Positions 1 through 55,476 of a stretch of 55,476 nt of DNA are shown one piece after another. Position numbers and translations under genes: made by a program. The DNA comes from Candidatus Poribacteria bacterium. GTDB taxonomy: Bacteria; Poribacteria; WGA-4E; WGA-3G. Location: the NCBI GenBank assembly GCA_021295715.1, contig JAGWBV010000050.1, positions 1 through 55,476 on the forward strand, given 5' to 3'. Within the stretch, counting starts at the first letter, position 1; each line of letters starts with the position of its first letter. The notes beneath the pieces were generated by a model. That model was not told the origin of the DNA. It saw only the letters and a program-made list of their open reading frames with translations, and did no database searches.

Positions 1-1657
1 CAACCAACAACTTACGGAGGTTCCCGACTCCCCATCTATAAGATATTCCGAATACACCTACAAGGAGAACTACCAACCCGACAAACGCAATAACACTTTC
101 CGTATACCACGCTATTACCGGCGCGAGGACAAGTGTCACATCAATAATGAGCGTCACCGTGAACGTTAAAACCCGCAAGATCGGCTTCGGCTGATGTGTC
201 AATTCCGCCATCCATGACAAAGTTCCAATCGCTGTATTCAAGGCACATGCTGTCGGGAGCGTTAAGATCGGCGTTAGTATCACCGGCATCCAAGCCCCCC
301 TTGGAATTCGCAACAGGGAAACAGCAAATAGAGACCAGAATTCAGCATAAATCAACGCGCAGAGAAGCGCAGTCAGGAATTTACTCGTGAATACTAACTT
401 CGGCGTAACAGGGGATGCTTTCAGCATCCACCATGTCTTTGCTTCATCTCGAAGACCGTTACAACTGATACCATAGGTAATAAGCATACTATAAAGAACT
501 ATCTGCACAGTGAGAACCAGCCCAGCATTCGTATCCGCACTACCCTCTTGCGCGAGTAAGATAGCGATGTGAATTACCAGAAACAGTGTAAGCATCACAA
601 TAGCAATTAGCCGTCCACTGTGCCTCACGAAAATTAGAAAGTCCTTTAGCATCATAGATCGCATCTTACCACGTCCGAACGTCTGCCGTATGCGTTCCAA
701 ACGCGATCCGTTAGATGAGCGCAAGCCTATAGAGCCTTGTGGGACAATAGTGCTCCGCACGGGTTTCCGCTTGGAAACCTTCAACTGCCGAATATTCTCC
801 CAACCGCGCTGATAAATCAGTTGTGCGACAAGCGTTGCCACTCCGGCAGCGGCGAAACTTCCGCCGAAACCTCCCAATGCCCATCTCAACCGAACACCTA
901 TTGTGGATTCCGTCACCCAACTCAACAGAAGTTTCCCAATCCACTCGTGCGGATACCACGAAGCCGTCGCATCCGTCGTTCTCTCGGAAGCCCAATTGAG
1001 CAATAGTTGCTTTATATGGATCGGTTCAAACTCGAAAAACAGTGTCAACGATAACAGAAAACCTACCGTTACGCCGATTGCAGTACCGAGCACCTTGAGT
1101 GTCGCGAGGAGCCACCCAGACGAAAAGAAACGTGCGATCAACATCACGCTGATGGTGACATAACCGGCGATCATTATTAGAAGACACAAGCACACTGGAA
1201 ATAGCACGGCATAGAAATGCCAGGGTAATTCAAATATCAGACCGAAGGCTACCCATGGAGGTCCCAGAAAACAGAGGATACTCAGAAAGCGCGTGATAGT
1301 GAGATGAATGAGCTTATATCCGAAAATCGCGACCGGTTGAACCGGTGCCGCGTGTAACAATGTGGTGTCCGGTGCTTCGTACAGATTTTTCAGCGAACTC
1401 TCCATCAATTCCTTGGCAACGACGATAATCCCAAAGACCATGAACCCATTAATTACACCCAGTAGAAGCGTTGGTTCTGCCTCAGTAAGCCGTAAATGCG
1501 TGAAAAGGGAGTTACCTAACACCGATAGGGCAACGATAAAGACGAGATAGCCTACGCCCTTTAAAGCGGCTTTCCGCCACGCTTCCCGATCGCCCCTAAA
1601 ACCATTCAACCACCCTTGCAAATCCGCTCTTAGCAGAATTATCACATTTTTTAACAT
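1..1657 (-). CDS. ABC-2-type exporter permease, partial (runs off the left edge)
   Basis: An uninterrupted minus-strand reading frame begins with ATG at 1657, three bases after the stop of the ATPase gene, and is still open at base 1 (about 552 codons seen). Translation shows repeated hydrophobic stretches (for example around YLVFIVALSVLG, ILCFLGPPWVAFGLIF, LLIMIAGYVTISVMLIA and LVLTVQIVLYSMLIT) separated by charged loops, as in large multi-spanning permeases of ABC exporters. Tight coupling to the ATPase supports a two-gene exporter operon. The substrate cannot be told from sequence. The C-terminus is missing because of the window edge, not because of a visible break. Confidence 0.75.
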   Translation of the reverse strand, partial: MLKNVIILLRADLQGWLNGFRGDREAWRKAALKGVGYLVFIVALSVLGNSLFTHLRLTEAEPTLLLGVINGFMVFGIIVVAKELMESSLKNLYEAPDTTLLHAAPVQPVAIFGYKLIHLTITRFLSILCFLGPPWVAFGLIFELPWHFYAVLFPVCLCLLIMIAGYVTISVMLIARFFSSGWLLATLKVLGTAIGVTVGFLLSLTLFFEFEPIHIKQLLLNWASERTTDATASWYPHEWIGKLLLSWVTESTIGVRLRWALGGFGGSFAAAGVATLVAQLIYQRGWENIRQLKVSKRKPVRSTIVPQGSIGLRSSNGSRLERIRQTFGRGKMRSMMLKDFLIFVRHSGRLIAIVMLTLFLVIHIAILLAQEGSADTNAGLVLTVQIVLYSMLITYGISCNGLRDEAKTWWMLKASPVTPKLVFTSKFLTALLCALIYAEFWSLFAVSLLRIPRGAWMPVILTPILTLPTACALNTAIGTLSWMAELTHQPKPILRVLTFTVTLIIDVTLVLAPVIAWYTESVIAFVGLVVLLVGVFGISYRWGVGNLRKLLV

Positions 1658-1660
1658 TTT

Positions 1661-2425
1661 TTAACTATTGGCTTCTGCCGTAAGATCGAGGAAAATATCC
1701 TCAAGCGTCTCTGTCCCGTCCTGACTGCCATTGACAGGTCGTCCGTGGCACCCCTGCTGTTTCTGCTGCAATTCCGCAAGGGTCCCGACAGCCATCAGTT
1801 GCCCCTTACTGATAATACCAACTCTATCGCAAATACGTTCGGCAATTTCCAGAATGTGTGTCGTCATAAACACAGTAGATCCCTGCTCACAACGTTCTCG
1901 CAAGATTTCCCTGACAGTGCGGGCACTCCTCGGATCCAAGCCACTAGTCGGTTCATCAAGGAAAAGAATTTGCGGATGATGCACAAGGACCGAGATGAGC
2001 AGGATTTTCTTTTGCATGCCGTAAGAATATCCCTTGATTTGATCGTCAGCAGCATCGGTAAGTTCGAGTTGCTCAAGTAGCACACCCATCTCATTTTCGG
2101 CTTGCCCCGGCGGCACTTCATATAAGTCCGATATCATCCGGACAAACTGTTTACCACTCAATGCTTCATACAGTTGAGGCGTATCGGGCATCAGTCCAAG
2201 AATCGCTTTCGCCTGTAAACTCTGCTTCTGAATGTCATAACCGCCAAGGGTTGCAGTGCCAGAGGTCGGACGGAGCAAACCGGTGAGAATATTGATGGTC
2301 GTCGTTTTTCCCGCTCCATTAGGTCCAAGGAACCCGAATATTTCACCGGCCTCTACCGAAAGTGTCAATGCATCCACAGCACACAATTTACCGAAATATT
2401 TCGTCAAACTTAAGGTTTTAATCAT
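1661..2425 (-). CDS. ABC transporter ATP-binding protein
   Basis: ATPase of an ABC-2-type exporter; it hydrolyses ATP at the inner membrane to drive the adjoining permease. Visible motifs are Walker A (GPNGAGKTTT), a Q-loop region, a signature-like YSYGMQKKI, Walker B (ILFLDEPTSGLDP) and the H-loop (MTTHILEIAER). About 254 residues from the chosen ATG at 2425 (MIKTLSLTKYFGK), where the family normally starts; an in-frame extension to 2485 encodes only spacer sequence including a GGGTTGC palindrome. The last residues are followed within three bases by the permease ATG, so the two are probably translationally coupled. Confidence 0.93.
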   Translation of the reverse strand: MIKTLSLTKYFGKLCAVDALTLSVEAGEIFGFLGPNGAGKTTTINILTGLLRPTSGTATLGGYDIQKQSLQAKAILGLMPDTPQLYEALSGKQFVRMISDLYEVPPGQAENEMGVLLEQLELTDAADDQIKGYSYGMQKKILLISVLVHHPQILFLDEPTSGLDPRSARTVREILRERCEQGSTVFMTTHILEIAERICDRVGIISKGQLMAVGTLAELQQKQQGCHGRPVNGSQDGTETLEDIFLDLTAEANS

Positions 2426-2439
2426 TTGTTTATAGTTTA

Positions 2440-2456
2440 GGGTTGCGTAGCAACCC
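2440..2456. repeat. perfect short palindrome GGGTTGC-gta-GCAACCC
   Basis: A 7-bp perfect inverted repeat with a 3-base loop lies in the spacer between the PspA-like gene and the ATPase gene. It could be a transcriptional pause or weak terminator hairpin, but no T-run follows it on either strand. Function unknown. Confidence 0.5.
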
Positions 2457-2494
2457 GCACCGGCAACTGTCCCTCTGACGACCACTAAAAAAGG

Positions 2495-3160
2495 CTATTC
2501 ACAACGATCGCCTAAGACATCTCTTTTAAGTTCTGCCAGAGACTGGTCGAGGTTGGAACTATCCGCACCTTTTTTCACATTAGCGGCATCACTGCGATTT
2601 CGGTTTTTCCACATTTCTGCCTTTTTCTCCGTTGTTTTTAATTTTTCTTCAGACCGCGCCAAAGCAGTGGAGATCGCATTTTCCGCTGCCGCGATCAATT
2701 GATAGAGTTCCGAGCGCGTTTTTGCTTGTTTCTGACGGTGGAATAGATTCTCAGCGTGCTCCGCTGTGCTTTGGAACAGCTGATAAAATTCGTGAAGTGC
2801 TGTTTTGAGGGTCGTTACGACTGCCGCCTGAGCAGCAATTTGACGTTCATAACCATCTGCGAGGTTCAGGTAGTGTTGCCTGCGGTGTTGTGCCTCGCTT
2901 GCACGTGCTATATCCTGATTCTGTAAAGCAGCGTCAGCTTTTTCATCCCATACGTTCGCAGTATCAACAGCCTCCTGATAGGCGCGTTTGAGCGTCTCTT
3001 CATCTGCGATTGCTATTGCTACCAGATCTTTTGCCTCATCAAGTCGCACTTTCATGTCAACGATGATTTTATCAAGCATCGATTCGCCACCGTCCACTGC
3101 TTCCAGAAATTGGTTTATATTTTCTCGAACCTGTTCTGAAATTTCCTTAAGCGTTTTCAT
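2495..3160 (-). CDS. PspA/IM30-family coiled-coil protein
   Basis: About 221 residues, almost entirely predicted helical and charged with heptad-like spacing, as in the phage shock protein A / IM30 (Vipp1) family, which bind and stabilise the cytoplasmic membrane. The N-terminal LKEISEQVRENINQFLEA and the downstream acidic and basic helices fit the family; length is typical (220-230). The start at 3160 is chosen over an ATG 15 bases upstream because GGAGG stands eight to nine bases before it. The gene precedes the ABC exporter genes in the same direction, with about 70 bases between, which may link it to envelope stress. Confidence 0.8.
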   Translation of the reverse strand: MKTLKEISEQVRENINQFLEAVDGGESMLDKIIVDMKVRLDEAKDLVAIAIADEETLKRAYQEAVDTANVWDEKADAALQNQDIARASEAQHRRQHYLNLADGYERQIAAQAAVVTTLKTALHEFYQLFQSTAEHAENLFHRQKQAKTRSELYQLIAAAENAISTALARSEEKLKTTEKKAEMWKNRNRSDAANVKKGADSSNLDQSLAELKRDVLGDRCE

Positions 3161-3357
3161 TATCGTCGCCTCCATCGTTCATTATATCCAGTTCACCGAC
3201 GAAAATCAAGCGGAAACTTCTATCTTTATCAAGATCCAGACCCGTTCGCACCTATCGTCACAATGTGGAACTTACTCTTATTAGAACACAGACCTTCAAA
3301 AAGATAGTGAAAGAAAAAATTTCTGACTTTTGGACGGAATGCGAAAATCAGATACCG

Positions 3358-4239
3358 TTATTTTATTTGACGCTGGCACAATGCCGCATAATCAGTATTG
3401 ACGAGTTCGACACCATAACGAGCCATTCTATCCATGATTAGGCGGATTGCGGGCATATTATCATCGATTAAAATTGAGGAGCAGCCGTGTAGTGCTGCAG
3501 CTTCACCGAATGTGCCGCTGCCAGCAAAAAAATCTAAAAGGGTATCACCGGACGATGAATGCACCTTGACAACACGATTGAGAATCCCGAGTGGTTTCTG
3601 TGTTGGATAGCCCGTCTTCTCATTACCATTGGTGCTAACAATGGTATGCCACCAGACATCGGTTGGCGTTTTACCTCGCGCCGCCTTCGCTTTGCCGACT
3701 AATCCAGGTGCCATATACGGAATTCTGTCCATCTCATCGAAATTAAAGGTGTAGTGCTCAGGCGTTTTAGCATACCATAAAATATTATCGTGTTTGGCGG
3801 GCCACCTCGACTTGGGTCTCCCACCGTAATCGTAAGCCCAAATAATCTCATTGACGAAAGATTCTCGCCCGAAAATCTCATCAAGCATCACTTTACAATA
3901 ATGCACCTCACGATAATCGATATGGAGGAAGAAACTACCGTTCGGATGAAGCACACGATACGCCTCTTCAAAACGAGGTCGCAAAAATTGTAAATAGGCA
4001 TCCGAACTCTCAAACCTATCAGTGTAGTGCGTGGTCTTTCCTTTGCGGGTGCGGTATGTCCTTCCTTGGAAGCCAACCCGATCACCATCGGCATCTGGTT
4101 CTACTTGGATCTCTGTCCGCTTTTGGCGTTTTCCCGTGTTAAACGGTGGATCAATATAAATCAGGTTGATACTTTCATCAGAAACATACTTCTGAAGAAT
4201 TTCAAGATTATCGCCATAATAAAGTTGATGCTTAGACAT
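3358..4239 (-). CDS. N6-adenine (or N4-cytosine) DNA methyltransferase
   Basis: Site-specific DNA methyltransferase that moves a methyl group from S-adenosylmethionine to an exocyclic base amine. Catalytic motif IV DPPFNTG lies near residue 31 and the SAM-binding motif DFFAGSGTFGEAA lies near the C-terminus; this order is that of the beta class (N6/N4). GYPTQKP just before motif I is also typical. The start at 4239 (MSKHQLYYGDN) has AGGAG five bases upstream; an upstream in-frame extension to 4350 reads through spacer and is rejected. No restriction endonuclease is seen beside it, so it may be an orphan methylase. Confidence 0.9.
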   Translation of the reverse strand: MSKHQLYYGDNLEILQKYVSDESINLIYIDPPFNTGKRQKRTEIQVEPDADGDRVGFQGRTYRTRKGKTTHYTDRFESSDAYLQFLRPRFEEAYRVLHPNGSFFLHIDYREVHYCKVMLDEIFGRESFVNEIIWAYDYGGRPKSRWPAKHDNILWYAKTPEHYTFNFDEMDRIPYMAPGLVGKAKAARGKTPTDVWWHTIVSTNGNEKTGYPTQKPLGILNRVVKVHSSSGDTLLDFFAGSGTFGEAAALHGCSSILIDDNMPAIRLIMDRMARYGVELVNTDYAALCQRQIK

Positions 4240-4301
4240 TGATCTCCTGTTCTTTACTAAAGTTTGGACAATTTTAAGAATTAAGATGCGAGAAAGCAGA
4301 A

Positions 4302-4364
4302 AAGCAGGTATCCTTTCATAAAACATATCCGTGTTTTGAAAGGAAGGCAAAAATGCACCTGCTT
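4302..4364 (+). promoter_or_regulatory. long hairpin enclosing the transposase start codon
   Basis: Two nested stems: an outer perfect 8-bp pair (AAGCAGGT at 4302-4309 with ACCTGCTT at 4357-4364) and an inner 12-bp pair (4312-4325 with 4332-4343, two bulged bases). The GGAAGG ribosome site and the ATG at 4353 lie within the fold. Such structures in insertion sequences are known to block translation on transcripts that enter from outside. Here it is read directly from sequence; the regulatory role is inference. Confidence 0.55.
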
Positions 4365-4760
4365 CTCCACTTAGAAAGTATTGTATCGGATTTTCGACAT
4401 TTATTCAATCAACAAAACTTTGTGCTGTTCCAAGCGTTCATCTATGGGTTTATTATCCATACAGGCGAGGGAACCTTGACACAGCTTTACCAGTTGGGTG
4501 TTTCACAGACGCGATATTGGTCTTTTCCAAAGTTCCTTTCTCGAGGGAAATGGGACGCAGATGCCGTTGCCGCACACCTCATCGGATCTATCCAACGCGT
4601 CTTTGACACGTGGGTTTATGTCTATGATGAGACCAAGGCCCTGAAGACCGGCAAAACCCAATGGGGGTTGCATTTTTTTCCCAACTTCAGTTATCAAAAG
4701 CATCGCGTGAATGCATCGAAGTTCCATTACGGGCATGAGTTTGGGGCCCTCGGTTTATGA
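4353..4760 (+). pseudogene. DDE transposase N-terminal fragment (IS4/IS701-like)
   Basis: 135 codons. The segment VYDETKALKTGKTQWGLHFF resembles the first catalytic Asp region of IS701/IS4-type DDE transposases, followed by a conserved-looking VNASKFHYGHEFGALGL, and then a stop. Full-length relatives are around 350-450 residues and the remaining acidic residues are missing, so this is a truncated remnant. Family assignment is from motif memory and only moderate. The fragment ends about 36 bases before the promoter of the UbiB-family gene. Confidence 0.55.
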
Positions 4761-4796
4761 TTATGTTCACGAATGTTTGTGCGCATGAAATTTTCC

Positions 4797-4825
4797 TTGA
4801 CTCCACACAATTTTTCGTGTAAAAT
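4797..4825 (+). promoter_or_regulatory. sigma70-like promoter of the ABC1/UbiB gene
   Basis: TTGACT at 4797-4802 and TAAAAT at 4820-4825 with a 17-base spacer, 45 bases upstream of the ATG at 4870. Confidence 0.65.
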
Positions 4826-4869
4826 TTCTAAGAGCGATATTGTCAGACTTATAAAGAGACGAAAACCTC

Positions 4870-6648
4870 ATGCGTATTCTGAATCTGAATCGTAAACTCA
4901 AAAGCGCGAAACGTCTGCCTGAGATCGTTAGCATCCTTGCGAGACACGGCTTCGGACATATCATCTCTCAAATTTTTGAGCGAGGACGGACACGTCGTTT
5001 CAGACTCAAAAGCATGTTCACACGAAAGGCGAGAGAAGATACCCACTCCGAGAAATCAAGATGGTGGGATTTCCGAAAGGCGAGAAAGGATTCAGATGAA
5101 AACACTTCAGGGACACCGCTATCTGTTCCAGAGCGTTTGCGGCTTGCGTTTGAGGAGTTGGGACCAACGTTCGTTAAATTAGGACAAGTTCTCAGCACCC
5201 GAGTGGACATTCTCTCTGAGCTCGTTGGACAAGAAGAAGCATTGGCGTGGAGCACGGAGTTCCAGAAATTGCAACGACACGCACAGTCGTTCGATTTCTC
5301 GGAGGTTCGCACCACCATTGAACAGGAATTCAAATTGCCGCTTGAGAAGGTCTTCTTAACCTATGAAGAACAACCACTTGCGGCGGCTTCAATTGCACAG
5401 GTGCACGCAGCAACGTTAGAGACAGGTGAGCCAGTAGTCGTTAAAGTCCAACGTCCACGCGTGGCAACGATCATTCAGACGGACCTCAACCTGTTGATGG
5501 AATTAGCAGAACGGCTTGAGAATCGAGACCCAGAGATGCATCTCTTCAAACCCACTGAACTTGTCCGAGAATTCTCACGCTCAATTCGGAAGGAGATCGA
5601 TTTTACAATCGAAGCCGCGAACACAGATGCTTTCCATCAGAGGTTCGCGACATCATCAAAGGTAAAAATTCCCAGAGTTTATTGGGAATTCACGAATCGT
5701 CGTGTTCTGACTTTGGAACGGATTGATGGTGTGCCAATCAACGCGATCGCCCAATTGGATGAGATGGGGTTCGATCGGGTGGAACTCGCAGAAACGCTCG
5801 TGGAAATGTTCTACACACAGGTACTGAGCGATGGATTTTTTCACGCGGATCCGCATCCGGGAAACATCTTCGTTTTAGAGGATGGACGGATCGGACTGGT
5901 AGACTTCGGCATGGTGGGTAGGATAAGTAACGATATGCTGCGGCATATCTGCAATTGGCTGAGTGCCGTTTTAACCAAAGACGCAGATGCAGTCGTTAGA
6001 AGCTACATCCGAATGGGTATTTTGGGGGATGAAACAGATATCGCAGCGTTAAAGTTAGAAATGAACGATTTTTTAGAGCGTCATTTCAATATGCCGCCGA
6101 GTAGACTTCGTCTCGGCGACGTAATCCACGAAATTTTCAATGCATCATTGCGTCATCAAATTCATGTGCCATCCGCCTTTTTAATGCTTGGCAAGACGGT
6201 CGCGACGGTTGAATCGGTTGTAATGAAACTGCATCCTGATTTTGATATTTTGAAATTCAGCCAACCGTATATTGCACAATTTCTCCTCCAAAATTTTGGA
6301 AGTAAACGGTGGGAGCGGCAGATAGCAGATTCCATGGAAGATTTTACGGAATTGGTCCGCGACACGCCTCTTCAACTGCACCGCATTTTGCAAAAATTAC
6401 AACGAGGTTCTCTTAAATTTGAGCTTGAACATCTAAGTCTTGAAGCCGTGATTAAAGTTTTCGACCGAGTCGTCAATCGGATCGCTTTTAGCCTTATCAT
6501 TGCTTCATTGATTGTAGGTTCGTCGATTATCTTACAAGTTGCTGAAATCTGGGAATGGAAGTTTTTTCTTGGGATTATGGGCTATCTGACTGCGACCTTT
6601 TTTGGATTCGGATTGGTAATCTCTATTTTGCGTTCGGGTCGCTTCTAA
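4870..6648 (+). CDS. ABC1/AarF/UbiB-family atypical kinase
   Basis: 592 residues, membrane-anchored ABC1 (COQ8/UbiB) family ATPase-kinase, usually tied to isoprenoid quinone biosynthesis. All family marks are visible: KxGQ (KLGQ, 103-106), the alanine-rich loop AAAS (171-174), the lysine of VVVKVQRP (K192), HADPHPGN (325-332) and DFG (345-347). Two hydrophobic segments close the C-terminus (about 540-590), as in UbiB. No ubi or men gene is next to it in this window. Start codon follows a clear TTGACT/TAAAAT promoter. Confidence 0.92.
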   Translation: MRILNLNRKLKSAKRLPEIVSILARHGFGHIISQIFERGRTRRFRLKSMFTRKAREDTHSEKSRWWDFRKARKDSDENTSGTPLSVPERLRLAFEELGPTFVKLGQVLSTRVDILSELVGQEEALAWSTEFQKLQRHAQSFDFSEVRTTIEQEFKLPLEKVFLTYEEQPLAAASIAQVHAATLETGEPVVVKVQRPRVATIIQTDLNLLMELAERLENRDPEMHLFKPTELVREFSRSIRKEIDFTIEAANTDAFHQRFATSSKVKIPRVYWEFTNRRVLTLERIDGVPINAIAQLDEMGFDRVELAETLVEMFYTQVLSDGFFHADPHPGNIFVLEDGRIGLVDFGMVGRISNDMLRHICNWLSAVLTKDADAVVRSYIRMGILGDETDIAALKLEMNDFLERHFNMPPSRLRLGDVIHEIFNASLRHQIHVPSAFLMLGKTVATVESVVMKLHPDFDILKFSQPYIAQFLLQNFGSKRWERQIADSMEDFTELVRDTPLQLHRILQKLQRGSLKFELEHLSLEAVIKVFDRVVNRIAFSLIIASLIVGSSIILQVAEIWEWKFFLGIMGYLTATFFGFGLVISILRSGRF

Positions 6649-6671
6649 ATAGTTATCAGCACGCTCACTAC

Positions 6672-6800
6672 ATTCGTTTTCAGACGAATTTTCTACGAAA
6701 ATCTTTTCAGTTTTCAGTGAAGAGGTTTTCATTCAACAGAAACCTCTTGTTACTGACCGCTGATGACTGACGGCTATTCTCGCTGATCACTGTTAACTGC
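6672..6800 (+). repeat. hairpins plus degenerate seven-base repeats after the UbiB gene
   Basis: ATTCGT-tttcag-ACGAAT followed by TTTT (6672-6693), then AAGAGGTTT...AAACCTCTT (9-bp stem, about 6720-6748), then degenerate CTGATGACTGACGGCT-type heptads to about 6800. The same block AACCTCTT + TACTGACTGCTGATCACTGA recurs near 24610, so this is a dispersed repeat; the first hairpin may also end transcription of the UbiB gene. Confidence 0.5.
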
Positions 6801-6840
6801 TCTCACTGCGAGGCATGATAAGTAATAAAAGGGATTGGTT

Positions 6841-7287
6841 ATGGCAATTTTACTCGGATTAGATGTCGGTGATACTCGGATTGGTGTTGCGCTCAGTGAC
6901 TCGCTTGGTGTTGCGGCACATCCACTGTGCACGCTAACCCGAAAAAATCGGCAGGTTGATTTAATTGCTATCTCGGATCTCGTTTCTATCCACAAGGTGG
7001 AATGTGTCGTGATCGGCTTGCCTATCTCTCTCGATGGTTCTATTGGTACGCAAGCGAAGAAGACTCAGAAGTTTGCACAACGTTTGGAGCACGTCATCGA
7101 CATTCCGATCAAATTTCAGGATGAACGTTTTACAACCGCTGAAGCAGAAGATATTTTGCGTGAACTTAACAAAGACGCAAAAGCACAAAAAGAAATTATT
7201 GATGAGGTAGCAGCGGTAATTATTCTCACAGACTATTTGAATAACGAGCGAGAGATGGATCCGACAGCATTTGCAGAGCATTCCTGA
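6841..7287 (+). CDS. ruvX: RuvX/YqgF-type Holliday junction resolvase
   Basis: About 148 residues of the RNase H-fold YqgF family, a putative Holliday junction resolvase also linked to pre-16S rRNA processing. Motifs: LGLDVGDTRIGVALSD near the N-terminus (first catalytic Asp), VVIGLPISLDGS, the conserved DERFTTAEAE and the C-terminal DEVAAVIILTDYL with the last acidic residue. Start taken at ATG 6841; an in-frame TTG at 6835 adds only two residues. It precedes mltG in the same direction, an arrangement common in other bacteria. Confidence 0.92.
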   Translation: MAILLGLDVGDTRIGVALSDSLGVAAHPLCTLTRKNRQVDLIAISDLVSIHKVECVVIGLPISLDGSIGTQAKKTQKFAQRLEHVIDIPIKFQDERFTTAEAEDILRELNKDAKAQKEIIDEVAAVIILTDYLNNEREMDPTAFAEHS

Positions 7288-7354
7288 TCTTCCATTCGGA
7301 TATGCTAAGGTGTTCCAGGGACGCCCAACAATTTTCTAACCAAGGGTCAAATGC

Positions 7355-7492
7355 TCATTGCTTCATGATGGTCTTTTCTAAGAAATGTAGGATAGCGTTC
7401 TCAGCAAAAACCGTGGTCCCACCGGTTACTGGAAAGAGATACTGCGGAAGGGCATCGGAATGCAGTGGAGCACAAGTTATAGGACTTATCAT
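7355..7492 (-). other. possible 45-codon gene remnant
   Basis: In the 225-base gap between ruvX and mltG the minus strand has a short frame starting MISPITCAPLHSDALPQ and ending FLEKTIMKQ. Its composition reads like a real protein tail rather than random sequence, but I do not recognise the family and no ribosome site is evident. It may be the C-terminal relic of a decayed gene. Confidence 0.2.
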
Positions 7493-7512
7493 TTAAAGAA
7501 TTATAAAGATAC

Positions 7513-8628
7513 ATGGAGCCTGCACAAAGAGAACCGAGAGCAGAAGGGTCTTCAGAAAGCCCAAACGGTCTTTCTTCATCTGCCCAATCACCAAGTCATC
7601 AAGATACCTCTCTCTCAACAACACGAACAATTAAGATAGGTATACTGACGCTCTGCTGTTTTGGTGCTCTCTGCCTGATCATCCTGTTGATAGGGGTATC
7701 CCTGACGCGACCGCCTACATCGTCAGAGGAAATTGTCAATTTTGACGTGCCAGCAGGGAGCAGTTCTCGGACAATAGCAAAGCGATTAACTGAACAAAAG
7801 TTGATCCGCAGCGAACTTGCCTTTCGTTTAGCTGTTCGATATAGAGGGACTGGTAAACGTCTACAAGCTGGAACCTATGTGTTACGACGGAACATGGCAC
7901 TGTGGGATCTACTGGATGAATTTGAAAAGGGGCAGGTTACGCTGGTTAGCTGGACGGTGCCAGAGGGTTTAACAACATCCGCCATTGCTGAACTTTGGGA
8001 AACGAGCGGTTTTGGCACAGCCGAGGCATTTCGGAAAGCCTCTGAATCCCAGCATTTGTTGGAGCAGTATGGGCTTACAGACAAAACTGTAGAGGGCTAT
8101 CTTTTTCCGAATACGTACAAATTCGCAAAAGGCACAACAACTGAGAAAGTTGTTGAGATGATGCTTGATGAATTTAAACAGCAGTGGACGGAAAAATTTG
8201 ACGAGGAGGCACAAAATTTAGGGCGTACCCGTCACGAAATCGTAACGCTTGCTTCTATCATTGAAAAAGAAGCACAATTTCGACTGGAACGTCCCCGTAT
8301 CTCAAGTGTCTTCCATAACCGGCTCACACGAAAGTGGAAACTTCAGGCAGATCCGACGGTGCTTTATGCCTTAGGAAACCCAGAAAGCCCCTTAACGAAA
8401 GCCGATTTACAGGTGGATTCGCCTTATAACACCTATAGATACAAGGGTTTACCCCCTGGTCCCATTGCAAATCCAGGTATTGATTCAATTGTAGCTGCAC
8501 TGCGTCCCGAAAAAACAGCCTATCTCTACTTCGTAGCGATAGGCGAAGGAAAGCACCACTTTTCAAAGACGCTTTCAGAACATAATAGAATGATACGAAA
8601 AACGCGGCGTGCTTCTCGTAAGCAGTAG
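7513..8628 (+). CDS. mltG: endolytic murein transglycosylase MltG
   Basis: 371 residues. YceG/MltG cleaves nascent peptidoglycan strands within the glycan chain and helps set glycan length at the inner membrane. A polar N-terminus is followed by one membrane span (about 38-60, ILTLCCFGALCLIILLIGV), a LysM-like region, then the catalytic domain with ASIIEKEAQ (catalytic Glu), FHNRL, LQADPTVLYALG, YNTYRYKGLPPGPIANPG and a C-terminal YFVAIGEGKHHFSKTLSEH. Length and order are normal for the family. No strong Shine-Dalgarno is visible before the ATG. Confidence 0.95.
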   Translation: MEPAQREPRAEGSSESPNGLSSSAQSPSHQDTSLSTTRTIKIGILTLCCFGALCLIILLIGVSLTRPPTSSEEIVNFDVPAGSSSRTIAKRLTEQKLIRSELAFRLAVRYRGTGKRLQAGTYVLRRNMALWDLLDEFEKGQVTLVSWTVPEGLTTSAIAELWETSGFGTAEAFRKASESQHLLEQYGLTDKTVEGYLFPNTYKFAKGTTTEKVVEMMLDEFKQQWTEKFDEEAQNLGRTRHEIVTLASIIEKEAQFRLERPRISSVFHNRLTRKWKLQADPTVLYALGNPESPLTKADLQVDSPYNTYRYKGLPPGPIANPGIDSIVAALRPEKTAYLYFVAIGEGKHHFSKTLSEHNRMIRKTRRASRKQ

Positions 8629-8702
8629 GTGTGTTTGATAACAACTATACATCTTCTCACTTAGAAGATTAAAACTCAAGCCACAGAAAGTGATAAAAGC
8701 AC

Positions 8703-9989
8703 ATGGCAAAAGCTGATTCACAGCAAACAATTCAAAGCGAAATAATAATGACAGGAAAAGGGTTAATGTTAGGAGAACCTGTGACATTAACCTTGAAACC
8801 AGCACCCGCGGATTCCGGCATCGTCTTTCGACGGGTGGATATCGCTGGTGTTCCAGAAGTGAAGGTATGTCAGGAAAACTGGGCAGATATTCTGCCTCGA
8901 TGTACCAGTTTACGCAGCGGTGATACAACTGTTAGCAGCATTGAACACATCCTCTCAGCACTCGGTGGTCTCGGCGTTGACAACGCGACAGTGGAACTTG
9001 ACGCGTCGGAACCGCCTGGGCTTGATGGGAGTGCGGTGCCATACGTGGAAAATGTTCAAGCAGTAGGACTTGTCCCACAAGATGTACCACGGAAGTTTAT
9101 TGAGGTCACAGAACCGTTTGCGCTTTCTGTAGCGGATAAGCAACTCGTGTTGCTACCTTCCGACGCGTTAGAGGTAACATTTGTTTACGCACACCCGCAG
9201 ACGAAACCACAAACAGCAACATTCAATATAACCCCAGAATCATACGCTTCCGATATCGCGCCAGCGCGGAGTTTCTGTTTCGAAGATGAAATTGAAGCAC
9301 TACAAGCACTCGGTATTGGAAAAGGCGCAAACTACGATAACGTCCTTGTTATCAATGCCGCAGGTGAATCCAGCACACCATTGCGGTTTGAAGACGAGTT
9401 CGTTCGACATAAAATGCTTGATCTGATTGGCGATCTCTATTTAGCCGGACACATGCCAAAGGCACATGTTCTCGCGATGCGGACTGGACACATGTTCCAC
9501 GCGGAATTTGTGCAAGCCCTCGCTGCGGCAGGTCACCTTCAGCAGGCACCAGTTCAAGAACCGATCGAAGTAATGGATATCTATGAAGTGTTACCGCACC
9601 GACATCCTATGTGCATGGTCGATAGAGTTATTGAATACGAAAGTAAAAAGCGCGCCGTAGGCATCAAGAATGTGACTTATAACGAACCGATTTTTGAGGG
9701 ACATTTCCCGACGCGCCCTGTGATGCCAGGCGTGTTACAAATCGAAGCACTCGCACAACTCGCTGCATGGCTCGTGCTTCGAGACATCGGTAAAGAAGGT
9801 GAACTTGGTTATTTTCGCTCAATCAACAAGGCAACATTCCGACGCGCAGTCATTCCGGGGGACCAACTCCGATTGGAAATAGAAGTCGCCCAACTACGAA
9901 GCAGAATTGCACGCATTGAAGGACGCGTTTACGTAGAAGACAAACTCGCTACAGAGGCAGAACTGTCAATCGTATTGGCATCTGCCTGA
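8703..9989 (+). CDS. lpxC/fabZ: bifunctional UDP-3-O-acyl-GlcNAc deacetylase / 3-hydroxyacyl-ACP dehydratase (LpxC-FabZ fusion)
   Basis: 428 residues. The N-terminal part (about 1-280) is LpxC, the committed zinc deacetylase of lipid A synthesis: H82 in SSIEHILSALG, H236 and D240 in HKMLDLIGD are the zinc ligands, and GHMFHAEF carries the catalytic His. The C-terminal part (about 288-428) is FabZ, the fatty-acid elongation dehydratase: LPHRHPMCMVDRV, GHFPTRPVMPGVLQIEALAQ with H334 and E348. The fusion is known from Bacteroidetes and related phyla. Followed by lpxA and lpxI, giving a lipid A gene set and indicating an outer membrane with lipid A-type lipid. Confidence 0.95.
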   Translation: MAKADSQQTIQSEIIMTGKGLMLGEPVTLTLKPAPADSGIVFRRVDIAGVPEVKVCQENWADILPRCTSLRSGDTTVSSIEHILSALGGLGVDNATVELDASEPPGLDGSAVPYVENVQAVGLVPQDVPRKFIEVTEPFALSVADKQLVLLPSDALEVTFVYAHPQTKPQTATFNITPESYASDIAPARSFCFEDEIEALQALGIGKGANYDNVLVINAAGESSTPLRFEDEFVRHKMLDLIGDLYLAGHMPKAHVLAMRTGHMFHAEFVQALAAAGHLQQAPVQEPIEVMDIYEVLPHRHPMCMVDRVIEYESKKRAVGIKNVTYNEPIFEGHFPTRPVMPGVLQIEALAQLAAWLVLRDIGKEGELGYFRSINKATFRRAVIPGDQLRLEIEVAQLRSRIARIEGRVYVEDKLATEAELSIVLASA

Positions 9990-9993
9990 TTTA

Positions 9994-10128
9994 TGGCTTT
10001 CGGCTTTCAGCTTTCAGCTTTCAGCAAAGAGGGTTTCTAACGACCAGCAGTTCCCTATTTGATTTGAGAGTTTCAGAAAATCGAAAATGGGCCCGCCGAC
10101 GGCTGATTGCCGACTGCCGACTGCCAAT
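9994..10128 (+). repeat. seven-base tandem repeats between lpxC/fabZ and lpxA
   Basis: Four copies of a CTTTCAG-type unit (9995-10025) and later GCCGACT units (about 10094-10127). They belong to the dispersed heptanucleotide repeat family found at about ten other sites in the window. An in-frame ATG at 10087 lies among them but the lpxA start is downstream. Confidence 0.75.
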
Positions 10129-10146
10129 ATAAACGGAGGGACATCT

Positions 10147-10968
10147 GTGTTAGAAACCAGCATTCACCCTACGGCTATTATCTCTCCAAAAGCAACATTG
10201 GAAGAAGGGGTTAAGATTGGACCTTACAGTCTTGTCGGTGAAGATGTCCATATAGGGCGCGGTACCGTGATCGGTCCGCACGTTCAGATCGAAAAATGGA
10301 CAACTATTGGCGAAGAATGCAAAATCTTCTTCGGGGCTACCATCGGTAACGAATCCAAAGATCTGAAGTATGGGGGTTGGCGAAGTTACGTGAAAATTGG
10401 GAACCGCAATATACTCCGCGAATACGTCTCTATCTCCAGGTCATCTTTTGAAGAGGAAGCAACTATCGTTGGAGACAATAATTTGCTGATGAATTGGGTT
10501 AACCTCGCACACGATACCATCGTCGGTAACCGAATAATCATGGCAAACTTTGTCTCGCTTGCGGGGCATGTCGTGATTGAAGATGATGTTCGACTGGGGG
10601 CGCATGCGGCACTGCACCAATACGTGCGCGTAGGCAAAATGGCAATGGCAGGGGGTTTCTCAAAAATTGTGCAGGATATACCACCTTTTGCTCTTTCCGC
10701 CGGACAACCGGCGCGTGTTCGGGATCTCAACCGCATCGGTATCCGAACCTCACGGATTAACCCTTTATCACAGCTCACACCTGAAACACTCGCGGCATTA
10801 AAGAAGGCGTTTCGCATCTTGTTCCGATCGGGACTACCACTCAAGCATGCCGTCACCAGAGTCAGAGAAGCACTTGAGTCTACGCCGGAAGTTGAATATT
10901 TACTCAAATTTATAGAAACCTCTAAACGTGGCATAGGGTTTAGTCAACCGAATCGTACGTTTTTTTAA
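10147..10968 (+). CDS. lpxA: acyl-ACP--UDP-N-acetylglucosamine O-acyltransferase
   Basis: First enzyme of lipid A biosynthesis, a trimeric left-handed beta helix in the cytoplasm. About 273 residues: hexapeptide repeats from IHPTAIISPKATLEEGVKIGPYS through the C-terminal helical domain, with the catalytic-His region NLAHDTIVGN and the family HxGGxS-like GGFSKIVQDIPPF. The start is GTG at 10147, six bases after GGAGGG; the upstream ATG would add residues coded by heptad repeats. The last codons and the stop (..RTFF*) are contributed by the end of the repeat that follows. Confidence 0.93.
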   Translation: MLETSIHPTAIISPKATLEEGVKIGPYSLVGEDVHIGRGTVIGPHVQIEKWTTIGEECKIFFGATIGNESKDLKYGGWRSYVKIGNRNILREYVSISRSSFEEEATIVGDNNLLMNWVNLAHDTIVGNRIIMANFVSLAGHVVIEDDVRLGAHAALHQYVRVGKMAMAGGFSKIVQDIPPFALSAGQPARVRDLNRIGIRTSRINPLSQLTPETLAALKKAFRILFRSGLPLKHAVTRVREALESTPEVEYLLKFIETSKRGIGFSQPNRTFF

Positions 10969-11252
10969 TGTTCCTTGCGATTCGGTCAGACGGTTTTGAT
11001 GGATGAAGTGTCTTTCCGTATATCCGTTCTCCAAATGTAAAGCAAAGACAAATTATACCATTTAAGGAAACCTAATTTCATTACGAACTACGGGTTTGGG
11101 TTTATCCAAGACAGCAGCCTTCAACAATACGCAGAAATCCGCAGAAACACTCTATCAAAAACCCCAAGCAAAAACACGCAGGCGGATATACGCAGAGCAA
11201 CGCACTTCAAGGTTCAAACGGCCGCCGTTTCTCCGTAAGGAACACTTAAAAA
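10960..11252. mobile_element. MITE-like element with about 20-bp inverted ends, between lpxA and lpxI
   Basis: Left end TTTTTTTAATGTTCCTTGCG (10960-10979) and the reverse complement of the right end, TTTTTTAAGTGTTCCTTACG (11233-11252), differ by one indel and one substitution. The 293-base unit fills the spacer exactly: the left end carries the lpxA stop codon and the right end (AAGGAACACTTAAAAA) stands directly before the lpxI ATG. Internal parts recur elsewhere (11037-11079 is 40/43 identical, inverted, to 41750-41792; the AACAATACGCAGAAAT / AAGCAAAAACACGCAGGCGG block recurs at 29895-29940). No ORF of note inside. Confidence 0.75.
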
Positions 11253-12059
11253 ATGGAAAAATTGGGTATTATTGCAGGCACAGGTGAACTACCAGTGCTA
11301 TTAGCACGTGCCGCTGTTGCCCATGGACGACAACCCGTTATTATCCAAATCACCAAGTCTGATGCGCAACGCTTTGCTGGAATCGAATGCGAACTTCATA
11401 CGTATGGCGTGGGCCAGATTCAAAAGATCGCCCGAACGCTTCTCAACTCAGGCGTGAAAGAGGTAGTAGTCATCGGGAAAGTCGAAAAAAACATCCTCCT
11501 TCGACCCTTTCAAATTGATACGACCACCCTTAAAATTCTCGTACAGCACCGACGCGAAAAACCTTCCGTAATCGTCAACGCAGCACTTAACCACCTCGAA
11601 TCCGCTGGACTTACCATCCTCACGCAAGATCAGTACCTCCAACACCTTCTTCCACAACCGAGCGTTTTAACAACTCGACAACCGACCGCGAGCCAATGGA
11701 CAGATATTGAACTCGGTATCAATATCGCTCGCCAGATAGCAAACATGGATATCGGGCAAACGGTTGTGGTTAAAAATCAGATTGTCCTTGCTATGGAAGC
11801 TATTGAGGGGACAGACGCTACCATCCAGAGGGGTGGAAACTTGGGAAAGCAGGGAATCGTTGTTGCGAAAGCCGCCGCCGAGAACCACGATTTTCGTATT
11901 GATGTACCGACGGTGGGGATGCAAACACTTAAGGTGCTGCATCAAGTTAAAGCGAGTGTTTTAGCAGTGGAAGCGCGGCGAACTTTTGTGATGGATGCTG
12001 ATATGCTGATTCAACAAGCAGACCGGTGGAAGATCGCAATCATTGCGGTAGAGTCATAA
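11253..12059 (+). CDS. lpxI: UDP-2,3-diacylglucosamine pyrophosphatase LpxI (DUF1009)
   Basis: 268 residues. LpxI hydrolyses UDP-2,3-diacylglucosamine to lipid X and UMP, replacing LpxH in many bacteria. The N-terminus LGIIAGTGELPVLLARAA and the C-terminal block GQTVVVKNQIVLAMEAIEGTD, RGGNLGKQGIVVAKAA, DFRIDVPTVGMQTL, AVEARRTFVMD are characteristic of the DUF1009 family. Third lipid A gene in a row. Its ribosome site (TAAGGA, 11236-11241) and the A-rich start context belong to the end of the MITE-like element upstream. Confidence 0.93.
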   Translation: MEKLGIIAGTGELPVLLARAAVAHGRQPVIIQITKSDAQRFAGIECELHTYGVGQIQKIARTLLNSGVKEVVVIGKVEKNILLRPFQIDTTTLKILVQHRREKPSVIVNAALNHLESAGLTILTQDQYLQHLLPQPSVLTTRQPTASQWTDIELGINIARQIANMDIGQTVVVKNQIVLAMEAIEGTDATIQRGGNLGKQGIVVAKAAAENHDFRIDVPTVGMQTLKVLHQVKASVLAVEARRTFVMDADMLIQQADRWKIAIIAVES

Positions 12060-12060
12060 A

Positions 12061-12135
12061 AAAAGACGGAGGGTTTGTCCGGCAAGCCTCCATAAGCTCA
12101 CGCACTATAACCACCTCCGCCTTTCCAAAGACGCT
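12061..12135. terminator. candidate bidirectional terminator between lpxI and the selenoprotein gene
   Basis: Convergent genes are separated by 78 bases holding GGAGGGTTTG-tccgg-CAAGCCTCC (imperfect stem, about 12068-12090) and a second CCTCCG arm near 12114 that can pair with CGGAGG at 12066. An A-run precedes it (T-run for the minus-strand transcript). Function inferred from position. Confidence 0.4.
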
Positions 12136-12137
12136 AT

Positions 12138-12371
12138 TTATGCCGCCGCGTCCATTGCGGTTGTAATCTGCTCTGTCGTCGGAAATTGTCCGGTTTCTAA
12201 CTTAGAATAGAGTAGTGTTCCGTTCACAGAGACTTCAAAAGCTCCACCACTACCAGGGATCAGATCGACTGTTTTAATCGCCGCACCATATTTCTGCTTC
12301 AAGGCATCTGCCAAACTGGCTGCCCGTGGCTGGTAGTTTCAGGCGGTGCAGTATTCAATTCTCACTTCCAT
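12138..12371 (-). CDS. SelW-like (Rdx family) selenoprotein with in-frame UGA
   Basis: Reading from ATG 12371 gives MEVRIEYCTA-UGA-NYQPRAAS and then an open frame to TAA at 12138, 77 codons. The part after the UGA (ADALKQKYG, GSGGAFEVSVNGTLLYSKLETGQFP) is the thioredoxin-like Rdx/SelT-SelW-SelH family, thought to act in thiol redox. The UGA (12339-12341) falls exactly on the second redox Cys of the family CxxC motif, giving C8-x-x-U11. AGGAGGG stands nine bases before the ATG, and a hairpin with a G at the start of its loop lies 15-36 bases after the UGA, as bacterial SECIS elements do. Many genes here use TGA as a true stop, so a genome-wide recoding is unlikely. No sel machinery genes are in this window. 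A simple nonsense pseudogene is the alternative, but the motif position argues against it. Confidence 0.88.
12303..12324 (-). promoter_or_regulatory. candidate bacterial SECIS hairpin
   Basis: In the selenoprotein mRNA, GCCA-GUU-UGGC forms a perfect 4-bp apical stem with a loop beginning with G, extended by GGCA/UGCC with a three-base bulge. It lies 15 to 36 bases after the UGA; the loop is about 23 bases downstream. These are the usual position and loop features for SelB recognition. The apical loop is small, so this is a candidate only. Confidence 0.55.
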
Positions 12372-12483
12372 GGTATTATCCCTCCTCATTAATTCTGAGA
12401 TTGCCTATCACGATGGATTCAATTGTCTATTTTAAAATTTTACAACAAATACGGGAAAATTGCAAGTTTTTTCGTTTCTTTAC

Positions 12484-12522
12484 AAATTAGCGAAGATTGG
12501 CATGAATTTTGCTAAATTAGCG
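12484..12522. promoter_or_regulatory. direct repeats AAATTAGCG in the divergent selW-like/tonB-like spacer
   Basis: AAATTAGCG occurs at 12484-12492 and 12514-12522, spaced 30 bases (three helical turns); the second is part of the palindrome GCTAAATTAGC. The 253-base spacer between the divergent genes is AT-rich here, so this is a plausible operator, without further support. Nothing else was recognised in the spacer. Confidence 0.3.
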
Positions 12523-12624
12523 TAAATACTCGTTCCGTTTGCAGAAACGAATTCGTAAAATATACACGACCGCCGTGCTGAGCGCAACTCACCGATGCGA
12601 ACTCAGCGAATAGGTGTTTAAATT

Positions 12625-13425
12625 ATGAACAGGTCTATCCAATTTCTGAACAAGTCTCTATCTTTATCTATCTGCGTTCACTTGATAGGTGTTGCAATTG
12701 CAGCACTATCTATCATCGGCACAGTAGATAGACATGGCGATGCAATTGTCGCTGAATTCGTCTCGTTCCCAGAGACAAAACCTATGCTTGAACCACGTCG
12801 GAAACTCAAAGTGCCAACATTAACACAGATAGATTTCATTCGTTCACAGCCACAGCGTATCCAAACGATTTCAGAAGTCGCCCACACACCACAAAGCCAG
12901 ACACAACTCGTTGTTGATACGCTCCCAGTTTCGACTGTTCATCAGACAACACCGATAGAAATTGGAATAGACGGTGTGAAAACGCTTCAGGGTAGTTTAT
13001 CTCTTCGGGCTCCGGATCGTGGTTCACAGTCGATCCGTCTGACCTCCAAACAGATACCACGTCCAGAGTGGACATTGACACCAACCGTCATTGCGAGTGC
13101 TGAAGTCTCCGAACTCCCATCAGTTCCAGCACTGCGGAACGAACCGACACAAGATGCCCGGTTTTTTCGTAAAGTGGACCCTATATATCCCGAATCTGCT
13201 CGCCTTTCCCACAAGGAGGGACTCGTTGTGCTTGAAGCGACAATCGGTACAGATGGTATAGCGAGAAACATCAAAGTTATCAAGGTGATCGAGGTTAGTG
13301 GGTTAGGCTGTGAAGAAGCGGCAATTACGGCACTCAAAGCGTCCCGATTCGTGCCAGCGAAACAGGGCAAAGAGGTTGTCAGTCAGCGTCTCCGTATTCC
13401 GTACCGTTTTCAGTTTAAAAGTTAG
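12625..13425 (+). CDS. TonB-like energy-transducing protein
   Basis: 266 residues. One N-terminal membrane span (about 13-33, SLSICVHLIGVAIAALSIIG), a long periplasmic linker with Pro and Thr, and a C-terminal TonB domain (about 175-266) with YPESARLSHKEGLVVLEATI, a typical alternating strand pattern and ALKASRFVPAKQGKEVV. TonB proteins couple inner-membrane proton motive force (ExbBD) to outer-membrane transporters. No exbB/exbD or receptor gene adjoins it, so the partner is unknown. The linker lacks the classical Pro-Lys repeats. Confidence 0.85.
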   Translation: MNRSIQFLNKSLSLSICVHLIGVAIAALSIIGTVDRHGDAIVAEFVSFPETKPMLEPRRKLKVPTLTQIDFIRSQPQRIQTISEVAHTPQSQTQLVVDTLPVSTVHQTTPIEIGIDGVKTLQGSLSLRAPDRGSQSIRLTSKQIPRPEWTLTPTVIASAEVSELPSVPALRNEPTQDARFFRKVDPIYPESARLSHKEGLVVLEATIGTDGIARNIKVIKVIEVSGLGCEEAAITALKASRFVPAKQGKEVVSQRLRIPYRFQFKS

Positions 13426-13587
13426 ATACCTCCGCGGCGATCTCCTATCCAACGTCGTAAACTTCACATGTGTCTTCCGTTGCGTCAAGACAAAAATACT
13501 TGCACTATCAACACATCCCACCTATAATCTTCACTATCGAATTTAATGATATGGAGAATATTTCCGCCATTGCCAAGGAGACAAACT

Positions 13588-14337
13588 ATGGATATTCGAC
13601 TTAACGATAAAGTGGCTGTGATTACTGGGGCATCTACTGGTATTGGCGCTGCAACGGCGATTGAATATGCTAAAGCAGGCGCGAAAGTCGTTTTCGGCGA
13701 CATCAATGAAGAAGGTGCTCAGAAAACACTCGATACAATCGGTGAGGCAGATGGGATTGCTAAGTTTCAACGTACCGATGTCACCGTCGAAACGGAAGTG
13801 GCGGATTTGATGGAAACCGCTGATAGGGAATACGGTGGGATTGACCTCTTGATAACTTCCGCAGGTGTTCTGCGTGGACCGAGCGTCCGCATCGATGATT
13901 TTGAAGCTGCAACCTTTGATTCAGTTATCGACGTGAATCTCAAAGGCACTTTTTTTGCTCTCAAACATGCTGTCCCAATAATGAAACGAGGCGGTGGTGT
14001 TATTATGTGTATCGCCTCTGGTGCCGGGGTTCGCGGTGGTAGTTCCTCGGTTGCTTATGCTTCCAGCAAGGGTGGTGTCAATGGTCTTGTAATGACGGTA
14101 GAAAATCAGGTTGCGTCAATGAACATCCGTATGCATACTATCTGTCCTGGCGGACTTGCGACCCCACTTAAACTCGGACAGATCGCAGAATCGGCGAAGC
14201 GGGATGGACAAGATCCAGATGCGGCGGTCGCTAATGCCCGCAACTCACTTGGTGATCCAGCAGGTGTCGCGCGGGTACTCACGTTCCTTGCTTCCGATGC
14301 AGGCTCATACACTCGCGGGCAGATTTTCACGAGATAA
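13588..14337 (+). CDS. short-chain dehydrogenase/reductase, C-terminus shortened
   Basis: NAD(P)-dependent SDR oxidoreductase, about 249 residues. Rossmann GASTGIGAA near residue 13, TSAG in place of NNAG, catalytic Ser in CIASGAG and YxxxK as YASSK. AAGGAG lies seven bases before the chosen ATG at 13588. The protein stops at SYTRGQIFTR, where relatives usually continue with a TGQxxxVDGG-type tail of about 10 residues; the tail seems to have been lost where AT-rich repeat-like sequence begins (TTTTTTAACG). It may still be active. Substrate unknown. Confidence 0.85.
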   Translation: MDIRLNDKVAVITGASTGIGAATAIEYAKAGAKVVFGDINEEGAQKTLDTIGEADGIAKFQRTDVTVETEVADLMETADREYGGIDLLITSAGVLRGPSVRIDDFEAATFDSVIDVNLKGTFFALKHAVPIMKRGGGVIMCIASGAGVRGGSSSVAYASSKGGVNGLVMTVENQVASMNIRMHTICPGGLATPLKLGQIAESAKRDGQDPDAAVANARNSLGDPAGVARVLTFLASDAGSYTRGQIFTR

Positions 14338-14480
14338 TTTTTTAACGATTGGGTTTTCGCTCCGATTTTCCAGCTCCATATGCTAATCGCTATGCGGATT
14401 CCTGTGAAAATCGGGTCTTCGATGAATGTGAACGACATCAGCAGAAGTTAACGGACTTCAAGAATCTCCATCCATTGGTA

Positions 14481-14843
14481 TTAGGATGAAAAGATATAGT
14501 CAAAGTTCAGCCACATACTTTTTGAATAACGATAGAAGATAACGGGGAAGATCGCTGAAAAGAGTGCCCACACACTTAAATTAACGTAGAAAGGAATAGA
14601 AGTTAACGCCTCAAATAGGAAATAGCTTGAAAAAGCGATAAGGACTGTCGCGCCGTAGTTAATGTACATCGCGCCGATAAAGTAACCGGATTCTCGTTCA
14701 AACTTCAATTCACATACTGCGCAATGGGTGCACATCCTGAAATATGTTTGAAACAGCGCGCCTTTACCGCATCGAGGGCATTTCAGTTGAAAACTGCATT
14801 TCAGAATTCTACCGAGTTTTTTAATTTTACCTTGCGGAGTCAT
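14481..14843 (-). CDS. DUF983 membrane protein
   Basis: 120 residues. A zinc-ribbon-like CPRCGKGALF ... CTHCAVC followed by FERESGYFIGAMYINY and two to three hydrophobic spans, the signature of DUF983 proteins, whose function is not established (some sit near cytochrome oxidase genes). The first nine codons (MTPQGKIKK) and the ribosome site come from the end of a MITE-like repeat, so the native N-terminus may have been replaced; the family normally begins close to the zinc ribbon. Confidence 0.85.
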   Translation of the reverse strand: MTPQGKIKKLGRILKCSFQLKCPRCGKGALFQTYFRMCTHCAVCELKFERESGYFIGAMYINYGATVLIAFSSYFLFEALTSIPFYVNLSVWALFSAIFPVIFYRYSKSMWLNFDYIFSS

Positions 14844-14980
14844 AGCGGAAAGTTGCTAATGAAGTACCTTTCTTAAATCTGAAGAAACACCCAAGCAAAA
14901 ACCCCTCCATTACATTACGGGCTCAGAGTTGCGTGTTAAAAAACACACAGATTTTCAAACCCAATCGTGAAGAAATGATT
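14817..14980. repeat. MITE-like repeat copy at the DUF983 start
   Basis: TTTTTTAATTTTACCTTGCGG (14817-14837) overlaps codons 2-9 of the DUF983 gene; then AAGAAACACCCAAGCAAAAACCCCTCC and CATTACGGGCT, shared with the copies near 32570 and 52110. The right boundary is uncertain. Confidence 0.65.
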
Positions 14981-14983
14981 GCG

Positions 14984-15664
14984 TTAATAGGTGTTGTTAT
15001 CCCAAAAGACTTTGAAGGTTCGGAGGAGTATTTTAAAATCGTTCCAGAAAGATAGATTCTCAATGTACTTCAAATCAACAGGGATGCCATCTCGGATTGA
15101 TCCTTGTCGATGTGGACTTAGCTGCCAGAGACCTGTCATCCCGGGACGGACGAGGTGGCGTTGATTTTCCCACGACTCATAATGCTCGGCAAGAAAAGGC
15201 ATTTCTGGACGCGGACCCACCAGACTCATTTCACCTTTTAGCACATTGAAAAGCTGGGGCAACTCATCCAAACTCGTTTTACGGAGCCATTTGCCGACCG
15301 GCGTAATGCGTTTGTCATCAATTGCACCGGGTTTCTCGGAATAGGAAGGCGTATCCACATGGAGACTCCGAAACTTGTGGATAATAAATAGTTCGTTTTT
15401 TAAACCAACTCGCTTGTGTGAGAAAAAGACGTCCCCGCGTGAAGTGAGCTTAATGAGAATGGCAATCAACACCATTAGAGGAGCAAAGATAATAATAAGG
15501 AAAAATGCAGCAATAGCATCAAACAAATGTTTGCCACGCGTTGCGTAGAAAGAGGAGAGTCGTTCCACAAGAGTCCCTGTTTTTGATATTTTTGGCGAAG
15601 CTTGCAAGCCCGTTCCGCTTGCATCTTTTCCTATCTGGTCTATGCTTCTTGATAGGAATGGCAT
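14984..15664 (-). CDS. priming sugar transferase (WcaJ/PssA type, undecaprenyl-phosphate sugar phosphotransferase)
   Basis: 226 residues. Starts polysaccharide synthesis by moving a sugar-1-phosphate onto undecaprenyl phosphate at the inner membrane. An N-terminal hydrophobic segment (about 45-68, IAAFFLIIIFAPLMVLIAIL) is followed by FSHKRVGLKNELFIIHKFRS, LRKTSLDELPQLFNVLKGEMSLVGPRPE and RPGMTGLWQLS, all diagnostic of the bacterial sugar transferase domain. It lacks the four-span N-terminal half of WcaJ, so it is the short PssA-like form. GAGG precedes the ATG. It opens the sulfated-polysaccharide locus at its 3-prime edge. Confidence 0.93.
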   Translation of the reverse strand: MPFLSRSIDQIGKDASGTGLQASPKISKTGTLVERLSSFYATRGKHLFDAIAAFFLIIIFAPLMVLIAILIKLTSRGDVFFSHKRVGLKNELFIIHKFRSLHVDTPSYSEKPGAIDDKRITPVGKWLRKTSLDELPQLFNVLKGEMSLVGPRPEMPFLAEHYESWENQRHLVRPGMTGLWQLSPHRQGSIRDGIPVDLKYIENLSFWNDFKILLRTFKVFWDNNTY

Positions 15665-15764
15665 GGTTAATTCCTCTATCGCGATCCAAATGTTAGGCGC
15701 AGGTTTGCGAGGTTACACTAACTTGCATAGCACTGCTCCCATAAAATTTTCAGGGCAATAAAAG

Positions 15765-16883
15765 TTAGTTCTGCTGGAGTTTTTCAAAAACATCAAGATA
15801 TTGCTGTGCTATGATTTCCCAATTAAATCGTTTTCGGATCTGTTCTGGTGCGCGCTGTCGGAAATCTTCAACCTGTTCAGGATTTTGTTCCAACATCTGA
15901 ATTTTTTCTGTGAGCGACGCGACGTTTTTATCAAAAAGCACTCCATAACGCCCACCTTCCAGCACTTCATCGTTGAAGGGCGTATTCAGTGCAAGAATAC
16001 AATTAGAAAACCCTAACGCCTTTAGAATAGAAGGATTAATGCCACCGAATTGGTGTCCATGGACGTAGGCAAAGCAGTGATGGTGAAGTTCTTTAATGTG
16101 TTTAGAATCATTAATATGTCCGAGAAACTTGACGTTCTCGTTAGCAATGCTTTTTAACTTCGAAAGAAATTCGTTTTCGAGTTTGTTGCCTTTGTAATCA
16201 GCTCCACCGGCTATTGCGAGTTGTTTTTGGCTCTTTGCAGCAACGAATGCCTCTAAAATGAGGTCGGCATTGTTATCTGGAACGAGCCGACTGGCAATAA
16301 GATAATAATTCCGGGGTTCAAGCCCATAGGCGTCCAGAACTTCTGGATGTTCCGACGGTTCAATGTTCGCGCCATAAGCGATATAGGTAGTTTCTGCCCC
16401 TAACTCTTCAAGATAGAGCCGCTTCATTTCAGAAGCATCGGTAATAACAATTGGAAACGCAGCCGTCGCCATCTTTGCCGCCCACTTGAAGTAAACCGCA
16501 CCAATCCCTTTCCATTTTGGGCGGAGCCATTCCATTCCATCAACGTTGATAACAGCGGTTTTACCTGCGATACGGAAGAACCATCCGAACGGACCATTGC
16601 CAGCGTTCCATGTCAAAATGACATCAGATGCGGCAACCGAAGCGTGCATCGTTGCGAGGAAACTGTGGCTCAGGGTACTGAACATCTTATGCTCTATGCT
16701 TGGCAAATAAACGAGCTTAATGCCCTTCCATTCCGCAGGTCTCTCCTTGAAAAGTGCCTTCCGACAGTAAACGATAACTTCATGACCCGCTTCTACCCAG
16801 CGGGGGGCGAGTTCACCCATGATAGTTTCCAGTCCACTGTAGGTAGCGGGGAGCCCGCGTATACCCAACACCCGAATCCTCAT
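15765..16883 (-). CDS. GT4-family glycosyltransferase with DUF1972 N-terminal domain
   Basis: About 372 residues. N-terminal RVLGIRGLPATYSGLETIMGELAPR is the DUF1972 motif found in rhamnosyl/galactosyltransferases of capsule and EPS loci (WchF type); the C-terminal half has the GT-B donor domain, with HGHQFGGINPSILKALGFSN. It adds a sugar from a nucleotide donor to the lipid-linked intermediate. Start set at ATG 16883 where the family begins; a TTG-initiated extension to 16922 is possible. A promoter lies upstream at 16977-17006. Confidence 0.88.
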   Translation of the reverse strand: MRIRVLGIRGLPATYSGLETIMGELAPRWVEAGHEVIVYCRKALFKERPAEWKGIKLVYLPSIEHKMFSTLSHSFLATMHASVAASDVILTWNAGNGPFGWFFRIAGKTAVINVDGMEWLRPKWKGIGAVYFKWAAKMATAAFPIVITDASEMKRLYLEELGAETTYIAYGANIEPSEHPEVLDAYGLEPRNYYLIASRLVPDNNADLILEAFVAAKSQKQLAIAGGADYKGNKLENEFLSKLKSIANENVKFLGHINDSKHIKELHHHCFAYVHGHQFGGINPSILKALGFSNCILALNTPFNDEVLEGGRYGVLFDKNVASLTEKIQMLEQNPEQVEDFRQRAPEQIRKRFNWEIIAQQYLDVFEKLQQN

Positions 16884-16976
16884 CCTTTTTTGTACCTCGT
16901 CCCAATACACGTTACGGATCAAATTGCGCTACTAAGGCACAATCTGTCTCTGTTTTAGATTGGGTTCTACATATAT

Positions 16977-17006
16977 ATTATACTCATTTTAGGCGCGAAA
17001 GTCCAA
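16977..17006 (-). promoter_or_regulatory. sigma70-like promoter of the DUF1972 glycosyltransferase
   Basis: On the minus strand TTGGAC (17006-17001), an 18-base spacer and TATAAT (16982-16977). It separates transcription of the glycosyltransferase and sugar transferase from the Wzi-like gene behind it. Confidence 0.65.
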
Positions 17007-17087
17007 TTTGTTTTTACGAATTGGGAGCCTTACAGGCAATGCTTTGTATCCTTTGATGATTGGAACGGTACAAATCTTCATTTTTTC

Positions 17088-18833
17088 CTACGGAAACCGA
17101 TAGAGGAATTTGGCTTCAATTTCATTAGCATTTTCGCGAACATCTCTACGATTCCCTAAGTTCCGCTTCCACACGCGTGTCCACTCGGCATAGAGTGAAT
17201 AATGTCCAATGACGACCCAGTTAGCGCCAACTGAAAGACGGTGCTCACTCTCTGTGACACCAGATAAGGGCGTCCAAACATCGTCTTTCGGGGCATCAGC
17301 CGGATGTTGCTTGTCAATATTACCGGATCCGTGGCGTTCTAATTCGTAGCCGAAAGTCGTTTCAAGCCTATCTGTCCACCGACGACGCAGCTCCACCCAT
17401 AGATTGTCAGCATCAGAACCGATTTGATGTCCAATGGGTGTGGTAAAGTGTTTGTAAACATTCACCGGGTTTACGTGCGTATATGCGTATTGGTTTATAA
17501 AGGCGTATTCGGCATGGAAGTCGGTATCTGCGATGCCAAAAGGATCTGTTAGATATATACCGCCGAGGATACCAAACTTCGTATCCCAATGCTTAAAATT
17601 CGCTGCCGGGTTGCCATCGTCCACCATCAACTCGCCATAAATTTCAAAATCGTCCACAAGGCGAAGCCGCATATCAACACTCATAAGGACGTTGTCCCCA
17701 CTGCCGGGGACACGCCCATCCGCCCGTGAAATCGGTTGCTCGTTAATCAGGTAGATATTGACTGGGTTCAAATACCCGGGTTCAAAACGAGTGCCATAGA
17801 CGACGACTTCAGAGAGACCGAAACCGAACCTATCCCAGAAGTATCCCTCAACCCTATGTCCTGAAATATACTTATCATTGATGTCCGCCGCCATATCTTC
17901 CAATATACCCGTGAATGCAGTGAAGGTAACAGGTTCGTAGGTGGCTTGGAGTTTTATCATGTCCATGGCGAGCGGGTTTTTAGAGACTAGCAGGCTGTCA
18001 TGATAGCCAGGTCCCCATTGAAGTGTATCCTGTCCAAGCTGCAGCTCAAACCACGGCAAGTCAAACTTCAGATAGGCGTTAATGGCAGTTCGATTTTTGA
18101 GTCCACCCTCCAATTGCCTAATTTTCGTCTCGTCAGGAAAGAAATCATCAAACAATTCACCGTAGACGAACCTATGTGCTATATCGGTCGTAAAAGCGAA
18201 CGTCTGCCCCACCTGTCCATAGAGATGTGGATAGAAGGTGGTAACATGCATGTTTCCTTCAGCGGGCTGTTCCTGCGACAGATTATCGACAAGATGAGCG
18301 ATAACACGTTGTGAAGCTCTCAAATCGAAAGAGAACTGATAGTCTTTGCCCATCTTTTTGCCTGTCATTGTCATCAGATGCAACCGTCGGTTTCCGGATA
18401 GGCTTTGGGTTTCGGAATCCGGGTGTTTTTGCTTGGACGTTTTCCCTCCTTCTACATTTTCTATAGCCTGCTTCGGACCTTGTGTTATAGGGGCATGAAC
18501 TTCGCGGTAAAAGGTCAATAGGGTGTTTAGTCGCTCTTGGTCAATGGCACTCAATGCGATTTCACCGTTTTTCTGTTTTCGATCCACCTCTAACAGATAA
18601 GATACAACCTGCTTACGGGTGAGCGGTAACGAGCCGCGCCGTATGCCGGACAGAACCCGCTTATTAAGTAAACGATGCACAAAGCGATAGGTTTCACGAT
18701 TAAAGTCTGACAAGTCCGGATTGAGCGGAACATTGATGAGCGAGGCAGCTTCTACCATCAGGGAAGATAGGATGAACACTGCCAAGCAAACAATGAGCAA
18801 ATTACGTAAAATCATCATATTTTTTCGGGTCAC
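17088..18833 (-). CDS. Wzi-like outer-membrane capsule assembly protein
   Basis: 581 residues with a signal peptide (LLIVCLAVFILSSLMVEA). An alpha-helical N-terminal segment (about 40-115) is followed by many amphipathic strands with aromatic girdles and a final residue F-P after the aromatic YRF, consistent with an outer-membrane beta barrel. WFELQLGQDTLQWGPGY and SKNPLAMDMIKLQATY match the Wzi family, which anchors capsule at the surface. Start is GTG at 18833, one base after the sulfatase stop; ATGs at 18818 and 18815 are alternatives. Co-transcribed with the sulfatase. Confidence 0.8.
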   Translation of the reverse strand: MTRKNMMILRNLLIVCLAVFILSSLMVEAASLINVPLNPDLSDFNRETYRFVHRLLNKRVLSGIRRGSLPLTRKQVVSYLLEVDRKQKNGEIALSAIDQERLNTLLTFYREVHAPITQGPKQAIENVEGGKTSKQKHPDSETQSLSGNRRLHLMTMTGKKMGKDYQFSFDLRASQRVIAHLVDNLSQEQPAEGNMHVTTFYPHLYGQVGQTFAFTTDIAHRFVYGELFDDFFPDETKIRQLEGGLKNRTAINAYLKFDLPWFELQLGQDTLQWGPGYHDSLLVSKNPLAMDMIKLQATYEPVTFTAFTGILEDMAADINDKYISGHRVEGYFWDRFGFGLSEVVVYGTRFEPGYLNPVNIYLINEQPISRADGRVPGSGDNVLMSVDMRLRLVDDFEIYGELMVDDGNPAANFKHWDTKFGILGGIYLTDPFGIADTDFHAEYAFINQYAYTHVNPVNVYKHFTTPIGHQIGSDADNLWVELRRRWTDRLETTFGYELERHGSGNIDKQHPADAPKDDVWTPLSGVTESEHRLSVGANWVVIGHYSLYAEWTRVWKRNLGNRRDVRENANEIEAKFLYRFP

Positions 18834-18834
18834 C

Positions 18835-20931
18835 TTATTTCAAAATCACCATGTGGCGTGTAGATTTAATTTCTCCTGCGTGGAGCGAGTAAAAATAGAC
18901 ACCGCTCGCCGCAGGTTCCCCCACAGCATTCCGACCATCCCAATACGCTGCACGCGATCGAGTCCGATAGGTGCCAGCATTTTGAAATCCGAACGATAAT
19001 CGGCGGACAGATTCACCTTTCAGATTATAGATGTGAATCTTAACTTCCGAATCTTCAGCCAAATCGTAAGGTATCCACGTCTCAGGATTAAACGGATTCG
19101 GATAGTTCGCCAGGAGCACCGTTTCCTTAGGTACTGCTGTACTTATGAGACGTTCTAAGGCAGCAATGCCATTTTGAAAAGGAAGAGAACCATCATTCGC
19201 GAGACGCGCCTCAGTAAGCCATTGCTCCACCAAGTCAAAATGCTCTGCGCTAATATTGGCACGAGTCGATGGCGAAGCAGGCGTGCTGGATTCACCGAAA
19301 TGCACAGCCACCAGAAGCAAGTCAAGAATATTAACTTTACCATCCATGTTTACATCAGCTTTCGGGTGTGCTGGTGTTTCCTCACCAAAACTACTTGAAA
19401 TTAGGACGAGATCCCGGATATCAACAACGCCATCATTATTTACATCCCATGGTAATGTTTGCGGGACGGGAACCTGCTGGCGTATATCCGGCAAAGCCGC
19501 GCGCCATCCCGCCTGAAGCCGTTCGCTGAGATGTGCGACGAGTTCTGCGTTTTCTGGTAGCCCCGCGATATTGACGGTTTCATCTGGATTTGCCTCATAA
19601 TCATAGAGTTCAACACCACGACTGCCGTTTTGTCCCCATTCGGTGTATCGGTATCGCTGCGTACGGATGGAGTAACCATGTATATTACTGCCCCTTGCGA
19701 GTTGACTAAACGCTGCAGTCTTCCACGGACGAGTTGGTTGCTCAATGACTGGCATCAGACTTATGCCTTCTAACTGTGGTATTGTAAGTTGGCAAACATC
19801 GCACAATGTCGGGTAAATGTCAATAAGCTCAACAAGGGCATCTGTCTTAGCATTAGCGGAGGTTTGACCAGGTACGCTAACGATCAGCGGTGAACGGACA
19901 GAATCCTCAAAAAGTGTATTTTTTCTCCAAAGCCCGTGTTCTCCAAGATGAAATCCATGGTCTCCCCAAAGAACCACGACCGTGTTTTCTGTAAGACCCA
20001 ACGTATCCAATTGCTTGAGTACATGCCCCACTTGCGCATCCATATAACTTGTCGTTGCAGCATACGCTCGAATTAACTCTAAAGTCTTTTCATCATCAAA
20101 CGGTGGATACTTTGAGATATCTTGATACCCCTTTAATCCCTTGGGATTGGAGGCTATATTCGGAGCGTCTTGGGGAAGGCTGGAATCAACAGGAACAGAA
20201 AAAGTCTGCGGAGGATATAAATCGAAATACTTACTTGGGGCATAAAAGGGTAAATGCGGTTTGTTGAACCCGACTGCGAGAAAGAATTTCCTGTCTTTAA
20301 TTTCCCGTAAAACTCCCACCGCCGCATCGGCAATCCTGCCATCTTCGAGTTCATTATCAGCAACATCAAGAGCCTGCCATGATGGATTTGTTGCTTTATT
20401 AACAGGTTTCCAAAACTCTCTCCAAATCGGAGCACTCCAAGAGTGCGGATCTAACAAGGCGTTAGGACCGTGCGTGATTTTACCGACAGAACGGGTATGA
20501 TAACCGTGAGCCTTGAAATGTTGTGGCAAGGTTACCGCTTCGGGCACTGTATCACGAAAATTAGCGAAATTATCAGGCACACCAACCGTATCGGGTCTTA
20601 AACCTGTAAGGACAGAAGCCCGGGAGGGATTACAAACAGGGAACTGACAATAAGCCCGGTTGAAAAGTGTCCCCCGTCCGGCTAAAGTATCAATGTTCGG
20701 TGTGTGCATCTCCGAATAGCCATAGCACCCAAGCAGAGGTCGGAGATCGTCAATAGCGATAAACAAAACATTATATGGTTTCCCTTGGGCACTCGTTTCC
20801 AGTTTGGGTAAAAGTCCAGCTGTGAAGGCAGCGGCACCAGCTTTCAAACTGGTTGAGAGGAAGTGCCGCCGGGTAAAAGGCTGTGTTGTTGGAGAATGTC
20901 TTCCTGTTTGTCTAACTGGGTCTTTGGGCAT
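18835..20931 (-). CDS. secreted Cys-type sulfatase with dockerin repeats and C-terminal sorting-like domain
   Basis: About 698 residues. A Tat signal (FTRRHFLSTSLKAGAAAFTAGL) leads into an arylsulfatase/iduronate-2-sulfatase fold: metal ligands D61-D62 (IAIDDLRP), and C100-N-P-S-R104, the formylglycine motif that needs FGE maturation; WGDHGFHLGEH is also present. It then has two dockerin-type calcium loops (DVNNDGVVDIRDLV, DVNMDGKVNILDLL) and a C-terminal domain beginning ANYPNPFNPETWIPYDL, like FlgD/T9SS-type sorting domains. It would remove sulfate from glycans outside the cell. Start at ATG 20931, just before the Tat signal; 21 extra upstream codons are possible. Confidence 0.9.
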   Translation of the reverse strand: MPKDPVRQTGRHSPTTQPFTRRHFLSTSLKAGAAAFTAGLLPKLETSAQGKPYNVLFIAIDDLRPLLGCYGYSEMHTPNIDTLAGRGTLFNRAYCQFPVCNPSRASVLTGLRPDTVGVPDNFANFRDTVPEAVTLPQHFKAHGYHTRSVGKITHGPNALLDPHSWSAPIWREFWKPVNKATNPSWQALDVADNELEDGRIADAAVGVLREIKDRKFFLAVGFNKPHLPFYAPSKYFDLYPPQTFSVPVDSSLPQDAPNIASNPKGLKGYQDISKYPPFDDEKTLELIRAYAATTSYMDAQVGHVLKQLDTLGLTENTVVVLWGDHGFHLGEHGLWRKNTLFEDSVRSPLIVSVPGQTSANAKTDALVELIDIYPTLCDVCQLTIPQLEGISLMPVIEQPTRPWKTAAFSQLARGSNIHGYSIRTQRYRYTEWGQNGSRGVELYDYEANPDETVNIAGLPENAELVAHLSERLQAGWRAALPDIRQQVPVPQTLPWDVNNDGVVDIRDLVLISSSFGEETPAHPKADVNMDGKVNILDLLLVAVHFGESSTPASPSTRANISAEHFDLVEQWLTEARLANDGSLPFQNGIAALERLISTAVPKETVLLANYPNPFNPETWIPYDLAEDSEVKIHIYNLKGESVRRLSFGFQNAGTYRTRSRAAYWDGRNAVGEPAASGVYFYSLHAGEIKSTRHMVILK

Positions 20932-21092
20932 TGTATGAATGAGTCCGATCTTTAATAATGGGCAAGAGCATGCATCTCGCCATAGGTAATTCAAAATTCA
21001 TCTCTTTTCACGGATTGGAAACCCCCGAATTCATTCGGGGGAGGAAAATCCGCCCGCGTGTGTGAGACCATAGCGTTTTTTTGAAAAAACAC

Positions 21093-21121
21093 TTGACATT
21101 TTTCGTAAATTGTGGTTTAAT
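21093..21121 (+). promoter_or_regulatory. sigma70-like promoter of tnpB
   Basis: TTGACA (21093-21098), 17 bases, TTTAAT (21116-21121). Inside the element, pointing at tnpB. Confidence 0.65.
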
Positions 21122-21276
21122 AGATGTATCACGTTGGAAACCGGCATGTTTAGCGTTACCGCTTGGTAACGTGCTGGTTTCCTACCCACTAAACAGGGGT
21201 TAAAAGAAAACGAAAGCAAAAACGTTCGTGCCGCGTATACAAGTATCAGCTGCGCGAACATCGAAAAAACAAACGC

Positions 21277-22350
21277 TTGGGCAATATGCTTGAAGACCTT
21301 GGCGACGTCCACAACCACTTCTTGCGTCTTGAGAAGCGATATTACCGCATCTATGGAAAATACGCGGGTCGTTTTCGCCTGCAACCACACTTGACGAAGT
21401 TGCTTAAGCGTACCAAGCAACACTGGGCTTGGATACCTCGCGACACGCTTGATGAGGTGATTGCCCGTATCCATATTACGTATAACCGTTTTTTTGACGG
21501 TCTCGGCGGACTGCCGAAGTTCAAGCGCAAAGACCGATACCGTTCTGCCAAATTCCAATCGGCGTACCTTCTTGAGGAAGGGCGTGTCAGACTCTCTTTC
21601 AAAGCGTGGGATGAATCCTCGCAAACCTTTAAATTCAACAAACGCTGGTTTTCTTTTCATCAACATCGCGAATGGAATGGAAATGTCCGCTATATCCAAA
21701 TCCTTCGCGACTCGGTTGGTACTTATTGGCTTTATGTCATCACAGACGACTCCACGACCGAACCCTATTCTGCTACAGGTGAGAGCGTAGGGATAGATTT
21801 CGGTCTGGATACCTATCTGACACTCAGCACCGGTGAGAAGATAGACTCGCCACAATTCTTGAAACAGTCCTTGAAAGAACTCCGAACCCTCAGTAAGGCA
21901 CTCAGCCGTAAGGTCAAAGGTTCTCACAATTGGTGGCGATGTGTCCGTGAACTCGCACGCCTCTACAGGCACATCACGAACCAACGCAGAGATTGGCACT
22001 ACAAGCGTGCTACAGACCTGTGCAAAAGGTTTGATACCGTCGTCACCGAGACGCTGAACCTGGACGGTATGAAACGCTTGTGGGGACGGAAAGTCTCCGA
22101 TCTTGCGTTCTACGAGTTTGTTGAGATTCTGAAGTTCAAGTGTTTCAAACATAAGCGTGAGTTCCTACAAATCGGACAGTGGACACCGACAACGAAACCT
22201 TGCTCGGAGTGCGGACATCATAACGAAAATCTAACGCTAAAAGATAGGCAGTGGATATGCCCCGACTGTGGGTCTCACCACGATAGGGACATCAACGCTG
22301 CGATAAACATCTTGAGGGCTGCCTTGGGTCCCTCTGTGGAGCAGATGTAA
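21277..22350 (+). CDS. tnpB: TnpB RNA-guided nuclease of an IS605-type element, start codon uncertain
   Basis: 357 residues from a TTG at 21277. RuvC-like nuclease: D174 in VGIDFGLD, E258 in VVTETLNLDG and D338 in HDRDINAAINIL, with a zinc finger C309-x2-C312 ... C328-x2-C331. TnpB proteins are transposon-encoded, guide-RNA-directed DNA nucleases (ancestors of Cas12). The frame is open upstream to a TAA at 21190 and encodes a family-like basic N-terminus (KRKRKQKRSCRVYKYQLRE) but has no ATG, GTG or TTG there; only GTT stands where an initiator would be expected. So the native start may have mutated, and TTG 21277 or CTG 21250 would give a shortened protein. Confidence 0.88.
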   Translation: MGNMLEDLGDVHNHFLRLEKRYYRIYGKYAGRFRLQPHLTKLLKRTKQHWAWIPRDTLDEVIARIHITYNRFFDGLGGLPKFKRKDRYRSAKFQSAYLLEEGRVRLSFKAWDESSQTFKFNKRWFSFHQHREWNGNVRYIQILRDSVGTYWLYVITDDSTTEPYSATGESVGIDFGLDTYLTLSTGEKIDSPQFLKQSLKELRTLSKALSRKVKGSHNWWRCVRELARLYRHITNQRRDWHYKRATDLCKRFDTVVTETLNLDGMKRLWGRKVSDLAFYEFVEILKFKCFKHKREFLQIGQWTPTTKPCSECGHHNENLTLKDRQWICPDCGSHHDRDINAAINILRAALGPSVEQM

Positions 22351-22395
22351 GACGTTTTCTCGAAAACCCACGCTTTAGCGTGTGGGTGCCTTGAC
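22351..22395 (+). ncRNA. candidate right-end/guide RNA scaffold region of the TnpB element
   Basis: In IS605 elements the guide (omega/reRNA) comes from the 3-prime end of tnpB and the right end, its guide being the flanking DNA beyond the element. The hairpin at 22367-22386 and the adjacent boundary fit that location; expression is not shown by sequence. Confidence 0.35.
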
Positions 22396-23400
22396 CTAAG
22401 TATTATATCCCATTTCTCTCATGGTATCATGGAAAAGCGGCGCGATCTTCGGATGAATATCAAAAGATTCTTTAGCAGGGACTGGATGCAAGGTCTGTCG
22501 AGCATACTCACGGAATGTTGTGTCCATTGGAAGTTCGCAGAAATCACATAAAGCCGAGAGGGTTTCATCAGGTTGTAATGTCAGATCCTCAAAACAAATG
22601 AGATGAATATAGTCAGGTGAGGTTCGCATTAAATGAAGCCCCTCCCGCATCGTGATGATCCATTCCACCGCTGCCCTATCGAGATGTCGATCAATACGTT
22701 TAACTTCATCAACAGATTGCGAAAAAACAGGGTCCGTTTTAACGAGTTGCTCAACTAAGAGCCTCCACTTCCGGTCATTCACACCCCACCAATCGTGTTT
22801 CTCGCTATTGATCTGGACACCGAGCCGTTCCGACCATGTTGCAATTGAATGGCACGTATCCCACCCATTGCGGGCAAGGAAAATGAAACGAGCATCAGGA
22901 AACAGCGCGCGAACGAAATCTACCCTGAAGATGAGTTCTGGATACTTATCAACAAGACGTTTTGAGCGCGTTGCTGCCAAATAGGCACCGAATAGCTGGG
23001 AAGCGCGCTGACGCATTTCGTGTGTCGCATCTTCAGCGGTGAGACGATATTTTGCATCGGGAACCTGACTATAGTTACCGATAATGTCTTCATGCGGATG
23101 GATGAGATGCCACAGTGCCTTTGGTTCGTTGAGATAGCCAATCTCCCTGTGCATAGACAGCACAATACCGAGTATCGTCGTGCCACTGCGACCGGTCCCC
23201 AAGATGAAGATCGGTTTTTCAACAGATTTATATCTGTTATTGTTTGAAGCGAACCTCTTCAAAAGTGAAAAAACGAGCGGATTTATCCAGCGACCTTTCG
23301 TGGTTACAGGACGGCCTTCAAAGAGGGCATAACTCATCAGGCGCGTTAGGACCTTCGTCGGGCGTGTTTTTATATAACGTGAATCTATCTGTGCAATCAT
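22396..23400 (-). CDS. sulfotransferase (PAPS-dependent)
   Basis: About 334 residues. IFILGTGRSGTTILGIVLSMH is the 5-prime phosphosulfate-binding loop, and RFIFLARNGWDTCHSIATW the 3-prime phosphate region of PAPS-dependent sulfotransferases. It would transfer sulfate from PAPS to a carbohydrate hydroxyl. The start ATG at 23400 overlaps the stop of the preceding sulfotransferase gene (ATGA), so the two are translationally coupled. Its stop abuts the inserted IS605-type element, so a few C-terminal residues may have been changed by the insertion. Confidence 0.88.
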   Translation of the reverse strand: MIAQIDSRYIKTRPTKVLTRLMSYALFEGRPVTTKGRWINPLVFSLLKRFASNNNRYKSVEKPIFILGTGRSGTTILGIVLSMHREIGYLNEPKALWHLIHPHEDIIGNYSQVPDAKYRLTAEDATHEMRQRASQLFGAYLAATRSKRLVDKYPELIFRVDFVRALFPDARFIFLARNGWDTCHSIATWSERLGVQINSEKHDWWGVNDRKWRLLVEQLVKTDPVFSQSVDEVKRIDRHLDRAAVEWIITMREGLHLMRTSPDYIHLICFEDLTLQPDETLSALCDFCELPMDTTFREYARQTLHPVPAKESFDIHPKIAPLFHDTMREMGYNT

Positions 23401-24437
23401 ACGTCCGTTGTTTCTCCGCAAGGTAAATTAAAAATCCGTCTTTTTAGCGTTTGACGGATGCTTTTCATCCGATCAAGGTTAAAAAGGAATGCTCCGGCTA
23501 ACTTCACAGGGAATGTCAATAGGTGTAGTGTCAAATGTGCGAGATTTGGACGCACCGACACAGGGATATAGTTATGTGTTTTCATGAGCGCTGCAGTTAT
23601 CGTCTGGTTAAGGTAAATCTCAGCGGAACTGAGTTCTCCCGCAGCTGTGTCGCTGTTCCAACTGTGTGCTCGGTGCGGATTTATGCCAAGTTGCTCGGGC
23701 TGGTCGTCCGCGACAGAAGATCCGACTTGCGGTACTTGGAGCATGGCATCCGTGTAAGTAATACCCACAAAATCACAGAGATGTTTGACAGTTGCCTTAG
23801 GGTGCGCGAGGAGTTCCTCAAAATAGATGGAGGTAACTCGCTCGTGTTGTAAAAACTGCTCAGCAGCGGCGACGGCGGTGCGCCAGATGTAACTAATGGT
23901 TATTGGGTGATAATTCACCCAATCGCGGAACGTTTCCTTCATCGGCAGATCACTCCCGCCGAGAAACCGGCGTTTCCACTTCCTTTTTTGAGATAATAAC
24001 ACATCGCGTGGGTCACGGATCATATTGATAATCCGAACTTTCGGGTAAAGCTGAAGGATATCGGCAATATAAAAGACATTACGCGGTGTTTGGTCGCAAG
24101 GGATAGCACCACCATTCTCAGCAGCAACATGGTGGAGAAAGGCTTCAAAAAGCGCGGCTTGCGTTCCAGGGTAAGTGGTTAGACGCTCAAGAAAGGACTG
24201 TGCCTCGCTTAAGAAACGACGTGGGTTTCCATGCGTGCGATACCCTTCTTGCTGAATACAATGTAACTGTGAGGCGAGTTCTTCTATCTCCTCCTTACGC
24301 GATTCCGATGAAAACGGCGGGGCACACAACTGACCAAAAAAGTGAAGTTCGCCAAAAGTATAAATACTCGGGTGTTTTCCCAAAATCCGCCCCATCATTG
24401 TTGTGCCACTGCGACTATTCCCTACAACAAATACCAT
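23397..24437 (-). CDS. sulfotransferase (PAPS-dependent)
   Basis: 346 residues. Starts immediately at MVFVVGNSRSGTTMMGRIL, the 5-prime phosphosulfate loop; RIINMIRDPRDVLLSQKRKWKR is the 3-prime phosphate-binding segment. There is almost nothing before the first beta strand, so the N-terminus may have been trimmed by the repeat whose end gives the ribosome site and start context (GCAAGGAATAATTAAAAG then ATG). Coupled by an ATGA overlap to the next sulfotransferase. Confidence 0.88.
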   Translation of the reverse strand: MVFVVGNSRSGTTMMGRILGKHPSIYTFGELHFFGQLCAPPFSSESRKEEIEELASQLHCIQQEGYRTHGNPRRFLSEAQSFLERLTTYPGTQAALFEAFLHHVAAENGGAIPCDQTPRNVFYIADILQLYPKVRIINMIRDPRDVLLSQKRKWKRRFLGGSDLPMKETFRDWVNYHPITISYIWRTAVAAAEQFLQHERVTSIYFEELLAHPKATVKHLCDFVGITYTDAMLQVPQVGSSVADDQPEQLGINPHRAHSWNSDTAAGELSSAEIYLNQTITAALMKTHNYIPVSVRPNLAHLTLHLLTFPVKLAGAFLFNLDRMKSIRQTLKRRIFNLPCGETTDV

Positions 24438-24706
24438 CTTTTAATTATTCCTTGCGGACTTTTAATTATTCCTTGCGGTTCGGTCAGGTGGATTGGAACT
24501 TGAAAGTCTTTCTCCGTATATCCGCCTGCGTGTTTTTGCAGGTTACGTTTTTTACTTATACGTTGAGGAAACCTTTATGAGGTAAATCGGGGTTACAAAC
24601 TCCTCCCACAACCTCTTTACTGACTGCTGATCACTGATTGCCAATCATGCCTTGGGGTTCGGTCAGGTAGGTTTGAAGCATAACATGCCTCTCTATGAAC
24701 AACTAT
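24438..24706. repeat. MITE-like repeat with duplicated end, plus heptads
   Basis: The end CTTTTAATTATTCCTTGCGG is present twice in tandem (24438-24457 and 24459-24478, 21-base period), followed by TTCGGTCAGGTGG, TTTCTCCGTATATCCGCCTGCG and a CCTCTTTACTGACTGCTGATCACTGATTGCC heptad-like block (about 24611-24642), then another GGGGTTCGGTCAGGTAGG (24655-24672). No gene in this 269-base spacer. Confidence 0.7.
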
Positions 24707-26386
24707 CTATTCTCTTAATTTTAAAATCCCAAAACTATTTTTAGGGATGACGAGTTCCGTCGATTTCCCACGCCACTCTTGGATACGGACTTCGATTTTA
24801 CCAGACCCCTCCATTTCAGCGTTTCCACCGTTGGTTGCATTGAGCCTCTCATTAGCAACATAACGGTAGTCGATGTTGCCCTTGTAACGTTCACCATCAA
24901 TTAGGAGTTGCGGTTCGTATTGTTCACTTGTCCGATTACTGACGAGTACAGTCAAATGTTCCATATCATTCCGACCGATGGCTTGCGCCTGAATACCGGG
25001 CATCTGCTTCTCCTTATACTCCATAGCCCCTGTAAGAAGGGGCTGATTTTGAATTGAAAGGGAGAACTGTGTGTCAGCCTCAGCGAATGCTTCACCGATG
25101 AGTTGAAAAGCAGGATAAACAGTCCGTCGAATGGTATTACCGAAATCGGACTCTGGTTCACCCCCATATTTCCAAAAGGTATTGGGTGTTGGAGGTGTTA
25201 CAGGCGAAAACACAGGGAATCCTTTTCCGGGACCCGTGATGACGTGAAAGTTTGCGTGAGTGACGTTCGGAATCGCTAACATTTTTAGGAAAAAATCACC
25301 CACATACATCGCATGAAGTTGTGTATTTGCGACTCGGTTTGCGGGATTAGCGATGTTCCACTCTGTTATCCACATCTCTTTATTTGGAAATAACTTTTCA
25401 TAGTAGTCAATTGCCTCTGCGACATCAAAGTGAATCCATCCCATGAGGTAGCCTCGCATCTCCTCTATCTCTTTTTTTCGGATAGCTTTGTAGGCATAGA
25501 CATGGACGGTATAAGCATCGTAGAAACTGGTATCAGCTGCGAGACCTTCATCCCATTTCCGTTGATGCCTTTTTGCCAACCATCCGTCTTTGTGGAAAGC
25601 GATCGGGGTAGCACAGACGGATACCTTTATATCTGGGTTCACGGCTTTCATCGCTGCGGCATGTTTCTTGGCTTCTGCTATGTAGGTTCCAACAGTTGGG
25701 TATTTGTTGAGGTAATGGGGTAGATAGTATTCGTTACCGAGTTCCCAATGTGTAATCTGATACCCTTTGTCTTTGGCATAGCGGACCCATGCGGCACTCT
25801 CCTCTGGACTGCCTGTCCATAAGTTTACAACAACAATAGGCGTTATATTCAGTGTGTTGCATAACTTCATAAAATCGTCGAAAAGGATTTTACCGTTTCG
25901 CCGCCTTTGAAGTTTAACGTAATTTCCTTTCATCCGTCTATTCAGCTTCGTACTGAGCGTCGATACCATTTCATTCTCAAAAAAGCCGCCGGGTTCCCAA
26001 TGATAAAAGTTGCCAACCGTCCCGCCGGGAAACCGTAAGGTTTTCGGCGCGAGTGCCTTGGTTAAGGCAACAAAATCGTCATCGAGGTAACTGTAATCAC
26101 CGCTCATCATATTTGAGTTGAAGCCGTAGAGTGCTTGACGGAGCGGTTGCCCGTTACGTGTGTCAATTTCCAAAGACAGTGTATCAGGAAGCGATTTTTG
26201 GGTTTGACAACCGATTGCCAGAAATAGTGTCATCAGAATGGCTATCAGCAGTCGGCAGTCGGCAGTCAGTCGATCCTTGTGGCGGTTGCCATCGTTTTCA
26301 CCTGTCGCACGATTTCCTTTGCTGACAGCTGATCCTTGACCACTTCTTTGTTGATGGCTGATGGCTAATGGCTGAATGCTATTCAT
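24707..26386 (-). CDS. clan GH-A glycoside hydrolase lipoprotein (GH51/GH39-like)
   Basis: 559 residues. A hydrophobic segment LLIAILMTLFLAIGC with lipobox Cys60 suggests a lipoprotein. The barrel has LRFPGGTVGNFYHWEPG, the acid/base motif WELGNEY (N218-E219) and a nucleophile candidate E342 in WITEWNI, the pattern of arabinofuranosidases and related retaining clan GH-A enzymes. The start ATG overlaps the stop of the O-antigen ligase gene (ATGA). The first about 50 residues, including part of the signal sequence, are encoded by heptad and other dispersed repeats; a start at ATG 26233 would leave too short a signal. It may trim the polysaccharide made by the locus. Confidence 0.82.
   Translation of the reverse strand: MNSIQPLAISHQQRSGQGSAVSKGNRATGENDGNRHKDRLTADCRLLIAILMTLFLAIGCQTQKSLPDTLSLEIDTRNGQPLRQALYGFNSNMMSGDYSYLDDDFVALTKALAPKTLRFPGGTVGNFYHWEPGGFFENEMVSTLSTKLNRRMKGNYVKLQRRRNGKILFDDFMKLCNTLNITPIVVVNLWTGSPEESAAWVRYAKDKGYQITHWELGNEYYLPHYLNKYPTVGTYIAEAKKHAAAMKAVNPDIKVSVCATPIAFHKDGWLAKRHQRKWDEGLAADTSFYDAYTVHVYAYKAIRKKEIEEMRGYLMGWIHFDVAEAIDYYEKLFPNKEMWITEWNIANPANRVANTQLHAMYVGDFFLKMLAIPNVTHANFHVITGPGKGFPVFSPVTPPTPNTFWKYGGEPESDFGNTIRRTVYPAFQLIGEAFAEADTQFSLSIQNQPLLTGAMEYKEKQMPGIQAQAIGRNDMEHLTVLVSNRTSEQYEPQLLIDGERYKGNIDYRYVANERLNATNGGNAEMEGSGKIEVRIQEWRGKSTELVIPKNSFGILKLRE
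26240..26382. repeat. heptanucleotide and dispersed repeats within the glycosidase N-terminus
   Basis: CAGTCGG-type heptads (about 26248-26275), a block TTGCCATCGTTTTCACCTGTC shared with the flippase insertion at 30479-30499, and four TGATGGC-type heptads (26352-26379). All lie in frame in the coding sequence. Confidence 0.75.
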
Positions 26387-27762
26387 AATGTTACCCTCAG
26401 TGGTCTATAGGTCGGGAGCGATCTATCACTGGCGAACATGAGACCCGCGCAGAGCCAGAAGTAGAACCCATACCCTCGAAATTCAAGCGTTCGATTAAAG
26501 AAAAGTAAGAATACAGTAACAGCGACAAGACAGAGCATGATAATCGCGATCCGTTGTGTTACACGTGAGATAGGGGCACCCCTCTCCATAGCAGAAGATG
26601 AGCTGGTTGACTGCTTGTAAAGCCGCAGTGCAGCGCGAAAGAGTTGGTAAAATATCAAAGCAAAGAAGCCTAATCCCAATATGCCATAGAAACAGAGGAT
26701 GGCTACCCAATACACATCCTTGAAACCGTTCTTACTGAGGACTTTCAGGAGGAATGAGCGTTTGCTCATATTAAGTTTCTCAATCGTGCTGTTCTGGTCG
26801 GCACCATACCCTAAGATTGGTTTGTTAACAAGCACCGTTGGGACATTTCCGATCAACGCCCCCAACCGCTGTTTTTGCGCGACACGGACATAGGACCCGG
26901 AAAACACGCCTGTTACGTTGCCGACGAGTCCAACCCTTGCTTTGCGCGGGTTTATATATTCAAGGTTAAATGGGTTTGCCATTACCAGTAGAATTCCAAA
27001 GATGAGGACAGTCGCTACTGCCAAACGAAGGGTCTTTTTCCAACCGTGGTGGAAGAAGAACCACGCGCCACCCGCGAGAAGGGCGGAGAAGGTTGCGGCG
27101 CGTGAATACGAACGCGCTATAAAGAAAAAGAGTATCGCTGCACCGAGCAGATTCAGATATTCCAGTCGCCGAATACGAGAAAGATAGATAACAAGCACAA
27201 GAATCATAAAGACACCGTAAATTACGGTATCTCCCAAAGTCCCGTAGATGCTGCCAATCTCTCTGCCGAGTTCAAGCAATCTGTACTCTTTGGTGAACCC
27301 ACCGATGGTGAGTGTTGTTTCGCGAGGTAGGAAGAAATCGAACGCGGTAGGTCCGCCTACCCATTGAACTATCCCCGCGACAAGTTGAAAAACCCCGACC
27401 ACAAGAATTATGCGTAAAAGGGTTGTAATCCGTCTCTCCGACAAAGCAGAATTCGCGATGAGATAGAAGAGGACAATGTATCGGGCAAAGGGTCGGATGT
27501 TGTAAAGACTACCTATCAAAGGCGAGCTGTTTATGAGCATTGAGAGGAGGACAACGCTGTAAAAACCGATAACTGGCAAGTCGATTGCCGTTTTGACAAA
27601 AGGAATACCTCTGTGGAGTTTATGGATAACAAGTCTACCAAAAGCGATATAGATGATTATTTCGCCGAAGAATCTTAAATAGGAGTAGATAGTGTCACTG
27701 ACAGGTAAAAATTTCAGTATAAACTCTTCAAAAGCGACGTACCCTGTCAAAAAGTAAATCAT
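26383..27762 (-). CDS. O-antigen ligase/polymerase-family membrane protein
   Basis: 459 residues with about ten to twelve hydrophobic spans and a long periplasmic loop (about 255-345) between the later spans, as in WaaL/Wzy proteins. It joins or polymerises lipid-linked glycan units at the periplasmic face. SYSRAATFSALLAGG resembles the conserved SRAA/SRG segment of the O-antigen ligase domain. Start ATG 27762 is set by the end of a MITE-like repeat (GCAAGGAAAAATTAAAAA then ATG). Its stop overlaps the start of the glycosidase. Confidence 0.85.
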   Translation of the reverse strand: MIYFLTGYVAFEEFILKFLPVSDTIYSYLRFFGEIIIYIAFGRLVIHKLHRGIPFVKTAIDLPVIGFYSVVLLSMLINSSPLIGSLYNIRPFARYIVLFYLIANSALSERRITTLLRIILVVGVFQLVAGIVQWVGGPTAFDFFLPRETTLTIGGFTKEYRLLELGREIGSIYGTLGDTVIYGVFMILVLVIYLSRIRRLEYLNLLGAAILFFFIARSYSRAATFSALLAGGAWFFFHHGWKKTLRLAVATVLIFGILLVMANPFNLEYINPRKARVGLVGNVTGVFSGSYVRVAQKQRLGALIGNVPTVLVNKPILGYGADQNSTIEKLNMSKRSFLLKVLSKNGFKDVYWVAILCFYGILGLGFFALIFYQLFRAALRLYKQSTSSSSAMERGAPISRVTQRIAIIMLCLVAVTVFLLFFNRTLEFRGYGFYFWLCAGLMFASDRSLPTYRPLRVTL

Positions 27763-27977
27763 TTTTTAATTTTTCCTTGCGGAGTGACGACGTGCGTTTG
27801 GACTTTGACGTGCGTTCCTTATATCTGAAGAAATACCCTATCAAAAACCCTGCGCCGCTGTTGCAGGCTACTGGCTTGTGGTCAACTAAAACCCGTTTTT
27901 AACTTTACCTTGCGGCGTAACGACGTGCGTTTGGACTTTGACGTGCGCTCCTTACCGTAAGGAAAAATTAAAAATTC
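27763..27977. repeat. two MITE-like repeat copies between ligase and sulfotransferase genes
   Basis: Begins TTTTTAATTTTTCCTTGCGG (27763-27782); a second head TTTTTAACTTTACCTTGCGG is at 27895-27914; both are followed by CGACGTGCGTTTGGACTTTGACGTGCG. The far end CCGTAAGGAAAAATTAAAAAT (27955-27975) is an inverted match to the head and contains the stop codon of the sulfotransferase gene. Confidence 0.75.
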
Positions 27978-28903
27978 CAAAGAGAGAGATCTCTGTCCAA
28001 TAACGCTGCCAATTGCTCGTTAAATGGCTTAAAATACGCCATCTGGCGTTCACGCGTCTGTGGATTAATCGGCGGAGGGGCTGAATCCATATTTTCCGCA
28101 GGCTTGTCGTTCCAATCCAGAACGGCTTTTCTCAACTTGTAAGCAGTGGCATCGGGTAGCAATTTCCGAATCGCTTTTCTGAGTGGATTGTGAGATGCCA
28201 GAAACTGTGTAAAGAAAAAGTTGAATTTTTCGGAACGCGGCAGCGTGGCTTTGTTATGCCGTTCACCTATTGTGGGCCTGAAATTCCCACTGACTCCCAT
28301 ACGATCAAAGAGTTGCTGACAGACAGCTTCGGCGTTCTCCTTCAAATCATCGGTTAAGACACAATGCACGTGATTGGAGCCAAATTGGGTCATCAGACTC
28401 TTGACATGTGGGTAATAGATGCCGTTGTATTGATAAGCACATTGTCGCCATTTAAACCAGCCTTCGTTCAGACGCGATTCCTCGGCAGCCAGTGCCTCTT
28501 CATAAGTTTTGATGTTCTCCCACCCTCTCCGCCGAGCCCACCAATAGGCAGAATAGGCACGTGCCACAGGTTCCCGTAGAAGAACAACGATGTGTATATG
28601 CGGATTGTGTTCATAAATCCGTTGCATGATGTCCGGCGAATGCATCACCATTACATTCTTAGCGATCAGATGTTTATCCTTAATCTCATCGTGGTTCGCG
28701 AGCTGGAGTTCACTCCTACAAAAGTATTTCCTAAAAGCCCATTCATATCCGCGCGTATATTCACGCGCCTGCAGGAAGAACGTCATCTCTGGTTGGGCAT
28801 GCGTGTGGATATCGGGATGCTGCGCCAAGTAGCGGAGGAGTGAAGAGGTCCCCGCCTTCTGTGCGCCAACAATCATCAACTGAATTTTTCCCAAGTTTTC
28901 CAT
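27968..28903 (-). CDS. sulfotransferase (heparan sulfotransferase-like)
   Basis: 311 residues. LMIVGAQKAGTSSLLRYLAQHP is the 5-prime phosphosulfate loop with its Lys, and HIVVLLREPVARAYSAYWWARR the 3-prime phosphate site, a layout close to heparan N-/O-sulfotransferases. Its first 28 bases overlap the end of the next gene upstream, so the two are likely coupled. The stop codon falls in the MITE-like repeat end. Confidence 0.9.
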   Translation of the reverse strand: MENLGKIQLMIVGAQKAGTSSLLRYLAQHPDIHTHAQPEMTFFLQAREYTRGYEWAFRKYFCRSELQLANHDEIKDKHLIAKNVMVMHSPDIMQRIYEHNPHIHIVVLLREPVARAYSAYWWARRRGWENIKTYEEALAAEESRLNEGWFKWRQCAYQYNGIYYPHVKSLMTQFGSNHVHCVLTDDLKENAEAVCQQLFDRMGVSGNFRPTIGERHNKATLPRSEKFNFFFTQFLASHNPLRKAIRKLLPDATAYKLRKAVLDWNDKPAENMDSAPPPINPQTRERQMAYFKPFNEQLAALLDRDLSLWNF

Positions 28904-29853
28904 GGTATCGGTTTCCCAATCAGTTCGCCGAGCACCTGAACATCAGGCGTGTAATAATCGATTAAACGGTGCTGCGTTTCTTCTGACATTTGATTTTTTT
29001 CATCCGTTTGTGTGTTCAATCGGAGATAGAGCGGTTCAATTGTTCGTCTTATGGATCGCAACGGGATATGAATGATCGGTTTGTTATGCGTCCACTGTCG
29101 CAATCGAAACCGGAAGTCCCTATATTTTCGATGCAACTCAGAATTTCGCATCTGCTGGGTCCGATTCGTTACTTTAAACCCATAATCGCTATAAAAAGCG
29201 GTGTCAATACCAGCGAAGTCACACAATTTTTCCATAGCATCCGCCGGTTGTGCCGCGAGTTCCTCATAAAAAAGGATGTGGACACGCTCTGGACCGAATC
29301 GGTTAAAATAGTGCTTCAGATAGATAGTATAACACCCCTGTTGGAGTGTTTGCAAGTGCTGTTCTTCTGTCTCTTCATGGCGATTGGTAGCAGCGAAAAG
29401 CAACTCAACATACGCGTCGAAACTCAAATTTTGGGACAACTTGCCAATTTGCTTTGCGAATCGATACCAAGAGATTAACCTGGAAATCGGTTCACGGAGA
29501 CTGAAGACTAACTTTGCATCGGGTAGCGATGTGGCAATTCGCTCACGGGCCTCGTCACAATATAGATAGTCGGGGGTGGATTCCATCCGAAGCTGCGTTC
29601 CATCAGCATCCGGAAACAAAAGATTGTATTCCTCAACATCATCTTTATACCGGTATTTTGAAGGAAGCGGATAATCGCGACTGAGAAAGAACCGAGTCTC
29701 CTTGTAAGTGGCAGCGCAAATAGCAGGATGATCCGCCAAGTAGGCGAACAGCGACGTTGTCGCCGCCTTCGTGGTGCCTCCTACGATGAGATAGCGATAG
29801 TCCGCAACACTTTTTAAAAGATTGAACCTGGGCATCTTCCCACTTTGTTCCAC
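28876..29853 (-). CDS. sulfotransferase (heparan sulfotransferase-like)
   Basis: About 325 residues. YLIVGGTTKAATTSLFAYLADHP (loop with K) and KLVFSLREPISRLISWYRFAKQ are the two PAPS-binding regions. GTG at 29853 is chosen because GGAAG lies six bases before it; TTG 29859 and ATG 29835 are alternatives. Overlaps the following sulfotransferase by 28 bases. Confidence 0.88.
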   Translation of the reverse strand: MEQSGKMPRFNLLKSVADYRYLIVGGTTKAATTSLFAYLADHPAICAATYKETRFFLSRDYPLPSKYRYKDDVEEYNLLFPDADGTQLRMESTPDYLYCDEARERIATSLPDAKLVFSLREPISRLISWYRFAKQIGKLSQNLSFDAYVELLFAATNRHEETEEQHLQTLQQGCYTIYLKHYFNRFGPERVHILFYEELAAQPADAMEKLCDFAGIDTAFYSDYGFKVTNRTQQMRNSELHRKYRDFRFRLRQWTHNKPIIHIPLRSIRRTIEPLYLRLNTQTDEKNQMSEETQHRLIDYYTPDVQVLGELIGKPIPWKTWEKFS

Positions 29854-29869
29854 AATCAACTTCCGACTT

Positions 29870-30005
29870 AAAATTTAATGAAAAAGAACGTAGCCTGCAA
29901 CAATACGCAGAAATACCCAAGCAAAAACACGCAGGCGGATTTTTGCAAATTACTTCAAATTCCAGTAAACCTACATACTTCCCGACAGGGCTAAATTAAA
30001 AATTA
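29870..30005. repeat. MITE-like repeat copy upstream of the sulfotransferase pair
   Basis: Contains CAACAATACGCAGAAATACC and AAGCAAAAACACGCAGGCGG, shared with the 10960-11252 element, and ends GGGCTAAATTAAAAATT (29991-30007) at the stop of the flippase gene. Confidence 0.65.
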
Positions 30006-31472
30006 GAACCAAGATACCCGTGTTCTTCGGAGGAGATACGTCAGGTTCCCAACAGCAAGCAGCGCGGTGATTGATACAGACAACGCGACAGATAGAAGCC
30101 ACCACGTTTCCATTAATCCGTACGCCAGTAGAAAATTAAGGATTGCCATCGTCACCATATTTGTGAAGACAGCGCGATAGGCTTTTTGGGCGTAAAGCCC
30201 GGCATTTAGGACAGGTATCAGACAGGAGAATATCATTCCTGAACTGAGCCAAAAGAGGAGTTGTCCTATCAATTCAATTGACGTTTGATCGATGGTTCCT
30301 CTTCCATACAATAGCCAACTGATCCTTCCGTGAAATACCAGCAAGATCAAGGTTACTGGAAATCCGATGATGATAGCCGTGCGTGCGTTGCGGTTGAGTG
30401 TACGCCCTAATTCCATTCTATTACTAGCTGTCGGAAACCGTCGGTTGTCGGAAACCGTCGGTAGATCGTTGTGGCAGCTGCTATCGTTTTCACCTGCCAC
30501 ACACTGCTCTTTACTGATTGCTGACTGCTGACTGCTGACTGCTATTCTTGCCATATCGGGCAAGCCGGTAGTCGCAATACTGATACCGATGAGGGTTTGT
30601 AATGCCGAAAAGATCTGGAAGGCAGACTTATAGAGCGTAATCGCTCCGCTTCCAAGTTGCGAGACGAGGTACACCTCAACGAGTAAGCGGTTTACGATTT
30701 GCCGTATTCCGAAGCCAAGCGTCGGCAGGGTAACCGTGTTTTTTAGATCACGCAGCGTGTCCCCAGAAACGCCTGTAAACGCATACCGATGCCCCGTGCG
30801 ATATACGCCGATGCACAGCCACGCAAAATACGCGATAAATCCCCCTGTGTATGCCATTGCCACCCAGTTTTCGAGGGTTTGTGTATTCCACAGCATCAGA
30901 AATATAAACGCCGCGGTGCCGGCGGGTAGGGCATTTCGGAGTGCAACCGTCTTGAAACGCTGCTGACTGTTTAGGAAAGCCCCCAAGACAGTGCTACCAC
31001 ATCCGAAGATCAGGAGCGGTGCACAAAATCGCAACAGGGTCGTAGTTTTCAGGACATCAACCGTCGATTTCGATAACAATCTGCTCACTATCCAGGGAGC
31101 GAAAACCTCAATCAGAATGAAAATCCCGAAGCCAATACTGAGCAACAACATTAGGAGACTATTGGTGAAACGCTGGTATTCCGTGCGAGTCATCTCCTTC
31201 TCGTTTGAAACAAAGACTGGAACGAGACTGAATTTAGCCCCCTCTCGGACAATGGTATCCACCAATAGCACGACCGTTAATGCTGTAGTGAGTGCGTCCG
31301 CTGTATCACTGAATCCGAAGCGTTTTGGAATCAATAGGACCCGGACGAGAAGACTCAACCCCATTCCAGCCAGGGTAATCCCCATGACCCAAAACGTTTT
31401 ATAGTGGCGTTCGGCGTTCGGCGTTCGGCGTTCGGTAGATTCTTGTGGCAGGTGCGTATTTCTTGATGCCAT
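30003..31472 (-). CDS. MurJ/MviN-type lipid flippase with an in-frame repeat insertion
   Basis: 489 residues, about 12-14 membrane spans of the MOP superfamily. Family marks include FGFSDTADALTTAL, REGAKFSLVPVFVS and LGFGIRQIVNRLLVEVYLVSQLGSGAITLY. In this locus it probably flips the lipid-linked polysaccharide unit (Wzx role), although MurJ for peptidoglycan is an alternative. Residues about 311-352 (SSQQSAISKEQCVAGENDSS... to ..FPTASN) are polar, out of character and encoded by dispersed repeats; they fall in the loop after LPDMARIA where relatives are short. Residues about 8-24 are also repeat-coded. Confidence 0.85.
   Translation of the reverse strand: MASRNTHLPQESTERRTPNAERHYKTFWVMGITLAGMGLSLLVRVLLIPKRFGFSDTADALTTALTVVLLVDTIVREGAKFSLVPVFVSNEKEMTRTEYQRFTNSLLMLLLSIGFGIFILIEVFAPWIVSRLLSKSTVDVLKTTTLLRFCAPLLIFGCGSTVLGAFLNSQQRFKTVALRNALPAGTAAFIFLMLWNTQTLENWVAMAYTGGFIAYFAWLCIGVYRTGHRYAFTGVSGDTLRDLKNTVTLPTLGFGIRQIVNRLLVEVYLVSQLGSGAITLYKSAFQIFSALQTLIGISIATTGLPDMARIAVSSQQSAISKEQCVAGENDSSCHNDLPTVSDNRRFPTASNRMELGRTLNRNARTAIIIGFPVTLILLVFHGRISWLLYGRGTIDQTSIELIGQLLFWLSSGMIFSCLIPVLNAGLYAQKAYRAVFTNMVTMAILNFLLAYGLMETWWLLSVALSVSITALLAVGNLTYLLRRTRVSWF
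30417..30545. repeat. heptad and dispersed repeat inserted in the flippase gene
   Basis: GTCGGAAACCGTCGG twice (about 30429-30463), GGCAGCTGCTATCGTTTTCACC (shared with 26286-26302), and ACTGCTG-type heptads (30516-30545). Its length is a multiple of three within the frame. Confidence 0.8.
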
Positions 31473-31510
31473 GACTCGTCTTTACCGACTGCCAATGGCT
31501 GACGGCTGAT
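31402..31510. repeat. GGCGTTC heptads and related repeat at the flippase start
   Basis: Four GGCGTTC units (31405-31434) followed by TTCTTGTGGCAGGTGCG and a CGACTGCCAATGGCTGACGGCTGATG block (to about 31510), spanning the flippase N-terminus and the epimerase end. Confidence 0.75.
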
Positions 31511-31517
31511 GTCCAGT

Positions 31518-32624
31518 TCATTTCCAGCTTTCGGGTAGATTTTTGCGAATTTCGATGTCAGTAAACAACGTGGAAGCTCGTGGTCCAACGGACTGTGCCC
31601 ATGTTGCCATTCTTTCCAAACCCTCCGGAAGCGTGACCTCCGAGGTTTTTCCAAAGACTCCGTAGAACTTTTCGTGTGTGCAATAGGCATGTTTAACCTC
31701 TTCCCTCGCACGCACATTGATAACACGGACTTCCTTTCCCATCGCTGTCATCACCAAGTCTGCCAATTCGTTGACAGAAACATGTTTATCCGAGCCGAGG
31801 TTAAAAACTTCTCCTGATGCTTCGGGTATATCCACAGCGTGGGCGATATGCGGAGCGACATCGGCGATATGTGTGAAAGCGCGCGTCTGCTCACCGTCTC
31901 CAAAGATAACTAAAGGTTCCCCTTGCATAATATTATTCATAAAAATACCAATGACGTTTCGATACTTGTCACCGATATTCTGGAGTTCACCGTAGACGTT
32001 GTGCGGACGGAAAATGGTATAATCCAGATCAAAGAGTCGTTTTGCGGCAACAAGTTCCTGTTCAACGGCGTATTTAGCGATACCGTAGGAATCTTCGGGC
32101 ATTGGCGTAAGTGCTTCGTGCATCGGGAGTTGGTTCGCGCCGTAAACAGCGATGGAAGAGGTGAACACAAACCGCTTGACATTGTAGTTTATGGCTGCAT
32201 TGATGAGGTTTACACTTCCGATGAGGTTGTTCTGGTAGTTAAATCGTTTGATGAAGTGACTGAGTCCCTCCGCTGCATACGCGGCAAGGTGATAGATATA
32301 ATCGAATTGATACTGCTTACAGAGTTGATTTATTAGCGAAACATCAAGGATGCTGCCTTCAACAAAAGTTGCGGTAGGGTTCAGGTTCTCACGGAAGCCG
32401 CCGCTCAGATCATCAAGTGCGACAACGTCTGTATCTCCCTGGCGAAGAAGTTCATCAATTACGTGCGCGCCCATAAAGCCCGCACCGCCTGTGACCAATG
32501 CTTTTTTAATTTTATCTTGCGGTTCGGTCAGGTCGGTTTCAAATTTGACGTTCCTTTCCGTAGATCCGCCCTCCATTTCATTACGGGCTGCGTGCTTTGT
32601 CCGACCTTTAAGAGGTTCTTGCAT
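31518..32624 (-). CDS. NAD-dependent sugar epimerase/dehydratase (extended SDR)
   Basis: 368 residues. Rossmann motif VTGGAGFMGAHV, DYIYHLAAYAA, catalytic Ser (FTSSIAVYG) and YxxxK (YGIAK), IFRPHNVYGE: UDP-glucose 4-epimerase-like. Supplies or converts a nucleotide sugar for the polysaccharide. The first about 40 residues before the Rossmann strand are encoded by a MITE-like repeat; AAGGA before the ATG at 32624 supports translation from there, but an in-frame TTG directly before VTGGAG could also start the native protein. Confidence 0.9.
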   Translation of the reverse strand: MQEPLKGRTKHAARNEMEGGSTERNVKFETDLTEPQDKIKKALVTGGAGFMGAHVIDELLRQGDTDVVALDDLSGGFRENLNPTATFVEGSILDVSLINQLCKQYQFDYIYHLAAYAAEGLSHFIKRFNYQNNLIGSVNLINAAINYNVKRFVFTSSIAVYGANQLPMHEALTPMPEDSYGIAKYAVEQELVAAKRLFDLDYTIFRPHNVYGELQNIGDKYRNVIGIFMNNIMQGEPLVIFGDGEQTRAFTHIADVAPHIAHAVDIPEASGEVFNLGSDKHVSVNELADLVMTAMGKEVRVINVRAREEVKHAYCTHEKFYGVFGKTSEVTLPEGLERMATWAQSVGPRASTLFTDIEIRKNLPESWK

Positions 32625-32636
32625 ACCTAATTTTCC
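32500..32636. repeat. MITE-like repeat copy coding for the epimerase N-terminus
   Basis: TTTTTAATTTTATCTTGCGG (32505-32524), TTCGGTCAGGTCGG, CGTTCCTTTCCGTAGATCCGCC and CTCCATTTCATTACGGGCTG, ending near CCTAATTTTCCTTTA. It lies inside the ORF. Confidence 0.75.
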
Positions 32637-32637
32637 T

Positions 32638-35334
32638 TTATTTCAGTATGACGAGTCGTCTTGTCTGTTTGAATGTCGGCGTTTCTAACTCACAAATGTA
32701 AACGCCACTCGCCACCTGTTCTCCTAACTCGTTTTTGCCGTCCCAATACGATGCTTCACCGCGGCTCAAGTAATACCCAGCAGTTTGATGTCCAGCGAAG
32801 AGTGTCCGCACCATACGTCCTGAGGCATCATAGATGCGTATCGTGATGTCACTATCTTTTGCGAGTTGGTACGGGATCCACGTCTCTGGATTAAACGGAT
32901 TTGGATAGTTGGCATGGAGTTTTGTATCTAACGGTTCTTCAATAGATATCAACCATACTTTTAAAAAACGTTTGACTAATTCCTTATGTGTAGCATTTGT
33001 TGAGACTTCTTCAATCTTTCCGTAAAAGGAAACGAGCAACGCGGTGTCAGCATCCGATAAACGGCTTTCAGTAGATCGATACTCCTTATGATATGGTGCG
33101 GCTGCAGTCTCTCGGTTGCTCTCAACCGATCTGAGAATCCAGACGAGATCTAAAATACTTACTTCACCATCTTTGTTGACATCTGTCCGAGGTTTTGTTG
33201 GTGGACTTTCCCCGAAATGCTTAACAACCAGAACAAAATCAAGTATATCTACTCGACCATCCTGATTGACATCTGCAGAGAGAGTTGTTCGTCCGTCAGC
33301 CTCAACAACTCGTAATACTTGGTTCACGGGTACATCCTTCAATATTTGAACGATGCCGCTGGGCCAATGGATGATCAGTTCACTGACAGTTTGGTTCTGG
33401 GCAAGTCCAAAATGGATGCGTTTCTGGTCTTGTTGACACCAATGGATACCGCCGCCGTTTTCTCGGAGCTGGGTCTTGCCATCAGGCGTCGTCGCGAAAA
33501 GCCTTGCTCCAATTCCATCCCGATTGGAAACGGTTCCTTCTAAATCAATCTGAAGCCAGTTATTGCCACCACCGGTGTTGTGGAAAAGTTGATCTGGTCC
33601 GTCGTTAAAAGGGAAGCCTCCATAGCCATTGGTAACGAAAAGGTCGAGATACCCATCGCGATCGTAGTCAGCCATTGTAACACTGTGTCCCTTGCCTTGT
33701 ACGTTAGCTGCAGCTCCACCTGCGTCAGGCACTTGAAGGAAGGTGCCATCCCCTTGGTTTTCATAAAGTTGATTGGGAAGATTCCCGGCACTACTTAACC
33801 GGACGATATATAAATCCAGATCCATATCATTATCAAAATCGCCAGTCGTGACAGAGCGTCCACCCAGGAACTCGTTAGGTCCGTTGGCAGTAATTTTCCT
33901 ACGAAACCCATTTCCGGTATTGATTAAAAGGACAGATGCTGGATTGTAGAAAAGCTCCGTCGGAGAAAAGTTAATCCGTTCCACCTCAGATATCGACCCT
34001 TCCGTTGAAACAACTGCATCGAAACCGGTCCAATTGTTCGTATGTGACATCTTATAGTATAACAGGGTCCACTTCTCTGTTGCAGGATCATATCCTATAT
34101 AAATGCCAAATAAATCAAATTCGGGACGTTCTTCCAAACCGATAACTTTAGGATCATCAGGAGATAAAACAAATTTAAAGGTTCCAGCATTGCGAACCGG
34201 ATCGGCCCCTGCAAATTCACCGTCAAATTCTGCCAACCGATGCCCGTCAGATCCAATAGATATGAGAGATGGACGCGGTTCCCAAACCGAATAAATTTCA
34301 AAACGTACATCGCCTTCTGCTTTAAAACTGACTCCCTTTTCGCCTCGGTTATTTCGAATATTGAGCCTTAATGTCGCGGCATCTACCTGTTCAACGTAAG
34401 AATTATAGACACCTCGAACCAGAAAGGCATCTGAGCGCAAATCACCATTGAAATCAGCATACACAGCATCATAAACGCTGTATTGTTCAGGGAAATTAAA
34501 TGTTGACCCTAATTCTTGAAAAGGGGTAACCGATATATCATACACCCCCCGTGGGTAAGGTCCACCACTCACAATTAGGTCCATCTTCCCATCCCCTGTT
34601 ATATCAGAAAGGTTGGCAAATTCCACACTGTCTTGGAATAACGATTCATGGGGACCGCTTACCCCGAAAAATCCGGTTTGTTCCTGTTGAAACAATATCG
34701 AGGCGATGGGTGAATCGATATCTGTTCTGAGTCTACCCGTTAACATGAGATCTAATTTCCCGTCGTTATTGAAATCCATCCAAATAGGTGTCCGTCCTCG
34801 CATCAGTGGGACATCAACACCAAGCTCAGAACCCCGCTCAATAAGCATACCATTCTCGTTCAGATAGAGATGATTTTCACTCTTTGGGTCGGGAGCCCTA
34901 ACGCGTCCTCCGTAACTCCCGGATAGCAGAATCAGATCTTGGTCCCCATCATTGTCAAAATCTGCCCATGCCGCGCCGTGCGTATCCACAGCTGGATTCG
35001 CGTTCCAAACCGTGTCAATAATGTCCGTGAAAGTTCCATCACCGTTGTTACGATAGAGACTCGGTTTGTGCCTGTGATTGGTAGCCCATAAATCCAAGTA
35101 GCCATCGCCGTCAAAATCCGCCCAAGCGTTGCCCCAACTTTCACCGATTCGTGTAATTCCAGCCTGTTGTGATACCTCTTCAAACTGAATATCACCTGAC
35201 GCAGGGGATAGCAAGCAGAAAATGGGCAACAACGAAATAGTTATCAGTTTTAAGAGAGGATTTGGTTGAACAATATGCTTCTTTAACCGACAACCGACAA
35301 CCGATAACTGATAACCAACAGAATAGATAGGCAT
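32638..35334 (-). CDS. secreted FG-GAP/ASPIC-UnbV repeat protein with dockerin and C-terminal sorting-like domain
   Basis: About 898 residues. After a signal peptide (LLKLITISLLPIFCLLSPASG) come several FG-GAP/VCBS calcium-loop repeats (DFDGDGYLDLWATN, DFDNDGDQDLILL, DFNNDGKLDLML, DFDNDMDLDLYIV, DYDRDGYLDLFV), then an ASPIC/UnbV domain (NWLQIDLEG ... GGIHWCQQDQ ... IHWPSGIVQ), two dockerin-type loops (DVNQDGRVDILDFV, DVNKDGEVSILDLV) and a C-terminal YPNPFNPETWIPYQL domain nearly the same as in the sulfatase. Likely a surface or secreted adhesion/binding protein. Start at 35334 chosen to avoid overlap with the glycosyltransferase; the residues before the signal are heptad-coded. Confidence 0.85.
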   Translation of the reverse strand: MPIYSVGYQLSVVGCRLKKHIVQPNPLLKLITISLLPIFCLLSPASGDIQFEEVSQQAGITRIGESWGNAWADFDGDGYLDLWATNHRHKPSLYRNNGDGTFTDIIDTVWNANPAVDTHGAAWADFDNDGDQDLILLSGSYGGRVRAPDPKSENHLYLNENGMLIERGSELGVDVPLMRGRTPIWMDFNNDGKLDLMLTGRLRTDIDSPIASILFQQEQTGFFGVSGPHESLFQDSVEFANLSDITGDGKMDLIVSGGPYPRGVYDISVTPFQELGSTFNFPEQYSVYDAVYADFNGDLRSDAFLVRGVYNSYVEQVDAATLRLNIRNNRGEKGVSFKAEGDVRFEIYSVWEPRPSLISIGSDGHRLAEFDGEFAGADPVRNAGTFKFVLSPDDPKVIGLEERPEFDLFGIYIGYDPATEKWTLLYYKMSHTNNWTGFDAVVSTEGSISEVERINFSPTELFYNPASVLLINTGNGFRRKITANGPNEFLGGRSVTTGDFDNDMDLDLYIVRLSSAGNLPNQLYENQGDGTFLQVPDAGGAAANVQGKGHSVTMADYDRDGYLDLFVTNGYGGFPFNDGPDQLFHNTGGGNNWLQIDLEGTVSNRDGIGARLFATTPDGKTQLRENGGGIHWCQQDQKRIHFGLAQNQTVSELIIHWPSGIVQILKDVPVNQVLRVVEADGRTTLSADVNQDGRVDILDFVLVVKHFGESPPTKPRTDVNKDGEVSILDLVWILRSVESNRETAAAPYHKEYRSTESRLSDADTALLVSFYGKIEEVSTNATHKELVKRFLKVWLISIEEPLDTKLHANYPNPFNPETWIPYQLAKDSDITIRIYDASGRMVRTLFAGHQTAGYYLSRGEASYWDGKNELGEQVASGVYICELETPTFKQTRRLVILK
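35285..35317. repeat. AACCGAC-type heptads at the FG-GAP gene start
   Basis: Units AACCGAC, AACCGAC, AACCGAT, AACTGAT in a row (period 7), coding the stretch VGYQLSVVGCRL ahead of the signal peptide. Confidence 0.8.
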
Positions 35335-35341
35335 TAAAATG

Positions 35342-36547
35342 CTACAAAAATTGTTGATAGACATTCATAATCCTTTCATAGTGGACATCGGCATTAAACT
35401 CTGTCTCCATCTTTTGGCGACCCATGCGCCCCATCTCGACAGCCTCGTTCTTATGCTCAGAAATCCATAGAAGACGCTCTCGAAGTGCTTCTCGCCCACC
35501 CGATGGAACGAGAAACCCATCAACGCCATCTACGATGAGTTCTGGAATCCCACCTATATCAGCACCAATGACCGGCTTGCCGTAAGCATAGGATTCTAAA
35601 ACAGACATCGGACAGTTCTCATACCACTCTGATGGCAAGATTGTACAGATGCTATTCAGAATGAGTTCCCGGAGCTCATCGCCCTGCTTAAAACCGAGGA
35701 GGTGAATATGATCACATGCGTTCTCTTTAACGATCCGCTGAATCTCGGGCATTGCTTCACCATCGCCGACGATGTAGATCGGGACTTGCTTGAGCGGTGC
35801 TGCCGCTTCTATCAAGGTCAAAATCCCTTTGCTCCGGTGCACCCGTCCGAAGTAGAGGATATAGTCTCCTACGTCGAAATTCGGTGTGATGTTAGAGACA
35901 TCGACAAAGTTATGAACGGTTGAGATTTGGTCTTCCGGGATGCCGTGTGAGATCATTTTTTTCCGAAGGAAATGAGAGACGGAAATGAAATGGTCGAATT
36001 TCTTGACGGCACCGAGGATGCGTGATACATAAGACTCCGTGACGCTCAACGCAGTCCGTGCAAGTGAACCCCTGTTGCACCGTTTTGGGAGCGCGCGCCA
36101 AAAGTGTTTACCTTCACACGCCTCGCAAATTTCATCGTTTGAGAGATGGCTATAAACTGGGCAGGTTAACTTGTACTCATGTAACGTCTGAATGAGCGGA
36201 ATTCCGTCTTTTTTTAGTACTTCCAAGATTGAAGCAGTAAGTTTACCGTAGTAGATATGGAAATGCGCGAGGTCGATATCCGTGTCTTTCAATAACCGTC
36301 GAATTGATTTAACGGCATCGTGTGAATATAAAAAGCGCAATAGGTCCCCTGCTCCGGGATGCTCGAAGTCGGCACCGCGCGGGAAATAGTGTTCCCATTC
36401 GGAGGGTTCGTTATTAGGGTTTGCCGCTGTGAAGGGCACGACCCGATGTCCGTGTTTTTGCAATAACTCGGCGAGGGTAAAGAAGTACCGATCGGAACCG
36501 CCACGGACATAGTAGTTTTGTGAGACGTTCAGAATTGTACTTTTCAT
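35342..36547 (-). CDS. GT4-family glycosyltransferase
   Basis: About 401 residues. GT-B fold: N-terminal YYVRGGSDRYFFTLAELLQKHGHRV (G-rich acceptor loop) and C-terminal YILYFGRVHRSKGILTLIEA, GEAMPEI and the donor-binding PSEWYENCPMSVLESYAYGKPVIG with its EX7E pattern. It extends the polysaccharide at the cytoplasmic face. The start is taken at MKSTILNVSQN (36547); two upstream in-frame ATGs add only four residues. Confidence 0.9.
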   Translation of the reverse strand: MKSTILNVSQNYYVRGGSDRYFFTLAELLQKHGHRVVPFTAANPNNEPSEWEHYFPRGADFEHPGAGDLLRFLYSHDAVKSIRRLLKDTDIDLAHFHIYYGKLTASILEVLKKDGIPLIQTLHEYKLTCPVYSHLSNDEICEACEGKHFWRALPKRCNRGSLARTALSVTESYVSRILGAVKKFDHFISVSHFLRKKMISHGIPEDQISTVHNFVDVSNITPNFDVGDYILYFGRVHRSKGILTLIEAAAPLKQVPIYIVGDGEAMPEIQRIVKENACDHIHLLGFKQGDELRELILNSICTILPSEWYENCPMSVLESYAYGKPVIGADIGGIPELIVDGVDGFLVPSGGREALRERLLWISEHKNEAVEMGRMGRQKMETEFNADVHYERIMNVYQQFL

Positions 36548-36568
36548 TTTCACCATCATTCACTCCTG

Positions 36569-37424
36569 CTATAGATCGATGAGAAGTGCGGCGATCCGCG
36601 CATCTGCGAACGGTTTATAATAGACTGTGCCTATCTGTTTGGTCGTCAGCACCGGATCAGCAGCATCTACAATAACATTCGCTATCTCGGTAGTATCTGA
36701 ATTTCCCCACCAATTATTGGTTACTATCAAGTCAAATTTTACATTCAGACGGAGTGCGAAGATATTTGTGTTCAGATTGTTGTTTTGAATAATAGATTGG
36801 ACATTTTCACAGAAGATACCTGTCTCGTTTTTGGTGATATTGTTTTTCTCAATCTTCGGACGCGTTTGGCGTCCGATAGTGCTGATTCCGATATGATTGT
36901 CCGTCGAGGGCGATGGCGGTTTTATTTTCACGAAGGATGCACGCTGCTACAGTCGGGGATGTCGTTTTGATGTCAAGGGCGACTGTGGCATGTTCGATAA
37001 CCGCCCCTCTGACAAAACTCTCTAAACCGTGTGTGTGGTCAAAGACGATACCAATCCAATCGCCGGGGGTAGGTCCAACATTATCCGATGTGAGATGCAC
37101 AAGTCGAGTTACTGGGTCTTGATCTAAAGGTGTTCCGATCTTTAAAATACCTCTTACTGTGAGAAGGGCATCCCGTCCAAATTTAACAGTCGTGCCGGGT
37201 GGGATGTTGAGGGTTACATTCTGTGGAATCTCCACTGTTCCCTGTACAATATACGTTTTTTCGGGGTCCCACGTTTCATTCTCAGTGAGTCGATGATCTT
37301 TAAGAACAACTTCAGCATTATCTCCAGGGGGTCCGAGAATCGGGGTTTCTTGCGTCGTACAGCCTATACCCACCGCTAAACCCAAACAGAAAATTAATAG
37401 GTAGTATATTAATCGAATTATCAT
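36569..37424 (-). pseudogene. parallel beta-helix lipoprotein interrupted by a frameshift
   Basis: The first frame (from MIIRLIYYLLIFCLGLAVGIGC, ATG 37424, lipobox Cys) reads through a Pbl/right-handed beta-helix pattern (QNVTLNIPPGTTVKFG, GDWIGIVFD, ACILRENKTAIALDGQ) and stops at 36849. The second frame (36569-36931) continues the same fold (IGISTIGRQTRPKIEKNNITKNETGIF, VTNNWWGNSD, GTVYYKPF). One base lost or gained near 36891-36896 would join them into about 285 residues. Either a recent mutation or a sequencing error. It would be a surface lipoprotein of unknown ligand, just upstream of the glycosyltransferase. Confidence 0.75.
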
Positions 37425-37522
37425 TTTTCTTTCGCTGCTTCCTATTTTGTAGGGTTCGTTGCAGTTTATGGAGATTTTCATCAAAAAATTTGGATACGAA
37501 TGTTGATCTTAGCCACAATACT

Positions 37523-40090
37523 TTAGAGTCTTGGATCAACCGCCTCACTTTCGAGTGCCAGAATTCCGAACACACATTCATGAACACGAGACAACGGTTC
37601 ACGATGCACAAAACGTTCAAGTGCCTCAACACCCAAGGCAAACTCTCGGAGTGCGAGGGAACGTTTGTGAGAGAGTCCACGGGAACGTAAGCGTTCTAAA
37701 TTTCGAGGTAATGTATATTCAGGTCCATAGATTATCCGCAGGTATTCACGACCTCGACACTTTACGGCGGGTTGGACCAATCCTCGCTTGCCTTGAACAA
37801 TAAAATCCAGAGGCTTGATGACTACGCCTTCACCGCCCTGCTCGGTGAGTTCTTCCCAGCGATGGATTGCCTCAGTTTGGCTTGTGTCATCGCTCAGATC
37901 AACCACCCCGTAGGGAGTTGCCAGCAACAGGGTGTCCTCAGAATTTTGACAGAGTTTGCTAAGCATTTCCATGTGCCACAGATGGTCTTTGTTGAAATAC
38001 ACCTCGCCCTCTGTCGCAAGTAGGTGGAATGGAGCCAATTTTAGGTCTGCAACGGATTGGACGTGCCAGCAGTATTGCTGATAAGCCTTGATATATTCGG
38101 TTACTGCCTTTGCGCGTTGACGATAATCATCCAATATAAAATTTGCTTCAATGCCTCGTTCGGCAGCCGCTTCCAAGGATGCAACTGCTTCCTCCAACGC
38201 GACACGAGCCGATGCGCCTACCGACGCATATTGTTGACGTAACAACTCCTGAGCCTTGACTGACCAAGGCATTAATTCACAATCAAAACAGATCCAATCT
38301 GTATTGAGCGTCTCCCAATAACCGGCTCTGTCCACTGCAGTTTTCACCTGTTTCAACAATTCGGTTTCAATATCAGCATCATTAAAGAATCGTCTGCCGG
38401 TGCGTGTGTAACAGATACCAAGGATGTTGTCCGCAATACCAAACCGATTTTTTGCGGTTTCTGGATCACGGCAAACGACAACGACAGCGCGTGACCCCAT
38501 GTGTTTTTCTTCCCAGATGACCTTGGATATGCCCTGCTTTCGATAATAAGTGAACGCTTCCGTTGGATGTTCGAGCACATCTGGTTTGTTCGTTGTTTCG
38601 GTTGGAGACATGGTCGGTGGCAGATATATAAGCCATTTTGGGTTTACAGCGAAACGACTCATTACCTCCAGTGCGGTTATTGCATTCTCTTCACGGATTG
38701 TGACGTTGTGATGTAATCGGGTGCTGATAATACGTTTTCCGAGGACCTCATCAATGTTTAGGATATCATCAGACCGCTGCGTTTCGACAGGACGGAGTCC
38801 GGAATCCGAGTTCCCTCCGACAAGAAGTGGCTTAGCCGGTTGATAATACATTTGGTGTGCTGGGATAGACACGAGTTCTTTTTCAGGGTATCGCAATGCT
38901 GTTAGTTTTCCACCAAAAACACATCCGGTATCAACGTTGATTGTTCGATTTACCCATTGCGGCTCGGCGACTGGCGTGTGTCCATAGACAACCATTGCAT
39001 TGCCGCGATACTCATCAGCCCAATTGCTCCGAATCGGCAAGCCGAATTCATCGGTTTCGCCAGTTGTTTCGCCATAGAGTGCAAATTCACGCACGCGTCC
39101 GGATGCCCTGCCCTGTAATTCCGCCTTCATTCCAGCATGCGCAACGACCAACTTCCCGCTGTCAAGTACGTAGTGGCTCACCAAGCCATTTAGGAATTCC
39201 GTGATTTGCGTCCTAAATTCGGCAGATTCTTCCTCCAATTGAGAGAGCGAATCCGCCAATCCGTGTGTCGGATTCACATTCCTGCCGCGAAGCGCGCCAA
39301 CCAACTTTACGTCATGATTCCCCGGCACACAAAGGGCTACTCCGGTCTTTTGCATTCCCATGACTAAGCGCAATACTTCGGCGACTTTTGGACCTCGGTC
39401 AACAAAATCCCCAACGAAGATTGCTTTCCTGCCTTGCGGTGACTCAACAATGGTTTCACCGTTTGGCGACGTTGAGATTTCATAACCGAGTTCTTTGAGC
39501 AATTCGACAAGTTCATCGAAACAACCGTGAATATCACCAATGATGTCAAAGGGTCCCTGCTCGCTTGTGCGGTTCACCCACAATGGCTGTCTTTCTACAC
39601 GGGTAGTTTCAACAGCCTCCGGTGTGGACATGACATAGGTGAAGCGCCGAAAACCTTCGCGTTTGAGATTGCGCAGCGAACGGCGGAGTTGCTGGCTCTG
39701 TTGGCGAACGACGTGAGGTTTTAAATTTCGGTCGGGACGTGCCTCGTTTCTTTCCTGACAGAGTTTTGTCGGCATGTTAAACACAATGGCAACGGTTAAG
39801 CAGTGGTATTCGTGCGCCAGTGCCAGCAAAGGCTTCCGTGCCTCAACCTGGACGTTCGTTGCATCAATGACTGTTAATTTCCCTGCAGCGAGTCGTTTCG
39901 AGGCGATGAAGTGCAGGACCTCAAATGCATCGTTTGTTGCAGTCTGGTCGGTCTCATCGTCTGAAACAAGTCCTCTGCAGAAATCCGATGAAAGAATCTC
40001 GGTCGGTTTAAAATGCTTATGTGCAAAGGTGGACTTGCCTGACCCAGAAGGTCCAATAAGAATTACAAGTGAAGGTTCAGGAATTTTCAT
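37523..40090 (-). CDS. pnkp: polynucleotide kinase-phosphatase-ligase Pnkp (RNA repair)
   Basis: 855 residues in three modules. Kinase: P-loop GPSGSGKST (13-21) phosphorylates RNA 5-prime ends. Metallophosphatase: GDIHG (185-189), GDFVDRGP (227-234), GNHD (257-260) removes 2-prime,3-prime ends. Adenylyltransferase/ligase: K529 in EEKHMGSR is the AMP-accepting lysine. Bacterial Pnkp works with Hen1 to mend ribotoxin-cleaved tRNA. Hen1 lies directly upstream. Residues about 420-434 (KPLLVGGNSDSGLRP) in the linker before the ligase are encoded by a dispersed repeat. Start context (GCAAGGTAAAATTAAAAT then ATG) is a MITE-like repeat end. Confidence 0.95.
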   Translation of the reverse strand: MKIPEPSLVILIGPSGSGKSTFAHKHFKPTEILSSDFCRGLVSDDETDQTATNDAFEVLHFIASKRLAAGKLTVIDATNVQVEARKPLLALAHEYHCLTVAIVFNMPTKLCQERNEARPDRNLKPHVVRQQSQQLRRSLRNLKREGFRRFTYVMSTPEAVETTRVERQPLWVNRTSEQGPFDIIGDIHGCFDELVELLKELGYEISTSPNGETIVESPQGRKAIFVGDFVDRGPKVAEVLRLVMGMQKTGVALCVPGNHDVKLVGALRGRNVNPTHGLADSLSQLEEESAEFRTQITEFLNGLVSHYVLDSGKLVVAHAGMKAELQGRASGRVREFALYGETTGETDEFGLPIRSNWADEYRGNAMVVYGHTPVAEPQWVNRTINVDTGCVFGGKLTALRYPEKELVSIPAHQMYYQPAKPLLVGGNSDSGLRPVETQRSDDILNIDEVLGKRIISTRLHHNVTIREENAITALEVMSRFAVNPKWLIYLPPTMSPTETTNKPDVLEHPTEAFTYYRKQGISKVIWEEKHMGSRAVVVVCRDPETAKNRFGIADNILGICYTRTGRRFFNDADIETELLKQVKTAVDRAGYWETLNTDWICFDCELMPWSVKAQELLRQQYASVGASARVALEEAVASLEAAAERGIEANFILDDYRQRAKAVTEYIKAYQQYCWHVQSVADLKLAPFHLLATEGEVYFNKDHLWHMEMLSKLCQNSEDTLLLATPYGVVDLSDDTSQTEAIHRWEELTEQGGEGVVIKPLDFIVQGKRGLVQPAVKCRGREYLRIIYGPEYTLPRNLERLRSRGLSHKRSLALREFALGVEALERFVHREPLSRVHECVFGILALESEAVDPRL
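38791..38833. repeat. third dispersed repeat, in frame in pnkp
   Basis: GGAGTCCGGAATCCGAGTTC and following CCTCCGACAAGAAGTGG match 54707-54749 (GGAGTCGGGAATCGGAGTTC, CCTCCTACAAGAACTGG) at most positions. In pnkp it codes KPLLVGGNSDSGLRP. Confidence 0.75.
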
Positions 40091-40226
40091 ATTTTAATTT
40101 TACCTTGCAGATAAGCAACAGGATTTGTACTTGACGTTTTTCGTGTTCGAGCCGAAAAATACCCAAGCAAAACATCCTTCCACTCCGTTTCAGGCTTGTG
40201 CTTTGGATTATGGAACTGCGTCCGTT
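40091..40226. repeat. MITE-like repeat copy between hen1 and pnkp
   Basis: TTTTAATTTTACCTTGCAG (40092-40110), GACGTTTTTCGTGTTCGAGC, AAAAATACCCAAGCAAAAC, then CTTCCACTCCGTTTCAGGC (partly like the CTCCATTTCATTACGGGC core). Head adjoins the pnkp ATG. Confidence 0.65.
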
Positions 40227-41630
40227 CTATTCATCAATTCCTTGGGTAAAGACCGCCATCTGCGTCGGTGGACCAACGTCTTCAGTCTCTGGTCCGACCG
40301 GGTGAAATGCGACGGTGTAATCGAAGCGTTTAGCAACATCTGTTGCCCAAGATTGAAACTCGTTCCGTGTCCACTCGAAACGGTGGTCTTTATGTCGAAA
40401 GGGTCCAGCCTGCAGATTCTCAAATTGGACGTTGTACTCTATGTTAGGTGTGGTCAACACAACCGTCCGAGGACAAGCAAACTCGAAAATCACCCGCTCA
40501 AAAGCGGAAAGTCGTGTCAAATCTAAGTGTTCGATTACCTCTATAACTGCAGCTGCATCGTATCCAACCAAGCGTTTATCTCGATATCCGAGCGATCCTT
40601 GGAATAGGCGAATCCGCTTTTTCTGTTTCTCAGGTAACCGATCGTAATGGAGCCGTTCCTGCGCGATTTTCAGCACATGATGTGAAACGTCCATTCCGAC
40701 AATCTCCTCAAACCGTTCCTCAGCCAACAATTTACGAAGAAGTTTTCCTTCACCACATCCCAAATCAAGAACACGTCTCGCGCCAGACTTTTTAAGGACT
40801 TCAGTGACGCTATGTAAACGGACTTCGTTTAGACCGATACGTTCTTCGACGAGTTCTTCTTGTGCTTGACGGTATTCGTCAGTCTCTTGAGCATCTTCTT
40901 CACGCAATTGGACAAGTGCCTCACGAGTGAGTTGCCGTTGATGCTTCAAGTAGCGACGGACAATAAATTCTTGTTCTGGATGAGCGGAGAGCCAGTTATC
41001 ACCATGCTTTAAGAGTTTTTCGATTTCTGCATCGCCAACCCAGTAGTGCTTCTCATCGTCAAGGACAGGAATCAAAACGTAAAGGTGTGTGAGGAGTTCG
41101 CTCAACGAACAGGTCTTTTCGAGTGTTACCGTAAAATAACGGCTTTCGCCCCAATCCGGAAATTGTGTATTTAGCGCGTGCTGTTCTGCCTGAATTGTAT
41201 AACCGAGCGGCTCGAAAAGCCGCCGCAACAACTTCTCTCCGCCGCGACACGGCAGAATGGATAACTTCGCGCTGAGAGGAATCGCAGTCTTCACGAGTTC
41301 TGGACGTTCTTTGCACTTGGCGGACAACGCGCTGCTAAATACCCGTGCGATTGCAACACTCAAAAACGACGAAGCGACGTAAGGGCGATCATTGACGTAC
41401 TGTGATAGCGCGAAATTTTCCGAAACCTGCCTGCGAGGTCGGCGGACAAGTCCAACCGAATCAACGTCGAGCAGCAGTGCTACCGTGCACATTCCGGTAT
41501 GTGCCTCCGGATAAAAGACATGTGCCTGACCAAAGGGAAGCCCAAAGGATTGGATTCTCGCTGGGTGTTTATGCAACAGATAACCGAGGTCTGTCGCAGG
41601 AGAATATGTGGTTGATATTGTCAACAGCAT
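40227..41630 (-). CDS. hen1: Hen1 RNA 3-prime-terminal ribose 2-prime-O-methyltransferase
   Basis: 467 residues. N-terminal Hen1-specific domain (MLLTISTTYSPATDLGYLLHK ... SFGLPFGQAHVFYPEA) activates the Pnkp ligase in studied systems; the C-terminal SAM methyltransferase has VLDLGCGEGKLL, metal-binding EVIEHLD, TPNIEYN and the RHKDHRFEWTR signature. It methylates the 3-prime end of a cleaved RNA before sealing so that the repaired tRNA resists a second cut. First gene of the hen1-pnkp operon. Its start abuts ATTTTAATTTATTGCCTC, a degenerate MITE-like end. Confidence 0.95.
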   Translation of the reverse strand: MLLTISTTYSPATDLGYLLHKHPARIQSFGLPFGQAHVFYPEAHTGMCTVALLLDVDSVGLVRRPRRQVSENFALSQYVNDRPYVASSFLSVAIARVFSSALSAKCKERPELVKTAIPLSAKLSILPCRGGEKLLRRLFEPLGYTIQAEQHALNTQFPDWGESRYFTVTLEKTCSLSELLTHLYVLIPVLDDEKHYWVGDAEIEKLLKHGDNWLSAHPEQEFIVRRYLKHQRQLTREALVQLREEDAQETDEYRQAQEELVEERIGLNEVRLHSVTEVLKKSGARRVLDLGCGEGKLLRKLLAEERFEEIVGMDVSHHVLKIAQERLHYDRLPEKQKKRIRLFQGSLGYRDKRLVGYDAAAVIEVIEHLDLTRLSAFERVIFEFACPRTVVLTTPNIEYNVQFENLQAGPFRHKDHRFEWTRNEFQSWATDVAKRFDYTVAFHPVGPETEDVGPPTQMAVFTQGIDE

Positions 41631-41792
41631 ATTTTAATTTATTGCCTCTGGGCACCGCTCCATTTCATTACGCGGTGGTCTCTGGTTAATTCGAGAACCC
41701 GCTTTAGATGATGAGAGGTCACTGACTTTACCAAAAACCTGCGTGAAACGAAATTAGGTTTCTTTAAATGGCATAATTTGTCTTCGCTTTAC
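41631..41792. repeat. degenerate MITE-like repeat copy upstream of hen1
   Basis: Contains CTCCATTTCATTACGCGG (41661-41678) and 41750-41792, which matches 11037-11079 in inverse orientation at 40 of 43 bases. The rest of the 463-base spacer to 42093 holds a promoter for the plus-strand gene and no gene that I can see. Confidence 0.65.
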
Positions 41793-41991
41793 TTATGGAA
41801 CATAACCCAGATTTAATCGTTAGAAAATCCTCAGCGGTGCAAGCATTAGATAATACAAATCAGCCCTTAAGTCCACCTACATTACATTATACCTTCCTTA
41901 CTGGAGCCCGTCAAGTCTTTACAGCGTCTTTCAGAGACATTCGATCCCCAGTTGTCAGTTTTGGGATTCAGTAAGTTCCAATGCATGACAT

Positions 41992-42020
41992 TTGTTTTAA
42001 ACCTCAAAAAGCAGTATAAT
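41992..42020 (+). promoter_or_regulatory. sigma70-like promoter of the TrpD2-like gene
   Basis: TTGTTT (41992-41997), 17 bases, TATAAT (42015-42020), 74 bases before the chosen start codon. Confidence 0.55.
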
Positions 42021-42093
42021 AGAATCAACCTTTCTTATCTAACATTTCACACTACCAAATATGATGGAAGCCACGCTCGGAGGATATTGTAAA

Positions 42094-43578
42094 ATGGCGG
42101 ATTTTGATTCTCACTCATATACACCGGTATACCCGGGTCCAAACGACGATCTGCTTGAGGCACAAGCACGAGTTTGCACGGGACCGCACCAGACGCGTCC
42201 GTTAGGTATAAGTCCTTCAGATTTTCCCCAACCGGAGCCACTACTTGAAACGCTTCTGAAATCCCTTAGAGGCGAACTCCCGGAATCGGATGCAACTTCA
42301 GAGGCACAGATGGGTGCGTTTTTTGCGGCGATGACACTCCGCGCCTATTTCCCAAAAGCAACACAGTGGAGTCCAGCAGAACAAGCGGCATTTCGTAAAT
42401 ACCGTTCAGCACTGACAGAGCAACTGCCTCCGGAAATTCAATACCTCATGAACCCTGAGCACGGCTATGTACCCGCGAATTCGACAGAAGCACTGGTCGT
42501 AAATGCGTTAGAAAAGATTCTACGGGCAAAACATTTAGGCTATACCGAAACCCGCGAGATGTGTAAAGCCATCCTTAGCGATGACGTGAAACCCGCTTTC
42601 AAAGGTGCTGCGCTTATCGGACAAAGAATGAACCGCGAGACCTATCAGGAGGTGCGAGGGTATCTTGATGCATTTTTCGGACCCGAAGCGGTTGAACCGA
42701 TTGACATTGCGGAATTAACACACTTTGGGCAACCTTATGACGGCGCAACTCGCTACTTTCGCCCGACCTTGTTCGTCGCTGCAGTGCGTGCCGCACTCGG
42801 CGAAGCATCACTCCTCCACAGTGTCGATGCGATGCCCCCGAAAAATGGTGTAACAGAGGAAACTATCCTGAAGGCACTCGGCGCGAAAACGCAATTATCA
42901 CTTGCCCAGACGGCTTCACTGATTACAGATGAGTCGGTGGGATTCGGATATATCAGCCAGCGCGAGTACTGTCCGTCCGCCTATAACTTGCGCGAACTGC
43001 GGGTACACATCAAGAAACGTCCACCTTGGGCTGCGACTGAGAAAGCACAACAGTTCTTTTCGGCACGAGAAGCAAACTACATGGTGCTTGGCTATTATCA
43101 CATCGGTTACGAGAAACCACTGCTCCAATTGGCGTGGGAACGTGGATTTGATGCGGCGGTTGCTGTGAAGGGAGAGGAAGGGACAAGCCACTACGCACTC
43201 CGACTCGGGAAGCCTTCTACGAGCGATAGGATGGCAATCAACTACTCTCAAGGCTTCCGTCGTGTAAACGATACCCGTGAAGATTTTGCGTTGGATATCG
43301 ATCCAGAGATTTATGGATTTGACTATACGCGAAGCCCACGTCCAGAGATTGTCAGTGCGGCGGCATTTGCAGAAGCCGGTGTGGCGGCACTCTCCGGCGA
43401 AAAAGGGCATATCTACGACAGGATTCTCCTAAACACAGCGATGGTAGATTACCTGTTAGGAATTTGCCCAGAACCTAAAGATGCGCTTGCCCGCGCCCAG
43501 TCAGTAATGAAGGATGGGAGCGCGTTGAAGCGTCTGCAGGCGTATATAGCCGCCAGTCATCAGTCATCAGTCGTCTGA
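42094..43578 (+). CDS. TrpD2-like (anthranilate phosphoribosyltransferase-family) protein
   Basis: About 494 residues of the nucleoside phosphorylase-III/TrpD fold: a helical N-terminal half (LLETLLKSLRGELPESDATSEAQMGAFFAAMTL) and an alpha/beta half with GYISQREYCPSAYNLRELRVHIKKRPPWAATEK. It resembles TrpD2/YbiB-type proteins, which bind nucleic acid and may lack TrpD activity; no trp genes adjoin. GGAGG stands ten bases before ATG 42094; the ATG at 42061 is rejected. The C-terminal HQSSVV and stop are encoded by AGTCATC heptads, so the natural end has been replaced or extended. Confidence 0.75.
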   Translation: MADFDSHSYTPVYPGPNDDLLEAQARVCTGPHQTRPLGISPSDFPQPEPLLETLLKSLRGELPESDATSEAQMGAFFAAMTLRAYFPKATQWSPAEQAAFRKYRSALTEQLPPEIQYLMNPEHGYVPANSTEALVVNALEKILRAKHLGYTETREMCKAILSDDVKPAFKGAALIGQRMNRETYQEVRGYLDAFFGPEAVEPIDIAELTHFGQPYDGATRYFRPTLFVAAVRAALGEASLLHSVDAMPPKNGVTEETILKALGAKTQLSLAQTASLITDESVGFGYISQREYCPSAYNLRELRVHIKKRPPWAATEKAQQFFSAREANYMVLGYYHIGYEKPLLQLAWERGFDAAVAVKGEEGTSHYALRLGKPSTSDRMAINYSQGFRRVNDTREDFALDIDPEIYGFDYTRSPRPEIVSAAAFAEAGVAALSGEKGHIYDRILLNTAMVDYLLGICPEPKDALARAQSVMKDGSALKRLQAYIAASHQSSVV

Positions 43579-43700
43579 ATCAGGATTTGCAGGATTCAAG
43601 GATTTGCAGGATGAGAGCGGGTCAGTTCTCCGTCAGCAAGAGGGAATGGAAGGTTGGAAGACTGAAAGGGTGGGTCCCCCATCTTCCTCCCTTCCAGCCA
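43555..43700. repeat. heptads and a 17-base direct repeat after the TrpD2-like gene
   Basis: AGTCATC, AGTCATC, AGTCGTC (43555-43575), then AGGATTTGCAGGAT twice (43582-43595, 43599-43612), then GGAAGGTTGGAAGACTGAAAGG (heptad type, about 43648-43670). No gene is seen in the 176-base spacer to 43754. Confidence 0.75.
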
Positions 43701-43754
43701 ATTCCTTCCAACCCAACGCTGATGGTTTCCAATATGCTGAAAGCTGACAGCCGA

Positions 43755-44897
43755 TTAAATGTAACCCGTTGAACCATCGGGTCGGATGGGGCTGGTGCGC
43801 TGCCAATGGATGTATTCGTTGTCGGTGATCGCGGATTCGTCCACCTCTACACCCAAGCCTGGACGGTCACGCAATTCCAGATAACCATCTTTTGGTAGAT
43901 AAGGTTCGTCCACCCAATCGTTCCATTCCGTCTCGGTGGGCAAAAGATACTCAAGGATTTTGAAATTCGGGGTTGCGGCGGAGAAGTGGACATTAACAGC
44001 CGTTGCGAGTGGTCCCATCGGGTTATGGGGTGCGACACTGACGTAGTGTGCTTCGGCAATTGCGGCAATCTTCCGCATCTCTAACAGCCCGCCACAGACA
44101 CAAATGTCCGGCTGAATGATGTCAGCCCCTTGTGCCGAGATAACATCCAGAAACTCAAAGCGCGTATAGAGAGATTCGCCTGTCGCGAGCGGCACTTGCA
44201 TCTGGGCGCGCAGACGCGTCCACGCGGGCATGTGTTCGGGTCGCAGCGGTTCCTCATAGAAATACGGATCATAGGGCGCGAGCGCATTTGCGAGTTGAAG
44301 TGCACGAATCGGCTCGAAGATCTTGGCGTGAGGATCGAAGGCGATCTCCCAATCTGCGGGTGTGTTATTCCGAATTTGCTCAAAATAGGTGGCGGCGGCA
44401 TCACAGACGCGTCCCCAACGATCTGCATCTGGATCGAGTTGGTAAGGACTCGTCTTGAAAGCAGTAAATCCCCAATCTTCATGGAGTTTGTGTGCTTGAT
44501 CGGCGGCTTCAATGCCATCCCTGCCACCGATACCACGGTAGATCCGGATACGGTCCCGAGCATGCCCACCGAGGAGCATGTAGACCGGTAAGCCCGCCGC
44601 TTTTCCACTGATGTCCCAGAGGGCATGATCAACAGCAGAAATAACAGCAAGCCCCGCACCGCCAGGTGGAAAACGGAACTGCTGATGCAGTTTCATCATT
44701 ATGTATTCAATTCGCCTCGGGTCGTCCCCTTGAATCATCTCGAAGATGTAGTCCGCAATCGGTTCAACAGAGAGGTCGGGACCTGTAGAGTAGGCTTCAC
44801 CCCATCCGTAAAGCCCTTCGTCTGTTTCGACTTTGATGAGACCGCGAGGTCGATTGCCAAATCGCGCCATAAAGGTTTTGATCGCTGTGATTTTCAC
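43755..44897 (-). CDS. enolase-superfamily sugar-acid dehydratase (mandelate racemase/galactonate dehydratase-like)
   Basis: 380 residues starting at GTG. Capping domain at the N-terminus, then a barrel with FKTSPY, three metal ligands in FDPHAK, FYEEPL and TGES, and the general acid/base His in APHNPMGPLAT. These dehydrate sugar acids such as galactonate. Likely cytoplasmic catabolism of sugar acids; the HpaI-type aldolase at 53662 could act on a keto-deoxy product, but the genes are 9 kb apart and a shared pathway is only a guess. Confidence 0.9.
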   Translation of the reverse strand: MKITAIKTFMARFGNRPRGLIKVETDEGLYGWGEAYSTGPDLSVEPIADYIFEMIQGDDPRRIEYIMMKLHQQFRFPPGGAGLAVISAVDHALWDISGKAAGLPVYMLLGGHARDRIRIYRGIGGRDGIEAADQAHKLHEDWGFTAFKTSPYQLDPDADRWGRVCDAAATYFEQIRNNTPADWEIAFDPHAKIFEPIRALQLANALAPYDPYFYEEPLRPEHMPAWTRLRAQMQVPLATGESLYTRFEFLDVISAQGADIIQPDICVCGGLLEMRKIAAIAEAHYVSVAPHNPMGPLATAVNVHFSAATPNFKILEYLLPTETEWNDWVDEPYLPKDGYLELRDRPGLGVEVDESAITDNEYIHWQRTSPIRPDGSTGYI

Positions 44898-44934
44898 GTT
44901 TTTAGCCCTTGCCTCGGTTACGGCAGAACGGAGC

Positions 44935-45849
44935 CTACCTCTGATTTTGTAGGTTTTCTGTGAATGCTTCCAGGCTTTGTACTCGGGGAGCGGATCGGAG
45001 CAACTCTTTCAAACGTTCCAAATCCTCAATAGTTTCAAGCCGTGGCTTTAAAGCTTGAACCGCTTCGGGTTGAAACTGATCGCTTAGGAGTGTCAGAATT
45101 GAGTCAATGGTCCCGGCTCTTTGACCGCGTTCGAGACCGCGTTCGAGACCGCGTTCGAGACCGCGTGCTTCCGCTTCTTGAATATATTCTTGGAAAAAAG
45201 GAGATTCTTGCATAATGCCCTCCGGTAAACGTTCTTCTATCAGTTGTCTGTCGTGAATCAACCCACCAAAGATGCCCAAAGCTGCAAGCAGTAGATTTAT
45301 GTCCTCCGAACCCACATTTGAAACTACTGTTGCATCAACACACTTCTCGAACCACTGAAACTCGCTCATCTCTGAAGGCGGTTTCATTAACGGCGTGAGA
45401 GGTAACAAACCTGGCTCCTGCAATTCCAAAATTGATTCTCCCTCTATTTCAATCAGTCGCACCACTCTATACTGGTGCCTATACTCGCAATCATACCTCC
45501 GATATGCATAGAAACCTGGATCGTTTAGACCGGCACGGGGATGCAGATAGAGAACACTGCAATAGACATTCAACTGATGTTCCCTGATGAGAAATCCGTT
45601 ATAGCCTGCGAAACGGAATTGCATCGGTTCTCGACTATCGAAAGTTTGGACCTCGTTGTGGAGGATAGCAGTCTCACCTGAGAATTGGACCTTCAGTGTG
45701 CTATCGGTGTGGTGCGTTTTGAGTGTAAGTTGCTCCGTTGCCAATTCTTCCAGTACTATCAGGTCTGGATACTCAAGAATATGCTCAGTGAAGGGCTTCG
45801 GGTAGCCCAGGGTCACAAATTTGGCGGCATTGTCGTAGCGCTGTCTCAT
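44935..45849 (-). CDS. Rpn/PD-(D/E)XK-like nuclease-family protein
   Basis: About 304 residues. LEYPDLIVLEELATEQ and HNEVQTFDSREPMQFRFAGYN give the D...ExQ pattern of PD-(D/E)XK nucleases of the Rpn/transposase-associated type; the C-terminal part is charged with GLERGLERGLERGQRAG and ends in a short helical tail, as in this family. Start at ATG 45849 follows TATACT by only six bases, so the mRNA could be leaderless. A longer ORF to 46089 overlaps the esterase gene and is rejected. Confidence 0.65.
   Translation of the reverse strand: MRQRYDNAAKFVTLGYPKPFTEHILEYPDLIVLEELATEQLTLKTHHTDSTLKVQFSGETAILHNEVQTFDSREPMQFRFAGYNGFLIREHQLNVYCSVLYLHPRAGLNDPGFYAYRRYDCEYRHQYRVVRLIEIEGESILELQEPGLLPLTPLMKPPSEMSEFQWFEKCVDATVVSNVGSEDINLLLAALGIFGGLIHDRQLIEERLPEGIMQESPFFQEYIQEAEARGLERGLERGLERGQRAGTIDSILTLLSDQFQPEAVQALKPRLETIEDLERLKELLRSAPRVQSLEAFTENLQNQR
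45125..45166. repeat. 12-base tandem repeat coding GLER
   Basis: CCGCGTTCGAGA three times (45125-45160) plus a partial copy, in frame within the Rpn-like gene. Copy number could vary by slippage without a frame change. Confidence 0.9.
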
Positions 45850-45855
45850 AGAGAT

Positions 45856-45885
45856 AGTATACCACAGCGCGCCAAAACCTGCCAA
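45856..45885 (-). promoter_or_regulatory. promoter immediately upstream of the Rpn-like gene
   Basis: Minus strand TTGGCA (45885-45880), 18 bases, TATACT (45861-45856), then six bases to the ATG. Confidence 0.6.
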
Positions 45886-45898
45886 TTTTTTTAACGTC

Positions 45899-47440
45899 TT
45901 ACCAAGGGTGCGTCCGAAACGGTGACGCGGGTAACCCTTCCTTGTTGACGAGATTCGGTTCCGCACTTTGATGCCAACCGAATCGAACCGCGACCGGATT
46001 CGCAACAGCATCGCTGGACACAATGATAGTGTTACCATCAACCGTTGCAGTCGCTTCAACGAATTGCTTGTCCTCGCCTGCGATTTCAAACCATGTCAGT
46101 GGTTGTCTATCTCGTGCCATCAAGCCACTCCCGACAGAGTCAAAGTTCAGTCGAATTGTGTTTTCCTCTACCATCATCGACTTGTAAAGTGGACCAGAAT
46201 GGGTTACATCTCCTCTGCCATACGTTTTCGCGAGTGCCAACAACGCAAGCCGCCTACCAACCTCCTGCTTGTTTCGAGGATGGATGTCTTGGAGGTTACC
46301 GACATCTGTTATTACAGCCATGCCGGTATGAGGGACGGATAACGTCGCGGCTTGTGCTTCCCAAATTGCGGGTAGAGAAAATGGGCTGGCTCCCCAACCG
46401 TAGTTAAAGGGAGCAAGTTGGACGAAATAGAAGGGAAAATCGCCCTGTCCCCAAACCTTACGCCACCCATTGATAAGTGCTTTCATCTTTTCGTGGTAGA
46501 GCATTCCGTCCTGAAGGTTCGACTCGCCTTGATACCAGAGTGCGCCACGTATAGCGTAAGGGACGATCGGATGCACCATGCCGTTATAGAGTCCGGTTGG
46601 TCTTGCATGATGCCTTAAAGGATGTCTGTTTTCAGGTATCTGTGTAAGGCGAGCGTTGGTTTCTAATGCCTTCCGTGTTTCCGCTATCCACGTTTCAATC
46701 TCCTTCATCTTTTGCGGAAGTTGCTCGCGATAGTTCGCATCCGCTTCTTGAATCTCTTTGGATATGGATTCAAGAGCAAGGACGGTTGTGAAGCCGACCG
46801 GTGGTGTCCACGGTTCAATGCGGGTGCCACCCCAATTGGTACTTATTAATCCAATCGGGACGTTGAGGTTTTTGTAGAGTTTTCTCCCGAAATAGTAAGC
46901 AACAGCGGAGAAATTCTCGATTGTTGTTGGGGTGGTTTCATGCCAGTCGGCTTCTACATCTTGCTGAAGCAGTCCGGAAGGTCTATGCGGAATGTCAAAC
47001 AGTCGGATTGTTGGATAGTCTGCCGCAGCGATTTCTGCATCACTGTCCTTTGAGGCACGGACCGACCATTCCATATTCGACTGTCCGGAACAGACCCAGA
47101 CCTCACCAAAAAGGACGTTCGTGAGCTCAAGTGCATTACTTCCAGCAACACGAAGCGTATAGGGACCCCCGGCTTGCGTTACGGGCAGTTTAGTTTGCCA
47201 GTCGCCTTCCGCGTCAGCAGTAGTAGTCGTTGAGAAAAGCGGATCAGCACCCTCGTTCTCGGTGCTAAGGGTTACAGTGATCTCTTCGCCTGCGGATGCC
47301 CAGCCCCAAATGGGAACTGGCATGTCGCGTTGCAGCACCATATTACTGCCGATGACGCGCGGCAGCGTAACCTCGGCATACACGAGGGCTTGTGTGAAGA
47401 GTGATAGGAAACCGATGAGAAATAGGGTTAATCGCTTCAT
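45899..47440 (-). CDS. sialate O-acetylesterase-family secreted esterase
   Basis: About 513 residues. Signal peptide (LTLFLIGFLSLFTQALVYA), SGNH-type block with the nucleophile in CSGQSNMEW, an NWGGT segment, and ALWYQGESN. Removes O-acetyl groups from sialic acid or other sugars outside the cytoplasm. ATG 47440 lies just after a signal-peptide start and is preceded by GCAAGGAAAATTAAAAAT from a MITE-like repeat; 15 upstream codons in frame are repeat sequence. Confidence 0.9.
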   Translation of the reverse strand: MKRLTLFLIGFLSLFTQALVYAEVTLPRVIGSNMVLQRDMPVPIWGWASAGEEITVTLSTENEGADPLFSTTTTADAEGDWQTKLPVTQAGGPYTLRVAGSNALELTNVLFGEVWVCSGQSNMEWSVRASKDSDAEIAAADYPTIRLFDIPHRPSGLLQQDVEADWHETTPTTIENFSAVAYYFGRKLYKNLNVPIGLISTNWGGTRIEPWTPPVGFTTVLALESISKEIQEADANYREQLPQKMKEIETWIAETRKALETNARLTQIPENRHPLRHHARPTGLYNGMVHPIVPYAIRGALWYQGESNLQDGMLYHEKMKALINGWRKVWGQGDFPFYFVQLAPFNYGWGASPFSLPAIWEAQAATLSVPHTGMAVITDVGNLQDIHPRNKQEVGRRLALLALAKTYGRGDVTHSGPLYKSMMVEENTIRLNFDSVGSGLMARDRQPLTWFEIAGEDKQFVEATATVDGNTIIVSSDAVANPVAVRFGWHQSAEPNLVNKEGLPASPFRTHPW

Positions 47441-47527
47441 ATTTTTAATTTTCCTTGCGGTTCGGAGAGGGGTTTGGGTATTCACGTGCCTCTCCGTAGA
47501 GTCGCCCGGCGCGATGCTTGGACTGGG
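47441..47527. repeat. MITE-like repeat copy upstream of the esterase gene
   Basis: ATTTTTAATTTTCCTTGCGGTT (47441-47462), then GGAGAGGGGTTTGGGTATTC and CCTCTCCGTAGAGTCGCC. The head adjoins the esterase ATG. Confidence 0.65.
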
Positions 47528-49954
47528 TTAATCTCCTCGTCCTTGAAGGCGTTCGGCGAGGTAACTGTTGCGTTGCATGACTTGATTGTTGCGGATACAG
47601 ATGCCGAGTGCGCGTTTGGTCCCGACGATCACGACGCGTTCCTTCGCACGGGTGATGCCGGTGTAAAGCAGATTCCGCTGTAACATGAGATAGTGTTGCG
47701 TGTGTAAGGGGATAACAACGGCGGGATACTCGCTGCCCTGTGCCTTATGGATAGTCGTTGCGTAAGCCAAAACGAGCTCACCGAGGTCTGCTGTATCGTA
47801 AGCGACCTGTTTATCAGGGAACTGAATGTACACCTTTTTCTCAACGTTTTCAATCGCGACAACTCTCCCAATATCGCCGTTAAACACGTCATAGTCGTAG
47901 TTGTTGCGGACTTGCATCACCTTATCACCGATGCGGAAACCACCTGCGGTTTGAGATCGCCCCATAGGTTCCGACACTCGTTTGTAAGTCCGAACACCGA
48001 ACCTCGATTTTTCTAAGGGATGGGATACTGGTGTTGTATACTCCGGGTTCAATACCTCCTGGAGGCGTTTGTTGAGGTTTTCAGTGCCGAGTGTCCCGCG
48101 CCGCATAGGGCATAGGAGTTGGATATCGTCCATCGGATGGTAATCGTAGTGCTGCGGTAGCCGATCGGCAATAAGGGAACATATTAATTCGGTAATTACC
48201 TCGGGATCTTCCTCCTCCATAAAAAAAAAGTTCCGATCTGTATCGCCCGTGAGTTCTGGGAAATCGCCTTTATTGATGCGATGGGCATTTGTGACGATCA
48301 TACTCTCCTGCGCTTGGCGGAATATCTCGGTGAGTTGAATAACGGGTATCTTATGGGAATCAATGAGTTCTCTGAGGACATTGCCTGCGCCGACAGAGGG
48401 CAGCTGATCGGTGTCTCCAATGAGAATGACAGTCGTCGTCGGACGAATTGCCTGCATCAAACGGTTCATCAGGACGAGGTCCACCATAGATGTTTCGTCA
48501 ACGATGACGACATCTGTGTCTAAGGGGTTCTGCCGATTTCGCTTAAACCCATTGTTCTGTGGAGAAAATTCAAGTAACCGATGAATGGTTTTAGCTTCGC
48601 TGCCGGTTGTCTCACTGAGACGTTTCGCCGCGCGTCCGGTCGGTGCCGTCAGGGTGATGCGTCTACCTTCTGCTCCAAACAGACGAATCATGCCGACAAC
48701 AGTCGTTGTTTTACCGGTGCCGGGTCCGCCGGTAAGGATCATTGCGCGCGTGGCCATTGCAGTATGGATTGCTTCGCGTTGTTGTGGCGCGAAACGGATA
48801 CCCATCTCGCTCTCTAATTGGGTGAGGGATGGCGTAGTGTTAGAGGACAGGGGAGCGATGCTTTGCCCTTGATCGAAAGCAAGGAGCCTCAAGAATTGGT
48901 TTGCGACTCCTAATTCGGCGTAGTAAAAGGGGGCGAGATAGATGGCGGATTGGTTATGGGTTGTCGGTTGTCGGTTATCGGGGGGGTGAAGATTGGAAGA
49001 TTGGAAGTCTGGAAGGTTGGGATTCGCATCCTTCCCTTCTTCCTGCCCGCCGGCTCTATTGCTGACAGCTGAGGGTTGGTCGTTAGTCTCGTAATCACCC
49101 TGCGTCTCGTCTATGCCAATCTGTTCGTCGGTGTCCAAGAAGTCTTTAAAACCGGGATTAATAATTTCCTCTTTTTCGACGAGGGCAGAGATCCCCTGCT
49201 CAATCGCTTCCAGTTCCTGTTCAAGCATGGTTTGGCACGCCTCAATAAGCTCGGCATGGCGTTGGAAGACGTGTCCATCATCAGCCTTCTGGCTGAGAAC
49301 ATATTTGATTCCGGCTTGCACCCGTTGCGGGGCATCCTTATCAATGCCGAGTTTCTGTGCGATTGTGTCTGCGGTTACAAACCCGATACCATAAATATCA
49401 TCAGCAAGGCGATAGGGATCTTCTGTGACGATCGGGATTGCGTCGTTTCCATAGGTTTTGTAAATTTTTGCGGCGTGCGCTGTGCTGACATCGTGCGATT
49501 GCAGGAAAAGCATGACGTTTTTTATTTCGCGTTGCGCTTCCCACGCTTCCTTGATAATTTGTACCCGCTTCCGTCCGATACCGGGGACGCGCGTCAATTT
49601 TTCAGGTTCGTTCTCAATGACATCCATTGTATCCATACCGAATTTACGAACGATGAGTCCGGCCATCTTGGGACCGATGCCTTTGATGAGACCTGAGCCA
49701 AGATATTTTCTTAATCCGACGACGTTCGCGGGGAGGATAGTTTCATACTTCTCAATCTGGAACTGTCTGCCGTATTTGGCGTTGTCGACCCATTCACCTT
49801 GTAGGAGAAGACTCTCACCTGGATTGATAGATGCCAAATTGCCGACGACAGTGATGAGTTCGGCATGGTCGCGCGCGGAAAGCCTTCCGACTGTGTAGCC
49901 GGTGTCAGGGCTTTCATAGACGATGCGTTCGAGTATCCCCTGTAGCATTTCCAT
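47528..49954 (-). CDS. recD2: RecD2-family ATP-dependent helicase with an in-frame repeat insertion
   Basis: 808 residues. N-terminal OB-like domain and helix-hairpin-helix segments (LIKGIGPKMAGL, LTRVPGIGRKR), then superfamily 1 helicase motifs: GGPGTGKTTT (409-418), VIVDETSMVD, LIGDTDQLPSVG and the C-terminal ATTIHKAQGSEYP. RecD2 is a 5-prime to 3-prime helicase in RecBC-lacking bacteria. Residues about 291-336 (DQPSAVSNRAGG ... RQPTTHNQS) are low-complexity and encoded by heptad repeats, falling between the HhH region and the ATPase core. Confidence 0.92.
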   Translation of the reverse strand: MEMLQGILERIVYESPDTGYTVGRLSARDHAELITVVGNLASINPGESLLLQGEWVDNAKYGRQFQIEKYETILPANVVGLRKYLGSGLIKGIGPKMAGLIVRKFGMDTMDVIENEPEKLTRVPGIGRKRVQIIKEAWEAQREIKNVMLFLQSHDVSTAHAAKIYKTYGNDAIPIVTEDPYRLADDIYGIGFVTADTIAQKLGIDKDAPQRVQAGIKYVLSQKADDGHVFQRHAELIEACQTMLEQELEAIEQGISALVEKEEIINPGFKDFLDTDEQIGIDETQGDYETNDQPSAVSNRAGGQEEGKDANPNLPDFQSSNLHPPDNRQPTTHNQSAIYLAPFYYAELGVANQFLRLLAFDQGQSIAPLSSNTTPSLTQLESEMGIRFAPQQREAIHTAMATRAMILTGGPGTGKTTTVVGMIRLFGAEGRRITLTAPTGRAAKRLSETTGSEAKTIHRLLEFSPQNNGFKRNRQNPLDTDVVIVDETSMVDLVLMNRLMQAIRPTTTVILIGDTDQLPSVGAGNVLRELIDSHKIPVIQLTEIFRQAQESMIVTNAHRINKGDFPELTGDTDRNFFFMEEEDPEVITELICSLIADRLPQHYDYHPMDDIQLLCPMRRGTLGTENLNKRLQEVLNPEYTTPVSHPLEKSRFGVRTYKRVSEPMGRSQTAGGFRIGDKVMQVRNNYDYDVFNGDIGRVVAIENVEKKVYIQFPDKQVAYDTADLGELVLAYATTIHKAQGSEYPAVVIPLHTQHYLMLQRNLLYTGITRAKERVVIVGTKRALGICIRNNQVMQRNSYLAERLQGRGD
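48947..49084. repeat. heptad repeats inserted in recD2
   Basis: GGTTGTC units (about 48956-48980), GGAAGAT/GGAAGTC/GGAAGGT units (about 48992-49020) and GCTGACAGCTGAGGG (49060-49074). 138 bases, a multiple of three, so the frame is preserved. Confidence 0.8.
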
Positions 49955-50087
49955 TTTTTAATTCAGTCCTAACCGGAGGTATTAGGACACATTGATATTG
50001 GACGGCAATTTCTAAAAATCCGCCTTTCGTCTTTGGCTATAGGCTGCCGTCTTTGGCTAAGTTTTTTAAGACAATACATAGAGCGAA

Positions 50088-50657
50088 CTACTGAAACAGG
50101 TGTGCAACTGGACAAGAAAACCCCGGCACGACATTCTCACCGGTGAGTGTATCATCACGCGTGAGCATCTCAATATCCGTCTCAGAACGATATACCGTCC
50201 CGGTTTGGGAAACAGGTTCAAGCACCCAGACGAGAGAAGTTCCCGCGTTCAAATATGCGAGTGCCTTCTCAGCAACGCGAGATTGGACATCCGAGGGAGA
50301 AACAACCTCAACCGCCAGATTAGGTGGTATAGGAAACCCCTTTGTTTTGTCGCCTGTCAACTGTGCGATCGCAACAAACGCGACATCAGGTTTCATGATA
50401 CGTTCCCCAACCTGAAACGTGGTCTCCGCAGTGTACAAGCGACCCAGTTTATTTTTATATACATACGCGTCCAGGTATCGAATAACATTGACACTAATCT
50501 CACCGTGTTCTCTCGACGGCGGTGGCATTGGTACTAATTCTCCCTTAACATATTCATAACCCTCTACATCGTGCTCGAGAAACTCCTCCAACGTCATTTT
50601 CAGGCTTTCTGGCGGACGTATGCCTTGCTCAACTTCGTGGATTTCTTGTAGCGTCAT
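50088..50657 (-). CDS. Uma2-family (DUF820) putative restriction endonuclease
   Basis: 189 residues. PD-(D/E)XK fold: YEYVKGELVPMPPPSREHG, KPDVAFV (catalytic Asp), NLAVEVVSPSD (catalytic Glu) and YLNAGTSLVWVLEP. Uma2 proteins are abundant in cyanobacteria and other repeat-rich genomes and their biological role is unclear. Start ATG with AAGGAC just upstream. The 133 bases between it and recD2 hold only a degenerate TTTTTTAATTC repeat head. Confidence 0.88.
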   Translation of the reverse strand: MTLQEIHEVEQGIRPPESLKMTLEEFLEHDVEGYEYVKGELVPMPPPSREHGEISVNVIRYLDAYVYKNKLGRLYTAETTFQVGERIMKPDVAFVAIAQLTGDKTKGFPIPPNLAVEVVSPSDVQSRVAEKALAYLNAGTSLVWVLEPVSQTGTVYRSETDIEMLTRDDTLTGENVVPGFSCPVAHLFQ

Positions 50658-50780
50658 GTCCTTAGTTCCTCCGTATAGAAAGTTTGCAAATGAACCAGAA
50701 CCCTCTGGAACCCACTTGACGGACTTTAGAACATTTCACAGACTTTGAAACTTTTCCCAACCGAAGACGCTGAATGAGAT

Positions 50781-52013
50781 CTATCCAATTTCCGTCATCA
50801 GTTTCCGAAAAGCGTTGAGTTGTGGGGCAATGATATGTGATGTATCCGTTTTGTTCTCAAGTGCTTCAACGGTTTTGAGACCGTTGCCTGTAATGGCGAG
50901 AACCGTAGGCTCATCAGGTCCAATGTGTCCACTCTCTATCAATTTTTTCGCGGCGGCGAGTGTGACGCCCCCAGCGGTTTCAGTGAAAATACCTTCAGTG
51001 GAAGCAAGGAGTTTAATGGCGTCCACGATTTCAATATCGGTGGCGTGCTCGCCAACCCCGCCGGAGTTTCGGACGGTATCAACAGCATAGATGCCGTCTG
51101 CGGGATTTCCAATAGCGAGCGATTTAGCGATCGTGTTGGGTCTAACAGGCTTTACAAAATCGCCATTCTCTTTGTATGTATTGACGATGGGTCCACAACC
51201 CTCGGCTTGGGCGACATGGATTTTAGTGTTCGGTTTATCTATTAATCCCAAAATGTGGAATTCTTTTAAAGCTTTGCCAATCTTTGTGATGAGAGAACCA
51301 CCGGCGGCAGGTGCGATGATATGCGCAGGTGCTTTCCAGCCGAGTTGTTCGATCAATTCAAAGCAGAGGGTTTTCGAGCCTTCAGCGTAGAAAGGACGGA
51401 TGTTGATGTTAACAAATGCCCACGGATAGACCCCGCCAATTTCACTACAGAGTCGGTTGACATCGTCATAAGTGCCGGTGATACCGACGACTGTCGGACC
51501 ATAAACGACGGATGCAACGACCTTGCCAACTTCGAGATCCGCGGGGATGAAAATAAAGCAATTCAATTTCGCGATGGCAGCGTGCGCGGCGACAGCGTTG
51601 GCGAGGTTGCCAGTGGAGGCACAAGAAACAGTATCAAAATCGAATTCTTTTGCTTTGCTTAAGGCGACGGCTACAACCCGGTCCTTAAAAGAAAAGGTCG
51701 GATGGCAGACGGTATCATCTTTGATATAGAGTTCTTTGACGCCAAGGGCGTCTCCAAGATTTTTGGCTCGGACGAGAGGTGTAAATCCGGTGTTCGTGCC
51801 ATCTGTCGGTTCACCATCTACCGGCAGGAGATCTGCATAACGCCACATGCTTTCTGGACCGTTTTCTATTGAACGCCTTGAAACAGATTTTTGTATCTCT
51901 TCATAGTTATAGTCTACTTCGAGGGGCCCGAAACAGAATTCGCAAACGTGAAGAGGCTCCTTGGGATACTTCTCACCACATTCACGGCATTTGAGCCCTA
52001 ATACTTTTTCCAT
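50781..52013 (-). CDS. thrC: threonine synthase
   Basis: 410 residues. PLP enzyme converting O-phosphohomoserine to threonine. An N-terminal zinc-ribbon-like LKCRECGEKYP ... VCEFCFGP, TPLVRAKNLG, the PLP lysine in PTFSFKDR, CASTGNLANAVAAHA and GGSLITKIGKALKE. Length fits. The start ATG is preceded by AAGGAAAATTAAAAAA, an end of a MITE-like repeat. Confidence 0.93.
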   Translation of the reverse strand: MEKVLGLKCRECGEKYPKEPLHVCEFCFGPLEVDYNYEEIQKSVSRRSIENGPESMWRYADLLPVDGEPTDGTNTGFTPLVRAKNLGDALGVKELYIKDDTVCHPTFSFKDRVVAVALSKAKEFDFDTVSCASTGNLANAVAAHAAIAKLNCFIFIPADLEVGKVVASVVYGPTVVGITGTYDDVNRLCSEIGGVYPWAFVNINIRPFYAEGSKTLCFELIEQLGWKAPAHIIAPAAGGSLITKIGKALKEFHILGLIDKPNTKIHVAQAEGCGPIVNTYKENGDFVKPVRPNTIAKSLAIGNPADGIYAVDTVRNSGGVGEHATDIEIVDAIKLLASTEGIFTETAGGVTLAAAKKLIESGHIGPDEPTVLAITGNGLKTVEALENKTDTSHIIAPQLNAFRKLMTEIG

Positions 52014-52260
52014 TTTTTTAATTTTCCTTTTTTAATTTTACCTTGCGGATAAGTAACGAGGTTTAAAACTTTAAGGCTTTCCGTGTTCGGGTTGAAGAAA
52101 CACCCCAGCAAAAACCCCTCCACTTCGTTACGGGCTTGGGTTTTGGTTTCATGTTCCTAAGGAAAAAGAAACGTCAAAATGCACAAATCCAGTTACGAAT
52201 TAACCGAAAACCCGCAAGAACAACGGACGCAGCGGCCCAGGGGACCGTAAATTAAAAAAC
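52014..52260. repeat. doubled MITE-like repeat upstream of thrC
   Basis: TTTTTTTAATTTTCC (52014-52028) then TTTTTAATTTTACCTTGCGG (52029-52048), GTTCGGGTTGAAGAAACACC, AGCAAAAACCCCTCC and CTTCGTTACGGGCTTGGG, then GGACCGTAAATTAAAAAACC (52241-52260) like an inverted end. No gene in the 314-base spacer. Confidence 0.7.
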
Positions 52261-52275
52261 CTTCAGAACCCGAAA

Positions 52276-52307
52276 ACGACGACTTCACCAATGAAAGAAG
52301 TCGTCGT
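52276..52307 (-). terminator. intrinsic terminator after the 52.3-kb gene
   Basis: Perfect 11-bp stem ACGACGACTTC / GAAGTCGTCGT with a ten-base loop; on the minus strand it is followed by TTTTC. It lies about 20 bases after the stop of the hypothetical gene at 52328. Confidence 0.75.
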
Positions 52308-52327
52308 GGTGCACCATCATCAGAAGA

Positions 52328-53659
52328 TTAAATTGTCAGTTTAACGCTAAATTCGTTCTTTCCAGATTGTAATGTGAAACGTATAAAAAGCGAATGTTCC
52401 CCTATCCATCTGACATCATCGACGTTGGATTCAGTTAATTGCAAACCTTCGTGATCGCCCCAGACTACTATCCCATAAGGCATCGTCCTCGTTGACTCTA
52501 CCGCAATAGCAAGGTGTAGTTGCGTCCGGTGTCGCGTCGGTAAAAAGCCGGTTAGGACAGGTTTATTCACCTCGGATTGTAACACTCGTTCAGCGGCATA
52601 GTTTTTGATTTCAACAGGATCCATAGCACCTTCAACAAAAGTGAATTCGCATGCCGCGTCGTAGTAAAACATTTTTAACGTAGACTTCGGCTTAGCAGTT
52701 TCCTCTTGGATATCTGTACTCGTTTCTATAACAGCTGTCGGTTCGGTTTTCTGGCAACGTTTAATGTAATCGTCAACCATTTGAGAAAGAAGTAACGGTT
52801 TTGTGTCTTGAATACCAACGACGTGTGCGAAGTAGGTATCGAGTCGTTCCAATCCCTCTTGCCCAAGGTGCGCAACGGTAAGTGGGTCGATATGTTCCAC
52901 ATAACCAAGCCATTGATTCCATGCTGTGCTTCCTACATAGACATCATAATGTTGTTGCGCTGTTCCGTTTAAGAGCACCGCGCGGAGATTATGCACGTCT
53001 TCATCGAGATGCCCAGCGGTATGGTAAGGTATACCGACAATCTTTTCAAACGATTGCGCAGAGTCTGTGTCAGTAGTCCCTCGTGCGACAATAGCATCAA
53101 GAACAGCTGAAGCCTCAAGCGGGTAAAAACACCCAAAACCGCCCTGGTCGGAAACCTCAATTTCAGGAACATTGGGGTCTGTTTCATCAATATCCTGCTG
53201 ATTCCAGTGGTAACCCCAAAGTCCTCGGAACCCAGTCTGTTCAAGTGCCCGCAGGAAAGTATCATTCTTGAAGATTGCCCCTGCGATGTTAATGTCCGTG
53301 CAAGGTAGTGTTCGCTTGAGTCTGTCGCGTTCCCTGATTATATACTCTGGCAGCTTCTCTCGCATCGTGACGAGATGCGATGCCATGGCTTCTGTGCTGG
53401 CACCCGGATTTGCGTTTCTTTCCGCCTCCCAGTTCGTTTCCCAGATCTGTCTGATGTCGAGCATCAACAAAGGCGCGTCCCCGTTCTCTGTGTGGAATGT
53501 TGTAAGCAATTTCGCGATGGCTGGCGCAGATTTGGTATCGACTGCCCATGTTATGGGTATATCGTGTTTATGCGCGACCTCTGCTAACAGTCGGACACCT
53601 TCACGTAGCCGCTCTCGGTCTTCCGCTATTGCTGTGCTTACCAATCCATAACTCAGCAT
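52328..53659 (-). CDS. hypothetical protein, possible deacetylase/glycosidase-like barrel
   Basis: 443 residues. The beginning (IAEDRERLREGVRLLAEVAHKHDIPITWAVD) and the spacing of later His/Asp (GIPYHTAGHLDED, GLWGYHWNQQDIDETD) recall NodB-type deacetylase or GH57-like barrels, but no diagnostic catalytic set is certain. A C-terminal part rich in beta strands (ECEFTF-like, HRTQLHLAIAVE) may be a separate domain. Starts two bases after the stop of the HpaI-type aldolase gene, so the two are an operon, and ends at a clear terminator. I do not assign a function. Confidence 0.6.
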   Translation of the reverse strand: MLSYGLVSTAIAEDRERLREGVRLLAEVAHKHDIPITWAVDTKSAPAIAKLLTTFHTENGDAPLLMLDIRQIWETNWEAERNANPGASTEAMASHLVTMREKLPEYIIRERDRLKRTLPCTDINIAGAIFKNDTFLRALEQTGFRGLWGYHWNQQDIDETDPNVPEIEVSDQGGFGCFYPLEASAVLDAIVARGTTDTDSAQSFEKIVGIPYHTAGHLDEDVHNLRAVLLNGTAQQHYDVYVGSTAWNQWLGYVEHIDPLTVAHLGQEGLERLDTYFAHVVGIQDTKPLLLSQMVDDYIKRCQKTEPTAVIETSTDIQEETAKPKSTLKMFYYDAACEFTFVEGAMDPVEIKNYAAERVLQSEVNKPVLTGFLPTRHRTQLHLAIAVESTRTMPYGIVVWGDHEGLQLTESNVDDVRWIGEHSLFIRFTLQSGKNEFSVKLTI

Positions 53660-53661
53660 TA

Positions 53662-54369
53662 CTATTCCAAAAAGACGGTAACGCCCATGTCGGCATACTT
53701 TTGGCGGGTGCTGGGACTGCCGTTCCTAAAGCAGACAGCGGTTGTCGTTCCTTGCAAAGCTTTCGCGACGTATTCAACACAAGCATCCACGGTTTGGAGT
53801 GCATGATTCGGGTGGCTCTCAATGCTGAATGTCAGATCAGCAGGACCAAAGGAGAGACAGTCAACTCCCGGCTTCGCGAGATGTCGCGCATGTGTGACGG
53901 CTTCTATGGACTCAATTTGCATCCAGAGGATGCCATTGGCGTTCCACCAGTCGGCGTACTCCAGCCGTTCTCTGCCTTCGGAATTCACCCGGGCAGCACC
54001 ACCCCAACTCCGAAGCCCCTGCTGCGGATAGTAGAAAGCAGCAACTGCTTCGTTTACGGTTTCATCTAATTCGACCTGTGGCACCTCAATACCCGTAGGA
54101 CCTAAATCAAGACAGTTGCCAATGAGATAAGCGTGTCGGGTATGCTTAATCCGAAAGTTGACTGGAATCCCCAATTCATTCGCCATGTTACAGAAGGCGA
54201 CGAGCCGATCTTCGTTGTATGGAGAATGTTGGCTATCCACAGCGACAAAATCGTAGCCGTCCTCTTCGACTTTGGCGATGAGCGCGTCGGCAGACGCTGC
54301 CATAGAGACGTTAGCGCCATAGACGAGTTCTCCGTTATGGATCCGTTGTTTCAAATTTGCTGCTGACAT
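53662..54369 (-). CDS. HpcH/HpaI-type class II aldolase
   Basis: 235 residues. Pyruvate-type aldolase fold: FVAVDSQHSPYNED (catalytic His region), VNFRIKHT, GIEVPQVELDETVNEA, ILWMQIESIEAV (metal Glu) and CLSFGPADLTFSI (metal Asp). Such enzymes split 2-keto-3-deoxy sugar acids or hydroxy-keto acids. GAGGGG six bases before the ATG. First gene of a two-gene operon with the hypothetical protein. Confidence 0.88.
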   Translation of the reverse strand: MSAANLKQRIHNGELVYGANVSMAASADALIAKVEEDGYDFVAVDSQHSPYNEDRLVAFCNMANELGIPVNFRIKHTRHAYLIGNCLDLGPTGIEVPQVELDETVNEAVAAFYYPQQGLRSWGGAARVNSEGRERLEYADWWNANGILWMQIESIEAVTHARHLAKPGVDCLSFGPADLTFSIESHPNHALQTVDACVEYVAKALQGTTTAVCFRNGSPSTRQKYADMGVTVFLE

Positions 54370-54928
54370 TGTTACCCCTCATTTTTTAGCGCAGCTTGCA
54401 GGTTTCCAAAACTTGCCGTAAAAATTATCTGCGGTGTGCGTAAGTTCAGTTTTAAATGCAAACGGCATAGCAGATGCTATTCCGAAACCGAGGCAGGCAC
54501 TTCAAGTCGCGCCTGAGTTTCTATAATTATACCCTAAAAATCCTTTTCTGTCAACGGATTTGTGTTTTGGAAGGCGGGATTCAGCTCGTTAGTTTAAGAG
54601 TTATCAGTGGGGCAGGTGTTAGTATCTGCGGTTCAATCGTGAACTAAGGGTGAGGGGTTATGTGAGGTGCTTCCATATCTGCAGATTTCACTAATATTTT
54701 CAGAGTTAGGAGTCGGGAATCGGAGTTCCCTCCTACAAGAACTGGTTGTCCATTATCCTCGTAGGAATTGCATCTGTTGGTTGTCGAAGTGACATCCCGA
54801 TTTCTGGGTTGGGCGGATCCGCCACGCATCAGGTAAGCGGACGCGGGTGTTGATAACATCCGGGTTCTTGAAGTAGAGTTTGTTCATAAACGGCTATCAG
54901 CGGTCAGTCATCAGTAATCAATGAGCCT
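54370..54928. other. gene-free spacer with repeats
   Basis: No coding region that I can support between the aldolase start and 55108. The head (TTTTTTAGCGCAGC, 54378-54391) only loosely resembles a MITE-like end. The third repeat family is at 54705-54751, and heptad sequence CAGCGGTCAGTCATCAGTAATCA at 54898-54920. Confidence 0.6.
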
Positions 54929-55063
54929 ATAAAATGTTACACTGGTTAACATTGGGTGTACAGAGGTTATCGGATAGAACCCAGTAGCTGTAAGGGTTTA
55001 TAGGCTTTTGTTTTTCGAGCCTCGTTGTAAAAAAAGAATTTGGTGGAAAGTGTAACATTTTAT
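54929..55063. mobile_element. 135-bp MITE-like element with perfect 15-bp inverted ends
   Basis: ATAAAATGTTACACT (54929-54943) and its exact reverse complement AGTGTAACATTTTAT (55049-55063). No ORF inside, and no obvious target duplication at the flanks. Confidence 0.6.
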
Positions 55064-55107
55064 TTCTCGCTCTATCAACAAAACGAAAAATATAATATTA
55101 CTATACG

Positions 55108-55299
55108 TCACACTGGTTCCATCACGAGGTGAACCTCGCGTCCATCCAGCACGAGGAAAATATCAAATTCTAATTCAGCCCCTAATGTCTGCTTCATCGT
55201 CTCAACAGCCTCTCGGACAACTGGTGCGATCTTCGACGCGAGTTCCAACGGGGATAAATCTGTTACAAAGTCTAATTCCATTTCCAATTTGCGTTTCAT
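55108..55299 (-). CDS. small hypothetical protein (63 residues)
   Basis: Starts at ATG 55299, eight bases after GAGG. Sequence MKRKLEMELDFVTDLSPLEL then a helix (ASKIAPVVREAVETMKQTLG) and two strands (AELEFDIFLVLDGREVHLV). Compact and acidic, no membrane segment; family not recognised. A longer in-frame reading to 55386 lacks a ribosome site. No neighbour within the window informs its role. Bases 55300-55476 hold nothing I can call. Confidence 0.5.
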   Translation of the reverse strand: MKRKLEMELDFVTDLSPLELASKIAPVVREAVETMKQTLGAELEFDIFLVLDGREVHLVMEPV

Positions 55300-55476
55300 T
55301 TGGATAACCTCAACTTCGTTGTCACAGTCATAACGTATCACCACGGCAAATACTTTCGGAATGCGCCGAGGTGAAACACATACCACGAAATGTTATAATA
55401 GAACTCATAGCGAGTAGAAGTTAAGAATCGTTGAAAGTTACACGAAAGTTAATCATTGAATATGCTAAATAACGAA

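Follow-up and report, generated by a model that had tools for sequence, protein, structure and literature searches.

A SelW-like gene with an in-frame UGA codon and a SECIS hairpin in Candidatus Poribacteria

One gene in the window, the whole 55,476-nucleotide stretch of Candidatus Poribacteria DNA analysed here, is very probably a monocistronic selenoprotein gene of the Rdx/SelW family, with a UGA at codon 11 that is read as selenocysteine (Sec) by means of a 3' hairpin. An ordinary annotation would overlook this gene, the internal UGA being taken as a "stop". Under the established bacterial mechanism, SelB-GTP carrying Sec-tRNA-Sec would bind the hairpin that directly follows UGA-11 in the mRNA, with its AGUUU loop ~21 nt downstream; UGA-11 would then be read as Sec and the full 77-residue protein would be made. 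Without selenium, translation of rdx would end after 10 residues.

The rdx gene and its product

The coding sequence occupies positions 12138..12371 of the minus strand and encodes a 77-residue protein with Sec at residue 11 when TGA is translated as U (MEVRIEYCTAUNYQPRAASLADALKQKYGAAIKTVDLIPGSGGAFEVSVNGTLLYSKLETGQFPTTEQITTAMDAAA*; one TGA). The in-frame UGA, the putative Sec codon, lies at 12339..12341 on the same strand and forms part of a C8-x-x-U11 redox motif. An earlier note had proposed a 77-residue Rdx/SelW protein here, provided that the UGA is read through, and profile searches bear this out. The product matches Pfam Rdx (PF10262) over residues 2-72 with E=1.9e-25 and 89.3 bits (cutoff 22.6), NCBIfam NF041051 (SelTWH_Campy) over its full length with 91.9 bits (cutoff 88), and TIGR02174 (CXXU_selWTH) with 77.8 bits (cutoff 34.2). 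The good ribosome site that had also been claimed is present as the Shine-Dalgarno sequence GAGGAGGG (12380..12387, minus strand), 8 nt upstream of the ATG, and a GGAGG-type site precedes the rdx genes of nearly all relatives.

The gene is flanked by two plus-strand genes, lpxI (with LpxI domains, ending at 12059) and a TonB-C gene starting at 12625, and the order lpxA-lpxI-rdx-tonB is kept in most members of the genus. Past the rdx stop, at 12091-12058 on the minus strand, the sequence GGAGG...CCTCC followed by a T-rich run overlaps the end of lpxI and, judged by eye, may be a terminator; it was not reported by the hairpin scan, which has a loop limit of 8 nt.

The predicted structure of the rdx product (mean pLDDT 95.3) has a thioredoxin-like fold, in which the C8-T-A-U11 motif follows the first beta strand (residues 2-8). 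Foldseek comparison gave a TM of ~0.9 to 2fa8, 2ojl and 2p0g, an E of 4e-8 to SelW-related structures and a TM of 0.71 to mouse SelW (2npb). The residue aligned with the UGA is Cys in 2fa8 and in human 2ljk and, because both carry Cys there, the UGA is assigned to the second active-site position of the motif, as the earlier note had placed it. The product, a small protein, is most likely a thiol/selenol oxidoreductase in which Sec would be the attacking nucleophile and the Cys8-Sec11 pair would form a reversible selenenylsulfide. We infer the insertion of Sec, this redox reaction and its partners; the redox role is suggested by the fold and the motif.

A survey of UGA read-through across the window yielded 38 frames with a single TGA, five of them mostly outside ORFs of annotated size. 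A recognisable protein is present in one of these five, rdx, the other four having been judged by eye only, which agrees with the earlier claim that no other frame in the window uses UGA as a sense codon. If UGA were generally read as Trp or Cys, through a reassigned code or a suppressor, the rdx frame would be open as well. However, rdx is the only frame in the window that needs UGA as sense (with the same four candidates assessed by eye), the UGA falls on the active-site chalcogen position, the SECIS covaries, and a UCA anticodon sits in a Sec-type tRNA adjoining selB. General reassignment was rejected on the conservation of the codon, and its probability is next to nil.

Conservation of the UGA codon and covariation of the hairpin

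An Rdx gene was found, in a single copy each, in 78 of the 98 genomes searched, a set comprising the window's own genome and mostly close relatives. Exactly one in-frame TGA is present in every one of the 78 genes; in all 70 loci that were read out it occupies the CxxU position, and the frame beyond it is complete. Named GTDB genomes were scanned with a closer sequence set, a 17-sequence alignment being too diverse, and this yielded 80 loci, all 80 with TGA at the same codon. Fifty of these belong to Candidatus Poribacteria, and the others include Binatia, Planctomycetota, Bacillus, Neomarinimicrobiota, Acidobacteriota and Chloroflexota. Cys, which had been expected at U11 in homologues, occurs in distant ones (rhizobial proteins and 2fa8), whereas the close homologues have UGA. 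As judged from the alignments, the placement of the UGA at the second active-site Cys together with a TGA in every close relative examined is beyond chance.

The reading frame is under selection. The dN/dS of rdx against eight relatives is 0.04-0.11, and purifying selection extends downstream of the UGA. Sister homologues likewise have open, selected frames with TGA at the same codon, and not the decayed frames that the earlier note had named as evidence against a selenoprotein. A lone TGA that differs by one base from the Cys codons TGC and TGT might be a nonsense mutation in a pseudogene or a miscalled Cys codon. The same TGA is nevertheless found in 78/78 Rdx genomes and in 80/80 named loci that were assembled independently, some of them on single-contig chromosomes. 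These counts, with the dN/dS values, refute a pseudogene or a sequencing error. With the UGA conserved, the frame selected and the gene order shared by most members of the genus, neither a nonsense mutation nor a sequencing error can account for the data, and any residual probability is negligible.

The core of the bacterial SECIS hairpin lies at 12308..12322 (minus strand), with a GCC/GGC stem plus flanking pairs and the loop AGUUU (12313-12317), which starts ~21 nt past the UGA. A probable outer stem, GGGCA/UGCCU (12302..12325, minus strand), lengthens the hairpin in this genus; it is suggested by the minimum free energy (MFE) fold and by partial pair support. Across 48 distinct sequences, 28 double-change cells were counted in the stem, compared with 7.9 +/- 2.1 in shuffles, and the covariation score was 0.389, compared with 0.179 in shuffles and at most 0.149 in slid controls. 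Pairing-preserving changes on both strands were observed at all five stem pairs in the same 48 sequences. The candidate SECIS is backed by this covariation and not by MFE alone: the fold energy of the single sequence is no better than that of shuffles (z -0.25; MFE of 48 nt). Published limits for bacterial SECIS elements are a loop of 3-9 nt, an upper stem of 4-16 bp, a G in loop positions 1-2, a UGA spacing of 16-37 nt and an MFE <= -7.5 (PMC13188914); the window hairpin, as GCCA-GUU-UGGC with 22 nt spacing and -11.6 kcal/mol over a 48-nt stretch, falls within them.

The RNA signal is also visible in codon and residue choice. In Poribacteria, the codons under the loop are nearly fixed (Ser19 is AGT in 63/63 and Leu20 is TTG in 59/61), while adjacent synonymous sites vary. 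The AGT-TTG element is absent from two rhizobial Cys homologues. In eight sequences the change A18V converts a stem C to U, and the facing base pairs with it in 8/8, being A in five (A21T, giving a U-A pair) and G in three (a U-G wobble). Because A18V comes with a paired facing base, including A21T, the protein sequence yields in order to preserve RNA pairing. The loop is AGUUU in most Poribacteria and in Binatia, and GGUCU in Planctomycetota and some others. More distant hairpins share the design with other stems, as in Cytobacillus spongiae (CCGCG-AGUUU-CGCGG) and Thermomicrobium (CCACC-CGUGC-GGUGG). In the sequences compared, the rdx UGA and its RNA signal are conserved throughout the phylum Poribacteria.

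Selenocysteine machinery and the truncated tRNA-Sec

The genome assembly (5.14 Mb, 175 contigs) contains selB as an open, full-length frame (C54:29721-31616, 349.6 bits) and selD (C29:59245-60168, 359.5 bits). The selD gene is itself a UGA-containing selenoprotein gene, with the UGA at the GxxU position (VKCAGUASKLAP). The presence of both genes supports the proposal that this organism decodes Sec and carries a SelW-like selenoprotein. A separate frame for a SelB-like or EF-Tu-like GTPase, split into two parts and containing an in-frame TGA, was seen at C60:27804-28924 and is perhaps a broken translation-factor gene.

Of the four genes for which the earlier note had suggested a genome-wide search, selB and selD are present, the tRNA-Sec is there in 3'-truncated form, and selA was not found in the 5.14 Mb assembly. 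Two weak 'selA' matches (47.8 and 25.3 bits) were discounted as paralogous PLP enzymes, since in relatives the same low-scoring hits occur next to a 600-bit selA. In 68 of the 83 genomes searched selA scores above cutoff, mostly at ~600 bits, with a complete or nearly complete gene. When a relative's selA locus was used as a probe, its flanks mapped to contig ends, the end of C18 (56805) and the start of C150 (base 1); the locus thus falls in an assembly gap, which probably explains why selA is absent from the assembly.

The sole tRNA-Sec gene of the genome (C54:31679-31754, UCA anticodon) lies directly behind selB. Its 5' ~75 nt are identical to the intact tRNA-Sec of relatives, and the last ~20 nt, comprising the 3' strands of the T-arm and of the acceptor stem, are missing. 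Where intact copies end in GACTCCCACCCTCTCCCGCCA, this one joins the region upstream of lipA at GGTGGGTTCG, with no Ns at the junction. A direct search of the genome revealed neither a second copy nor a separate 3' half. Because of the truncation, an Rfam gathering-level scan of the tRNA locus, which also covered the window, gave no matches; the truncation presumably also explains why ARAGORN missed the tRNA-Sec. Of 83 genomes of relatives, 72 have a match to the tRNA-Sec model that exceeds the Rfam cutoff. Neither selB nor tRNA-Sec is therefore missing in the sense that the earlier note would have counted against Sec decoding: selB is there, and the tRNA-Sec, truncated here, is intact in nearly all relatives.

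As assembled, with no selA and a truncated tRNA-Sec, the genome would be unable to produce Sec-tRNA. The truncation is likely an assembly misjoin. Contigs break at the tRNA-Sec in the relative MAGs G002 (twice) and G062, the G025 contig ends 78 bp past selB, and that of G033 ends inside selB. Of 26 tRNA-Sec copies fetched, 15 share an identical 94-nt sequence, and the ends at tRNA-Sec or selB in several Poribacteria MAGs are probably due to this identity among co-occurring species. An assembly fault is the likelier reading because other MAGs break at the same point and the 94-nt tRNA-Sec is a shared repeat of the sort that confuses metagenome assembly. A real truncation has a slim chance of being correct; the lineage would then be losing Sec decoding while retaining an intact UGA-bearing rdx and selD, or would read their UGA codons by means of an atypical tRNA put together from separate parts.

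A recent loss of Sec decoding would involve a genuine deletion running from the tRNA-Sec into the spacer in front of lipA, together with the disappearance of selA, leaving UGA-11 as an unreadable stop and rdx and selD as fresh relics. The failure to find selA in 5.14 Mb fits such a history, as does a single 3'-truncated tRNA-Sec whose junction is free of Ns and whose missing 3' half turns up nowhere else in the genome. However, the selA locus coincides exactly with a contig gap, the tRNA-Sec locus is a breakpoint of assembly (G002, G062, with G025 and G033 ending nearby), as would fit the 94-nt sequence identical among copies, and selB, selD and rdx with its SECIS remain intact, with an rdx dN/dS of ~0.04. 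We regard a recent loss as very unlikely, and a functional Sec-decoding gene as the preferred explanation.

Relatives of the gene and its significance

Selenoproteins of the family to which rdx belongs were already known to be common in marine bacteria. SelW-like proteins form the most widespread marine selenoprotein family, and their Sec form is commoner than the Cys form, with 427 Sec and 56 Cys sequences in GOS (PMC1088965, PMC2398784). The SelW-like selenoproteins of the Sargasso Sea and GOS metagenomes share with rdx the CxxU motif and a bacterial SECIS right after the UGA (PMC1088965, PMC2398784); they come from unassigned environmental reads, whereas rdx is placed in Poribacteria genomes with the order lpxA-lpxI-rdx-tonB in most of the genus. 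The Sargasso study noted a glutathione interaction for SelW-like proteins and called their function unclear (PMC1088965).

Other relatives differ in other respects. The SelW-related Atu0228 of Agrobacterium (2fa8) has the same fold (TM ~0.9) and ~35% identity, with Cys in place of Sec. Mammalian SELENOW (mouse, 2npb) has family, CxxU motif and fold (TM 0.71) in common with rdx, but its eukaryotic SECIS is in the 3' UTR, whereas that of rdx is inside the coding region. NF041051, which describes a SelT/SelW/SelH family (seleno)protein and matches over its full length, comes from a different phylum.

A plasmid of the cultured sponge isolate Cytobacillus spongiae (NZ_CP089998.1:370596-370928) carries a Sec-type rdx with a perfect CCGCG-AGUUU-CGCGG hairpin, at a place for which the incomplete gene table of PLSDB lists no feature. 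In Thermomicrobium roseum (NC_011961.1:408113-408451), the annotated Rdx (CDS 408227-408409) starts downstream of the UGA, and because its start lies past that codon, the annotation drops both the Sec and the CxxU motif.

Among the papers searched, none mentions both 'selenoprotein' and 'Poribacteria'. SelA and SelB are enriched in sponge symbionts (PMC5649159); the poribacterial SelW agrees with that enrichment and supplies one product for the machinery. Poribacteria, an uncultured phylum of sponge symbionts, carry the selenocysteine trait, and their UGA-encoded SelW is virtually invariant; the gene in the window illustrates how such genes are lost in annotation. The same element is carried by Cytobacillus spongiae, a cultured Bacillaceae isolate from a sponge, and by Thermomicrobium roseum, both of which are experimentally tractable.
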